The position numbers were made by a program, and so were the translations under genes. DNA of 46,954 nucleotides from Candidatus Omnitrophota bacterium. GTDB lineage: Bacteria > Omnitrophota > Gorgyraeia > Duberdicusellales > 4484-171. This document shows, piece by piece, positions 1 to 46,954 of the stretch. The notes under the pieces were generated by a model. That model was not told the origin of the DNA. It was given only the letters and a program-made list of their open reading frames with translations, and made no database searches. Where the stretch lies: NCBI GenBank assembly GCA_020352775.1, contig CP070684.1:148695-195648 (forward strand), written 5' to 3'. The number at the start of each line of letters is the position of its first letter. Within the stretch, counting starts at the first letter, position 1.

Positions 1-108
1 AGAGGTTATCACCTCATTATTGACCTTGGCAGCAATCTTGGTGATTTCTTCGCCACTTACTGCAAATGTAATAGCCGATAACACCGTGATTATTAAGAGT
101 TTGCGCAT
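1..108 (-). CDS. SurA-like periplasmic peptidyl-prolyl isomerase, N-terminal fragment
   Basis: Only the first 36 codons are inside the window; the gene runs off the left edge. The start ATG at 106-108 follows a good ribosome site (GGGAGG) that overlaps the stop codon of the mfd fragment. The peptide begins with a short signal peptide (MRKLLIITVLSAITFAVSG) and then reads KIAAKVNNEVIT, close to the start of the SurA N-terminal chaperone domain (typically IAAVVNNEVIT). SurA proteins fold outer-membrane proteins in the periplasm. The neighbouring secDF-yajC export genes and an outer-membrane barrel elsewhere in the window fit that role. The catalytic rotamase domain is not visible, so a SurA-N-only protein cannot be excluded. 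Confidence 0.6.
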   Translation of the reverse strand, partial: MRKLLIITVLSAITFAVSGEEITKIAAKVNNEVITS

Positions 109-109
109 C

Positions 110-1780
110 TTAACCTCCCATATCTATCTTAAATGCTTGGCGCAGATATTCTATCTCTTTTTTAAGAAGACGGCAATACATATCAAAACCAACCATATAC
201 ACAAATCCATGTTGCTCATGACCTAAAATATTACCAGCGCCGCGCAATTCCAAATCACTCATTGCCACCTCAAACCCTGCCCCCAGATGTGAAAACTCCT
301 GAATCAGCTCTAAGCGCTTTTTTGCTTCGTCGGATATGCTCTTTAGGCGTGGGGCAAGTAAATAAGCATAAGCTTGGACATTAAATCTACCCACCCTTCC
401 CCGTAATTGGTGTAAATCAGCCAATCCAAAGGTATGGGCATCATTTATGATGATCGTATTGGCAGACGGAATATCAATACCAGACTCAACAATCGCAGTA
501 GAAAGAAGGCAGTTTATTCTTTTCTCAATAAAATCAAGCATTGCTTTCTCAATGTCTTTAGAATGCATCCGGCCATGGATGACCGCAATTTTTGCATCCG
601 GCGGTAATATTTTTCGAAGAGTTTTTTCCAATTTAAAAATGGTCTCAATACGGTTATGTATAATGAATACCTCACCCTTACGCTTTATTTCGCGTAAAAT
701 CGTCTCCTTTATAATTGAAGGAGAAAACTCCCCTACAATTGTTTTTACTGCCAGCCGCTCTTTAGGCGGTGTCTTTATCAAAGAGATATCTTTTATGCCG
801 ATAAGGCCCATATAAAGAGTACGTGGTATAGGGGTAGCACTTAGAATTAAAACATCAATTCCTATTCTCATTTTCTTTATAATCTCTTTGTGTTTTACCC
901 CGAATTTATGCTCCTCATCAATGACTAAAAGGCCTAAATCTTTAAAATCTACATCCTGTGAAAGAAGCCGGTGAGTGCCGACAACAATATCAACCTTACC
1001 ATCCTTAAGGTTTTTAAGGATATCACGCTGTTGTGCTGGTGAGCAAAAGCGAGAAAGCATCTCGACTCTAAAAGGAAATTCTTTTAGGCGCCGCGACAGA
1101 TTAAGATAATGCTGGTAGGCCAAAAGTGTGGTTGGCACTAAAAATGCACTTTGCTTACCGTCCATAACCGCCTTAAATGCCGCACGCATTGCGACCTCTG
1201 TTTTTCCGTAACCCACATCACCGCATACAATCCGGTCCATGCAGGATTTTGATTCCATATCCTTTTTAGCGTCAATCGTCGCCTTAAATTGATCTTGGGT
1301 AAGCTCAAAGGGAAAGCTATCTTCAAAGAGCTTTTGCCAATCGCTATCAGGTGAATACTTGAATCCTCCGATAATTTTACGTTGCGCCTCAAGCCTTAAA
1401 ATCTCAAGGGCAAATGTCTTTATCCCCTTCTCTACCCGCGCTTTAATTTTAAACCACTCCTTGGAGCCAAGGCGATTTAATTTGGGGGTTTTACTGGAGA
1501 AACTCACGTATTTTTGTATAAAATGTGCCTCGTCTTTGGCAACATAAAGTTTATCATTATTAGCGTATTCTATTTCAAAGAAATATTCTTCTTTTTCTCG
1601 CAGTTTCATCTTTTTTATTCCCAAAAACTTTCCGACGCCATGGCGGCTATGCACAACATAATCGCCCTTTTTTACTCTTAAAATCGCATCTAGCGGTAAA
1701 TCTTCATTAGAATAACGCTTTGCTTTCTTGGTATGAGGAAAGATAATGAGAAAATCATAGCTCATTATTTTTTTACGCAA
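110..1780 (-). CDS. mfd: Compact Mfd-like transcription-repair coupling helicase (downstream segment)
   Basis: DNA translocase that releases stalled RNA polymerase and recruits repair. In order: the RNA-polymerase-interacting domain (about residues 36-90, VVHSRHGVG and YANNDKLYV), Walker [10 protein letters not shown] at 187-195, the DEEH box in [11 protein letters not shown], motif [11 protein letters not shown], and motif [10 protein letters not shown]. The protein stops soon after LRGAGNILG, so the C-terminal TRCF domain (D7) of ordinary ~1100-residue Mfd is absent. The open frame starts at a TTG (1780) or the ATG at 1765, but the reading frame continues upstream without shift through a TAG at 1814-1816 into 63 further Mfd-like codons. 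The true gene is probably 110-2005 with a nonsense codon. RecG was considered, but the RID and RGAGNILG favour Mfd. Its stop TAA at 110-112 abuts the surA-like start. Confidence 0.85.
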
Positions 1781-1813
1781 TGCTTTATCGAAAGAATAAA
1801 TCTTATCGATTAC

Positions 1814-2005
1814 CTAAAATGCCCATTCGATTCTTAAGTGAGAGCTAATATTTACGGGGAAAATCTCAAGGGTATCGCCGCGCAAAGAGAAATCTCCTTC
1901 TTCAAGCACTTCATCTACGCGCCGATAACCAAGGTGTGCGATTTGATGCACGGTTTCATCTAGCGGTATTTCTTTATGGGTGTAAAGTTTGAGGGTTTCA
2001 AACAC
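1814..2005 (-). pseudogene. mfd: 5' part of mfd, cut by an in-frame TAG
   Basis: These 63 codons (start GTG at 2003-2005) match the UvrB-interaction-like region of Mfd: LGYRRVDEVLEEGDFSLRG then LEIFPV and LRIEW, as in the family pattern LGY..V..V...GEF..RGG..DIFP....RIE. They end in TAG at 1814-1816. The same frame then continues [15 protein letters not shown] into the helicase part with no shift, so this is a nonsense mutation, a sequencing error or a readthrough site. The GTG start overlaps the last 8 bases of secDF, which suggests translational coupling and implies that the intact protein was only about 631 residues. TAG also ends other genes here (for example those at 7796, 15986 and 35346), so the codon is not reassigned. 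Confidence 0.7.
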
Positions 2006-4157
2006 GACGTCTTCTGAAGAGCACTACTAGAGGCGATGCGATATATATTGAGGAGTACGTTCCGGTAATAAATCCTACCAAAAGCGCAAAAGAAAAACCC
2101 TTTAGCGCCTCCCCCCCTAAAAGATAAATCGCCACTACCACCATAATCGTCGTAAAAGAAGTGATGATTGTACGCGAAAGCGTACTATTGATAGCTTTGT
2201 TGATTATTTCCTTTAAAGAAAGTTTATGGAAACGCGGAGTAATCTCACGAATGCGGTCATAAATAACAATCGTATCATTGATAGAGTAACCGGCAATAGT
2301 TAAAAGAGCGGTAATAGTTAAAAGATTTAATTCAAAGCCGGCCAGAGAAAGAAATCCTAAACTTATCAGTACATCATGAAAGACCGCGATGACCGCCGCA
2401 GTAGCAAAATCAAAATGATGAAAACGAAATCCCACATAGAATAAAATTCCAATAAGGGAAAGTAAGATCGCCAAGAATGCCTTTCTTTTTAATATATTTC
2501 CTACTGCCGGCCCAACAGTTGTAACGCGCAAGCTCTCCACCCCGCTAAAGTTTTTCCTTAAGGTGCCCTCCACTTCTCTTACCAGATCACCTTTGCTTCT
2601 TACGATTACTCCGCCCTCAATATCGCTAAATTCTTGTATTGTAAGACCTTCCACTCCTTCCTCGCGCAGAGCACTTCGTACGTCTTCGACTCTTTGCGGA
2701 GGTGTTAATTTATATTCTAAAACTTGACCACCCACGAAATCCACCCCGTAAATCGTATTTTGTTTGGAATAAAAATTATGCATCCCGAATCCAACAACTA
2801 ATATAGAAATTACAATACAGACATTACGCAAACGGACAAAGTTTATGTTAGGCGAAGCAAGAAAATGCATCATGGGAAATTTTTTAAGATTCAAAGTAAG
2901 AAGATATGAAAAAATGGTCTTTCCTACAAATACGGCAGTGAATACACTGGCAACAATTCCTAACGAAAGGGTAGTAGCAAATCCCCGTATGGGGCCGGTT
3001 CCATAAATAAAAAGAAATAAGGCCGCAATAAGAGTAGTGACATTAGCATCGATAATCGTGCGTTTGGCGCGGCCAAAGCCGTTTTTGACTGCAATACTTA
3101 AAGGCTTTTTAAAGGCCAACTCTTCACGGATTCTCTCAAATATAAGCACGTTGGCATCAACTGCCATACCCAAAGTCAAAATAAGACCGGCAATACCGGG
3201 TAAAGTCAATGTTCCTCTAAATAGATGAAGACCGGCAAGAACAAAGATTAGATCTAAAGTTAAACATATTACAGTAATAACTCCGCCCAGGAGATAATAG
3301 CACAAAATAAAGAATACAACTAAGGCTGCACCCAATAGGATTGAATTAAACCCCCTGCGGATAGAATCAGAACCCAGAAGTGGCCCCACACTTCTTTCCT
3401 CTTCCACACTTAAGGGAACAGGAAGGGCACCGGAGTTTAATACGGAAGTCAGCAATCGGGCGCTATCCAAAGAAAAATCTCCGCTAATTTCAGCTTGCCC
3501 GCTTAATATCGGCTCCCGTATTGCAGGCGCGCTCATCACTTTTTCATCAAGTAAAATCGCAAGACGCCTGCCAGTATTTTCTTCAGTGACTCTGGCGAAT
3601 GTCTTAGTCCCTGCACTTGTCAAGCGAAGCCTAACCAGGGGTACGCCATAGGAATCAAACCCGACAAAACTTTCTGCTAAATCTGCGCCGGTTAAGGAAG
3701 GTTCTTTGTGAAGCAATACAGAGGCTTGTTCATAGTCCTTTAATTCAAAGCCTTCGGGGATATTTCCATCTAAAGCTGCTTTTAAATCAGCTTCGTTTTC
3801 CGATACAAGCTTAAACTCTAATTTTCCAACCTTCTTTAATTGCTCGATAATCTCTCGGTCAATAATACCGGGAACCTGAACCAGAATGGAATTACCGCCC
3901 TGCACCTGAATTGATGTCTCCTTTACTCCGTAGGCATCGATTCTATTTCGAATTTTCTCGATTGCCCCGCTTACCGCATCACTTGCTTTTTTGGCGGGAA
4001 TCCCGGACGTATCTGCCCGCAAAAGCACATACATCCCCCCCTTTAAGTCCAATCCAAGGTTGACCTTTTCCTTAAAAGGAAAAACATAGAGTGCGCTTAT
4101 CACTACCAGAAATATAATGATGCCGACTCGTAATTTTATATCAGCGTAACGTATCAT
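1998..4157 (-). CDS. secDF: Protein-export membrane protein SecDF (fused)
   Basis: Single-chain SecD-SecF of 719 residues, the proton-motive-force-driven partner of SecYEG in protein export. The SecD half (about 1-420) has one N-terminal membrane helix, the D1 motif LGLDLKGG at 34-41, a large periplasmic domain and the D5-like GMAVDANVLIFERIREE. The SecF half (about 430-719) repeats the plan with GVDFVGG and the helix pair ending SINDTIVIYDRIRE. Separate SecD and SecF genes are commoner; fusions occur in several phyla. The start ATG overlaps the yajC stop as ATGA. The 3' end overlaps the mfd 5' region by 8 bases. Confidence 0.96.
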   Translation of the reverse strand: MIRYADIKLRVGIIIFLVVISALYVFPFKEKVNLGLDLKGGMYVLLRADTSGIPAKKASDAVSGAIEKIRNRIDAYGVKETSIQVQGGNSILVQVPGIIDREIIEQLKKVGKLEFKLVSENEADLKAALDGNIPEGFELKDYEQASVLLHKEPSLTGADLAESFVGFDSYGVPLVRLRLTSAGTKTFARVTEENTGRRLAILLDEKVMSAPAIREPILSGQAEISGDFSLDSARLLTSVLNSGALPVPLSVEEERSVGPLLGSDSIRRGFNSILLGAALVVFFILCYYLLGGVITVICLTLDLIFVLAGLHLFRGTLTLPGIAGLILTLGMAVDANVLIFERIREELAFKKPLSIAVKNGFGRAKRTIIDANVTTLIAALFLFIYGTGPIRGFATTLSLGIVASVFTAVFVGKTIFSYLLTLNLKKFPMMHFLASPNINFVRLRNVCIVISILVVGFGMHNFYSKQNTIYGVDFVGGQVLEYKLTPPQRVEDVRSALREEGVEGLTIQEFSDIEGGVIVRSKGDLVREVEGTLRKNFSGVESLRVTTVGPAVGNILKRKAFLAILLSLIGILFYVGFRFHHFDFATAAVIAVFHDVLISLGFLSLAGFELNLLTITALLTIAGYSINDTIVIYDRIREITPRFHKLSLKEIINKAINSTLSRTIITSFTTIMVVVAIYLLGGEALKGFSFALLVGFITGTYSSIYIASPLVVLFRRRRV

Positions 4158-4435
4158 TCACGTGTCCTCTTAACATAAGCAACCGAACTTTTATCAATCT
4201 CTACTTTGGTGTTTTCATCGATTCGTACGACAAATGTTTTATCTTTCACGTTTACCACAGTGCCATGAATCCCACCCATTGTAACAACTTCATCGTTTTT
4301 CTTTAAGTTTTTAACCATTAGCTGGTGTTCTTTTTGTTTCTTCTGTTGAGGGCGTATAAGCAAAAAGTAGAACACCACGAATACAAAAATCAAAGGGATA
4401 AACTGTATGAGACCTGCGCTTGGAGTAGGCTGCAT
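4154..4435 (-). CDS. yajC: Preprotein translocase subunit YajC
   Basis: Small SecDF-associated membrane protein of 93 residues. It has one N-terminal membrane helix (IPLIFVFVVFYFLLI), then the family signature RPQQKKQKEH and a basic cytoplasmic region with DEVVTMGGIHG and VRIDENTKVEID. Length and order are typical. A clear ribosome site (GGAGG) precedes the ATG at 4435. It is directly coupled to secDF by an ATGA overlap. Confidence 0.95.
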   Translation of the reverse strand: MQPTPSAGLIQFIPLIFVFVVFYFLLIRPQQKKQKEHQLMVKNLKKNDEVVTMGGIHGTVVNVKDKTFVVRIDENTKVEIDKSSVAYVKRTRE

Positions 4436-4486
4436 ATTTAACCTCCGTAGTTCGTTATGTTTTCATATTAAAGCCACCTCAAAACT

Positions 4487-4515
4487 CTTTCATCGCATAA
4501 CTTTAGAGATGAAAG
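4487..4515 (-). terminator. Possible weak hairpin after rpsP
   Basis: A perfect 8-bp inverted repeat (CTTTCATC / GATGAAAG) with a 13-base loop lies between rpsP and yajC and is followed on the minus strand by AGTTTTG. The T run is short, so it may be a partial terminator, a processing hairpin or chance. Confidence 0.3.
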
Positions 4516-4535
4516 GGGGTTAAAGGCGGGACCAA

Positions 4536-4784
4536 TTACTTCTTTACTTCTTTTTTATATTTCTTAAAAAGGGACGCAACGGTTGATGTGGGTTGTGCAC
4601 CCTTCTTTACCCAGTCCTGATAAGCCTCGATGTCACATTTAAGAAGCTCCCTGGAAGGATCGTAATAGCCAAGTTGCTTTATGAACTTACTGTCTCTGGC
4701 ACTTTTTGACTCGATCACAACGATTTTCCAGTGATGCCTTCTCTTGACGGACTTTCCGGGCTTTAGTAACCTGATTCTTAACAT
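4536..4784 (-). CDS. rpsP: 30S ribosomal protein S16
   Basis: 82-residue S16-like protein of the small ribosomal subunit. Diagnostic stretches are IRLLKPGK near the start, KIVVIESKSARDSKFI (family: RIVVADSR.PRDG.FIE), LGYYDP, and W.KKGAQPTSTVASLFKK (family: W...GAQPTDTV..LLKK). The N-terminal loop is unusual (VKRRHHW where RKK.P.YR is common). It is preceded by AAGGAGG. In many bacteria rpsP is followed by rimM-trmD-rplS; here it is followed by yajC-secDF instead. Confidence 0.9.
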   Translation of the reverse strand: MLRIRLLKPGKSVKRRHHWKIVVIESKSARDSKFIKQLGYYDPSRELLKCDIEAYQDWVKKGAQPTSTVASLFKKYKKEVKK

Positions 4785-4821
4785 AGCGTCGTAATCCTCC
4801 TTACTATTTTGACTCTTTCTG

Positions 4822-5145
4822 TTAGTCTTCTAAATCAATTATAAATTCCGGCTCAACGAGAGGTTTATATTTGGGAATTATAAAAGTTGCGATTTCATAC
4901 ACACCAACAAGAGCCCGGCCGATCAAAAACGTAAATCCTTTAGCCATGCCCCAGCTGATTCCAGCCAGGTCTCCCTCAGCCTCTTTAACCTTTATCATCT
5001 GTCGGGGTATCTCCATCCAGCAACCGCTAACATTCACCAGGCCTCTGGCAGCTTTTCTAAGGGCATTATGATCCGTAGCGAATAAAGAAACTGGCGCAAT
5101 AATCAATTGCAAAATAAGACTTAATAGTAATATTTTTTTTAACAT
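4822..5145 (-). CDS. TIGR04073-family exosortase-associated small secreted protein
   Basis: 107 residues with a signal peptide (about 1-23, ending LFA). The mature part reads ALRKAARGLVNVSGCWMEIPRQM, then GISWGMAKGFTFLIGRALVGVYEIATFIIP and PLVEPEFI. This matches what I recall of the TIGR04073 family (RKLGRG..N...GW.EIP...., G...G..KG..R...R...GVYE..TF..P, P..EPEY), which is found in genomes with exosortase systems. Its molecular role is unknown to me. Its ATG lies inside the last codons of trpE (7-base overlap), so it is translationally coupled to an amino-acid biosynthesis gene, which is odd for a secreted protein. Confidence 0.7.
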   Translation of the reverse strand: MLKKILLLSLILQLIIAPVSLFATDHNALRKAARGLVNVSGCWMEIPRQMIKVKEAEGDLAGISWGMAKGFTFLIGRALVGVYEIATFIIPKYKPLVEPEFIIDLED

Positions 5146-6638
5146 CTCCCCCTCCTTTCGTGTGCATATTCTAATGCCACGATTTGCGCTTTTGCTTTAT
5201 TTACGGTTTCTATATATTCTCGCTCCGGAACCGAATCGTTGACGATACCGGCACCGGCCTGCACGTATGCCTTATTATTTTTAAATATGATAGTTCTAAT
5301 TATTATACAAGTATCAAGGCTGTTTGTGAAGGAAAAATATCCGACGCTCCCGGCATATATTCCTCTTTTTTCAGGCTCAAGTTCGTTAAGAATTTGCATT
5401 GCTCTAACCTTAGGAGCCCCGCTGACAGTGCCGGCAGGAAAACAACTAATCAGAGAAGAAAAAATATCTTCTCCTTTAGCCAAATATGCCCTGACCTCAC
5501 TCACAATATGCATTACGTGCGAGAATCTTTCCACGGTCATAAATAACGGCACATCCACACTTGCTCTTTTTGCGACCCGCCCTAAATCATTACGTGCCAA
5601 ATCAACAAGCATAATATGTTCGGCGCGTTCTTTGGGGTCAGCCAATAACGATATTTCAAAGTCTTTATCCTGGTATTCATCTTTTCCCCGGGGTCTTGTC
5701 CCGGCAATAGGACGAGTAATAAGTTCTCCTTCTTCGCAACGTAAGAGCATCTCCGGGGAGGAACCGGCGAGCTTGGTGTTACCAAAGTCCAGATAAAACA
5801 TATAGGGTGAGGGATTTAAAATCCTTAAATAGCGGTAAGCAGTAAACGCATCTCCTTTAAAGTCGACCGAAAAGCGCTGTGATATTACGGCCTGAATAAT
5901 ATCGCCATCCCTTACGTGTTTCTTTATCCTTTTTACAGCATCGCTAAAGCGTACCTTTTTAAAATTGGATTTTACTTTAAGGCGTGAGGCCTTAAAGGAA
6001 AGCTCCGGAAGCTGGTAGGGGTCCATAATTTTATTTATGATTTGAGAAAGATGTTTTTTCTCTTTCTCATAAAGCTTAGCCAAATTCTTTTTACTGTTTA
6101 GCGGCACAAACGAAAGAACTTCAATCTGACGCGTAAGATGGTCAAAAATAATAAGGAATTTAGGAAGCATAAAATAGGAATCATAGGTATTAACCGGATC
6201 GGGCAGGTTTTTTCCTATTGGTTCGTAGAAACGCACCATATCATACCCCAGATACCCTACGAATCCGCCAAAAAAACGCAGGTGCTCTTTAGGAGCGACT
6301 TTAAATTGGCGCATTACTTTTTTTAGCTCAAAAAGAGGTTCTTTTTGGGTTTGAAATACAGTCGATTTTTTATCTTTGAGGTAAATTTTGCGGCCTTTGC
6401 TTTTAAAGGTGCAAAGGGGCATAAATCCTAGAAAGGAAAAACGACAAATCTTCTCTTCTCCCTCCACAGACTCAAGCAAAAAACTTTCGCCGCCCAATTT
6501 CTTTTTTAGCCCGTAATAAATGGAGAGGGGCGTGAGCCAATCCGCATAGAACTTCTCTGAAAGCACAATGAGGTTATTGCGCCTTGCCAGTTTTATGAAT
6601 TCTTTCTGTGAAGGACGTATGCCTGTTTCCTGTTTCAT
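5139..6638 (-). CDS. trpE: Anthranilate synthase component I
   Basis: 499-residue chorismate-using enzyme making anthranilate for tryptophan synthesis, normally with the glutaminase TrpG. Chorismate-binding signatures are present in order: [73 protein letters not shown] and [15 protein letters not shown]. Length fits TrpE rather than PabB, although PabB cannot be excluded without trpG beside it; none is in the window. The start ATG overlaps the hisI stop. Confidence 0.9.
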
Positions 6639-6988
6639 AATATCTTTCTATAAAAGCAACTCCACTCCCCAGTATGACAAGCCACTCCTTTCTGGTCTAC
6701 TTTTATGAGAAGTGCGTCTTTATCGCAATCATATAAGATTTGTTTTACTTTCTGGATGTGTCCGCTGGTCTCTCCTTTTCTCCAGAACTTTTTTCGGGAA
6801 CGGGACCAAAAACAAGTTCGACCTTCCTTTATCGTATTTTTAAGTGCCTGTTTATTCATATAAGCGACCGTCAACACATCTTTGCTTTTTCGGTCCTGAA
6901 TGATTGCAGGAATTAATCCATTTTTATCGAATTTTAACTTCGGCATTCTTATGGTTTTCTTCTTTCTACTCTTTGCCCCTTTCTTCAT
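6635..6988 (-). CDS. hisI: Phosphoribosyl-AMP cyclohydrolase
   Basis: 117 residues, the stand-alone HisI cyclohydrolase (third step of histidine synthesis) with no HisE domain. The metal and active-site motifs are visible: [45 protein letters not shown] and a C-terminal CHTGEWSCF (family CHTG..SCF). A basic N-terminal extension of about 17 residues ([10 protein letters not shown]) is unusual; a later start is possible, but the ATG at 6988 overlaps the hisF stop as ATGA. Confidence 0.93.
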
Positions 6989-7740
6989 AAACGCACCTTT
7001 ACTCCTTTTCTTTTTAAATACTTTTTAATTTCTTTAATCCGGATTTGACGAAAATGAAATATTGATGCTGCTAGCCCGGCAGTAGCATCAGTCTTTTTAA
7101 AAACCTCATAAAAGTCTTTGATTTTACCCGCACCGCCTGATGCAATAACCGGTATTTTTACTGCTTTTGATATTGCCTTTATTAATGGTATGTCAAAACC
7201 ATCCTTGGTACCATCGCGGTCCATACTGGTAAGTAAAATTTCACCTGCACCTAGCCTCTCAACTCTTTTTGCCCACTTAACTGCATCTAAACCGGTGGGA
7301 TTCCTTCCTCCATTAATGTATACTTCCCAGCCCTTACCCTGCCGCCTGGCATCTATTGCAACCACAATGCACTGACTGCCAAAAACTGTACTCGCTGCCT
7401 TTACCAATTGAGGGTTCTTTACAGCGGCAGTATTTAAAGAGACTTTATCTGCTCCGGCAAGAAGAAGTTCACGTATATCCCTAACAGTTCTTATGCCACC
7501 CCCAACAGTAAATGGCATAAAAACCTCCTCGGCTACCCTTTTAACCAGCCTTACGGTTGTGGCACGCTTTTCATAACTTGCCGTGATATCCAGAAAAACA
7601 AGCTCATCCGCCCCTTCTTTATCATAGAACTTAGCATTTTTGACTGGGTCACCGGCGTCTCGTATGTTAACAAAATTCACGCCTTTCACCACCCGTCCTT
7701 TATCAATGTCCAGACAAGGAATAATTCGGTTTGCCAACAT
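6985..7740 (-). CDS. hisF: Imidazole glycerol phosphate synthase cyclase subunit
   Basis: TIM-barrel subunit that joins PRFAR and ammonia (from HisH) to make imidazole glycerol phosphate and AICAR. I place the start at ATG 7738-7740 ([13 protein letters not shown]) rather than the upstream TTG because HisF proteins begin ML..RIIPCLD. Signatures: [54 protein letters not shown] and [13 protein letters not shown]. Catalytic Asp residues are present in CLDID and MDRDG. No Shine-Dalgarno sequence precedes the ATG; a TATAAT box ends only 7 bases upstream of it. Confidence 0.95.
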
Positions 7741-7747
7741 TAGATAA

Positions 7748-7753
7748 ATTATA
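7748..7753 (-). promoter_or_regulatory. Extended -10 box for hisF
   Basis: On the minus strand TGATATAAT (TG-n-TATAAT) ends 7 bases before the A of the hisF ATG. Only a poor -35 (TTTAGG, 16-base spacer) is visible, as usual for extended -10 promoters. Transcription would begin at or next to the ATG, implying a leaderless mRNA for the hisF-hisI-trpE run. This is sequence-based inference. Confidence 0.5.
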
Positions 7754-7795
7754 TCATAAAACAAAAAAACCTAAACCACAATATGATGAAAACAT

Positions 7796-8257
7796 CTACA
7801 AATTGAGGCGCAATGCAGCAACATCAAACTTATGGCGGAATCTGTAGGCAAGACAGTAAAGAAGAAAACTCCCCCGCTGTAAAGTATCAACCAATAAGTG
7901 AAGGGCCATACCAAAACCCAAAACCAATACGTGAATGTATTTAAAAATAAATCCTGTAATCAGTAAAATAAAAACCAATTCCCATGAATGCAGCAATATA
8001 TATGCTTTTTTTGACTCACCATAGGGAGTTATTAAAAATTGTTTCAAATTAAATCTCTTAAAATACAACAAATAATCCAAAAAATGGTCTAAATCGATAA
8101 AAATACCACCAAAAACAGCAAAGGCAACATAATCTAGTCTTTCAAATTTAAAATAGATAAGCAGCGCAAAAGCACCGGTTATGAGAGTATGAACTACAAG
8201 GTCCAAAAACCTGCTTGCAGCTCTGGCGTAAGGCTCATCAAGTGGATTGTAACGCAT
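7796..8257 (-). CDS. Membrane-bound YdjM-like putative metal-dependent hydrolase
   Basis: 153-residue integral membrane protein with about four hydrophobic helices. It contains GIFIDLDHFLDYLL, LLHSWE and ALHLLVD, the D.DH ... LH..E ... H...D pattern of the LexA-regulated YdjM membrane hydrolase family (PF04307). The substrate is unknown. It ends in TAG and is separated from the upstream MBL gene by tRNA-Glu. It begins downstream of the hairpin at 8271-8300, so readthrough or a local promoter must supply it. Confidence 0.55.
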   Translation of the reverse strand: MRYNPLDEPYARAASRFLDLVVHTLITGAFALLIYFKFERLDYVAFAVFGGIFIDLDHFLDYLLYFKRFNLKQFLITPYGESKKAYILLHSWELVFILLITGFIFKYIHVLVLGFGMALHLLVDTLQRGSFLLYCLAYRFRHKFDVAALRLNL

Positions 8258-8270
8258 ATAAATTTAAAGG

Positions 8271-8300
8271 AAAACCCGCCCTAAAAGAGCGGGGATTTTT
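8271..8300. terminator. Intrinsic terminator after tRNA-Glu (bidirectional)
   Basis: A 5-bp GC stem CCCGC (8275-8279) / GCGGG (8289-8293), flanked by A and T runs, sits right after the tRNA 3' end on the minus strand (TTTTCCTTT tract) and also ends in ATTTTT on the plus strand. Confidence 0.65.
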
Positions 8301-8302
8301 CA

Positions 8303-8380
8303 TGGTAGCCCCAACCGGATTTGAACCGGTGTCTTATGGCTGAGAACCATATGTCCTAGGCCGTGCTAGACGATGGGGCC
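8303..8380 (-). tRNA. tRNA-Glu (CTC)
   Basis: A full cloverleaf can be drawn on the minus strand. The acceptor arms are GGCCCCA and TGGGGCT (one G-T pair at the end), followed by discriminator A and an encoded CCA. The anticodon arm is TATGG-TTCTCAG-CCATA, giving anticodon CTC, which reads GAG. The T arm is ACCGG-TTCAAAT-CCGGT. The D arm begins CGTCTAG as in bacterial tRNA-Glu. The gene stands alone with its own promoter and terminator, between two unrelated protein genes. Confidence 0.95.
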
Positions 8381-8393
8381 GCAAATTGTCATT

Positions 8394-8421
8394 ATTTTAG
8401 CAATAAACCCGCGTGTGTCAA
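8394..8421 (-). promoter_or_regulatory. Sigma-70 promoter of tRNA-Glu
   Basis: The -35 TTGACA is at 8416-8421 and the -10 TAAAAT at 8394-8399, spaced 16 bases; the tRNA starts 14 bases downstream of the -10. A GC-rich stretch sits within the spacer. The promoter lies just after the stop codon of the MBL gene. Confidence 0.75.
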
Positions 8422-8431
8422 TTTTTAATTT

Positions 8432-9193
8432 TTATTTAAGGGGAATTTCGACACTCATTCCATCGTAAGCAAACTTAATATCTAGTTTTAGTTCCTTTCG
8501 AATCTTTTCTTCCAAAAGATGAGGTTTTTGCTTAAGCATACTCATCCCAAAATGGTTAAATATTGTTCTCTTTGGCTTTATTTTTTTGTCCAGTTCGAGC
8601 GCCTCTTGCAGACAGAAATGTTCATAATCCCGTTTTTGATAGAAAATCACATTTACCACCAAAAGCGTAGAATCTTTATATATTTTGGCCAAATCATCAA
8701 AATATTTTGTGTCCGAAACAAATGAAATAATATCATCCTCGATATGAAATTTAAGACCATAAGTTTGGACCTGATGTATATTTTTAACCGGAACTTCGAA
8801 GTTAATATCGCCAATCTTAAATTCACCCTTTTTTAGTTTTGTAATTTTTTCAACACTATCCTCTAGATATGAAAATAACACTCCATGCGGGCCCATGGCA
8901 TCTGAAGGAAGAAATAAAACGCCTCGTTTTTTAAACCCTCCAGTTGTCATTGCCTCAATCATTACATTTAAATCGCCGGAATGATCCAGGTGTTTATGGG
9001 TTAATATAATTGCATCGAGGCTGGAAGGGTCTATTTTAGGCCTGCTTTGCGCGCAGCGAACCAATGATCCTGGCCCGGGATCAATGATTATATTAGTTGA
9101 TTTGTAATTCAGCCAGATACCGGCAGATGAACGTAGCTGACGTATCATCACAAATCTTGCGCCGGCAGTACCTAAAAACTTAATAAAACTCAT
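8432..9193 (-). CDS. MBL-fold metal-dependent hydrolase
   Basis: 253-residue cytosolic metallo-beta-lactamase-fold protein. The metal-binding motif THKHLDHSGD (HxHxDH with the first residues TH.H.DH), the IIIDPGPGS strand, SDTKYF and a C-terminal FNHFGM are visible. The arrangement resembles RNase Z-like or phosphodiesterase-like MBL proteins, but the exonuclease segment is absent, so the substrate is not assignable. It is the last gene of the pta-to-MBL run and starts 2 bases after the NYN gene. Confidence 0.75.
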   Translation of the reverse strand: MSFIKFLGTAGARFVMIRQLRSSAGIWLNYKSTNIIIDPGPGSLVRCAQSRPKIDPSSLDAIILTHKHLDHSGDLNVMIEAMTTGGFKKRGVLFLPSDAMGPHGVLFSYLEDSVEKITKLKKGEFKIGDINFEVPVKNIHQVQTYGLKFHIEDDIISFVSDTKYFDDLAKIYKDSTLLVVNVIFYQKRDYEHFCLQEALELDKKIKPKRTIFNHFGMSMLKQKPHLLEEKIRKELKLDIKFAYDGMSVEIPLK

Positions 9194-9194
9194 A

Positions 9195-9647
9195 TTACTC
9201 CTTGAGCCAAATTTTCCTTAGTTCCTCGGTAATCTCTCTTTGCAAAGAATAACTTATATCTTTGCTTGGTTCCTTTTTTTGTTTTTGTTTAACCTTTAAG
9301 AAATCTGCGACGCTTAAAAGGTTTGCGCCTTGGGCTTTAGCGAAATCTCTGATTTCTCTGTCATCGCTGACCAGGACTATTTGACGTTTATTTTTAGCTT
9401 TTTGTATCCTCTCTTTGATAACATCATCGGCGTCTCTTTCACAACTGAAAAGTATTTGGAATTGACGTTCCCTTAATGCGTCAGTACGGGGGCTACCGTC
9501 AAAAACTATACAGACCTTATTGTTTTTACTGCCAGTAAGTTTTTTCTGTTTTATGTAAGAAATTAAATCCTGCCAGGGATTAGATGAACTTTTTAAGGTA
9601 GGAATTTTATGAATTACGTTGAAGCCATCGATGATATACACTAACAT
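9195..9647 (-). CDS. NYN-domain (YacP-like) RNA endonuclease
   Basis: 150 residues with the PIN-like NYN fold: IIDGFNVIHK at the start (first acidic residue), CIVFDGS, and the acidic cluster SCERDADDVIKERI and VSDDREI. This matches the YacP/Rae1 family (PF05991); Bacillus Rae1 cuts mRNA on the ribosome. Whether this protein does so is inference. Its ATG lies 41 bases inside the 3' end of the upstream membrane-protein gene, so the two share DNA in different frames. Confidence 0.8.
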   Translation of the reverse strand: MLVYIIDGFNVIHKIPTLKSSSNPWQDLISYIKQKKLTGSKNNKVCIVFDGSPRTDALRERQFQILFSCERDADDVIKERIQKAKNKRQIVLVSDDREIRDFAKAQGANLLSVADFLKVKQKQKKEPSKDISYSLQREITEELRKIWLKE

Positions 9648-10557
9648 ATATAATGCCTCCTAAAATCCCCGCAAATACAAAAAAGGCTAGGTTTAATAAA
9701 GACATTCCGAAACTTATTTTTGGCGCGATACCGATCAGAGAAAAAAAGTAAACTGCTGCTGCTTCCCGTGAGCCGGCCCCAACAATGGTAATGGGAATCA
9801 TGGCAATAGCCATAATAATCGGGACTAAAATCAGAAAATAAATAAAGCTTATCTGTACTCCAAAGCCACGCGACGCAAGAAAAAATCCCAGGGAAACAAA
9901 AATATGTACACTCACTGAATAGAATAAAGACCTGAAGAAGACTGACGGCTTCTCCTTAAAGAAATAAAGCTGATCATGAAGGGTAATTGCTTTTTCGTGC
10001 AAAGCGGGATGTTTTTTCAGGACTTTCGCAAAAAATAAAAAAAATGATTTACTGAAGATAAATAGTGCCCATAACCCCACAAATAAAAAGAAAAGACCCA
10101 GTGGCGTAAGAACCTGAATGGTGGGTATTAAATGTCGGCCGAAAAAGTAGAAAACAGCCACTAACATCACTAAACCTACCGCCCCGCTAAATCTGTCCAT
10201 AAGAACTGAGGAGGCAACTTTGCTACCTTGCTTGTACTGTGAAAAAATACTGAAAGCTCGAAAAGCATCCCCTGCAACAAACGAAGGAAAGAAAAGATTA
10301 AAGAAAAGCCCACAAAGAAAAGCAATGCCGGCTTCAAGAAAAGAAACTTTTATGCCCAGCGAAAAAAGCAAGAATCGCCACCTCAAAACTATTACGATAT
10401 GGGCGAAGATAAATGCTAAAAACGCATAGAAGATATAGATTTTGTGGGAATCAGCGAAGGTTTTTAACAATTCATCATAGGGAACGAATTTGGTGAGCGC
10501 ATAAAGAAGGCCCAAGCTGACTGCGCATCGTAAAAAGAAAGAAACTTTTTTATTCAT
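9607..10557 (-). CDS. LPG-synthase-type (AglD/MprF-like) integral membrane protein
   Basis: 316 residues with about eight membrane helices and the PF03706 features: an N-terminal R.RF.LF helix region (LRWRFLLFSLG), FNLFFPSFVAGDAFRAF in the middle, and IPITIVGAGSREAAAVYFF. Members are flippase-like or associated with glycolipid synthesis; there is no MprF synthase domain here. The substrate is unknown. The C-terminal codons overlap the NYN gene by 41 bases, and GSREA is well preserved. Confidence 0.8.
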   Translation of the reverse strand: MNKKVSFFLRCAVSLGLLYALTKFVPYDELLKTFADSHKIYIFYAFLAFIFAHIVIVLRWRFLLFSLGIKVSFLEAGIAFLCGLFFNLFFPSFVAGDAFRAFSIFSQYKQGSKVASSVLMDRFSGAVGLVMLVAVFYFFGRHLIPTIQVLTPLGLFFLFVGLWALFIFSKSFFLFFAKVLKKHPALHEKAITLHDQLYFFKEKPSVFFRSLFYSVSVHIFVSLGFFLASRGFGVQISFIYFLILVPIIMAIAMIPITIVGAGSREAAAVYFFSLIGIAPKISFGMSLLNLAFFVFAGILGGIIYVSVYHRWLQRNS

Positions 10558-10580
10558 TGAACGAAAAATTGCTTACCGGC

Positions 10581-11516
10581 CTAAGCGCTTATATAACTTC
10601 CTTTAATGTAGTGGTACACGCTTAAGGCCGCGATCGCGCCTTCGGAGGCAGCAGTTACAAGCTGACGTAAGGGGCGCTTACGACAATCACCGCATGCCCA
10701 GATCTGGTCTGCGGAGGTTCGCATCTCTTCGTTGGTTAGAATAAATCCGTGATCATCCATGGCCACTACATCCCTGAAAATATCGGTGCTGGGCCTTATT
10801 CCAATGGAAACAAAAACTCCCTGCACCACTAATGGGCGCCTCTGCTGATGATGAGTGTTTTCAATGGTTACCTTCTCCATTAAGTCTTTTCCGGAAATAT
10901 TTCGCACTTGGGTGTTAAATAGAATTTGGATGTTTTCTTTTTCGGATAATTTCTTCTGCAAATATTCAATTGCGCGTAACCGGTGACCGCGATGGATAAG
11001 GTATACTTTCTTACAAATATTACTTAAATAAAGTGCTTCCTCGGCGGCGGTATTACCTCCCCCCACTACTACCACTTCTTTATCGCGAAAGAAAAACCCG
11101 TCGCATATCGCACAATAAGAAACACCTTTTCCCAAAAAATCATCTTCGCCCTCAACTCCCAATTTCTTAAAAGATGCGCCGGTTGCAATGATTGCGCTTT
11201 TTGCTCGATATTTAGAGTGATGAGAGTCAAGCTGTACATGGTTGTCCACAAATTCTATCTTAGTGACTTTTTTCTTTATCGGCTTTACTCCTAACACTTC
11301 TAGTGTTAGATCCAGCTTCTCGGCAAGCTCAGCACCCCGTGTGCCCACTTCTAATCCAGGATAATTATCGACCGCTTCCATAAGAAGTAGTTGTCCGCCG
11401 ACCACTTGATGGTCAAAAAGAAAAAAATCTAACCCCGCCCGCTTGGCATAAATACTCGCGCTCACCCCTGCAATACCTGTTCCGATGATCGCGAGTTCCT
11501 TTAGCTCTTCACTCAT
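10581..11516 (-). CDS. trxB: Thioredoxin reductase
   Basis: 311-residue FAD/NADPH disulfide reductase. The FAD-binding motif IGTGIAG is at 11-17, the redox pair CAIC at 135-138 (family CATC), the NADPH-binding VVVVGGGNTAAEEA around 148-161, and the C-terminal WACGDCRKRPLRQLVTAASEGAIAA. Length and domain order are typical. The ATG overlaps the def stop. No thioredoxin gene is in the window. Confidence 0.93.
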   Translation of the reverse strand: MSEELKELAIIGTGIAGVSASIYAKRAGLDFFLFDHQVVGGQLLLMEAVDNYPGLEVGTRGAELAEKLDLTLEVLGVKPIKKKVTKIEFVDNHVQLDSHHSKYRAKSAIIATGASFKKLGVEGEDDFLGKGVSYCAICDGFFFRDKEVVVVGGGNTAAEEALYLSNICKKVYLIHRGHRLRAIEYLQKKLSEKENIQILFNTQVRNISGKDLMEKVTIENTHHQQRRPLVVQGVFVSIGIRPSTDIFRDVVAMDDHGFILTNEEMRTSADQIWACGDCRKRPLRQLVTAASEGAIAALSVYHYIKGSYISA

Positions 11517-12042
11517 CTGTTTTGATTTTTTGCACCTTATCGTGTGTTTGTTTTTTAATTTTCTTTAATTGCGACTTGATCTTAATCCGTTTCCAAAATG
11601 GAATTCGATCAATAAAAACAATGCCGCTAATATGGTCGATCTCATGCTGCAAAACAACCGCCAAAATACCCTCAGCTTCAATATCAACCGCTTCTCTTTT
11701 TTCGTTAAGGGCAGCTACCCGCACTTTGTTGGCGCGCTTTACCTCAATCTCTAATGCCGGAAAACTTAAGCAACCCTCCAGAAAAGTAATCTTACCTTTG
11801 CGCTTTATGATTTTGGGATTGATGAGCTTGTATACCTGGTCTTGGTGCTGCACTACTATTAGATTTAAATCAAGACCAGCCTGGTTGGCAGCAAGCCCGA
11901 TTCCGTCCGCAACCCGCATGAGCCGATACATCTGGTCCAGGAAATTGCGAATATTATCATCGACTTCCTTAACATCCTTACATTTTGTCCTTAAAATCTT
12001 CTCAGGCCAGGTATGAATTCTTAATTTTATTTCCATCGTCAA
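11509..12042 (-). CDS. def: Peptide deformylase
   Basis: 177-residue metalloenzyme that removes the N-formyl group from new proteins. All three motifs are present: GIGLAANQ at 47-54, EGCLSFP at 89-95 with metal ligand C91, and HEIDH at 133-137. The C-terminal tail is very basic (KIKSQLKKIKKQTHDKVQKIK). The start overlaps the 3' end of panD by 41 bases; using the third codon (ATG at 12036) would shorten the overlap to 35. Confidence 0.96.
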   Translation of the reverse strand: MTMEIKLRIHTWPEKILRTKCKDVKEVDDNIRNFLDQMYRLMRVADGIGLAANQAGLDLNLIVVQHQDQVYKLINPKIIKRKGKITFLEGCLSFPALEIEVKRANKVRVAALNEKREAVDIEAEGILAVVLQHEIDHISGIVFIDRIPFWKRIKIKSQLKKIKKQTHDKVQKIKTDE

Positions 12043-12364
12043 GCTCTACAAATCTTGTCTTTAATGTTTTGATCTCCTCATCACTAAAAGTTGCATAGGA
12101 CACAATGATGACCTTATCCCCTTTGTATGCCGATCTTGCTGCCGGCCCATTCAAGCAGATAGCACCGCTCCCCCTTTTACCTTTAATTACATAGGTCTGC
12201 AGGCGTGCCCCGGTATTTAAATTCAATACGTCAACTCGCTCGTGTTCACGCAAATCCGCTTCATTCATAATCGCCTCATCAACGGTGATGCTTCCTTTAT
12301 AATAAAGCTGAGTTTCGGTTACAGTGGCATAAGATATTTTGGATTTAAGCATTATTCTCATCAT
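12002..12364 (-). CDS. panD: Aspartate 1-decarboxylase proenzyme
   Basis: 120-residue pyruvoyl enzyme making beta-alanine for pantothenate and CoA. MLKSKI..ATVTE is followed by the self-cleavage site YYKGSIT. Counting from this start, the cut falls at Gly24-Ser25, as in E. coli, which supports the ATG at 12364. GAICLNGPAAR and KGDKVIIVSYA are also conserved. Placement next to ackA-pta (acetyl-CoA metabolism) is reasonable but not functionally obligatory. Confidence 0.95.
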   Translation of the reverse strand: MMRIMLKSKISYATVTETQLYYKGSITVDEAIMNEADLREHERVDVLNLNTGARLQTYVIKGKRGSGAICLNGPAARSAYKGDKVIIVSYATFSDEEIKTLKTRFVELDDGNKIKNSYLA

Positions 12365-12371
12365 GACCTTA

Positions 12372-13484
12372 TCACCTCTTTTTCTTTTTTCTTTTTAAGG
12401 GTCTTTTGGTGCAAAATTGGCGAGTAAGTTGAGCAATCATAAGCTCTTCATCGGTAGGAACAATGAGAAACTTTGTTTTTTTAGGCACAATACAACTTAT
12501 GTCGTTTTTCAACCTTGCGATTAATCTTGGGTTATTCTCACCTATTCCCCCTGTAAAACAAATCGCATCTGCCCCACATAAGGCACAATAATAGGCGCCA
12601 ATATATTTCTTTACGCGGTATAAAAACATCTCAAGTGCTAACTTTGTCCGCTGATTACCCCTTTTAGCCGCATCTTTTATTGGACGAATATCATTACTTA
12701 TGCCGGAAATGCCCAAAAGGCCGCTTTTTCTGTTTAAAATCTTATCCATTGCATCCAATGAAAGTTTTTCTTTTTGCATAAGATAAAATACTGCCGCAAC
12801 ATCAATATCACCGGATCGCGTTCCCATAATCAACCCTTCTAAAGGAGTAAAACCCATTGAGGTATCAATTGACTTTCCTTTTTTAATGGCGGTGATACTG
12901 CAGCCATTTCCAAGATGACAGGTAATCAGGTTAATTTTACTTAAAGGCTTACCCAAGATTTGAGCTGCCTGTTTGGCCACAAATTGATGAGATGTTCCAT
13001 GAAAACCGTATTTTCGTACTCCGTATTTTTTATAATACGAAAATGGCAATGCATACATATAGGCATATTGCGGTATGGTTTGGTGAAAAGCAGTATCAAA
13101 AACCGCGACTTGTTTTACTTTAGGAGCGATTTTTCGACAACCCATAATCCCGGCTAAATTCACAGGGTTATGAAGGGGGGCTAATTCAGAATATTTCTTA
13201 ATTGTTTTTATCAGTCTATCGTTTATTATATTAGGCTTTCTTACTGTTTCTGCGCCATGAACAACCCTGTGCCCGATGCTCGAAATTTCCCCTGGCTGGC
13301 GTATCACTTTTTGCCGAAGAAGTCTTTTAAATAAAACCTGAATCCCCTGGGTATGGTCTTTTATTGACGAAGCCTTTTCTCCAATTTGCTCGATAAGACC
13401 CTTGGCAATTAAAGTTGGCCCGGGGAATTTATAAAGTTTATATTTTATGGAAGAGCTTCCACAATTAATAACTAAAATCTTCAT
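12372..13484 (-). CDS. ackA: Acetate kinase
   Basis: 370-residue kinase converting acetyl phosphate and ADP to acetate and ATP. Signatures: N-terminal VINCGSSSIKY, GHRVVHGAE, FDTAFHQTIP, YGFHGTSHQFV, CHLGNGCS, DTSMGFTPLEGLIMGTRSGDID and FTGGIGENNP. It is slightly shorter than the usual ~400 residues. It ends in a lysine/arginine-rich tail. The start overlaps the pta stop as ATGA, making a textbook pta-ackA pair for substrate-level ATP formation, consistent with a fermentative or acetogenic lifestyle. Confidence 0.96.
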   Translation of the reverse strand: MKILVINCGSSSIKYKLYKFPGPTLIAKGLIEQIGEKASSIKDHTQGIQVLFKRLLRQKVIRQPGEISSIGHRVVHGAETVRKPNIINDRLIKTIKKYSELAPLHNPVNLAGIMGCRKIAPKVKQVAVFDTAFHQTIPQYAYMYALPFSYYKKYGVRKYGFHGTSHQFVAKQAAQILGKPLSKINLITCHLGNGCSITAIKKGKSIDTSMGFTPLEGLIMGTRSGDIDVAAVFYLMQKEKLSLDAMDKILNRKSGLLGISGISNDIRPIKDAAKRGNQRTKLALEMFLYRVKKYIGAYYCALCGADAICFTGGIGENNPRLIARLKNDISCIVPKKTKFLIVPTDEELMIAQLTRQFCTKRPLKRKKKKR

Positions 13485-14431
13485 TTGCCTCTTTCTCTAT
13501 TCTGGGCCCGTATCACAGTAACAGCCGCACAATCAATGATATCGTCTACGCTGCAGCCCCGCGATAAATCGCTACAGGGCTGAACTGTGCCAAGAACAAT
13601 GGGACCTACTGCGCGTGCTTTTGCTAAACGCTGGGTAAGCTTGTAACATATATTTCCGGCATCAAGGTTAGGGAAAATAAGCACATTGGCGTGGCCGGCA
13701 ACATTGCTTTTATTGACCTTAATTTTGGCCACTTCCGGCACAATCGCCGCATCGGGCTGCAACTCTCCGTCAATGGCAAATTCATTTGTTTTGGACTTTG
13801 CTATCTTTACCGCCTCTTTTATTTTATCCACCCATCTTCCTTCTGCGCTTCCCTTTGTGGAAAAGCTTAGCATTCCCACGCGTGGGTTGATTTCTAAAAC
13901 TTCTTTGGCAAAACGTGCGCTGGATATCGCAATATTTGCCAGCTGCTCACTTGTCGGATAAGGTATCACCCCGCAATCAGCATAGACAAAAACCCCGCCT
14001 TCACCATAGGCGCAATCAGGAACTGACATAATAAAACAGCTCGATACAATCGCAGTCTTTCTGTCTATTGATAAGCAGTTGAGTGCCGCTCGGATTACAG
14101 TCGAAGTTGTGGATTTTGCACCGGCCACAAACCCATCAGCATAACCCTGCTTTACCATCATCACCGCATAATTAAGCGGGTCTTCCATGACCTCCCGCGC
14201 TTCCTCAAAAGTCACGCCCCTTACTTCCTTTCTTTCAAAGAAAATGTTAGCAAATTCCTCTTGTTTTTCCGGATCAAGGTTATCATGGGTAAGTAAAAGC
14301 GGACGTGCTATTTTCTCTTTTCCGATGTAATGCACTGCCTCCACAATCCGATCGTCATCAGCTTCGGGAAAAACAATTATTTTGGGGTCCTTCTGGGCCC
14401 GGGAGCGTAATTTTTCAATAATTGCATTCAT
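13481..14431 (-). CDS. pta: Phosphate acetyltransferase
   Basis: 316-residue short-form Pta (no N-terminal DRTGG/BioD-like domain) that interconverts acetyl-CoA and acetyl phosphate. Signatures: IVFPEADDDRIVEA, YADGFVAGAKSTTSTVIRAAL, ADCGVIPYPTSEQLANIAI, MLSFSTKGSA, DGELQPDAAIVPEVA, and NVLIFPNLDAGNICYKL. The ATG is preceded by AAAGGAG. It is the first gene of a long run that continues through ackA to the MBL gene. Confidence 0.95.
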   Translation of the reverse strand: MNAIIEKLRSRAQKDPKIIVFPEADDDRIVEAVHYIGKEKIARPLLLTHDNLDPEKQEEFANIFFERKEVRGVTFEEAREVMEDPLNYAVMMVKQGYADGFVAGAKSTTSTVIRAALNCLSIDRKTAIVSSCFIMSVPDCAYGEGGVFVYADCGVIPYPTSEQLANIAISSARFAKEVLEINPRVGMLSFSTKGSAEGRWVDKIKEAVKIAKSKTNEFAIDGELQPDAAIVPEVAKIKVNKSNVAGHANVLIFPNLDAGNICYKLTQRLAKARAVGPIVLGTVQPCSDLSRGCSVDDIIDCAAVTVIRAQNRERGK

Positions 14432-14445
14432 ACCTAACTCCTTTC

Positions 14446-14469
14446 AAAAAAGAGGACAACAAACCCTCT
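14446..14469 (-). terminator. Hairpin with T run, terminator or attenuator ahead of pta
   Basis: AGAGG (14469-14465), a 9-base loop, CCTCT (14455-14451), then six T residues on the minus strand. It lies about 85 bases beyond the pgi stop but just downstream of the predicted pta start point. It could end readthrough from pgi or attenuate pta. Confidence 0.4.
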
Positions 14470-14477
14470 ATGATTTT

Positions 14478-14506
14478 ATTATATTTACGTTGCAGTCGAT
14501 TGTCAG
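14478..14506 (-). promoter_or_regulatory. Sigma-70 promoter of the pta-ackA operon
   Basis: The -35 CTGACA (14501-14506) and -10 TATAAT (14478-14483) have a 17-base spacer. A second isolated TGGTATAAT occurs farther upstream, near 14520, without a clear -35. Confidence 0.7.
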
Positions 14507-14554
14507 GTTAACGAAGAGAAAATTATACCAGAGATTGGAAAAAAATCCAGAAAA

Positions 14555-15970
14555 TTAAGAAAGGGAGGCTAGGAGGGATTTATCCACAATAGTAAGATGG
14601 GTGGCTTTGGCGATTAGCTTCAAAGACTCGATATTTTTATTTAAAGTTTGGGAAGAAAACGGCTTAATTTCCTGATTAAAGGACGCTGCAAGCAAAATGA
14701 CAAAAAAACTGTTTTTATCAGCGAACGCAGCTTGATATGAATGGTGATTCCAGTCACTTCCTACGAATACAAATATTTGCTTAGCGCTAAATTCTTTGTT
14801 AAATCTACTTTTAATCTGCTCCATTTGGGTAGCGAAAGGATGAAAATAAAGCACTACTTCGACAAACGGCTGCTTTCCTATTTTCTTTTTTACCTCTGAT
14901 ATAATCTCATCCAGTGTCAGCTGGGGTATCTCACCAATTTCCTCTCCTTCGAGTTTACGCATCTGAGATTTGTATTTTTCGACATAGTCTTGATTCACAA
15001 AATTAAGCCCTTTTAGCGCGGCATAAAATGCCACAAAATTCTGAAGAAAATACATCTGGCACATAAGAGAAACAACAGGGTTTTTGATTTGCAGTTTAAG
15101 TTTAAGGGGATAAAATCCGTCTATCTTGACATCCAAGCTAGCTGTTTTTACGAAAAAACTCTCTTTTTTGGATCCTATGGATTCCTGAAAAAGCTGCACC
15201 ACCCAGGGGTAAAAGTATCGGTGTATCTCAGGGTCTATGTAGACATTAAAATAGGCTTTGTCAGTGTCTTTGTATTTTATAGCTTCCTCTAATGCTTCGT
15301 GCCTTATGGTTTCCTGAAAAAAGCAATATTCATTATAAATACGCTCTAATTCATTAAAGTTTTTCTTTAAGAGCAAAAATAAGGGCAAAAGAAAAATAAG
15401 CGAGCCAGGACAAGAAAACCTTCCCCCCATATCAGCGTTAGCATCCGGCTGGATTGCGCATTTCTTGGCTTCCTGCCATCCCGCAGAGCTGAGTTTCTCG
15501 AATGAGTTAGGGTCTGATAGCCACAAAAAGTGGTTTTTCCAATCCTTGCCGAAAACTTCTTTTAAAGTGTGGCTAAGAAGCTGAGTTTCTTTGGTGGTGC
15601 CGGATTTAGAAATTGGAATGACTAAAGCAGTGTCCGTTTTTTTGGCAATTTTTGAGATTAACTCCTCTAACGCCGCCGGATCCAAGCTATCTAAGGTATA
15701 AAGAGGACTTTCTTTAAATAATGACAGCAAGGCTTTGATCCCATTGCCAGAACCTCCAATACCCACAAAGATGAAGGTATCCTTACCTTTAAGAATGTTG
15801 TCGATATCATCCAAAGATTTTTTGATGTCTAAAAAGGGAATCGGGCGCACCCAGCCTAAGCGCGGCGCATTCTGATCAAATCCTATTGTTCGAAAAGGAT
15901 TATTGCCAGCGATATCTTGTTGATTATTGCCCGCTGCACCTAAAAGATATTGTTCTAACTTCTCAATCAT
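14555..15970 (-). CDS. pgi: Glucose-6-phosphate isomerase
   Basis: 471-residue SIS-type isomerase interconverting glucose-6-P and fructose-6-P. FVGIGGSGNGIKAL, PISKSGTTKET, GGRFSCPGSLIFLLP and VQLFQESIGSKK are the phosphosugar and active-site segments of Pgi. The protein is shorter than the ~550-residue proteobacterial enzyme and resembles the shorter bacterial form. It follows the second diguanylate cyclase by 15 bases, so it is probably co-transcribed with the ABC ATPase. Confidence 0.85.
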   Translation of the reverse strand: MIEKLEQYLLGAAGNNQQDIAGNNPFRTIGFDQNAPRLGWVRPIPFLDIKKSLDDIDNILKGKDTFIFVGIGGSGNGIKALLSLFKESPLYTLDSLDPAALEELISKIAKKTDTALVIPISKSGTTKETQLLSHTLKEVFGKDWKNHFLWLSDPNSFEKLSSAGWQEAKKCAIQPDANADMGGRFSCPGSLIFLLPLFLLLKKNFNELERIYNEYCFFQETIRHEALEEAIKYKDTDKAYFNVYIDPEIHRYFYPWVVQLFQESIGSKKESFFVKTASLDVKIDGFYPLKLKLQIKNPVVSLMCQMYFLQNFVAFYAALKGLNFVNQDYVEKYKSQMRKLEGEEIGEIPQLTLDEIISEVKKKIGKQPFVEVVLYFHPFATQMEQIKSRFNKEFSAKQIFVFVGSDWNHHSYQAAFADKNSFFVILLAASFNQEIKPFSSQTLNKNIESLKLIAKATHLTIVDKSLLASLS

Positions 15971-15985
15971 AACAAAATCCTTTAA

Positions 15986-16951
15986 CTAAAACCAGCCCAC
16001 CCTGCTTCTTCCTGAAGTCTTTGCTTTATAAAGGGCTTTGTCGGCGATCTCAATAAGTACATCGGGATGAACAGTGTTTTCAGGGTAGGCGGCGACTCCT
16101 ACACTAACTGTTACGCTAACTGTCTCATCAAATGCTTTAATCTTTTTCTGAGAAATAAGGGTTGAAATTCTTTCTGCCACAAGAATTGCCCCGGCACGGT
16201 CGGTATCGGGTAAGATTATTGAAAACTCTTCCCCTCCATAACGGGCCACAAAGTCTATTTCTCGAATATTTCCTTTCATTGATTGTGCGATTTCTCGAAG
16301 CACCACATCACCCACTAAATGCCCGTAGGTATCGTTAATCTTTTTAAAATGATCAATATCAGCCATCAAAAATGATAAATTGAGGTTAGATTTTTTGGCA
16401 CGCTCAAACTCTTCAAATAAACGCTGCAGGAAATAGCGGCGGTTATGCACTTCGGTAAGGGTATCGTATATCGAAAGTTGCTGGAGCTTCTCATACAGAT
16501 TTATTCTCTCCAAACACAACCCTAAAAGCTTTGCAAAAAGAGGAAGGTATTCGATGCCCTTTTTGGAGCGGGTCTTAACGCTCATGATATTGGAAGGATC
16601 GCTGCCAAGCTGAAACTCCAAGTGATCCGACCCGCTTAAGGGGGTATGAAACGATATCTCATCGATATCAAAATCTTTTATCCCTTCAGAAAATACAGAA
16701 AAAAGATCCTTACGATCCAGTAGCGGCGCAATCTTTCTTGTCACATCATAAAATAAAAATTGCCCCCCAATTCTTTCTTCTACCTTACCTTTTTCATGCT
16801 TTAAAGACTCCTCCTCTTCGAGAAGCTGCTTATAGCTCTGCTGCAAATACTCTTTCTCTTTTAGTCGCTGGGCAATGAAGCGGCGAAACACAATTACTTG
16901 AATCCCCAAAAAAAGTGCTGCGAAAATAACGATTATTATCCCGCAGTACAT
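15986..16951 (-). CDS. Membrane-anchored diguanylate cyclase (GGDEF), with I-site
   Basis: 321 residues: an N-terminal membrane helix (about 4-22), a charged coiled coil (about 28-65), a degenerate GAF-like sensor region, then a GGDEF domain (about 165-321) with DIDHFKKINDTYGH and the active-site loop RYGGEEF. Five residues before the loop, REID matches the RxxD inhibitory site, so feedback by cyclic di-GMP is likely. It overlaps the upstream GGDEF gene by 16 bases and ends in TAG. It should be an active cyclase. Confidence 0.88.
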   Translation of the reverse strand: MYCGIIIVIFAALFLGIQVIVFRRFIAQRLKEKEYLQQSYKQLLEEEESLKHEKGKVEERIGGQFLFYDVTRKIAPLLDRKDLFSVFSEGIKDFDIDEISFHTPLSGSDHLEFQLGSDPSNIMSVKTRSKKGIEYLPLFAKLLGLCLERINLYEKLQQLSIYDTLTEVHNRRYFLQRLFEEFERAKKSNLNLSFLMADIDHFKKINDTYGHLVGDVVLREIAQSMKGNIREIDFVARYGGEEFSIILPDTDRAGAILVAERISTLISQKKIKAFDETVSVTVSVGVAAYPENTVHPDVLIEIADKALYKAKTSGRSRVGWF

Positions 16952-18195
16952 AACTTGTTCTTTCCGCTCCGTTTTGCTTGATAAAGCAACTGATCAACCC
17001 TCTCGATAAGATCGGTAATGTCTTTTGCGTCATCCGGATACATAACCGCCCCCAGTGATATCGTAAAATCAACTTTTTTGCGCCGGTAACTTATGGTGGC
17101 CTTTTGGGCATCCTGGCGAATTTTTTCACCCAGGGATATGAGCTCGTCTCGTTTACACTCCACCATAAAAAGAATAAACTCCTCTCCCCCAAAGCGCGAA
17201 ACAATGTTTCCCGAATCCCCCACGCTCTGCATAAGTATTTTTGCAAGTCTCTTAAGAACCAAATCTCCCACAATGTGGCCATGGGTATCGTTTATGGATT
17301 TAAAATTATCGATATCTAACATCAGGATTCCTAAACCGCTTTTTCTAAGATGCGCACGTCTGGTCTCTTCCTTTAATCTCTGGAAGAAATAATCCCGCAC
17401 AAAAAGCGATGTCAGAGAATCTCTTGTCGCTAGCTCCTCGGTTCTTTTAAAAAGATTGGCGCGCTCCAATACGATTGTGCCTAAATCACAGATGCTTCGC
17501 AGTATGCGGGAGTCATCCAGGCTAAAAGCAGAGGTCTGTTTACTTTCGAGTCGTATGGTACCGATTATTGTTTCACCGAGAGAAAGCGGACTTATCGCAA
17601 AAGAACGGATATCGCGGGCCTTAAACGCAAGAACCTGATTGTAATCAAAACGAAAATCCCGCATAATATCATCAATCATCAATGACTGATTGTGTCGCAG
17701 AACCCATTTATCAACTAAATCCCCCTTCTTTTCCTTTATTACCTCATCTTTCCTCTTTAATGATCGTGCAAGATTAAGCTCATCTTTCTTTTCCTGGATT
17801 AAAAAAAGCAAGATGTTGTCAGCCTGTGGGAAAAGCGCTCCGGCAACGCTTACAAGAAAATCAAGTATCTCCTCGGAATCGTTTAATTCAATTAGTTTCT
17901 GAGATACCTCAAAAAGAAAGGACATTCGCTCCGAACGTACCGGCATTGCCACCATCTTTTTCTTGCTTAACTCAATACTTCCTTTCAAAAGATTACTTTT
18001 TTCTTCAATATGTTCTGTCTCGCTCCTGAATTGCGATTCTTTTTTACGCAAAAACCTATTTACGATTAACGCCGCAATCAAAAGAACGAGCGTAAGAACA
18101 AACACGCAAAACAAATTTATTTTACCGATAAAAAACAGAACCAGAGAGGCGAGAAAAAAAAGAATTGAAGTTGTGAAGGGTAAAATATTATACAA
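16936..18195 (-). CDS. Membrane-anchored GAF-GGDEF diguanylate cyclase, no I-site
   Basis: 419 residues: two closely spaced N-terminal membrane helices (about 5-48), a short coiled coil, a GAF-like domain (about 95-235, SFAISPLSLGETIIGTIRLES), then GGDEF (about 250-415) with DIDNFKSINDTHGH and RFGGEEF. The position of the RxxD inhibitory site reads DSGN, so product inhibition at this site is probably lost, unlike its downstream neighbour. The start overlaps the ABC ATPase stop by 8 bases. Confidence 0.88.
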   Translation of the reverse strand: MYNILPFTTSILFFLASLVLFFIGKINLFCVFVLTLVLLIAALIVNRFLRKKESQFRSETEHIEEKSNLLKGSIELSKKKMVAMPVRSERMSFLFEVSQKLIELNDSEEILDFLVSVAGALFPQADNILLFLIQEKKDELNLARSLKRKDEVIKEKKGDLVDKWVLRHNQSLMIDDIMRDFRFDYNQVLAFKARDIRSFAISPLSLGETIIGTIRLESKQTSAFSLDDSRILRSICDLGTIVLERANLFKRTEELATRDSLTSLFVRDYFFQRLKEETRRAHLRKSGLGILMLDIDNFKSINDTHGHIVGDLVLKRLAKILMQSVGDSGNIVSRFGGEEFILFMVECKRDELISLGEKIRQDAQKATISYRRKKVDFTISLGAVMYPDDAKDITDLIERVDQLLYQAKRSGKNKLCTAG

Positions 18196-19291
18196 TGGCT
18201 TCTTCTGTGGAAAGGTCGAAGAAATGGACTTTATTCATATCCAAAACGACTTCCACGATACCCCCTATTACGGGTATATTCCCGGCATCGACTACGGCGA
18301 TAAAAACGTGTTTGCCGCTGGATAGATACAGGTAATTCTCTGAACCCATTGTCTCAACAACATCACAAAGCACCGAGACTGTATTTCCAGGGGTAGCGTG
18401 AGAAGCAAATAATTTATCATAAACATCTTCCGGCCTTATCCCCATGGTGACTTCTTTATCAATATAACTCTGGAGCTTGGGATACATCTCCTCAATAATC
18501 TTAACTCTAAAATTACTTTCATCGAACCACAACTCGCCGTCTTTCTTTATAATCACACCTTGCATAAAATTCATCGGGGGCGAGCCGATAAAGCCGGCAA
18601 CAAATTTATTCACGGGATTATCGTAAACTTTTAATGGCGTATCGCACTGTAATATTTTTCCATCTTTCATCACCGCAATCCTATCTCCTAATGTCATTGC
18701 TTCAGTCTGATCGTGAGTAACGTAAATCATGGTAGTCTGAATCTTTAAATGCAGTTTGTGAATTTCGGTACGCATCTGCACACGCATCTTAGCATCAAGA
18801 TTGCTTAAAGGTTCGTCAAAGAGAAATACCATGGGTTTACGCACAATCGCACGGCCCACTGCCACACGTTGGCGCTCTCCACCAGAAAGCTCCCTCGGTC
18901 TTCGATCCAGGAGATGCTTTATTCCTAAAATCTGCGCTGCATCCCTAACGCGCTTATCGATATCGCTGCGGGAATAATTACGTAATTTGAGCGCGAACGC
19001 CATATTATCATAAGCAGCCATGTGAGGATAAAGAGCGTAATTTTGGAAAACCATGGCGATATCTCTATCCTTGGCGGGAACGTTATTGACGTGCTTATCT
19101 GCGATATAGACATCGCCTTTGGTCGGAAATTCAAGGCCGGCAATCATCCGTAAAGTAGTTGATTTTCCGCAACCAGAGGGGCCGAGCAAAACAAGAAATT
19201 CTTTATTCTCAACACCTAAAGATACATTCTCGACTGCTGCTACATCCCCTTTAAAGATCTTCCATACATTTCGCAAACTTACTTGAGCCAT
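18188..19291 (-). CDS. UgpC/MsmX-type carbohydrate ABC transporter ATPase
   Basis: 367-residue ATPase of the sugar-importer (MalK/UgpC/MsmX) class. Walker A GPSGCGKST is at 37-45, the Q-loop VFQNYALYPHM, LSGGERQ at 135-141, the Walker B FLFDEPLSNLDA, the switch THDQTEAM, and a C-terminal TOBE/MalK regulatory region with MGIRPEDV. No permease or binding protein is nearby, so it may serve several sugar transporters, as MsmX does. It heads an operon with two diguanylate cyclases and pgi. Confidence 0.92.
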   Translation of the reverse strand: MAQVSLRNVWKIFKGDVAAVENVSLGVENKEFLVLLGPSGCGKSTTLRMIAGLEFPTKGDVYIADKHVNNVPAKDRDIAMVFQNYALYPHMAAYDNMAFALKLRNYSRSDIDKRVRDAAQILGIKHLLDRRPRELSGGERQRVAVGRAIVRKPMVFLFDEPLSNLDAKMRVQMRTEIHKLHLKIQTTMIYVTHDQTEAMTLGDRIAVMKDGKILQCDTPLKVYDNPVNKFVAGFIGSPPMNFMQGVIIKKDGELWFDESNFRVKIIEEMYPKLQSYIDKEVTMGIRPEDVYDKLFASHATPGNTVSVLCDVVETMGSENYLYLSSGKHVFIAVVDAGNIPVIGGIVEVVLDMNKVHFFDLSTEEAIV

Positions 19292-19301
19292 AGTATTTAA
19301 G

Positions 19302-19330
19302 ATTTTATGGTTTTAATGGGGCTATGTCAA
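19302..19330 (-). promoter_or_regulatory. Sigma-70 promoter of the ABC-GGDEF-GGDEF-pgi operon
   Basis: The -35 TTGACA (19325-19330) and -10 TAAAAT (19302-19307) are separated by 17 bases and lie 11 bases upstream of the ATG. This is one of the best promoter matches in the window. Confidence 0.75.
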
Positions 19331-19380
19331 TAATAAATTTTCCCTAACCTGATTATTTTTAGATATTTAGAAGGATATTT

Positions 19381-20226
19381 TTACGCCGGGACCAGGTAAC
19401 ACAGTATTTTTGAAATTGTATCTTTTAACTCTTTGCGTGGCACAACCAAATCTACCATACCGTGTTCTAAATTAAATTCTGAAGTTTGAAATCCCTTCGG
19501 TAAATCCTGCTTTATAGTCTGCTTTATTACCCTTGGACCGGTAAATCCTATCAATGCGCCTGGTTCAGCAATAGTTACATCCCCCAATCCCGCGAATGAA
19601 GCCATTACCCCGGCCATCGTAGGATGGGTAAGCACTGAAACAAAAGGAACATTATTTTCTTTGAGAAGCTCTAGCGCTCCACTGGTCTTTGCCATCTGCA
19701 TAAGGCTAAGCATTCCTTCATACATTCTTGCTCCGCCTCCAGAACCAGAAATAATCACAAGCGGCCAGCGTTTTTTTAGAGCAAGCTCGGTGAGACGGAC
19801 AATCTTCTCCCCCACCACCGAACCCATAGAACCCATAATAAAACGGGAATCAGTAATACCTAAAGCAATATCTACCTTGTTTATTTTTGCCTGACCCGTT
19901 ATCACCGCTTCTTTAAGACCAGTCTTTTTTTGTTCTTCAGCTAATTTCGAAACGTATTTTTTCTGTCCTTCGAATTTAAGGGGGTCGCAGGGCTCCAATC
20001 TCGTATCCAATTCTATAAAGCTGCCCTCATCTGCGATCATATCCAACCTTTCCCAGCAGGTAAGCGTAAAATGATACCCGCACTTGGCACACACCTTTAA
20101 ATTTTCATCTAAAGCCTTTCTGAATATTAAATGCGAACACTGCGGGCACTTATTCCAGAGTCCGTCGGGAATTTCTTTACGTCTGTGTCTTCTTGAATCG
20201 CCGAAAGGTTTCTTAAATATTCTCAC
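19381..20226 (-). CDS. accD: Acetyl-CoA carboxylase carboxyltransferase subunit beta
   Basis: 281 residues, the zinc-binding beta subunit that with AccA moves CO2 from biotin to acetyl-CoA in fatty acid synthesis. The zinc ribbon uses C27, C30, C46 and C49. The crotonase-like core has FIMGSMGSVVGEK, SGSGGGARMYEG, LTHPTMAGVMASFA and IAEPGALIGFTGPRV. The start overlaps the DUF1015 gene stop by 4 bases. No accA is present. It appears to be the last gene of the heat-shock operon run. Confidence 0.95.
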   Translation of the reverse strand: MRIFKKPFGDSRRHRRKEIPDGLWNKCPQCSHLIFRKALDENLKVCAKCGYHFTLTCWERLDMIADEGSFIELDTRLEPCDPLKFEGQKKYVSKLAEEQKKTGLKEAVITGQAKINKVDIALGITDSRFIMGSMGSVVGEKIVRLTELALKKRWPLVIISGSGGGARMYEGMLSLMQMAKTSGALELLKENNVPFVSVLTHPTMAGVMASFAGLGDVTIAEPGALIGFTGPRVIKQTIKQDLPKGFQTSEFNLEHGMVDLVVPRKELKDTISKILCYLVPA

Positions 20227-21410
20227 TTTTCAAACCTCCTAATTACAATCCCGGAAAGTAACTTGGGATAAAAATAGGTTGATTTTTGAGGAAGACGTGC
20301 GCCTTTATTGGCAATAGCAAATACTTCCTTTAAAGGGGAAGGTTTTAGCAAAAACGCAACTCTCTTATTATCAGCTAATTGCTTTGCTTCCTCAATACTG
20401 TGAGTGTATCTGGCTTCACCTACCGGCTTAAGACGCGGAAGCACTAACTGATGAAGCAGATACGTATCGAGCTTACGATATATGGGATTTACGGACTTAA
20501 GTGCTGCGGCTTTTTTTAATCTTAAAAACTTGAAGCTGCCGTTTTTGTAAATACCAAATGAAAACAATGATTTCGCCTCTAGCTTTTGTTGCAATTCATT
20601 CTGATTTACATCCTCAATATAAAAATACGGCTTTAAAGCATCCAGGGTGGTTTCTTGCACTTCGACTACGCGATGAGTGGGAAGGATAAGCAATCCTTCT
20701 TGCGCATCAGTGATGTAAGCCATAACATAATTTAGGTCTTTAAAGCGCCCCCTATTTCTTTTGAAATAATCATAAGAAACCTCAAAGCGATGATGCCCGT
20801 CGGCGATTACCAAGCGTGCTTTTTCAAAATCATCACATATCTTTTTGATCTTATTGTGCTCAGCTATTTTCCACACCTTGTTTTCAATGTTTTTAGAGTC
20901 AACAAACTCAAAAAAAGGGGGCTGACAAGAATACTCTTTATAGGCATTCTGTAGCGATCTTAAAGTTGTGGGAGCAATAACAAATATCGGACCCAGATTT
21001 GCTTTTACTGCCTCCGTGATTCTTTTTCTATCAATCTTTGGTTTCTTTAAGGTATATTCATGCGGGAAAACCATTCCTTTTCTATTCATGCATAAAAGAG
21101 AAAGAATCCCAAATCTACGGTGCACTTTACCCTCATACGTAAATTTTTGTTCATAAAGATAAAGACTTTCCTGCTCATCGCTAACTAATATGCCTTCTTT
21201 AAGCCAGCGCTTAAATTCTTTTCCGACAAACCTATAATCACTGTCGGTAGCAAGAAGGATTTTACAGTAATTATAAGGGTATCTGGTTCTTAAAAATTGA
21301 AGCTCATCGGCACCAATCACATCATATGGCGGACAAACCACGGTGGATAAATCCTGAATTATCTCAGGGTTATAATAAGAGGCCTTAAAAGGTTTGATAA
21401 GTTTTAGCAT
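20223..21410 (-). CDS. DUF1015 family protein
   Basis: 395-residue protein of the DUF1015 family (PF06245). Typical segments are the start (PFKASYYNPE...VVCPPYDVI), LYLYEQKFTYEGKVHRRFGILSL, FPHEYTLKKPKIDR, the central LVIADGHHRFEVS and YVMAYITDA, and the C-terminal FLLKPSPLKEVFAIANKGARLPQKSTYFYPKL. The ADGHHR motif suggests an enzyme, but I know no established reaction. No membrane segments are visible. It sits 3 bases after the FmdB-like gene and overlaps accD. Confidence 0.85.
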   Translation of the reverse strand: MLKLIKPFKASYYNPEIIQDLSTVVCPPYDVIGADELQFLRTRYPYNYCKILLATDSDYRFVGKEFKRWLKEGILVSDEQESLYLYEQKFTYEGKVHRRFGILSLLCMNRKGMVFPHEYTLKKPKIDRKRITEAVKANLGPIFVIAPTTLRSLQNAYKEYSCQPPFFEFVDSKNIENKVWKIAEHNKIKKICDDFEKARLVIADGHHRFEVSYDYFKRNRGRFKDLNYVMAYITDAQEGLLILPTHRVVEVQETTLDALKPYFYIEDVNQNELQQKLEAKSLFSFGIYKNGSFKFLRLKKAAALKSVNPIYRKLDTYLLHQLVLPRLKPVGEARYTHSIEEAKQLADNKRVAFLLKPSPLKEVFAIANKGARLPQKSTYFYPKLLSGIVIRRFEK

Positions 21411-21413
21411 GGT

Positions 21414-21653
21414 TTATTCTTTTTTAGGACATTGAGTATTATCGCAGCTTCTTGATTTTTCGCACTTTCCTTTTCGATTATAATCCGTGATATAAAATCC
21501 ACTTCCTTTAAAAATCAGACCAGCTCCTGCACCGATCAGCCGCTTCACTTTGCCGTTACACTTGGTACATTTTTTAAGCGGGGCTTCATTTATTCCCTGA
21601 AACACTTCAAAAGTTTCCCCACATTTATTACATTCATATTCATAAGTAGGCAC
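21414..21653 (-). CDS. FmdB-type zinc ribbon protein
   Basis: 79-residue small protein with the FmdB/CxxC_CXXC_SSSS zinc ribbon: MPTYEYECNKCGETFE, then KKCTKCNGKVKR; ligands are C8, C11, C29 and C32. A conserved FKGSGFYITDY follows, typical of the family, and a second Cys set (CEKSRSC, TQC) sits near the C terminus. Function is unknown; regulation by or of translation has been guessed for relatives. It is co-directional with dnaJ, 16 bases downstream. Confidence 0.88.
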   Translation of the reverse strand: MPTYEYECNKCGETFEVFQGINEAPLKKCTKCNGKVKRLIGAGAGLIFKGSGFYITDYNRKGKCEKSRSCDNTQCPKKE

Positions 21654-21669
21654 TACTTAACACCTCCTG

Positions 21670-22773
21670 TTATGTTTCTTTTCGTAATTTTGCAAGTTCC
21701 TCAAAAAGGCGCTTTTCCCGCAAAGAAAGCTTTTTGGGGATTTCTACATCTACCTCCACCAATTCATCGCCGGAGTGCTTGGTACGCAGATTCGTAATCC
21801 CTTTACCCTTTAACCTGAAAACAGTGCTTGACTGGGTTCCAGATGGAATTCTCATATTAACTCTTCCGTTTAAAGTAGGAACCTCGATGTTTCCACCCAA
21901 AACAGCTTTAACTAAACTAATTTTAACGCGACAGCGCAAGTCATCACCATGGCGCTCAAAAACTGAATGTGGATTCACTCTAATGTGTACATACAAGTCT
22001 CCATATCCACTTCCCACAAAATGACCCTCTGAGCGCAAGCGCAAAATAGAGCCGGTCTGCACACCGGCAGGTATGGTCACTTTGATAGTTTTTTTCTTTT
22101 TTATGCTCCCGCTGCCTGTGCACAGTTTACACTTATTCTTGATAATTGAGCCCTCCCCCTGACAAGTGGGACAAGTTTGGGCAAAACTAATAAAGCCCAT
22201 GCCGCTTCTAACCATCCCGCTACCATTACACATTGGGCAAGGTACCTTCCCGGCACCTTTCTCCGCGCCACTTCCGTTACACTGAGGGCAAGCTTCATAA
22301 CGTTGGTAGGTAATGTTTTTCTCCACCCCTTTACCTGCTTCTTCAAGTGAAATTGCTGCTTCAAAGTGCGCATCTTCACCCGTACGTGTCCGCCGACCCC
22401 TACCTCTTCGCCCTCCAAAAATATCAAATCCCAAATCGGAGAAGAAATCTTCAAAGATGCTGCCAAACCCATTCATTCCACCAAAAATATCTGCAAAGTT
22501 TGCACCTCTAAAAATGTCTTCAGTGGTAAAACGGGAATCTATTCCGGCATGTCCATACTGGTCATAAAGTTGGCGTTTTTGGGGATCACTTAAAACTGCA
22601 TATGCCTCAGAGATTTCTTTAAATTTCTCCTCCGCCTCTTTTTTCTTATCCTCGCTGACTCTGTCTGGATGAAATTGCTTTACAAGATTACGGTATTCTC
22701 TTTTAATCTCATCGGCAGAGGCGCTGCGCGATACACCCAGTCTTTCATAATAATCGCGTTTGGTTCCCATCAT
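21670..22773 (-). CDS. dnaJ: Chaperone DnaJ
   Basis: 367-residue type I Hsp40 that activates the DnaK ATPase. The J domain (about 6-72) contains HPD at 35-37. A Gly/Phe-rich linker (about 85-130) follows, then the zinc-binding domain with four CxxCxGxG repeats (CPQCNGSG, CPMCNGSG, CPTCQGEG, CKLCTGSG), then the C-terminal substrate domains. The second Met is an equally good start. It lies just after dnaK. Confidence 0.97.
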   Translation of the reverse strand: MMGTKRDYYERLGVSRSASADEIKREYRNLVKQFHPDRVSEDKKKEAEEKFKEISEAYAVLSDPQKRQLYDQYGHAGIDSRFTTEDIFRGANFADIFGGMNGFGSIFEDFFSDLGFDIFGGRRGRGRRTRTGEDAHFEAAISLEEAGKGVEKNITYQRYEACPQCNGSGAEKGAGKVPCPMCNGSGMVRSGMGFISFAQTCPTCQGEGSIIKNKCKLCTGSGSIKKKKTIKVTIPAGVQTGSILRLRSEGHFVGSGYGDLYVHIRVNPHSVFERHGDDLRCRVKISLVKAVLGGNIEVPTLNGRVNMRIPSGTQSSTVFRLKGKGITNLRTKHSGDELVEVDVEIPKKLSLREKRLFEELAKLRKET

Positions 22774-22782
22774 CCCTCTATC

Positions 22783-24681
22783 TTACTTCTTGCCTTCATC
22801 CTCTTCTTTGTATTCAGCATCGATGACGTCTTCTGGTTTTCCTTTCTCACCCTCAGGCTTCTTTCCTTCTGGCCCAGGTCCAGCTTCAGGGCCAGGCTGT
22901 GGACCGGCTTTCGCCTGCTCTTGTGCACTTGCTTTATACATCTCTTCAGCCAGTTTATGCGAGCTTTTAGTTAGCTCGTCAATGCCTTTTTCAATTTCAT
23001 CCTTTGTTATGCCTTCTTTTTTAATCGCATCTTTAAGCGTATTGAGCTTATCTTCGATGCTTTTTTTATCCGCATCAGAAATCTTAGCTCCATAATCTTT
23101 CAATGCCTTCTCTGTAGAATAAATCAACGTATCAGCTTTATTCCTAAGCTCCGCTACTTCTTTTCTCTTCTTATCCTCTTCAGAGTAAGCCTCTGCCTCT
23201 TTAACCATCTTATCGATATCTTCTTCTTTTAATTTCTGAGGGGCAGTTATTCTTATGGACTGCTCTTTGCCAGTACCTTGGTCTTTAGCTGTCACATGGA
23301 CAATACCGTTTGTGTCGATATCGAAAGTTACTTCAATTTTCGGCATGCCGCGCGGTGCCGGCGGAATTCCCACCAGGTCAAAACGGCCTAGCTCTACATT
23401 ATCACTTGCCATAGGTCGCTCACCCTGAAGCACCCTTATTGTAACGGCAGTTTGATTATCTTCGGCAGTAGAGAAAATTTGTGACTTTTTGGTAGGAATG
23501 GTAGTATTTCTCTCAATAAGCCTTGTGCATACCCCGCCTAAAGTCTCTATCCCTAAAGAAAGAGGTGTTACGTCTAAAAGCAGCACGTCCTTAACATCAC
23601 CTTTTATAATCCCGGCCTGGATTGCCGCCCCAGAAGCAACGCACTCCATAGGATCGACTCCACGCTCAATTTTCTTGCCGACATAATCTTCAACAAATTG
23701 CTGAACCATAGGCATCCGAGTGGGTCCACCCACCATAATTATCCTATGTATATCCCCAGGTTTTAAATTCGCGTCTGCAAGTGCTCTCTCTATAGAAATC
23801 CTTGTCTTTTCTACAATCGGACGCACAAGCTCTTCAAGCTTTGCCCTTGTTATATGCATCACAAGATGCTTGGGCCCACTTTGATCAGCAGTAATAAAGG
23901 GAAGATTAACATCAGTGGTAATAGTAGAAGATAGTTCTATCTTAGCCTTCTCTGCTCCCTCTCTTAAACGCTGCATTGCCATAGCATCACCGCGTAAATC
24001 TACGCCACTGTCACGCTTAAATTCATCAATGATGTAGTTCATTAGCGCTTCATCCATGTCTCTTCCTCCAAGCTGTGTATCGCCAGAGGTTGACTTTACC
24101 TCAAATACACCTTGAGCCATTTCCATAGTTGTCACATCCAGGGTTCCTCCGCCAAAATCAAACACTAAAATTTTCTGCTCTTTTTCGTCTTTGCCCAATC
24201 CATAAGCAAGACATGCGGCGGTAGGCTCATTGATAATACGCAAAACCTTAAACCCCGCAATCTCTCCCGCATCTTTAGTAGCTTGACGCTGATTATCATT
24301 AAAATAAGCAGGGCAGGTGATAACCGCTTCATTTACGCTATCGCCCAAATGAGCCTCTGCATCTTTTTTTATTTTTTGCAAAACAAAAGCTGAAAGCTGC
24401 TGAGGGGTAAATTCCTTACCGTGAATTTTATACTTAAACGTGGTTCCCATTTTTCTTTTAAATCCAGTGGCAGTGCCCTCAGGGTTGATAGTTGCTTGCC
24501 GGCGCCCGGGTTCTCCCACCAAGAGTTGATCGTCCTTGCTAAACGCCACATACGAAGGAAATGCCTTTCCTCCGCCTACAGTTGTTCCTTCCGCAGACGG
24601 CATAATTACCGGACGGCCCCCTTCCATTACTGCTGCCGCTGAATTTGAAGTCCCTAAATCGATACCTATTACTCGTGCCAT
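22783..24681 (-). CDS. dnaK: Chaperone DnaK (Hsp70)
   Basis: 632-residue Hsp70. I place the start at ATG 24679-24681 ([22 protein letters not shown]) because GAGGGGAGG lies just upstream and DnaK proteins begin at IGIDLGT; the frame is open farther upstream. The ATPase signatures [13 protein letters not shown] and [11 protein letters not shown], the linker [16 protein letters not shown] and the substrate domain are intact. The C-terminal tail is acidic with a Pro/Gly-rich stretch, ending [10 protein letters not shown]. Confidence 0.98.
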
Positions 24682-24697
24682 GTTAACCTCCCCTCTC

Positions 24698-25228
24698 TTA
24701 CTCTGCTTTTTCCTTCTTTTTAACACCAACAATTACTTTTGAAGTCCGTAACACTTTGTCACCAAAAAGATATCCTTTTTGGATTTCTTCCAAAACAAGG
24801 TGTTCATCCCCTTCTTCGATTTCCCGGCTCGCCACAATCTCATGAAAATGGGGATCAAACTTTTTACCCGCTGCTTCGATGGTTTTCAATCCTTTTTTAA
24901 AAAGAACACCTAACAAATTGTTATAAGTCAACTCGATTCCTTTGGCAATCTGCTCAAAATCACTGTGCTCTTTAACCATTCGTAATGCCTGCTCCATCTC
25001 ATCCAGCACAATAGTTAAATCCTTAAGGAGTGAGTAATTGGCAAATTTGATAACATCTTCTTTTTCCCGTTCCCAACGCTTGCGGGCATTGTCAAATTCA
25101 GCACCGAGGCGTATATATTTATCCCGCAGCGCCTCCAACTCTTGACCCTGCTTTTCTAACTTATGTAAGTCCTCCGCTAGATGTTCTTCTTTCGGGTGTT
25201 TTTCTTCTTTTTTTGTGTGCTTCTTCAT
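24698..25228 (-). CDS. grpE: Nucleotide exchange factor GrpE
   Basis: 176-residue DnaK exchange factor. A long charged coiled coil (about 1-70, including [22 protein letters not shown], family L...Y.R..A.F.N...R) is followed by the beta domain [13 protein letters not shown] and [17 protein letters not shown]. The ATG overlaps the hrcA stop. The order hrcA-grpE-dnaK-dnaJ matches the classic Gram-positive and PVC heat-shock operon. Confidence 0.96.
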
Positions 25229-25983
25229 ACAAAATCCTCAATTATTTTTTCAAGTTGATTCTTAATAGTGTAAAGGCAAGAAGAAGCTTTTGAGTAATTC
25301 ATCCTCATCGGCCCCAAAAGACCTAGAGAAAAGGTAACATCTTGCTTGCGGGCTCCGGAAACCACTAGAGAACAGTCCTCGATTTCATCCAATCCTATCT
25401 CATCTCCAATAAGAATTCTTACTCGCTCATCAAAAGAACGAAGAAGAAGATCTTGAAGTTCGCTTATTCTTACCTCCAACGCATAAAAAAGATTGCGCAG
25501 ACGCATGATATCTCCAAACTCCGGTTGATTAAAAATAAAGCGCGTACCTTGCATAAAGACCTTTTCTTCCCCGCCCAGACCAGAGCTCTTTTCCGTAAAG
25601 GCAACCAAAGAGGTATAGCCGCTTTCTTGCGCCAATATATCTAAGGTATGATGAATAGCTTCTTCGATACCAGATTCCGCAATCAAGGAAAGATTAGAGG
25701 CCACAGGATAACCTTTTGTAATATCTTCATCCATAAGGCGCCCTACATACCGCCTAAAACCTTCCTGTGTTGGCACTCTTCCGGAAGAAGTATGCACGTG
25801 AGAAATCAACCCCCTATCCTCCAAAGAAACCATCACGTTTCTTATGGTGGCAGAAGAATAAGGGAGACTATAGCGCTTTTGCAAATAAGCAGAGCTTATC
25901 GGCTTTGACTCCTGGATATAACTCTCGATAAGGCAGTCAAGAATCTCTGTTTCCCGTTCTCTGCTATTGATTATCCTTCCCAT
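25225..25983 (-). CDS. hrcA: Heat-inducible transcription repressor HrcA (short form)
   Basis: 252-residue repressor that binds CIRCE operators. The winged-helix N terminus is complete (ILDCLIESYIQESKPISS, SSATIRNVMVSLEDRGLI, HTSSGRVPTQEGFRRYV). The C-terminal part has VRILIGDEIGL and a closing LGLLGPMRMNYSKA. At 252 residues against a usual ~340, much of the central inserted dimerising domain is reduced. It directly follows the PilX-like gene. A CIRCE site upstream of that gene implies autoregulation. Confidence 0.93.
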   Translation of the reverse strand: MGRIINSRERETEILDCLIESYIQESKPISSAYLQKRYSLPYSSATIRNVMVSLEDRGLISHVHTSSGRVPTQEGFRRYVGRLMDEDITKGYPVASNLSLIAESGIEEAIHHTLDILAQESGYTSLVAFTEKSSGLGGEEKVFMQGTRFIFNQPEFGDIMRLRNLFYALEVRISELQDLLLRSFDERVRILIGDEIGLDEIEDCSLVVSGARKQDVTFSLGLLGPMRMNYSKASSCLYTIKNQLEKIIEDFV

Positions 25984-25985
25984 CC

Positions 25986-26993
25986 TTAAATCTCCTTAAA
26001 TCCTCCGGCCTTACATTGCCACCAGGTGTAACTAAAACCTACCTCCACAGGGGAATTAAGTGTTGAGCTAATATTGTTTGCATGATCCGCATAAAGCTGA
26101 TCACCAAATACGATTGCGCCGTCAAAAGCAATATTATTACCTTGATCAATAGTTATGCTTCCCGCCGCATAAACTGCGCCAGCGATACTTAAATTATTAC
26201 CCTGGGCAACTGAAATATCACCACCCGCTATTAGCGCCGGATATCCCGGACTGGGATTAATACTAATACTATTACTCTGCGTAAAACTTATATTGCCGGT
26301 AGCAACTATCGTACCATTGAAAATCATGTTGTTGTAATCAAGAGTCACGTTGCCATCGACGTAATAAATCCCACTATAACTGGAACCATTAAAGATGTGA
26401 TCTCCGCTAATAATGTGATCGGCATTAAATTGCCAGTAGCCCCAATCTACATCGGGGATGTCAGTTTCGGTTTGATTTTCAAAGACCTCACCGCTGATTG
26501 TAAAATCTACTGCATTTGTCAAATCAAGTCCTCCCTTGACGTAAATATCGCCATCAAAACTTCCATTATTAACAAAAGTGAAAGTCGCATCCCCGGTTCC
26601 GCTTTCTCCGCCGTATAGCGAAAAATCAAAAGGGGTGATTCTTCTTATACTGTACTCGACAGTTCTGGGAAATGATGTATCAGCCAATGCTATCGAGCCT
26701 GTAGAACGCAGTTTGACAACATCATGCGCTGTTGCTAGCGGTGCAACAGTGAATTCTCCGCTTCCAAAGCTTTTTGTGATTTCTGTGATGTTATTGCTCC
26801 AATCGTCATCATTGTCTAATTCATGCTTGGTATAGTAAGCCACCCCTGCCTCCGCAACATAAAGCGCTTTGGCTGAATCGCTTATAGAATGGAACGACTT
26901 ATGCTGCGTTATTATTGGCAGTGCCGCTAATGCGATTGCAACCACCAAAATAAACACAATAATCGATACAAAACCTTTCCTGCTGTTCGACAT
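25986..26993 (-). CDS. PilX-like / bactofilin-like secreted protein at the head of the heat-shock operon
   Basis: 335 residues. A prepilin-like N terminus (SRKGFVSIIVFILVVAIALA, one hydrophobic helix) is followed by ALYVAEAGVAYYTKHELD, the pattern of PilX N-terminal domains of type IV pilus assembly. There is no Glu at position 5 after the G-F site, as in minor-pilin variants. The remainder is rich in short beta repeats such as GDIYVKGG, GTIVATGNISF and GAVYAAGSITI, like a bactofilin or polymer-forming beta solenoid. It lies between the CIRCE operator and hrcA, with its stop 3 bases before the hrcA ATG. Its cellular role is unknown. Confidence 0.6.
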   Translation of the reverse strand: MSNSRKGFVSIIVFILVVAIALAALPIITQHKSFHSISDSAKALYVAEAGVAYYTKHELDNDDDWSNNITEITKSFGSGEFTVAPLATAHDVVKLRSTGSIALADTSFPRTVEYSIRRITPFDFSLYGGESGTGDATFTFVNNGSFDGDIYVKGGLDLTNAVDFTISGEVFENQTETDIPDVDWGYWQFNADHIISGDHIFNGSSYSGIYYVDGNVTLDYNNMIFNGTIVATGNISFTQSNSISINPSPGYPALIAGGDISVAQGNNLSIAGAVYAAGSITIDQGNNIAFDGAIVFGDQLYADHANNISSTLNSPVEVGFSYTWWQCKAGGFKEI

Positions 26994-27040
26994 AACCCCC
27001 CTTCCCGGTATTAGCAGCTTTTACTGCCTCTCCCTACATT

Positions 27041-27067
27041 TTAGCAATCTGGCTGACAGAGTGCTAA
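27041..27067. promoter_or_regulatory. CIRCE operator (HrcA binding site)
   Basis: Inverted repeat TTAGCAATC - 9 bases - GAGTGCTAA. It matches the CIRCE consensus TTAGCACTC-N9-GAGTGCTAA with one mismatch and exact spacing. It lies just downstream of a -10 box on the minus strand, the position expected for HrcA repression of the operon beginning at 26993. Confidence 0.93.
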
Positions 27068-27069
27068 TT

Positions 27070-27098
27070 ATGTTAGCATACAAAGAGTTCTGCGTCAA
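27070..27098 (-). promoter_or_regulatory. Sigma-70 promoter of the heat-shock operon
   Basis: The -35 TTGACG (27093-27098) and the extended -10 TGC-TAACAT (27070-27075) have a 17-base spacer. The start point would fall within the CIRCE element. Confidence 0.75.
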
Positions 27099-27131
27099 GC
27101 ATTTTAGCTTCAATGTCTTGTGTGGCCTGTT

Positions 27132-27452
27132 TTACTTCTTCCTGAGGTGTCGCTCCATGCGATGCTTTACTTTCTCCAATTGCTTAGAAAGAGCAGAAAA
27201 GGACTTATTTATTACCTGAGACGAATTAACTCCCTTTCCATTTGCCATCACTACCCGGGAAGGCAGATAAACCTGAGTGCGGCAAAAATACTGCTCCCGG
27301 TTAGGATTTTTCTCCATATGAACCGAAACATGAACCGGGTCATCGCGACGAAACATCTTTATTCTTCGCTCTATTTTCTTGATATTCTTATCTAACACAT
27401 TGTCAATAAAATCACTTCTCTCCAGATACTTAAATGAAACATCTACTCGCAT
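27132..27452 (-). CDS. hpf: Short ribosome hibernation-promoting factor (HPF/YfiA family)
   Basis: 106-residue short HPF-like protein that binds the decoding region of idle ribosomes. MRVDVSFKYLERSDFIDNVLDKNIKKIERR and a conserved beta-strand region (VHVSVHMEKNPN...YFCRTQVYLPSRVVMANGKG) match the family. A basic end (KVKHRMERHLRKK) follows. There is no C-terminal dimerisation domain. A good RBS precedes the ATG. The stop is 34 bases before the -35 of the heat-shock promoter. Confidence 0.82.
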   Translation of the reverse strand: MRVDVSFKYLERSDFIDNVLDKNIKKIERRIKMFRRDDPVHVSVHMEKNPNREQYFCRTQVYLPSRVVMANGKGVNSSQVINKSFSALSKQLEKVKHRMERHLRKK

Positions 27453-27536
27453 AATTCTCCTTTCCTTTCTAAATGACTCCCACCATTCTTGAAGCTATTG
27501 TCTTTATCGCAAGACGCCCTTGGACGTTTAGGATTA

Positions 27537-27564
27537 ATTGTACCTTTATTTTTTTATCTTTCAA
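27537..27564 (-). promoter_or_regulatory. Candidate promoter of hpf
   Basis: The -35 TTGAAA (27559-27564) and -10 TACAAT (27537-27542) have a 16-base spacer. They lie in the 213-base gap between hflX and hpf. No other gene or clear structure was found in this gap. Confidence 0.5.
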
Positions 27565-27665
27565 CCTTTCTTTTAAATAGCCCATCTAATATTATCGTTT
27601 GAGTTGAAAATATGTGTTTCGCTGGAAGGTAATAAATTCGGGATAAAATGGGGTTTAGAGATGTG

Positions 27666-28937
27666 TTATTCGATTTCCTTTATTTTTGCTCCTTGTTTTT
27701 TGAAATAGTCCAGGTTATGCTGCTTTGTACGCACCCAGTACACTGCTTCCTCCTGTTCATATTGGGTCTTTAAAACCGTACACTGGTCGTGGATTTGGCT
27801 GGCTAACCCCATCTTAGTAAAGGGAAGTCGAATAACCGCCTCAATTATGTCTGTGGAAACACTTTCATAGATAGCTTCTTTAAAAAAATCAAGTCCGTTT
27901 TTTTCCAGAGCTGATACAAAAACAGCTTCAGGAAAACTTTCTTGTAGTTCTTTAAGCTCATGGGAACTTAATTTATCGATTTTGTTAAATACCATAAGAG
28001 TGGGTTTTTCAGTTAATCCCAACTCCTCCATAATCGAATCCACTGCCTGCCTGATACGCGCGATTTCTCTGTCAGAGGCATCAATAACATGTAAGATAAG
28101 GTCTGCATAATGTAATTCTTCAAGAGTAGCCTTGAAAGCCTCAACTAAGTAAGGAGGAAGTTTATAGATAAAACCGACTGTATCTGATAATATTGCCTTC
28201 AAATTATTGGGCAAAGTAAAGGTGTGCGTTACCGTATCTAGCGTGGTAAACAGAGAATTAGATACGCGTTCTGTGCTTTCAGTTAAAGCATTAAAAATAG
28301 TGGATTTACCGGCATTGATATAGCCCACCAGCGAACACACCAGCACCTTTGTTTTCTCACGTTTTTTTCGCATTACTTGCCGATGCTGCTTTACTTCTTC
28401 TAGCTCCCGCTTTAACCTAACTATACGCTCAGAAATACGACGCCGGTCAACCTCAAGCTTCTTTTCTCCCGGACCTCTTGTTCCTATTCCTGCCCCTAAT
28501 CGAGAAAGCATAATGCCTTTACCTTTCAGGCGCGGCAGGAGATATTCAAGTTGGGCAAGTTCGACTTGTAAGATTCCTTCCTGGGTTCTGGCATGGCGGG
28601 CAAATATATCAAGAATGAGCTGGGTGCGATCGATTGTTTTTACTCCAAAAATATCCTCTAAGTTTCGTTGTTGATTAAAATTCAAATTGTTATTAAAAAT
28701 AACTACATTTACATTTTCCTCCTGTGCAATTATTCCTAACTCCTCGGCTTTTCCTTTACCAATAAAAAGTGAAGGGGTGGGTTGTCGACCCTTAACAAAG
28801 ACTAATTCCACTACCTCAATCCCTGCAGAAAGAACAAGATTCTTAAACTCTTCTGCCAAAGCATCGCGTGACCACCTTTCATCTCGTTCCTCTACCACCA
28901 CCAATAATGCGCGTTCTTTCTCTTTTGTCTCGTACAT
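27666..28937 (-). CDS. hflX: Ribosome-associated GTPase HflX
   Basis: 423-residue GTPase. The N-terminal HflX domain (VELVFVKGRQPTPSLFIGKGKAEEL, VFNNNLNFNQQRNLE) is followed by RLKGKGIMLSRLGAGIGTRGPGEKKLE, a coiled coil, then the G domain with G1 GYINAGKST (around residue 205), G3 DTVGFI and G4 NKID. HflX splits stalled or stress-damaged ribosomes. Grouping with hpf and the tRNA-modification genes makes a translation-quality cluster. It starts 7 bases after the miaA stop. Confidence 0.95.
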   Translation of the reverse strand: MYETKEKERALLVVVEERDERWSRDALAEEFKNLVLSAGIEVVELVFVKGRQPTPSLFIGKGKAEELGIIAQEENVNVVIFNNNLNFNQQRNLEDIFGVKTIDRTQLILDIFARHARTQEGILQVELAQLEYLLPRLKGKGIMLSRLGAGIGTRGPGEKKLEVDRRRISERIVRLKRELEEVKQHRQVMRKKREKTKVLVCSLVGYINAGKSTIFNALTESTERVSNSLFTTLDTVTHTFTLPNNLKAILSDTVGFIYKLPPYLVEAFKATLEELHYADLILHVIDASDREIARIRQAVDSIMEELGLTEKPTLMVFNKIDKLSSHELKELQESFPEAVFVSALEKNGLDFFKEAIYESVSTDIIEAVIRLPFTKMGLASQIHDQCTVLKTQYEQEEAVYWVRTKQHNLDYFKKQGAKIKEIE

Positions 28938-28943
28938 ATCTAA

Positions 28944-29861
28944 TTATTTATATTCAATGCGTCTTAAGATATCATTTTTTATATCCTCAGCGCTAAACCC
29001 GTCAATATCAATCCACTCAATTCGTTTATCCTTCTTAAACCAGGTAATTTGACGTTTTGCAAAACGACGTGTATTTCTTTTCATAATCTCTTTGGCAGTA
29101 TCTAAATCATATTTGCCGTCGAGATATCCTCTAATCTCTTTAATGCCAATAATTTTTTCCGCCGTAAGGCTTAAATCATACTTAAGAAGTTCTTTGACCT
29201 CCGCCACTGCACCTTCAGCAAACATCTCTTCTGTTCTTTTATTGATGCGTTGATAAAGCCTCACTCTTGACAGCCGCAGCCCAAAAATTCTTATCGGCAA
29301 TTTTTTATAAAGCCCTTCTGCCTTCTTCTGCTGCTTGGAAATCGGCAACCCACTGGAAAAATACACTTCCAGTGCTCGCACAATCCTCCTGGTATCGTTG
29401 GGTGATATTTTTTCTGATGCATCTGGGTCAAGTTTTTGCAATTCTTTAAATAGAGCTTCATTTCCACCAATACGCGCCTTTTCTTCCAAGCGTTTTCGTA
29501 ATTGTTCATCTTTTCCGGCACCGACAAATATTCCATCAAGAAGCGCCCTCACATAAAGGCCGCTACCGCCACAAACTATTACTGTAATATTATTTTTATA
29601 CAATTCTTCTATTTTCTGTGCTGCCCCACAGTAATAATCAAATACATTGTAAGTATCTTTTACGGATATTGTGCTCACAAAATGATGTGGGATTTCTTCA
29701 AGCATATAATCCGGCGGGTGAGAAACGATAATTCGTGGCTCTTTATAAAAAAGCATTGAATCGCAGGAAATAATTTCTCCCTTTATGTGCTTAGCCAAAA
29801 GGAAACTAGTTTCTGTCTTTCCGGTGGCAGTGGGACCAACAATAAAAATGACCTCAGCCAT
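28944..29861 (-). CDS. miaA: tRNA dimethylallyltransferase
   Basis: 305-residue enzyme that adds the isopentenyl group to A37 of tRNAs reading UNN codons, the substrate for MiaB. P-loop GPTATGKT at the start; SCDSMLFYKEP replaces the more usual SADS.QVYK; VCGGSGLYVRALLDG; NDTRRIVRALEVY; FAKRQITWFKKD. The region around 35-50 departs from the GTAKP sequence common in MiaA. It lies 7 bases after the TPR-SPOR gene and in the same run as miaB. Confidence 0.94.
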   Translation of the reverse strand: MAEVIFIVGPTATGKTETSFLLAKHIKGEIISCDSMLFYKEPRIIVSHPPDYMLEEIPHHFVSTISVKDTYNVFDYYCGAAQKIEELYKNNITVIVCGGSGLYVRALLDGIFVGAGKDEQLRKRLEEKARIGGNEALFKELQKLDPDASEKISPNDTRRIVRALEVYFSSGLPISKQQKKAEGLYKKLPIRIFGLRLSRVRLYQRINKRTEEMFAEGAVAEVKELLKYDLSLTAEKIIGIKEIRGYLDGKYDLDTAKEIMKRNTRRFAKRQITWFKKDKRIEWIDIDGFSAEDIKNDILRRIEYK

Positions 29862-29868
29862 TTATGAC

Positions 29869-30603
29869 TTATGGATAGATAATGGCAGGATAACCATCTT
29901 CAAGGAGTTGTAGAAACACTCTTTTTGCCTGATCTCTTTGTTTAAACTTTCCAACCCTTACCTTATAAAGAATGATTCCACCCTTTCTGTCTTCCACAAT
30001 ATACACAGGGTATTGGACTTGGAGTTCCTTTTTGATAGTTAAAGCATTCGCTTCTTTGCTAAATGCACCAATCTGTATTGTAAAAAAGTCTCCATAATCC
30101 TGAAGGATTTCAACGAACTTCATTTCGCTACAGCTAGGGTATTTTTCTTTTATCATGCGTAAATACATTTTTTTTAAACCCCAATCACCTTCTTTACATG
30201 CAATCTGGGCAAGCCGAAGATACACCCTGGGTAGATGCTGCATATTGGGATATTTTTGCACGATGTCCCAATAAAGCTCCTTTGCTTTGGGAAAGTCTCT
30301 CTCAAGAAAATACGTGTCAGCTAGTTTCATCAATCCTTGTTCATAAAATTGAGAACTAGGGAATCTGCGCAATAATTTTCGCAGATGAGCCCTGACCTTT
30401 GAATGCTCCCCAACTTTCATATATATGAGACCTAAAAAATACAATACTTCATCATTTTCGCGTAGACGCTCGGCCTTTTTTATTGCCTCATGGTAATCAC
30501 CATAAAGATAATCTTCATAGGCATCACGAATGGTGTAGGAATAGGCAGAAAATGAATAAATTAAAAACCAAAAGCTAAAAACTAAAAATATTATTTTTTT
30601 CAT
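29869..30603 (-). CDS. TPR-SPOR envelope protein
   Basis: 244 residues with a signal peptide (about 1-22). TPR-like helical repeats fill the middle (YGDYHEAIKKAERL, VLYFLGLIYMKVGEH, YWDIVQKYPN). A C-terminal SPOR domain follows (about 170-244, FTIQIGAFSKEANA...YKVRVGKFKQRDQA). SPOR domains bind denuded septal peptidoglycan, so a periplasmic role in division or envelope assembly is likely. It overlaps the miaB stop as ATGA, coupling an envelope protein to tRNA modification genes. Confidence 0.82.
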   Translation of the reverse strand: MKKIIFLVFSFWFLIYSFSAYSYTIRDAYEDYLYGDYHEAIKKAERLRENDEVLYFLGLIYMKVGEHSKVRAHLRKLLRRFPSSQFYEQGLMKLADTYFLERDFPKAKELYWDIVQKYPNMQHLPRVYLRLAQIACKEGDWGLKKMYLRMIKEKYPSCSEMKFVEILQDYGDFFTIQIGAFSKEANALTIKKELQVQYPVYIVEDRKGGIILYKVRVGKFKQRDQAKRVFLQLLEDGYPAIIYP

Positions 30604-31706
30604 TTGTATGCAAAAGAAATGCTTTTTTGTAAATTTAATAAAATCTGGTGGCGACGTTCTTTCTCTTCTTGTGAAATATCGTCTTTTAATTCTGCGGCAG
30701 CTGTGCCGGGACGAGGCGAATACTTAAAGATATAGGCATAACAAAACTCGACTCGCTCCATCATATCTTTGGTTTGCAAAAAGGCATCTTCAGTCTCAGA
30801 AGGAAAACCCACAATTACATCAGTGCTCAATGCTCCCCTAACAATTTTCTTATAATCACTAACTAACCCTAAATAGTCTTCTCGTGTATATCCTCTATTC
30901 ATTAATTTTAATATTCGATTAGAGCCTGACTGAAAAGGCAAATGCAGGTGCTTTTTTATATTTGGTTTTTGAGCCATTAACTCAAATAATTCTTTCGAGG
31001 TATTCTTGGGATGCGCTGATACAAAATCAATCTCCTCTATCCCTTCACTATCAGCAACCATTCTTAGCAATTTCACAAAATCAATTGTCGGCAATCGGTA
31101 ATCATTAACATTCTGTCCCAGAAGCGTAACCTTCTTTATCCCCCGGACCACATTGCGCCTTGCTTCCTCTATTATATCCTCAGGGCGCCGCAAGCGCAAC
31201 TCTCCCCGTACATATGGAACAACGCAATAAGAACAATAATTAGAGCATCCTGTGGAAATAACAACCTGAGTATGATTTGGCTGAATAGCATATGAGGCTC
31301 GATAAAATTCCTCTCCTCGCAACCTATCCTGTAAATCTACAATTCGTTCGCCACTAGCGCGTATTCGCACTACATATTCAGGAATAAATTCTAGGCTACT
31401 TGGCCCACAGATAAGATTAATGTGCGGCATTTTTTGAAATATATCGTTCCCTTTATTTTGAGCCATACATCCAATAAGCCCAATCACTCTACCATTACTG
31501 CCCAAAGCTTTGAGAGAACCTAAAAATGATAGAGCTCTATCCTCTGCATGTGCTCTCACAGAACAGGTATTGACCAAAATAACATCTGCATCCTCGGGAT
31601 TCTGCACAAAAGAGTACCCCTGCTCAAGAAAAAGCCCCGTGAGAGCCTCTGAGTCGCGGTCATTCATCTGACAGCCGAACGTACGTATAAAAACTTTTTT
31701 TGTCAT
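30600..31706 (-). CDS. miaB: tRNA-2-methylthio-N6-dimethylallyladenosine synthase, lacking TRAM
   Basis: 368-residue radical-SAM methylthiotransferase acting on tRNAs carrying i6A37. The N-terminal domain contributes three cluster cysteines (FGCQMNDRD, NTCSVRAHAED, IGCMAQ), and the radical-SAM site is CSNYCSYC. The final part reads YKYSPR-like FKYSPRPGTAA and stops at SFAYK just where the TRAM RNA-binding domain should begin; normal MiaB has about 430-450 residues. A 4-base overlap with the next gene supports this as the true end. Its 5' end lies beside an unusual series of miaB-start remnants. Another MTTase (MtaB or RimO) is possible but GCQMN favours MiaB. Confidence 0.9.
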   Translation of the reverse strand: MTKKVFIRTFGCQMNDRDSEALTGLFLEQGYSFVQNPEDADVILVNTCSVRAHAEDRALSFLGSLKALGSNGRVIGLIGCMAQNKGNDIFQKMPHINLICGPSSLEFIPEYVVRIRASGERIVDLQDRLRGEEFYRASYAIQPNHTQVVISTGCSNYCSYCVVPYVRGELRLRRPEDIIEEARRNVVRGIKKVTLLGQNVNDYRLPTIDFVKLLRMVADSEGIEEIDFVSAHPKNTSKELFELMAQKPNIKKHLHLPFQSGSNRILKLMNRGYTREDYLGLVSDYKKIVRGALSTDVIVGFPSETEDAFLQTKDMMERVEFCYAYIFKYSPRPGTAAAELKDDISQEEKERRHQILLNLQKSISFAYK

Positions 31707-31922
31707 AATTTCTTATCTTGTTTTAAGTTATGTAAATTTTTAGCAGTCTGCACACTTCTCTTAAATTCCTTAAAAAGTCCCGTTCGTTCATCTGCTTTAA
31801 CCTAACCTTGTACAAACTAAATGTCTCAAATTTATTTAAAACAAACAGGAATTATATCAATATGCTTTTCCCCTGACAAGGAAGGTCTTAGTGACATAGT
31901 AGATGGCCTTTTGCTTCTATCT
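31707..31922 (-). promoter_or_regulatory. miaB upstream region with strong promoter
   Basis: The -35 TTGTCA (31874-31879) and -10 TATAAT (31851-31856) have a 17-base spacer, predicting a leader of about 140 bases. Within that leader lies a decayed miaB-like segment (31778-31819) that can encode QMNERD. No other gene is visible. Confidence 0.65.
31778..31819 (-). repeat. Decayed miaB-start remnant in the miaB leader
   Basis: On the minus strand this reads QMNERD, the consensus sequence that follows FGC in MiaB, and parallels the same segment of the intact gene at 31653-31694 (15 of 18 bases identical over the QMN.RD codons). No start codon or open frame remains. Confidence 0.45.
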
Positions 31923-32615
31923 TCATATATATAGCTGATATTTTTCATCAAAATCACTGCTTTTATATAATTTTACTGTAGTAAAAAAACCTTTATATTT
32001 ATCATAATAATCTTCACCAGGACATCTTACATGATAACATTCATGGGGATTTGGTTCACTATATTCGATAGTATTTTTTCCAATTATTGGTACCGGAATG
32101 AGTGCAATACCATTTGGTTTCAGAATCCTTTTTATCTCAGATAAAGCCGACAAGTCCTCTTTTATGTGCTCCAAAACATGCGATGCATATATGAAATCGA
32201 AACAATTATCGCTGAATGATAGCTTAGTCAGATCCTCCTTGTAGTCTACATTTTCCATATTCAGATCTGCAGTTAAATATTCTTTAAACATATGTTTGAA
32301 AATATTTCGTAAAAAATCTTCGGGAGCAAAATGGAGCATCTTCATATTATTTGGGTTTTTATCTGTGGTTATTTCTTTAAAAACCAAATATTGCAGACGA
32401 TGCCTCTCCAACGAACCGCATTTAGTACATTTTGCTTTTTTTCTTTCTCCTGTTTCAGCCCTAAGACTTTTAAATCGACCGTAATAATTACAAATTGGAC
32501 AAATGTAACAATTCTGAACTTTAAATAATCGAAACAAGCTCGAAGATATTCTTAAATATAATATTTTATTAGCAGCAAGAACGATATGTTTGACAACTTT
32601 TCTTAATTTGCTCAT
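31923..32615 (-). CDS. Zinc-ribbon class I SAM methyltransferase
   Basis: 230 residues. An N-terminal zinc ribbon (CYICPICNYYG and CTKCGSLERHR) is followed by a Methyltransf_11-like SAM domain: MLHFAPEDFLR, LTADLNMENVDYKEDLTKLSFSDNCFDFIYASHVLEHI, and ILKPNGIALIPVPI. The methyltransferase domain is somewhat compressed. Members with this zinc-ribbon start are common in surface-polysaccharide clusters; the substrate here is not known. It is AT-richer than the genes around it and sits between miaB-start remnants, suggesting recent arrival. Confidence 0.75.
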   Translation of the reverse strand: MSKLRKVVKHIVLAANKILYLRISSSLFRLFKVQNCYICPICNYYGRFKSLRAETGERKKAKCTKCGSLERHRLQYLVFKEITTDKNPNNMKMLHFAPEDFLRNIFKHMFKEYLTADLNMENVDYKEDLTKLSFSDNCFDFIYASHVLEHIKEDLSALSEIKRILKPNGIALIPVPIIGKNTIEYSEPNPHECYHVRCPGEDYYDKYKGFFTTVKLYKSSDFDEKYQLYI

Positions 32616-32629
32616 TCTAAATATCTCAA

Positions 32630-32687
32630 CTTACGTACGGTTCCCTTTATGATTTTTTTGTAACTCCCCATTTTGCAATCAGTTAAC
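32630..32687 (-). repeat. Leader repeat copy 1 (upstream of methyltransferase 1)
   Basis: 58 bases that align without gaps to 33717-33774, 40 of 58 identical by hand count, including GAGTTACAAAAA and the end GTACGTAAG. Both copies translate in the same frame to ELQK...GN.T and then TAA, so they look like decayed 3' ends of one former gene. The methyltransferase gene starts 15 bases downstream. Confidence 0.6.
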
Positions 32688-32744
32688 CACTAAAATATAT
32701 ATCCCTCAAGGTCTGCAAAATCAGTCTGCATACCTTACGCCAAC

Positions 32745-32765
32745 GGTCAACCGAACGTGCGTATG
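32745..32765 (-). repeat. miaB-start-like remnant between methyltransferases 1 and 2
   Basis: The plus-strand bases 32751-32764 match the intact miaB 5' end (31676-31689) at 13 of 14 positions (ACGTTCGG region). The match is short, so it may be chance; its position at a module junction makes it notable. Confidence 0.35.
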
Positions 32766-32825
32766 CATACACTGCGTCCGGTTTTTCTGCAAGTATTTGT
32801 ATTTCCTTGAGTTGACACTCGACCT

Positions 32826-33695
32826 CTATTGTAAATCATTTCGCATAACAAATAAATACCCATTTTTGGCTTCACATATAAAAGGAAAATATCTATTTGG
32901 GATGATTGCTGAAATCACTTTCCAAATTGGTAGACTACTTGTATGTACATCCTCAACTACAAACCAGCCATGGGGTTTCAATTTTTCCAAAGCAAATATA
33001 AGTGTAGCAATATTTGCGTTTGGAGAATGAAGCCCGTCATCAATTATTAAATCAAATTTTTCATTTCCAAGAGCTATTGAAACCTCGTTGAAAGAGTTCA
33101 AATCAGTCTGGTCTAGAAAAAAAGTCTTTATGCGTTCTTCTTGAAAAATAATATTTCTGTCTATATCAGCGCCGTAAATCATAGAATTTGGCAAAAAATC
33201 ACGAAAAGCCCGTAAGGATGCACCGGGGTAACCACCTTGACACATATGGGAAACCACGTCTATGTTCGTTGTCCCTATGCCTATCTCAAAAATGGTTACT
33301 TGGTCCGAATGCCTACCCGCAAGGATGCTTCCGTAAATAAGGTGGTAATTGTGCAAAGATGATTTGTCGCTACCATATTTATTAAATAGATCAGCAAGTT
33401 GTTTGGCTGCTAATATCGATATATCTTTGGTGCAAATCGATTCAATCTGTTTCATAGCCACCGCTGGATATTCTAATGCTTTCATCAATTCACAAATTAA
33501 AGGAAAAGTCTGTTGAGCTGAAAGCATCGTCAGGATAGCTCTCCCTTTTATTGAACCTGCAGAATTTGGGGCAAATTGAATTAGCTTTCTGTTGAGATCA
33601 TGGTTAGTAATGACTCCGTGCCTAAAATCTGTTCTTGATATTGCGCGTATAAAAAATATTAACTTTTTAATTTCACCAATCAGCTTCTTCAGCAT
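32826..33695 (-). CDS. Class I SAM methyltransferase (MycE/macrocin-type)
   Basis: 289 residues. After an uncharacterised N-terminal part, LADLFNKYGSDKSSLHNYHLIYGSIL and FEIGIGTTN...GASLRAFRDFLPNSMIYGADID resemble the MycE-like sugar O-methyltransferases (LTDL..KYG.DKG..H.Y...Y, E.GIGGS L.....F.....GIDID). FDLIIDDGLHSPNANIATL follows as the catalytic and metal-site region. A polysaccharide or glycolipid sugar is a plausible substrate, but this is inference. ATG follows GGAGGGAGC. AT-rich compared with thyX and miaB. Confidence 0.75.
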   Translation of the reverse strand: MLKKLIGEIKKLIFFIRAISRTDFRHGVITNHDLNRKLIQFAPNSAGSIKGRAILTMLSAQQTFPLICELMKALEYPAVAMKQIESICTKDISILAAKQLADLFNKYGSDKSSLHNYHLIYGSILAGRHSDQVTIFEIGIGTTNIDVVSHMCQGGYPGASLRAFRDFLPNSMIYGADIDRNIIFQEERIKTFFLDQTDLNSFNEVSIALGNEKFDLIIDDGLHSPNANIATLIFALEKLKPHGWFVVEDVHTSSLPIWKVISAIIPNRYFPFICEAKNGYLFVMRNDLQ

Positions 33696-33716
33696 GCTCC
33701 CTCCGTTTAAAATCCA

Positions 33717-33774
33717 CTTACGTACAGTTACCTTCTCTCCATTTTTGTAACTCTATATTTCCTAAGCGCTTAAC
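33717..33774 (-). repeat. Leader repeat copy 2 (upstream of methyltransferase 2)
   Basis: 58 bases homologous to 32630-32687 (see that entry). It ends in GTACGTAAG 22 bases before the methyltransferase 2 ATG and can be read as ELQKWREGNCT followed by TAA. Confidence 0.6.
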
Positions 33775-33833
33775 TACTACGATAAGCTTCTCCTAAGAAA
33801 TGTAAAACTGACATGTAATAACGCTTCATCTGA

Positions 33834-33856
33834 CAGCCGTATGTCTTAATATAGAT
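33834..33856 (-). repeat. Exact 23-nt direct repeat, miaB N-terminus copy A
   Basis: Identical to 35292-35314. Here it lies in a short open frame beginning ATG at 33862-33864 that reads MPTIYIKTYGCQMK, the N-terminus of a MiaB protein, then leaves the family (RYYMSVLHFLGEAYRSS, stop). It is therefore a miaB start fused to unrelated DNA, not the start of the existing miaB, which reads MTKKVFIRTFGCQMN. Confidence 0.8.
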
Positions 33857-33883
33857 CGTAGGCATGATTTGTGCGAATTTAGT

Positions 33884-34558
33884 TTATTTTGTTGATATTT
33901 TTGAGAATTTTTTTATAAATGATTTTAGAAGACCGGGCAGGGTCCTCTTCAAGAAAAATCTTGACCTTACCATGTAATCATAACACGTAGCCTCTATAAT
34001 TGACGAATGCCTTTTTAAGGTAATAGAGTATAATCTATGCCTCTTTAAATTATTTTCAACAAATATCCTTGGCTTTCTTGCTTTAATAAACACCCCGGGG
34101 TATAAATAATCTTTTTCTATGGTTTCTATATCAAAATCTGAAAATATATCTTTCATATCCGATACCTCATACCTCCAGAAATCAAAAGGGGCACCGTGAT
34201 ATCCAAAACCTTTTGATCGCGTGGTAATGAGTATTATGCCTCCCGGTTTTAAAACACATTTTATATTATGTATTACTTTTCGCCAATTTCTAACATGTTC
34301 CAATAGCTCACAGGAAATCAACAAATCAAATCTATCATAGCCAAATTCAGAAATTAAATTTTCTGCTTTACATATTTTATCTACTCCTGCCCCCCTCTGT
34401 AAGTCTACCCCAATATAACTAGCCGGGTTCAATGTTTCAACAATTGATCTTAAAGACCCATTAACATCCAATGCTCCTACGTCAATTACAGATTTTCCTT
34501 CTATATCTTGTTTTTCTAAGTTCTTTGCCCCAAATTCAATACAAGCCTTATCGCACAT
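33884..34558 (-). CDS. Class I SAM methyltransferase (Methyltransf_11 type)
   Basis: 224 residues. Motif I is SVIDVGALDVNGSLRSIV; SYIGVDLQRGAGVD carries the acidic SAM ribose contact; FDLLISCELLEHVRNWRKVIHNIKCVLKPGGIILITTRSKGF is the post-motif region. FGYHGAPFDFWRYEVSDM is a frequent substrate-side motif in polysaccharide-cluster methyltransferases. The basic C-terminal end may contact membrane or ligand. No clear RBS is seen before ATG 34558. It is flanked by the exact 23-nt repeat copies together with the GC-rich island. Confidence 0.75.
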   Translation of the reverse strand: MCDKACIEFGAKNLEKQDIEGKSVIDVGALDVNGSLRSIVETLNPASYIGVDLQRGAGVDKICKAENLISEFGYDRFDLLISCELLEHVRNWRKVIHNIKCVLKPGGIILITTRSKGFGYHGAPFDFWRYEVSDMKDIFSDFDIETIEKDYLYPGVFIKARKPRIFVENNLKRHRLYSITLKRHSSIIEATCYDYMVRSRFFLKRTLPGLLKSFIKKFSKISTK

Positions 34559-35020
34559 TTTCGTTCCTAATCAATCTACTTTGATTCGCTTAATCTTTTT
34601 AATAATCCCAATATCATCCTTCGCTACTCACATATAATGCCAAACATCCTATTCTTTAATTTTTCACTTACCTTAATTTCTTTCTAGATATTCTTAGAAC
34701 CCGTACTTCAAGAAAGTAAATTCTTCAAGGCCAGACAAACCTGAATACTACAATCCCGACCTTGTGGCCTATAAATAAATGATACATCCCCAAGCAAAAT
34801 ATATCAACAAAATAATATACGAAGATATATCTTTCAAAAGGAAAAGGCTGACTCGGAGCGCAGGACGCGTAAACCCAAAGGGTTGAAGCCCGAGTATCGA
34901 GACAGACTTTGGGCGGGCGGGGTGTGCTATGATGAGGCGACAACTCGACTACGCTCAGGACAAGAAATAACAATATTTAGAAGGCAAAGGGGGGGCGGGC
35001 GAAACCGAAGACTGGATGAC

Positions 35021-35102
35021 GCAAGCAGGCAAAACTTCTCTCTTGCGGTGCGACGCTCAAGAATAAAGAATTTTTTGGGTTTTAGGGTTTTGCCTGACTT
35101 GC
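35021..35102. repeat. Long imperfect inverted repeat in the GC-rich island
   Basis: Left arm 35021-35035 and right arm 35087-35102 are complementary over 15 pairs with one bulged T. The 51-base interior contains a second stem (TCTTG/CAAGA). The structure could be a folded RNA or a miniature transposable element; no terminal duplication was found. Confidence 0.6.
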
Positions 35103-35291
35103 GGCAGACAGGCTGAGGCTGAGACCGCAGGGACAGCGCCGAGCATAGGCGCAGGCGGTGGATCAACCGCCGAATCACATAGGCAATGCATCGCCTGCCT
35201 TCCTTCAGTCAGCCATGTCCGCCTGAATTCTTAGATTGGGGTTGCGGAAGGAGAGGAAAATTTTAAGGATTGTATAACCTATAGATAAGGT

Positions 35292-35314
35292 CAGCCGTAT
35301 GTCTTAATATAGAT
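35292..35314 (-). repeat. Exact 23-nt direct repeat, miaB N-terminus copy B
   Basis: Identical to 33834-33856 and encoding IYIKTYG followed by TGA. It lies 31 bases beyond the thyX stop codon, so it may mark the original position of a miaB gene directly after thyX. The similarity ends just after the GG-CTG of the GC codons. Confidence 0.8.
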
Positions 35315-35345
35315 TTTCAATGGTGAGTTTGACGTATGTGAAAAG

Positions 35346-36851
35346 CTACTTTATTTTTCGTGCAGGGGGCAATGCTGCTTTGGTTACCTTAGGGGGATAC
35401 CCTAAAATATTTTGGTAAATTTTATTGTATTTGTCCTTGCCGCCGGCCATTGCAAACACAAGCGGCATAACCCTTTTTGCCTCACTCGTCATGGCATGAG
35501 AGATATTCTGAATATCCCATTGAGCATGGGCATCTTCTCTCAAACGGGATATATGATACAATTCCCTTGCATTAAGCCGCATCAATACTCTTCTTCTGTG
35601 AGCATTTGTTAAAACATAAGGGGCTACCAAAGGAATTTTTTTATTGATAGCTGCATATACTTCATTTGTCTTTTCCGCGATTTCTTTAAAATATTTTCTC
35701 ATGCCTATTTCTTTAATAGACTCTGGCATAGTAATGCCTAACTTAGGGTCATAGCCTTGAGCAGTAATAGTTGCCATTCGGTGGCGTTTCAATTGGCCAA
35801 AACAAGCCGCTGACAATACAATGCTAAAAATGAGATTAACATATTCAAATTCCCGCAGCATGGAATCATAAAACTGCATGTTCTTCCAGGCAGTTTTAAA
35901 CATGTTTGTCTTTGTGTCTCGGGATAAGTTTTTTACGATTGTAAGGCATTGTTTATATGGAAGATTACTAGAAACGTGAAGCATTGAGGCAGCAACGATA
36001 TTATCGGCACCCTCTGTGAATTCGACTAGTTGAACTTCTTGCCTAACTTTTTTAGGGCTAGTATTCCTTATTATTTCATTAGCAAGCTCTTTTAGCTCCG
36101 GGTAAGTTCTTTGGTCGCGTTCATTTGCATCATGAAAAATGACAATAGAAGGAGCAATTTCTGCGATCTGTTTATAAATCATGCGTCCCAGTTTTTGAAC
36201 TTCAACTAAAGGATGAGACGCGAAACGTCGCAACATAAGCTCTAAAGTACGAGCATTGACAGTCATGCCTACCTGAGATTCTGTTGCTAATGCAGTAACG
36301 TAACGGGCATCTTCTTTTGCCCAGCCCTCAAGGAGGTTATGCTTCTTAGGGTTAGCGGCTAAATCAGGATACTTTTTAAAAACATGTTTTTTAAGTTTCT
36401 CGAAAAGCTTAAAATAAGCCTTATTCTGCTTACGAATAATATCGACAAACAGCTTTTCGAACTTGGTGCCCTTTACCTCATCTGGAATGACAAAATCCTT
36501 ATCCAGAGTGATGTAACGCTGAGATTTCTCAGTATAAGAACATAGCCTAAACTTCTCAACTTCCTCCATCGCATAACGGGAAACCCCTACGATATCCAAG
36601 TTAAACACTGCATGTTCAGCAACAGAGTGATGGCCCATTTTGAATATGATGGTAGAATTGGATTTACGGGATTTCCCAACTTCTCTTCTAGCATTTTTCC
36701 TGATTTGATTAATAGGGCGGGAATCCCGGCTTATGCGAGCGTAAGCAGCCGAAATCACCTCCGGAGTTACATCTTGGCGCTTACCCCTTTTTTTCTGGAG
36801 CTCTCGCAAGACTTCTGTATCTACATTGTAGCCCGCTAAATAAACCTTCAT
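35346..36851 (-). CDS. thyX: Tandem-domain FAD-dependent thymidylate synthase homologue
   Basis: 501 residues, about twice the usual ThyX (~230), with two ThyX-like repeats. The first (about 50-240) has GHHSVAEHAVFNLDIVGVSRYAMEEVEKFRLCSYTEKSQRY; the ThyX signature RHR..S....S.RY is degraded to KFR at its first residues but keeps S.....SQRY. The second (about 260-480) has the RHR of KRHRMATITAQGY but lacks the serines. The two half-signatures may build one functional site, or the protein may have a different FAD-related job. Ends in TAG. No thyA is in the window. Confidence 0.8.
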   Translation of the reverse strand: MKVYLAGYNVDTEVLRELQKKRGKRQDVTPEVISAAYARISRDSRPINQIRKNARREVGKSRKSNSTIIFKMGHHSVAEHAVFNLDIVGVSRYAMEEVEKFRLCSYTEKSQRYITLDKDFVIPDEVKGTKFEKLFVDIIRKQNKAYFKLFEKLKKHVFKKYPDLAANPKKHNLLEGWAKEDARYVTALATESQVGMTVNARTLELMLRRFASHPLVEVQKLGRMIYKQIAEIAPSIVIFHDANERDQRTYPELKELANEIIRNTSPKKVRQEVQLVEFTEGADNIVAASMLHVSSNLPYKQCLTIVKNLSRDTKTNMFKTAWKNMQFYDSMLREFEYVNLIFSIVLSAACFGQLKRHRMATITAQGYDPKLGITMPESIKEIGMRKYFKEIAEKTNEVYAAINKKIPLVAPYVLTNAHRRRVLMRLNARELYHISRLREDAHAQWDIQNISHAMTSEAKRVMPLVFAMAGGKDKYNKIYQNILGYPPKVTKAALPPARKIK

Positions 36852-36936
36852 AATATCCTTTTTTATTGTTTAATTCATGGGTTGGTCATCTATGATAACA
36901 TAAACCGCTAAGTTGCTAAATCTAAATTGCCAAAAC

Positions 36937-38148
36937 TTAACCCATCACATCTGAAAGCAAATCTAAATAATCTGAAAGTAGCCGCGTGGTTAGGAAATTC
37001 TTTCTGACATATTCTTTAGCGTTATTTCCTATCTGTTTGGCAAACTCAGGATCCCCAAGAAACTTAACCACTCTATCTGCGCAAGCCTTATAATCGTGCG
37101 GGTCAACCAAAAACCCTGTCTCGCCATCTTTAATCTGGGTTGGTATCCCACCCACATCTCCGGCACCAACCGGTTTGGCTTTCCAGAGAGCTTCTGTTAC
37201 AGTGAGGGCGAATCCTTCTTTGACGGACTTTTGAATAATTACATTGGCAAAACTCTGAACGGCATTTACCAAAATATCATTATTTCCCACCACAAAGATT
37301 ACATCTCCTTTTTCGACCAACTTTGCCGCCTTTTTACGTATTTTTGTGTATATCTCCATTCCCTGCGGATCATCAGTGGCAAGATTGTAGCAATAAAGGA
37401 GCCGACAATCTATCTTTTCTCTCACGATATTGTATACCTCAAGCACTCCTTCGGGATCTTTCCAGGGGTCCATTCTCGACACCTGGGCAATAACAGGCTT
37501 ATCAGTAGGAATTCCGGCTTTTTTTACATATTTCAAAACGTCTTTTTGCGAAAGCTCCATATTCTTTAGGGAAAGGGGGTCAATTGCAGGGTGTATCACT
37601 CTTTGCTCGACTGGCACCCCTTCTTTTTTATATTTTTCACTGGAAACGACGATGACATCGTAGCGAAGCATAAATTTCTCAAAAAAACTCCACAATTCTT
37701 TGTTTGGGTCGGTGATATCGATGTGACATCTCCATATCCAGGGCTGAACTTTTTTATAGAATTTGATAAGCGATAAAGGCTGAGGGTCATGCACAATTAT
37801 GCAATCATAATTTAGATGCGTAAAACTCGAAAACTCCTCATTAATATCCAGATATAAATTCTTTTTTAATGAACTAAGATTAAGAGAACTTCCCTGCATG
37901 GCATTATGGAATTTTTTCGTCACATCAAAAAAAGCAGGGCTGCCATGGATCGTACGCCATTCCGCATCTAAGCCCACTTCATTCATCAGGGGCACAAGCC
38001 GGCCCAAAATTTCAGCTACACCACCACCCAAAAAAGTGGCATTGACATTACAGATATGCTTGTTGTAGAGCCTACGTGCTTTTTTAAAAATTGAAGATAT
38101 TACCTCGGCTCCTACAATATCAATATAATCCTCCATCCGTCGTACCAT
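36937..38148 (-). CDS. treT: Trehalose synthase TreT-type glycosyltransferase
   Basis: 403-residue GT4 glycosyltransferase. The N-terminal VNATFLGGGVAEILGRLVPLMNEVGLDAEWRTIHG and FFDVTKKFHNAMQG match TreT (NST..GGGVAEIL..LVPL....G....W..I.G...FF..TK.FHN.LQG), which makes trehalose from NDP-glucose and glucose. The C-terminal GT4 core has PVIAQVSRMDPWKDP and the donor-site E.E/VKEGFALTVTEALWKAKPV. Trehalose phosphorylase-like enzymes share these motifs, so donor and acceptor are not certain. A strong SD (AAGGAGG) precedes ATG 38148. Confidence 0.82.
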   Translation of the reverse strand: MVRRMEDYIDIVGAEVISSIFKKARRLYNKHICNVNATFLGGGVAEILGRLVPLMNEVGLDAEWRTIHGSPAFFDVTKKFHNAMQGSSLNLSSLKKNLYLDINEEFSSFTHLNYDCIIVHDPQPLSLIKFYKKVQPWIWRCHIDITDPNKELWSFFEKFMLRYDVIVVSSEKYKKEGVPVEQRVIHPAIDPLSLKNMELSQKDVLKYVKKAGIPTDKPVIAQVSRMDPWKDPEGVLEVYNIVREKIDCRLLYCYNLATDDPQGMEIYTKIRKKAAKLVEKGDVIFVVGNNDILVNAVQSFANVIIQKSVKEGFALTVTEALWKAKPVGAGDVGGIPTQIKDGETGFLVDPHDYKACADRVVKFLGDPEFAKQIGNNAKEYVRKNFLTTRLLSDYLDLLSDVMG

Positions 38149-38188
38149 TTATACCTCCTTAGTTTTTAAACAGTGTATCCTGTTTCTT

Positions 38189-38216
38189 ATCATACCAAAA
38201 ATCCAGGTTTTGTTAA
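38189..38216 (-). promoter_or_regulatory. Sigma-70 promoter of treT
   Basis: The -35 TTAACA (38211-38216) and extended -10 TGG-TATGAT (38189-38194) have a 16-base spacer. It lies directly after the terminator of the upstream operon. Confidence 0.65.
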
Positions 38217-38245
38217 GAAAAAAACAAAGGTTAGGTACCTAAAAC

Positions 38246-38290
38246 TTAAAAAAATCCCCGCAACCAAAGAGATTACGGGGATTTTAATGC
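38246..38290 (-). terminator. Strong intrinsic terminator
   Basis: Perfect 10-bp arms AAAATCCCCG (38251-38260) and CGGGGATTTT (38276-38285), 15-base loop, followed by a seven-T run on the minus strand. It ends the operon whose last gene is the lipoprotein. Confidence 0.9.
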
Positions 38291-38315
38291 CAAATATTAA
38301 AATACCGAGAACAAT

Positions 38316-38663
38316 TTAAAACCTCATTCTTTCTCTTACATCGCTAACCGCGCCTTTTGCGGCAGAAGTAAGAGCGTCTTTGGCTTTTTCAAGCAATGCC
38401 TTTGCAGCTTGGGAATCGCGGTCTAAGTATCTTAAGATATACTGGGTGATATCAATTGTTTCCTGAAAGTCTTTTGAATTATAGAATGCCTTTGCCTGAC
38501 CGATCAAATAATCAACCTTCTCCCGTGCTGTCTCCATTGCCTTGGCTGCAGTAATTGCTGCCTGGGATGATTCTTCTTTCTGCGGACCGCACCCCACCAA
38601 CACGAAAGTCATTGCGATAAAACATGCCAGTAAAAAACATATAAACTTGGTCACCTTACTCAC
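38316..38663 (-). CDS. Small lipoprotein with helical repeats
   Basis: 115 residues. A signal peptide ends in a lipobox FVLVGC (Cys around residue 25), then GPQKEESSQAA. The mature part is helical and TPR-like (YLIGQAKAFYNSKDFQETIDITQYILRYLDRDSQAAKALLEKAKDAL). Such proteins are exported to a membrane surface, here likely inner or outer. No named family is recognised. A good RBS (AGGAGG) precedes it. Confidence 0.75.
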   Translation of the reverse strand: MSKVTKFICFLLACFIAMTFVLVGCGPQKEESSQAAITAAKAMETAREKVDYLIGQAKAFYNSKDFQETIDITQYILRYLDRDSQAAKALLEKAKDALTSAAKGAVSDVRERMRF

Positions 38664-38672
38664 CTCCTTTCG

Positions 38673-40010
38673 CTATATCTCTTTTAATAATATATTTGAT
38701 GGTGCCTTCTCAATGGTCTCACTGAAATATCTCAAAGATTGCGCAATCCTGTCAAGCTCTGGGGATGATTTTATTGGTATTACATCCTCGCCTTTCTGCT
38801 CCAAAGCATCAATTACGTGCTTAATAGTAATAAGGCTGGTATCATGCGAGGGCTGATAAGCCACCCCCTTTTCGCCACCCAATTTTAGCTCTGAAACTAA
38901 ACCGGCATTTACCAATTCAAATAATATTTGTCTTACTAACCTAATGGGCATATCAAGTATCTGAGCGATCTGGCGATCGCTGGGAGGCATTTCTGCCTGA
39001 GAGAAATCTTTCACCAACAAATGCATGAGGCGCAAAGTAAGCAATTTCTTAAAGGAGTAACTAATATTCAAACAATCTGGTTCAAATTCATAGGTTTCAA
39101 CATTCTGATGCGAAAAAGATATTTCTGCTCCCAACAGCACAATACGCCAGCTCAATTGAAGCCATATCAAAAACATAGGCAGTGCAGCGAAGCTTCCATA
39201 AATAGCATTGAATTTTGACACTCCAATTTGGAAAGTAATATACACCCACTGAACAAACTGATATATTGTTCCTGCAATTATCCCGGCAATTGCAGCTGAA
39301 CTAAAATTAACCTTTGTGTTGGGCATGATCTTATAAACAAAAGTAAACACTATCCAAATAACAACATATGGCAAGAAATTCAAAGCACCCATAATCAAAT
39401 GACTCACAGGCCCCAACACTGAGATAGTTTGCACGATGCGGGTTACTTGACTGCTAATGGCAACGGTTACACTACTAGCCATAATAAAAAGAAGCGGACA
39501 AATAACCATTATCGCAAGATAATCACTGAACTTTCTGGCGATACTGCGCGCTTTCTTAACGCCCCAAATGTCATTAAAGGAATTTTCAATCGTACCCAAC
39601 ACTTTTATGACTGTCCAAAACAATAATGCAATACCAATGCCTGCAATAAGCCCGCCCCTTGTATTTTCAAGCATCGTGCGGGCAAATCCGATGACCTGGG
39701 TAATTACCTCTTCCTGGCCGGGCATCTTATCTATAAGCTGTTTTTCCAGCATATTTTCAAACCCAAATCCTTTGGCAACGCCAAAAGCCATGGCTAATAC
39801 CGGAACGATTGAAAGCAATGAATAAAATGTCAAAGCCGATGCCTGCAATTGGCACTTATCTTCAGCAAATCCGCGCAATGCCAATAAAACCATCCGTAAA
39901 TACTTAATCAAAAATGATTTTATCCCGGAAAGAGTTTGCAAGCGGATACGCCAAATGTCAGTAGTAAGGAATTTGACTATCTTCTGGGAAGTATTTTTAT
40001 CAATTTTCAT
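38673..40010 (-). CDS. YihY/BrkB family inner-membrane protein
   Basis: 445 residues with about six membrane helices in the YihY/virulence-factor-BrkB family. ASALTFYSLLSIVPVLAMAFGVAKGFG, NDIWGVKKARS, and IAGTIYQFVQWVYITFQIGVSKFNAIYGSFAALPMFLIWLQLSWRIVLLGAEIS are the family's conserved parts. A long cytosolic C-terminal extension (about 325-445) includes a winged-helix-like region (PSDRQIAQILDMPIRLVRQILFELVNAGLV), so this may be a longer, regulated subtype. The family was once called ribonuclease BN in error. Confidence 0.9.
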   Translation of the reverse strand: MKIDKNTSQKIVKFLTTDIWRIRLQTLSGIKSFLIKYLRMVLLALRGFAEDKCQLQASALTFYSLLSIVPVLAMAFGVAKGFGFENMLEKQLIDKMPGQEEVITQVIGFARTMLENTRGGLIAGIGIALLFWTVIKVLGTIENSFNDIWGVKKARSIARKFSDYLAIMVICPLLFIMASSVTVAISSQVTRIVQTISVLGPVSHLIMGALNFLPYVVIWIVFTFVYKIMPNTKVNFSSAAIAGIIAGTIYQFVQWVYITFQIGVSKFNAIYGSFAALPMFLIWLQLSWRIVLLGAEISFSHQNVETYEFEPDCLNISYSFKKLLTLRLMHLLVKDFSQAEMPPSDRQIAQILDMPIRLVRQILFELVNAGLVSELKLGGEKGVAYQPSHDTSLITIKHVIDALEQKGEDVIPIKSSPELDRIAQSLRYFSETIEKAPSNILLKEI

Positions 40011-40030
40011 ATAATAGTTTTTTAAAAAGG

Positions 40031-40648
40031 CTAATGGCTATGCTCTTCTTTTACGAATAGCAATGGAAATACTATATCACTTACACAACAAGGAAGCCAT
40101 ACCGAGATAAATAAAAATATAAATATCATGATGTATGAAAAAAGCGTCACGCTTTGGCCGATTGCCATAAGAATATGAAACAAAGACGCCCAGGTGCTTA
40201 AAAAAACATGCCCGTAATGAGGTACTTTGGTTGTAGGCCTAAAATAAGCTATTGCTATCCCGATTATTGCCAAAGGATTAATGAGCCACCACTTCTCAAT
40301 AAATCCAATATGGGCATGGCGATGCGCCATACCCAGCAATGCCTCCCCAGCATAAGGTATGAGCGAATCACTTAAGGTCGCGATACCGATTGAGCCCACG
40401 TATCCTACAAAAAGCAACCCTAACACTTTGCATCTTGCTGTAGGATGCTTGCATTTATAACGACTATACATGGAAGCGGTAACAAGCGCGCTTAACAAAA
40501 CATGCATCGGATGAAGAACGTAAAAGGTATTATAGGAGGCATTTGCCGGTATGTTTTTTAAAAAAACCATAAGGACAATCCCAGAGATTGCCCCTAAAGC
40601 AGTGAAGGGAGCATGGTGTTTTAATTCTTTAAGGATGAGTTTAATCAT
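40031..40648 (-). CDS. His-rich polytopic membrane protein of unknown function
   Basis: 205 residues with about six hydrophobic helices. Notable are HPMHVLLSALVTASMYSRYKCKHPTARCK, LLGMAHRHAHIGF, and a terminal KEEHSH. The His and Cys content and the place right after the ZIP transporter suggest a metal-related job, but I recognise no family and this is inference. It ends 20 bases before yihY. Confidence 0.65.
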   Translation of the reverse strand: MIKLILKELKHHAPFTALGAISGIVLMVFLKNIPANASYNTFYVLHPMHVLLSALVTASMYSRYKCKHPTARCKVLGLLFVGYVGSIGIATLSDSLIPYAGEALLGMAHRHAHIGFIEKWWLINPLAIIGIAIAYFRPTTKVPHYGHVFLSTWASLFHILMAIGQSVTLFSYIMIFIFLFISVWLPCCVSDIVFPLLFVKEEHSH

Positions 40649-40671
40649 TTATTTTACTTTTCTTACTTAAT

Positions 40672-40699
40672 ATCTTATTTATAACTATTTGATTGTCAA
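40672..40699 (-). promoter_or_regulatory. Candidate internal promoter after the ZIP gene
   Basis: A perfect -35 TTGACA (40694-40699) and a weaker -10 TAAGAT (40672-40677), 16 bases apart, in the 81-base gap between the ZIP gene and the His-rich membrane gene. Confidence 0.45.
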
Positions 40700-40729
40700 G
40701 GGATAATGAATTGAAATTTTTTGACGTAA

Positions 40730-41473
40730 TTATCCAAATATATTATCCAAAACCATCATAATAATAAACCCAACTATTATCCCGATTGTTGCCTGACGGT
40801 CATTGCCACGGGAATGGGTTTCAGGAATTATTTCTTCACATATCACAAAAAGCATTGCTCCGGCTGCAAAAGCTAAACCATACGGAAGAAGGGGTTTAGC
40901 TAGTGAAACAACTGAAACACCTAAAAGACCTCCTACTGGCTCAATAAGACCAGTTAACAACGCAATTGTAAAGGCCTTGGCCCTGGTACTTTTCTCACGC
41001 AATAAAGGAAGTGCGACTGCCAATCCTTCCGGCATGTTTTGAAGCCCAATACCAATTGCAAGAGCTGTTCCGGCCCTAATATCACCTGCTCCAAAACCCA
41101 CTCCAACTGCCATTCCTTCAGGAAAATTATGGATGGTAATTGCTAAAATAAATAGCCAAAGCTTGCTAAGGTGTGTAGCCGGTCCCTTAATCCCTGCTAC
41201 CTGATGAAGGTGCGGAGTAAAATTTTCAGCATAAATAAGGAATAAAGTTCCTAAAACAATGCCAATAACGGTCTTGGTAATACCACCAATTTCAATCGCG
41301 GGGATAAGTAAACTGAAAGAAGTGGCAGCAAGCATTACGCCTGCCGCAAACCCCAAAGAGGCATCAAGAAATCTATCAGATACTTTGCGTACGAAAAAAA
41401 TTAATAACGCGCCGATGGCCGTGGCAAGACCTGCGATGAGACTGGCAAGACTACCAGCTAAAATTAAGTTCAT
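40730..41473 (-). CDS. ZIP family metal transporter
   Basis: 247 residues, about eight membrane helices. The conserved metal-path helices are HNFPEGMAVGVGFG and GLQNMPEGLAVALPLL (HNxPEG and QNxPEG), and FAAGAMLFVICEEIIPETHSRG lies near the end. ZIP (ZupT/GufA-type) proteins import zinc and other divalent ions. It begins 19 bases after the second YeeE/YedE gene. Confidence 0.93.
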   Translation of the reverse strand: MNLILAGSLASLIAGLATAIGALLIFFVRKVSDRFLDASLGFAAGVMLAATSFSLLIPAIEIGGITKTVIGIVLGTLFLIYAENFTPHLHQVAGIKGPATHLSKLWLFILAITIHNFPEGMAVGVGFGAGDIRAGTALAIGIGLQNMPEGLAVALPLLREKSTRAKAFTIALLTGLIEPVGGLLGVSVVSLAKPLLPYGLAFAAGAMLFVICEEIIPETHSRGNDRQATIGIIVGFIIMMVLDNIFG

Positions 41474-41492
41474 GTTGGTTTATAAGATAGAT

Positions 41493-42020
41493 TTAAAGCC
41501 CTTTCTCTTCAAACCAACCCAACAAAAGTGTTCCAAAAATAATTAAAAGTAAAATTACAATCCAGTGGTTTAAACCTAAAGCTTGAGGTAAGGTTATTTT
41601 ACCGAAATCAGCCCAGGCATATAGTGTTTCTTTTAATGCCGGATAAACCCGTGCAAAGATAGAAACACCTAAAAGCATACCTAAAATGCCCCAGAGCGCA
41701 TCCCATCTGCCTTCACCCAATGCTCCTAGTTGTGTGGCAGGACAATAACCTAACAACCCCCAGCCGATGCCAAACATCAAACCGCCTATAATGTTGGCTC
41801 CCAATGTTACGGGTTTTATCTGAAGACCCACAACCCCGCGACCGTAAAGAAAATAAATCCCTATCATACCCACAAAAACCGCTGAAAACATAAATTTAAT
41901 AATTGTCATATCTAACAGACGCAAAGCGCCTACCTGTTTATCGTAACGCACCACTCTTGCTTTTTGTATTAAGAACCCAAAAATAATCCCGGTGATAAGT
42001 CCGTAAGTAAGTAGGCTCAT
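41493..42020 (-). CDS. YeeE/YedE family protein, second half
   Basis: 175 residues, about four membrane helices. FGIGWGLLGYCPATQLGALGEGRWDALWGILGM contains the GYCPAT motif of YeeE/YedE (thiosulfate transporter TsuA-like) halves. The gene overlaps the preceding partner by 4 bases (ATGA), forming the usual split pair. In E. coli-type YeeE the Cys residues bind thiosulfate; here sulfur-compound uptake is the likely but unproved function. Confidence 0.85.
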   Translation of the reverse strand: MSLLTYGLITGIIFGFLIQKARVVRYDKQVGALRLLDMTIIKFMFSAVFVGMIGIYFLYGRGVVGLQIKPVTLGANIIGGLMFGIGWGLLGYCPATQLGALGEGRWDALWGILGMLLGVSIFARVYPALKETLYAWADFGKITLPQALGLNHWIVILLLIIFGTLLLGWFEEKGL

Positions 42021-42535
42021 TTCTTATCACCCCCTCTGTAAAGTGAGCGAGCAACAATTGCACCAGCGATGAAAAACGAGATTAAAGCGATAAACCCACT
42101 CACTGATAGTTGCATAACGCCGCTTAACCCATGCCCCGAAGGACAACCCCCGGCAAGGCGCGCGCCAAAAATAGCAATAACACCGCCAACAAAAGCAGTT
42201 ATTGCCCGCCTTGCAATGCTTGAACCAAATCGCGCCTTCCACATATCCGGCACCGCTTGTAATCTAAAATTACCTGATGTTATCGCTGCGATAAATGATC
42301 CTAACAAAACCCCTATAACAAACATAAACTGCCAGTCAATTTCAGGGATATATTTAATAAAATAATCCATCGGAGCGATGCGCTGGGGAGCAAAGAACTT
42401 TTCAATAAGCCCTGCCGAACGCACATAACTTGTTGATGCGCCAAAAAACTTTCCTACAATCAATACTGATAAAACAGCAACAATACCTGTTAAGGCACCA
42501 GTCACATAGGGATTCCAACCCTCCTTCTCTTTCAC
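42017..42535 (-). CDS. YeeE/YedE family protein, first half
   Basis: 172 residues, about four to five membrane helices. The signature LAGGCPSGHGLSGVMQLSVSGF carries the conserved Cys and the GHGLSG loop of the YeeE/YedE sulfur-transport family. The partner half follows in the next gene. There is no TusA-like gene or sulfurtransferase nearby in the window. Confidence 0.85.
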   Translation of the reverse strand: MKEKEGWNPYVTGALTGIVAVLSVLIVGKFFGASTSYVRSAGLIEKFFAPQRIAPMDYFIKYIPEIDWQFMFVIGVLLGSFIAAITSGNFRLQAVPDMWKARFGSSIARRAITAFVGGVIAIFGARLAGGCPSGHGLSGVMQLSVSGFIALISFFIAGAIVARSLYRGGDKK

Positions 42536-42575
42536 GTTTCACCTCCTTTTAGGCGGGAAATTGAACCTAAAATCA

Positions 42576-43031
42576 TTAAAAGAAGGGGTTATTTCCTCGT
42601 ATGTAAAGAAGTTTAAGGCCTTGGGGTGTTTGACGAAATATAAATTGCGATTTGCCTTTGGTTTTAGAAATGACGCCGGAAGATGTGGTGGATTTCCTAA
42701 ACCAGTGTAGACGCACAAAAATCCTATCTTTTTCCTGCAGCACGCTATCAACGACAAATCTTAATTCCAGATTTTTTTTGCTTAAAAATTCTTCCTGCAA
42801 TGCATCTTTAAAATTACCCAGATCTTCAAAGTCCCGGTCTAAGAGAGACACAAACGAAATAAAATCTTCAGATGTGTATGCAAAAGATATATCAGAAAAA
42901 ACACCATCTACAGACTGGTCGCTAGCCTTTTCGCCTTCAAAGGGCCTAGGTGCCATTGCCAAGAAGAAAAAGCCCAGCCCCAGAATAAAAACCAAACTAA
43001 TAAGTTTTTTAAAAGTTTCTCGTCGCAACAT
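42576..43031 (-). CDS. Secreted NTF2-like-fold hypothetical protein
   Basis: 151 residues. I choose ATG 43029-43031 (MLRRETFKKLISLVFILGLGFFFLAMA, a signal peptide or anchor) over the upstream open frame, which lies within the neighbouring gene. The soluble part (YTSEDFISFVSLLDRDFEDLGNFKDALQEEF...LELRFVVDSVLQEKDRIFVRLHWFRK...TPQGLKLLYIRGNNPFF) resembles the central domain of the preceding CARDB protein (MKAFYEQENKWQFMRLF...RIEFEEAIQSDFVAYNNIRLRYRID...FGKEGLKWLIIGMDGND), suggesting a shared domain. Its function is unknown. Confidence 0.65.
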   Translation of the reverse strand: MLRRETFKKLISLVFILGLGFFFLAMAPRPFEGEKASDQSVDGVFSDISFAYTSEDFISFVSLLDRDFEDLGNFKDALQEEFLSKKNLELRFVVDSVLQEKDRIFVRLHWFRKSTTSSGVISKTKGKSQFIFRQTPQGLKLLYIRGNNPFF

Positions 43032-44040
43032 TATTAGTTTCATCAAGCTCATCAATAAGCTTATCCGGATCAACCGTAACTCTATATGTTCCGACACAAC
43101 CAAGACCTGAGTTAACATTTACTACAGAATTTGCCCGGATGCGAGGAACATTTATTGTTGTACCACCCCCACCGATTAACTCTTTAAACGCCACATCGAC
43201 ATTTAAGGCATCAGCATTACCTTTATTATTAACCGCTGCTACTACTGCCGCGGGAACTCCTGCACAGCTAATGTCAGCGCTTCTTATTGCAAAATCTGGT
43301 TTATCCGCAACTACTGTTGAACCAAAGATGTCATTACCATCCATACCAATAATAAGCCACTTTAATCCTTCCTTACCAAAGTGCATCTTTATATTTGAAG
43401 AGTCACTTACATTTGTGCCAGTGCGTGTGCTATACTTTCTTTCCCAGAAAACATCCCAGATTGCAGAATTAAAATCCCCTGAAAAGGATTTGCGGTCTAT
43501 TCGGTAACGTAAACGGATATTGTTATAAGCCACAAAGTCACTCTGGATCGCCTCTTCAAATTCGATGCGATTTGGAAACCTTGAAGAAAAAAGCCTCATG
43601 AATTGCCATTTATTTTCCTGCTCATAAAACGCCTTCATTTTACCCAAAAGAAGCAAAATCGCCTCATCAGGCCTGGCTGATTGATAAATTATTTTTACAT
43701 ATGGGTCATAAATTTTGATGCTGCCTTGCCTGTCTTTTACAAGAAAGATAATAAATAAATCCTCATCGCGCCGTGGCCGATACTGATATAAAAATCCATC
43801 CTTTGTTTTAGTGGTTGGGCCCCAGCGCCTTCCTTTATCAAGAGAAATCTCAACACCTTCAATATCTTCTGGAGCACTCATAAGAATTATAATTTTACGA
43901 CCAATTAAGTCGTCTTTGAAGATATTTAAGGTGGTGCCCTCGGCCACCTCTTTTTCGTTAATCATTAATTGATTTTGGGCATAGACAGTACTAACTGTAA
44001 AACAGATAACAAACAAAAAAAGCAATATCTTTTTAAACAT
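43009..44040 (-). CDS. Secreted protein with C-terminal CARDB domain
   Basis: 343 residues. A signal peptide (about 1-22, ending VYAQ), an N-terminal beta domain with GVEISLDKGRRWGPTTKT, an NTF2-like central domain (about 125-230), and a CARDB-type adhesion domain (about 250-343) reading PDFAIRSADISC, VNNKGNADALNVDVAF and DPDKLIDELDETNNVATRNF. CARDB domains occur in surface and cell-adhesion proteins. It follows the outer-membrane barrel by 8 bases, so may be a partner or cargo of the same envelope assembly. Its 3' end overlaps the next gene by 23 bases. Confidence 0.7.
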   Translation of the reverse strand: MFKKILLFLFVICFTVSTVYAQNQLMINEKEVAEGTTLNIFKDDLIGRKIIILMSAPEDIEGVEISLDKGRRWGPTTKTKDGFLYQYRPRRDEDLFIIFLVKDRQGSIKIYDPYVKIIYQSARPDEAILLLLGKMKAFYEQENKWQFMRLFSSRFPNRIEFEEAIQSDFVAYNNIRLRYRIDRKSFSGDFNSAIWDVFWERKYSTRTGTNVSDSSNIKMHFGKEGLKWLIIGMDGNDIFGSTVVADKPDFAIRSADISCAGVPAAVVAAVNNKGNADALNVDVAFKELIGGGGTTINVPRIRANSVVNVNSGLGCVGTYRVTVDPDKLIDELDETNNVATRNF

Positions 44041-44048
44041 TTTTCCTC

Positions 44049-45623
44049 CTAAAATTGATAACTTAGGCGTCCGGTTATTATGGTTTCAGAATAATTATTG
44101 TCCGAATCAGAATAATTATAACCTCTATGTTCATAATTCGCGCTAAATGTCAAATCATCTTTCAGGTTCCGGGAAATGGAAACAACAATATTTGAAATAT
44201 TATTATCAGTAGGATTTAGAAAATAATCATTATCTGAAAGCATAACCCTGGCGTCAATCGATAAAGTAGAAGGAAAATCTAAGTGTAACCCCACTGAATG
44301 AGTTAGAATCAAATCAGCCTCGTTTACCTCATTATAATGTTCATGATGCAGCCCCTCAGAAACATCCCAGCTTAAAAGTACATCCTTTACATTGAAATTG
44401 CCATCAAGCCCTAAAGAAACAGTATCAATATCTCTCTCCTGGCTAGAATTGGCTTCATCAACCACGATTGTCTTTATGTATCCCAGGTTAACAAAAAATA
44501 ATTCAAGGCCTTTACCAAAATTCACAGAATAAGTATAGGTTTTATCATTTGTAAACTTATCGCTAGAATAGCGTTTGCGCATATCAAAGCCAAGTTCGCA
44601 ATTAATCTCGGAAGGAAGAGTAAAGCTAAAGCCTGCTCCAGGATTTAGTTGTTTGGTAGTAGCGCTTTTGTGATCGCTCAGATTATCCCGATCATAATGA
44701 AAATAATGTGTAAACTGAACACTCTTGGGAAGAAACCATAACGCATCAATCATGATTGTTTCTAAATCAGAGGCGGTAAATCCACTCGTTGCACTGAAAT
44801 GCTGTCCAATGCGTGAATATTGCGTTGTGAAAGAATAATCTTTCATATTGTAATTTAAAACGGTCTTATAAGCATTCTCAGTCTTTACCTCTACGCTATC
44901 AAGGTCATCATCAGGATCAGTAAAGCTTTGAGCAATCTCAAAAGAGAAATTTAAATTATCATTTATAAGATAGCTGCCATCTATACTAACCACATTCACG
45001 AAAGTCTTAGGGGTACCGGCAACTAAATACGCTTTATCGTCTACAGCGCCACCATAATTAAAGTTCAAGGCTAATTTTTTATCAAATAAATTACTACCTG
45101 CCTCAAGCCCCCATACATATCTTCGTAGTGCAGAATCTTCCTGGCGCTCCTCCCAAAATTCTTCCCATTTGCTGGAATCAACTCCTCCCACACAGCTAAG
45201 ATGCAACCCATCATCTGCACCCAAATATACCTTTAACCCTTTAAGGGCATTGGCCAGAGAGTATTCAGAAAAATTACTATAAAAATCACCTGTCAAAAAC
45301 TCAAATGACTCACCCCTCAATCCGACAAAAGCCTGCTCCAAGCTAAGATCCTGATTGTCAACCAAACGGTCATTTGTTGCGCGATATAATATTGTGCCGA
45401 ACAATTCATTATCTTGAATTAAATCTGTGAAATTAATGTTTCCTTCATAAAGGTAATCGACATCGTTTCGAGGATAAAAAGAATTATTGGTGTTACCCTC
45501 CACGTGATAATAAATCATAGATAAGTCTTGCATACCGGAAACTTCAGCAAAAGACACAAAAGGTAAGATAAAAAAAGAAAACGCAAATAACAAAAAGGTA
45601 ATTTTAAAATACATCAATTTCAT
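44049..45623 (-). CDS. Outer-membrane beta-barrel protein
   Basis: 524 residues. A signal peptide (MKLMYFKITFLLFAFSFFILPFVSFA) precedes a chain of alternating short beta-strands rich in aromatic and Asn residues, ending in GRLSYQF, the C-terminal aromatic signal of outer-membrane barrels. No family name is recognised. I use ATG 45621-45623 because the promoter -10 lies at 45640-45645, so the longer open frame would begin before transcription starts. No clear SD precedes it. Confidence 0.75.
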   Translation of the reverse strand: MKLMYFKITFLLFAFSFFILPFVSFAEVSGMQDLSMIYYHVEGNTNNSFYPRNDVDYLYEGNINFTDLIQDNELFGTILYRATNDRLVDNQDLSLEQAFVGLRGESFEFLTGDFYSNFSEYSLANALKGLKVYLGADDGLHLSCVGGVDSSKWEEFWEERQEDSALRRYVWGLEAGSNLFDKKLALNFNYGGAVDDKAYLVAGTPKTFVNVVSIDGSYLINDNLNFSFEIAQSFTDPDDDLDSVEVKTENAYKTVLNYNMKDYSFTTQYSRIGQHFSATSGFTASDLETIMIDALWFLPKSVQFTHYFHYDRDNLSDHKSATTKQLNPGAGFSFTLPSEINCELGFDMRKRYSSDKFTNDKTYTYSVNFGKGLELFFVNLGYIKTIVVDEANSSQERDIDTVSLGLDGNFNVKDVLLSWDVSEGLHHEHYNEVNEADLILTHSVGLHLDFPSTLSIDARVMLSDNDYFLNPTDNNISNIVVSISRNLKDDLTFSANYEHRGYNYSDSDNNYSETIITGRLSYQF

Positions 45624-45639
45624 ATATAAATGTTTCTTT

Positions 45640-45668
45640 ATTGTATAGGCAAATGTAGGCGGCGTCAA
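45640..45668 (-). promoter_or_regulatory. Sigma-70 promoter of the barrel-to-lipoprotein operon
   Basis: The -35 TTGACG (45663-45668) and -10 TACAAT (45640-45645), 17 bases apart, lie 17 bases upstream of the barrel gene ATG. The leader would be about 10 bases. Confidence 0.7.
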
Positions 45669-45677
45669 TATTTTAGC

Positions 45678-46067
45678 TTATTTTCCTTTTCTTCTGAAAA
45701 AAAGCCAGTTTTTATCGTTAGGGTCAACCGTTTTTAGCTTAATAAGACAATAAGTTCCCTTTAATTTTTCCCCTTCTAACCTAAATATCAGCTTATTGGG
45801 CTCAAAAGTTATTGGCATATAATACCCTTTATCCCAAATCTCAACCTTTCCTGCTCCGTATAACCCTTCGGGAATTTGACCCTCGAAATCCGCATATCCT
45901 AAAGAATGGTCCTGGACCTGCACTGCCAGGCGCTTTATACCTTCCTGGCTAGTAGGCCCCTTAGGTATAGCCCAACTCTTCAATGTCCCATCTTTTTCCA
46001 GACGGAAATCATAATGCAGATGTTTTGCTTGATGCTTATGAACTACAAAAATAGGCTTTGCTCTCAT
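45678..46067 (-). CDS. Stand-alone LigD-type 3'-phosphoesterase
   Basis: About 129 residues. FVVHKHQAKHLHYDFRLEKDGTLKSWAIPKGPT matches the DNA ligase D 3'-phosphoesterase domain (PF13298: V..H.A..LH.DFRLE.DG.L.SWA.PKGP), with catalytic His and Asp residues in HKHQAKHLHYDFR. GYADFEGQIPEGLYGAGKVEIWDKG is the second conserved block. The start ATG (46065-46067) overlaps the upstream gene's TGA. No ligase or polymerase domain is fused to it, and no Ku gene is in the window. Confidence 0.9.
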   Translation of the reverse strand: MRAKPIFVVHKHQAKHLHYDFRLEKDGTLKSWAIPKGPTSQEGIKRLAVQVQDHSLGYADFEGQIPEGLYGAGKVEIWDKGYYMPITFEPNKLIFRLEGEKLKGTYCLIKLKTVDPNDKNWLFFRRKGK

Positions 46068-46954
46068 TTTAAGCTCCAGTATTTGCAAAGAATCTTCTTA
46101 AGTTGTGTAACCACCTCTTTGGTCTCTTGCAATTGATAATCTCGAGGCGGTGGCGCCTTCTCATTTGCGCCACTTAAATCTATTTCTAGATTAAGAAATC
46201 CTGAAATTAAAGCTGTCCAGGCAAATGGCAAAATCTCTAAATTATAACCCGATGTCAAAAAATCAATGCACTTGCCCTCACATACCTTTTGTGCAACTTC
46301 TCTCACTAAAGAGCCAAGCATTTTAAACCCACTGATAGTTAAACCCAAAACAGTCAAATCATCCAAATAATGAGGATCAGAGCCACCGTATCGAATAATA
46401 AGCTCCGGCTCAAACTCCCTTGTTAAAGGAAAAACTATCTCATCAAATATGTATTGATAAGCATCGCAAGCAGTACCAGGCGGCAACGGGATATTTACTG
46501 TAAATCCCTCCCCCTTATCTTTGCCAATCTCTTGAATAAATCCTGTGCCGGGATAAACCGTTCGGGGATCCTGATGAATATCAACGAATAATACAGAAGG
46601 GTCCTCATAAAAAATCTCGCCAGTGCCATTCCCAGCATGAGCATCGGTATCCAATACCAAAATTCTTTTTAAATTGTATTTTTTCTTAAGAACCTCGACA
46701 CAAACAGCAATATCATTGTAAAAACAAAAACCTTCTCCGAAACTAGGCTTTGCATGATGAAGCCCTCCACCAATGCCAATTGCTTTGCTAAACTTACCAG
46801 CAGCCACTAATTCTGCTGTCTCGACCGATAATCCCACAATTAATCTCGCGGCACCCTCTATGCCCTCAGGGACCCTTCCTGTTATAGGATTTAAGTTGTC
46901 AACACTTACATAATTATAAATACTGGCAGAAGATTTCCCAAGACTTGCTTCTCG
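46064..46954 (-). CDS. Histone-deacetylase-family (AcuC/HDAC-type) amidohydrolase, 5' truncated
   Basis: The window edge cuts the start; 296 codons remain, with the frame open from 46954 through GTG 46837. Zinc deacetylase motifs: GGGLHHAKPSFGEGFCFYNDIA, LDTDAHAGNG (D and H ligands), and RYGGSDPHYLD (third ligand). The SASIYNYVSVDNLNPI segment upstream fits the family. Bacterial members include acetoin-utilisation AcuC and acetylpolyamine amidohydrolases; substrate specificity is not clear. The stop TGA overlaps the phosphoesterase start. Confidence 0.88.
   Translation of the reverse strand, partial: REASLGKSSASIYNYVSVDNLNPITGRVPEGIEGAARLIVGLSVETAELVAAGKFSKAIGIGGGLHHAKPSFGEGFCFYNDIAVCVEVLKKKYNLKRILVLDTDAHAGNGTGEIFYEDPSVLFVDIHQDPRTVYPGTGFIQEIGKDKGEGFTVNIPLPPGTACDAYQYIFDEIVFPLTREFEPELIIRYGGSDPHYLDDLTVLGLTISGFKMLGSLVREVAQKVCEGKCIDFLTSGYNLEILPFAWTALISGFLNLEIDLSGANEKAPPPRDYQLQETKEVVTQLKKILCKYWSLK

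Follow-up and report, generated by a model that had tools for sequence, protein, structure and literature searches.

A probable decayed accretion array of serine recombinase elements at the miaB start of a Candidatus Omnitrophota genome

Tandem islands at tRNA genes, such as tycheposons, arise by serial insertion at a single site and leave target fragments behind. The locus presented here differs from them in its target, the start of a protein-coding gene, miaB. Enterococcal cassette chromosome (ECC) elements display multiple att copies and recombinase-less remnants (PMC6222049), as does the miaB array. In Burkholderia phage JC1, a serine recombinase inserts at the 5' end of rimO and an ATG supplied by the element alters the first codons of that gene (PMC9144972). 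The dusA integrases constitute a family that, in many bacteria, is dedicated to the 5' end of dusA, a gene for tRNA modification, and the targeted tRNA-modifier genes given in that study include rimO, miaB being absent from them (PMC4482086). A literature search combining large serine recombinases (LSRs), or serine integrases, with miaB or methylthiotransferases returned only the rimO and dusA precedents and no report of miaB as a target, and a search for literature linking Omnitrophota to serine recombinases found none.

In a 46,954-nt stretch of a Candidatus Omnitrophota genome, hereafter the window, the segment that separates thyX from miaB is very probably a decayed accretion array of LSR elements that used the miaB start as attB, because element-arm profiles match its scars and a recombinase tail adjoins one of them. 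The locus resembles the staphylococcal cassette chromosome SCCmec and ECC in carrying LSR-driven islands with variable cargo at one conserved gene, rlmH there and miaB here. It differs in that Ccr inserts at rlmH whereas the LSR inserts at the miaB 5' end, in that the miaB element would rewrite the first codons of its target, and in that a single LSR stands in place of ccrAB. The NCBIfam models nearest to the LSR, CcrB (221 bits) and CcrC (193 bits), score far below the Ccr cut-offs of 900, and the enzyme is therefore not a Ccr. Judged by site and start replacement, JC1 is alike in that its target encodes a methylthiotransferase of the MiaB family and is entered at the 5' end; it differs in being one prophage with rimO as target, for which neither an accretion array nor single-gene modules are described. 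The dusA islands share with the present elements an integrase family dedicated to the start of a gene for tRNA modification and differ by their target, dusA.

All features of the segment lie on the minus strand, except a GC-rich island (34726..35291, 48.8% GC) with no strand assigned. The target gene miaB (30600..31706; TIGR01574 miaB, 373 bits over cut-off; Pfam UPF0004 and Radical_SAM) contains the core ACGTTCGG|CTG at 31682-31672, and thyX (35346..36851; Pfam Thy1, 1.9e-59) forms the outer flank. PF00919 detects miaB, two paralogues over cut-off and one weak fragment in this genome. The first-pass annotation had described echoes of the miaB start at the boundaries of three SAM methyltransferase modules. 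The exact 23-nt direct repeat that it reported (35292-35314 and 33834-33856) does encode a miaB start, 33834 opening MPTIYIKTYGCQMK and 35292 reading KIYIKTYG; the weaker echo at 32745 is genuine, its frame reading KTGRSVCIRTFG, and every echo falls at a module boundary. The echoes align to the miaB starts of relatives, and the same layout with echoes was found again in other genera. A stringent pattern for the core (hydrophobic-x-hydrophobic-x-T-aromatic-G on AC...YGGHTG) retrieved exactly these three echoes and miaB itself from the 47-kb window and nothing on its other strand. In 537 kb of miaB-upstream DNA, the pattern occurred 56 times versus 7 on the other strand, most of the latter being themselves palindromic or inverted sites. 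The QMNERD stretch proposed as a further echo (31778-31819; mapped here as 31778..31831; 66% over 62 nt) scores above 99.7% of window segments against miaB starts, 0.3% scoring as high, and is suggestive only because no recombinase arm matches there.

Right-arm profiles of three element types, A, B and C, were built solely from other genomes and compared with the window. The type-C profile matched 32749-32672 (12.0 bits), the type-B profile 33835-33770 (20.1 bits, E 4.6e-5) and the type-C profile again 34631-34576 (19.2 bits, E 6.8e-5), and none of 60 shuffled windows scored as high in any of these cases. The top type-A match, 35293-35250 (9.5 bits; equalled by 1 of 60 shuffled windows), is weak taken alone. 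An attL site consists of the left half of the target joined to the right arm of the element, and the arm profiles coincide exactly with three such junctions. On sequence grounds, the echoes at 35292, 33834 and 32745 are thus identified as attL scars: the outermost, type A, adjoins thyX (35250..35321; displaced miaB start KIYIKTYG and arm), the second is of type B (33763..33865; MPTIYIKTYG and arm) and the third of type C (32662..32758; core ACGTTCGG followed by the right arm TTGACCGTTGGCGTAAG). A fourth arm, of type C, upstream of the MT3 methyltransferase gene (34576..34631), is absent from the first-pass annotation and was revealed by its profile; its left half is not recognisable. That the echoes might instead be remnants of extra miaB copies left by duplication and decay, with no link to a recombinase, is very unlikely and largely refuted by the arm profiles. 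Such copies would account for echoes that encode MiaB N-termini, for left halves at 35292 and 33834 identical over 23 nt and for right-half similarity in the weak 31778 stretch. At three sites, however, no miaB sequence extends beyond the core and the arms of other genomes' elements match there; a recombinase tail precedes one echo and intact elements occupy the same base in relatives. The 23-nt identity also counts against the element model, which predicts the inner left half to be element-derived, as does the 31778 stretch, since it resembles the right half of miaB and simple integration would leave none.

The earlier statement that no recombinase is visible in the window holds for a full gene and fails for an LSR 3' end: an LSR-tail HMM has its best window match at 32850-32749 (E 0.006), and the DNA of this stretch matches LSR 3' ends with z = 7-8, a value reached by none of about 392 null segments. 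This apparently vestigial gene end (32749..32850, ECQLKEIQILAEKPDAVYAYARS) adjoins the 32745 echo, and the locus is regarded as a remnant since the recombinase is reduced to this tail. PF00239 has no match in the genome of the window, which thus encodes no serine recombinase, so that the agent has to be inferred from relatives. One-gene modules with a repeated boundary site could also evoke an integron-like cassette array driven by a tyrosine recombinase, and the genome does encode two such proteins (PF00589, 293-296 aa). Their size fits XerC/XerD; they are encoded at 906.7 kb and 115.7 kb, far from the window (148.7-195.6 kb), the boundaries show no attC consensus by eye, and the sequences at these boundaries match the arms of LSR elements and the tail of an LSR gene. 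An array of this sort is very unlikely here.

Among relatives, LSRs were recognised by Resolvase, Recombinase and zinc-ribbon domains within about 450-700 aa; all three domains are present in the family, and the 541-aa enzyme of genome G004 carries PF00239 (2.7e-41), PF07508 (2.9e-21) and PF13408 (5e-10). A clade of 35 LSRs (support 100/99) has genes ending exactly at the miaB start, with the stop codon supplied by miaB, and the spacing between the LSR gene end and the miaB core is identical at about 30 loci. When GTDB was scanned, a miaB start was the location of 38 among the 41 closest LSRs (Omnitrophota, Elusimicrobiota and Margulisbacteria) and of none of the more distant ones. The landing site of this recombinase clade, found in at least three little-studied phyla, is a single conserved protein-coding start. 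Loci L083 and L084 share 98% identity in the LSR and 98% in the miaB N-terminal DNA versus 48% in the miaB body, and L084 and L100 share 82% in the miaB body versus 41% in the N-terminal DNA; the N-terminal DNA of miaB follows the LSR and not the miaB body, as if the clade rewrote the first codons on every landing. A before/after pair from the same genus (G124 versus G106) differs by an 18,843-bp insertion. Its joined flanks align over 652 nt without gaps, with 91% identity for attL-left and 90% for attR-right against 56% and 32% for the crossed halves, which shows a clean insertion between the attB halves. One genome carries LSR elements in tandem. Short repeats can mislead assemblies, and assembly mixing or strain chimerism might be considered as a source of the array. 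The genome of the window is one contig, and dozens of independent assemblies, spread over three phyla, show the same architecture with fixed junctions; misassembly cannot account for such a pattern and is very unlikely. A search of phages for the same LSR brought up, among the matches listed, nothing closer than relatives of about 27-34% identity, and a viral collection contributed a single match at 40%, L222, whose LSR likewise reads into a type-B arm and not into miaB.

The reading put forward by the first-pass annotation, repeated capture of cargo at the GCQMN-coding sequence with the target start left each time, is essentially right, given LSR genes ending at the miaB start in dozens of related genomes, tandem elements and the before/after pair; what it lacked was the agent, the LSR clade. 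Its notion of a start left behind needs narrowing, as the remnant comprises only the left half, which stops at GG|NTG and gives way to an element arm. In the accretion model, each integration would cut miaB at GG|NTG, within the codons for TFGCQMN. Beyond the element, the former miaB start would persist as far as GG in the form of attL, fused to the element right arm, and the element would bring its own start codon together with the codons after it, a stretch that overlaps the recombinase gene at its 3' end. Because the first codons are exchanged for those of the element, miaB would be kept intact and the target rebuilt for the next element, allowing accretion; such regeneration, if active, suggests how islands pile up. 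Insertions at the locus would have involved at least three subtypes of recombinase (A, B and C). The recombinase genes would have been lost later, presumably by deletion, leaving as cargo the GC-rich island, MT3, MT2 and MT1, alongside three scars, a bare arm and the tail of one recombinase gene. Displaced TFG starts may serve as a simple marker for mobile islands in uncultured genomes, and defined att sites together with many diverse LSRs make these enzymes candidate genome-engineering tools.

The intact elements of relatives carry phage-defence genes, namely HamB, a CBASS cyclase with phospholipase, SIR2, HerA, Vsr and R-M, and integration at the miaB start would explain how defence and other cargo are gained beside this gene. 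A defence library gave no meaningful match to the three methyltransferases of the window. MT1 (31923..32615; Methyltransf_11, 7.8e-13; GC 30.6%) and MT3 (33884..34558; Methyltransf_23, 1.3e-10; GC 33.3%) are clear SAM methyltransferases, as first annotated, and MT2 (32826..33695) has only a sub-threshold Methyltransf_24 match. Its matches in relatives are weak and partial (3 of 57), hence no donor was found. Several genera repeatedly show modules of about 0.8-1.7 kb that lack an LSR, with a methyltransferase and TauE (L048), RhuM-Fic (L049), a SIR2-like protein (L113) or EF-P (L063). They lend some weight to a variant of the accretion model in which the one-gene modules lacked a recombinase from the outset, being non-autonomous cassettes inserted in trans by the LSRs of co-resident elements. 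The LSR tail at the right end of the MT2 module argues otherwise, pointing to LSR deletion at least there, and we consider this variant possible but doubtful. Equally tentative is the idea of a serine-recombinase counterpart of the integron, in which several LSR subtypes sharing one target would take up short, recombinase-less one-gene cassettes in trans at an attB that lies in the miaB start and regenerates itself. The cargo may be selected or merely carried; its GC content is 31-36% versus about 40% for core genes. A module leader at 33688..33808 is common to the leader of MT1 and to a locus at G000:C1:779237, and a repeat at about 35167-35258 in the GC-rich island recurs only at the 779-kb locus.

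All on the minus strand of a genome consisting of a single 1.275 Mb contig (window at 148695-195648), the segment reads GT, thyX (35346-36851), a GC-rich island, the methyltransferase genes MT3 (33884-34558), MT2 (32826-33695) and MT1 (31923-32615), miaB (30600-31706), a SPOR/TPR gene, miaA and hflX. The first-pass annotation described echoes of the miaB start between these genes. The 23-nt direct repeat that it reported at 35292 and 33834 is exact, and a reading frame MPTIYIKTYGCQMK begins at the 33834 copy. Together with miaB itself, the echoes at 35292, 33834 and 32745 are the sole matches in the whole window to a strict pattern for the core of the miaB start, and all occupy one strand. Scored against miaB starts, the further echo proposed at 31778-31819 belongs to the best 0.3% of segments in the window, but it takes in the right half, a part that integration would not be expected to leave behind. 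Displaced echoes recur upstream of miaB in the same-family genomes G006 (two at locus L048), G030 (L049, 26 nt exact), G032 (L063) and G007 (L058), which rules out a window-specific accident. One-gene modules separate most of these echoes from each other or from miaB, and the downstream order miaB-(SPOR/TPR)-miaA-hflX is largely conserved.

In the relative G004, a 541-aa large serine recombinase (LSR) gene, with Resolvase, Recombinase and zinc-ribbon domains, directly abuts miaB and overlaps its start. Homologues at E <= 1e-30 are present in 117 of the 384 genomes of the phylum. At about 30 loci, those sharing at least about 38% identity end at miaB with identical spacing. Among the remainder, three run into the arm of another element (tandem), one lies beside an mtaB-like paralogue, some are frameshifted copies adjoining miaB, a pair (L131, L132) is similar only over the N-terminal half, and L091 is unexplained. 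Roughly a dozen LSRs that are more distant lie away from miaB, and the miaB-targeted enzymes form a 35-member group (support 100/99). A scan of GTDB genomes agreed: of its 41 best LSR matches, 38 end at the core, and these belong to Candidatus Omnitrophota, Elusimicrobia and Margulisbacteria/WOR-1/Saganbacteria; the weaker matches (Bacillota and others) never end there. The GTDB and phylum sets share genomes, so the two counts are only partly independent. For one LSR of the same clade (L077, G006:C14:2360-3979), the gene terminates where an mtaB-like paralogue (TLGCKVN) begins and not at miaB, a target shift inside the methylthiotransferase family.

The LSR stop codon is the TGA inside CAGATGAA of miaB and the new miaB start codon lies within the LSR 3' end, so that the element completes the host gene and vice versa. 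The first miaB codons travel with the LSR and not with the remainder of miaB: loci L083 and L084 share 98% identity in the LSR and 98% in the N-terminal DNA but only 48% in the miaB body, whereas L084 and L100 share 82% in the body and 41% in the N-terminal DNA. One genus provides a before/after pair, G106 carrying element 1 at miaB and G124 carrying element 1, an 18,843-bp element 2 and miaB. Their left halves are 91% and their right halves 90% identical (crossed, 56% and 32%), and the flanks, once joined, give a gapless alignment of 652 nt. Since in this pair the base preceding TG follows the left side, strand exchange would most simply occur at the TG of GGNTG. The left half of the element would mimic attB and thereby regenerate the target for later insertions; tandem LSR elements are directly observed in relatives. 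Inverted att cores upstream of miaB elements at L103 (about 16298) and L120 (about 3397, both in element orientation) suggest inverted integration or inversion. On the viral-collection contig L222 (IMGVR_UViG_3300029286_003022), an LSR of the clade is directly followed by a type-B arm, which is a tandem junction or a free attP.

The segment between thyX and miaB is best explained as a fossil of this integration process. Right-arm profiles were built from confirmed or likely elements of other genomes, excluding pre-crossover miaB sequence. The best type-A match falls at 35293 and was equalled once by the best shuffled match among 60 shuffled windows; the best type-B match, at 33835 (E 4.6e-5), and the type-C matches at 34631 (E 6.8e-5) and 32749 were never equalled in 60. 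In intact elements, each arm type goes with particular LSR subclades (A with L072/L076, B with L086/L089/L107, C with L090), and we therefore infer that at least three LSR subtypes visited this miaB site. Over 23 nt the left halves at 35292 and 33834 do not differ, and the element model would let the inner one derive from a host-mimicking element or from homologous exchange. No recombinase had been recognized in the window by the first reading, and the genome otherwise lacks a serine recombinase, but a vestigial LSR 3' end adjoins the 32745 scar. Lying just outside it, this vestige is the top window match of the LSR-tail profile (E 0.006), and its DNA resembles LSR 3' ends at z = 7-8, a match that no null segment out of about 392 equalled, even when the miaB-like part was taken out. 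One-gene modules without an LSR recur in several genera and may be cassettes moved in trans or decayed elements; the LSR tail at 32745 favours decay in at least one case.

A second locus of the same genome (G000:C1:779238-780021; L009:7239-8022), after a MATE efflux gene, combines the type-B leader arm with a YbjQ-like gene and a GC-rich repeat elsewhere found only in the window's island; it carries no miaB echo and may represent an element that was relocated or that integrated off target.

MT1-MT3 have a GC content of 31-36%, against about 40% in neighbouring core genes, and MT2 has almost no homologues among 57 relatives; by composition and distribution, this fits what would be expected of cargo. 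A defence-library search with these methyltransferases gave no meaningful match. The recognisable phage-defence genes in intact elements of relatives encode Hachiman HamB, a CBASS cyclase with phospholipase effector, SIR2 together with HerA, Vsr, methyltransferases of restriction type and a caspase-like protein. The cargo enclosed by miaB and a displaced copy of its start at L063:6206-6772 is an elongation factor P gene.

Known systems offer parallels at other genes. The serine recombinase of phage JC1 likewise enters the 5' end of its target and provides a new start, in rimO rather than miaB (PMC9144972). The dusA integrases also target the 5' end of a tRNA-modifier gene, dusA instead of miaB (PMC4482086), and the LSR-driven SCC/ECC islands similarly show multiple att copies, at rlmH and not miaB (PMC6222049). 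A literature search covering a minority of subscription papers and no bioRxiv preprints found no paper linking LSRs with miaB.

The miaB genes of several relatives (L061:2681-2890; also L057, L059, L062 and L063) bear in-frame insertions near residues 72 and 205, which in L061 are tandem VQGLGFRVQG-type repeats. The miaB starts at L050:634-700 and L044 are near-perfect palindromes (TGGCAACCAAACGTCTTTATATAAAGACGTTTGGTTGCCA), and L044 has a second such palindrome between miaB and the SPOR/TPR gene.
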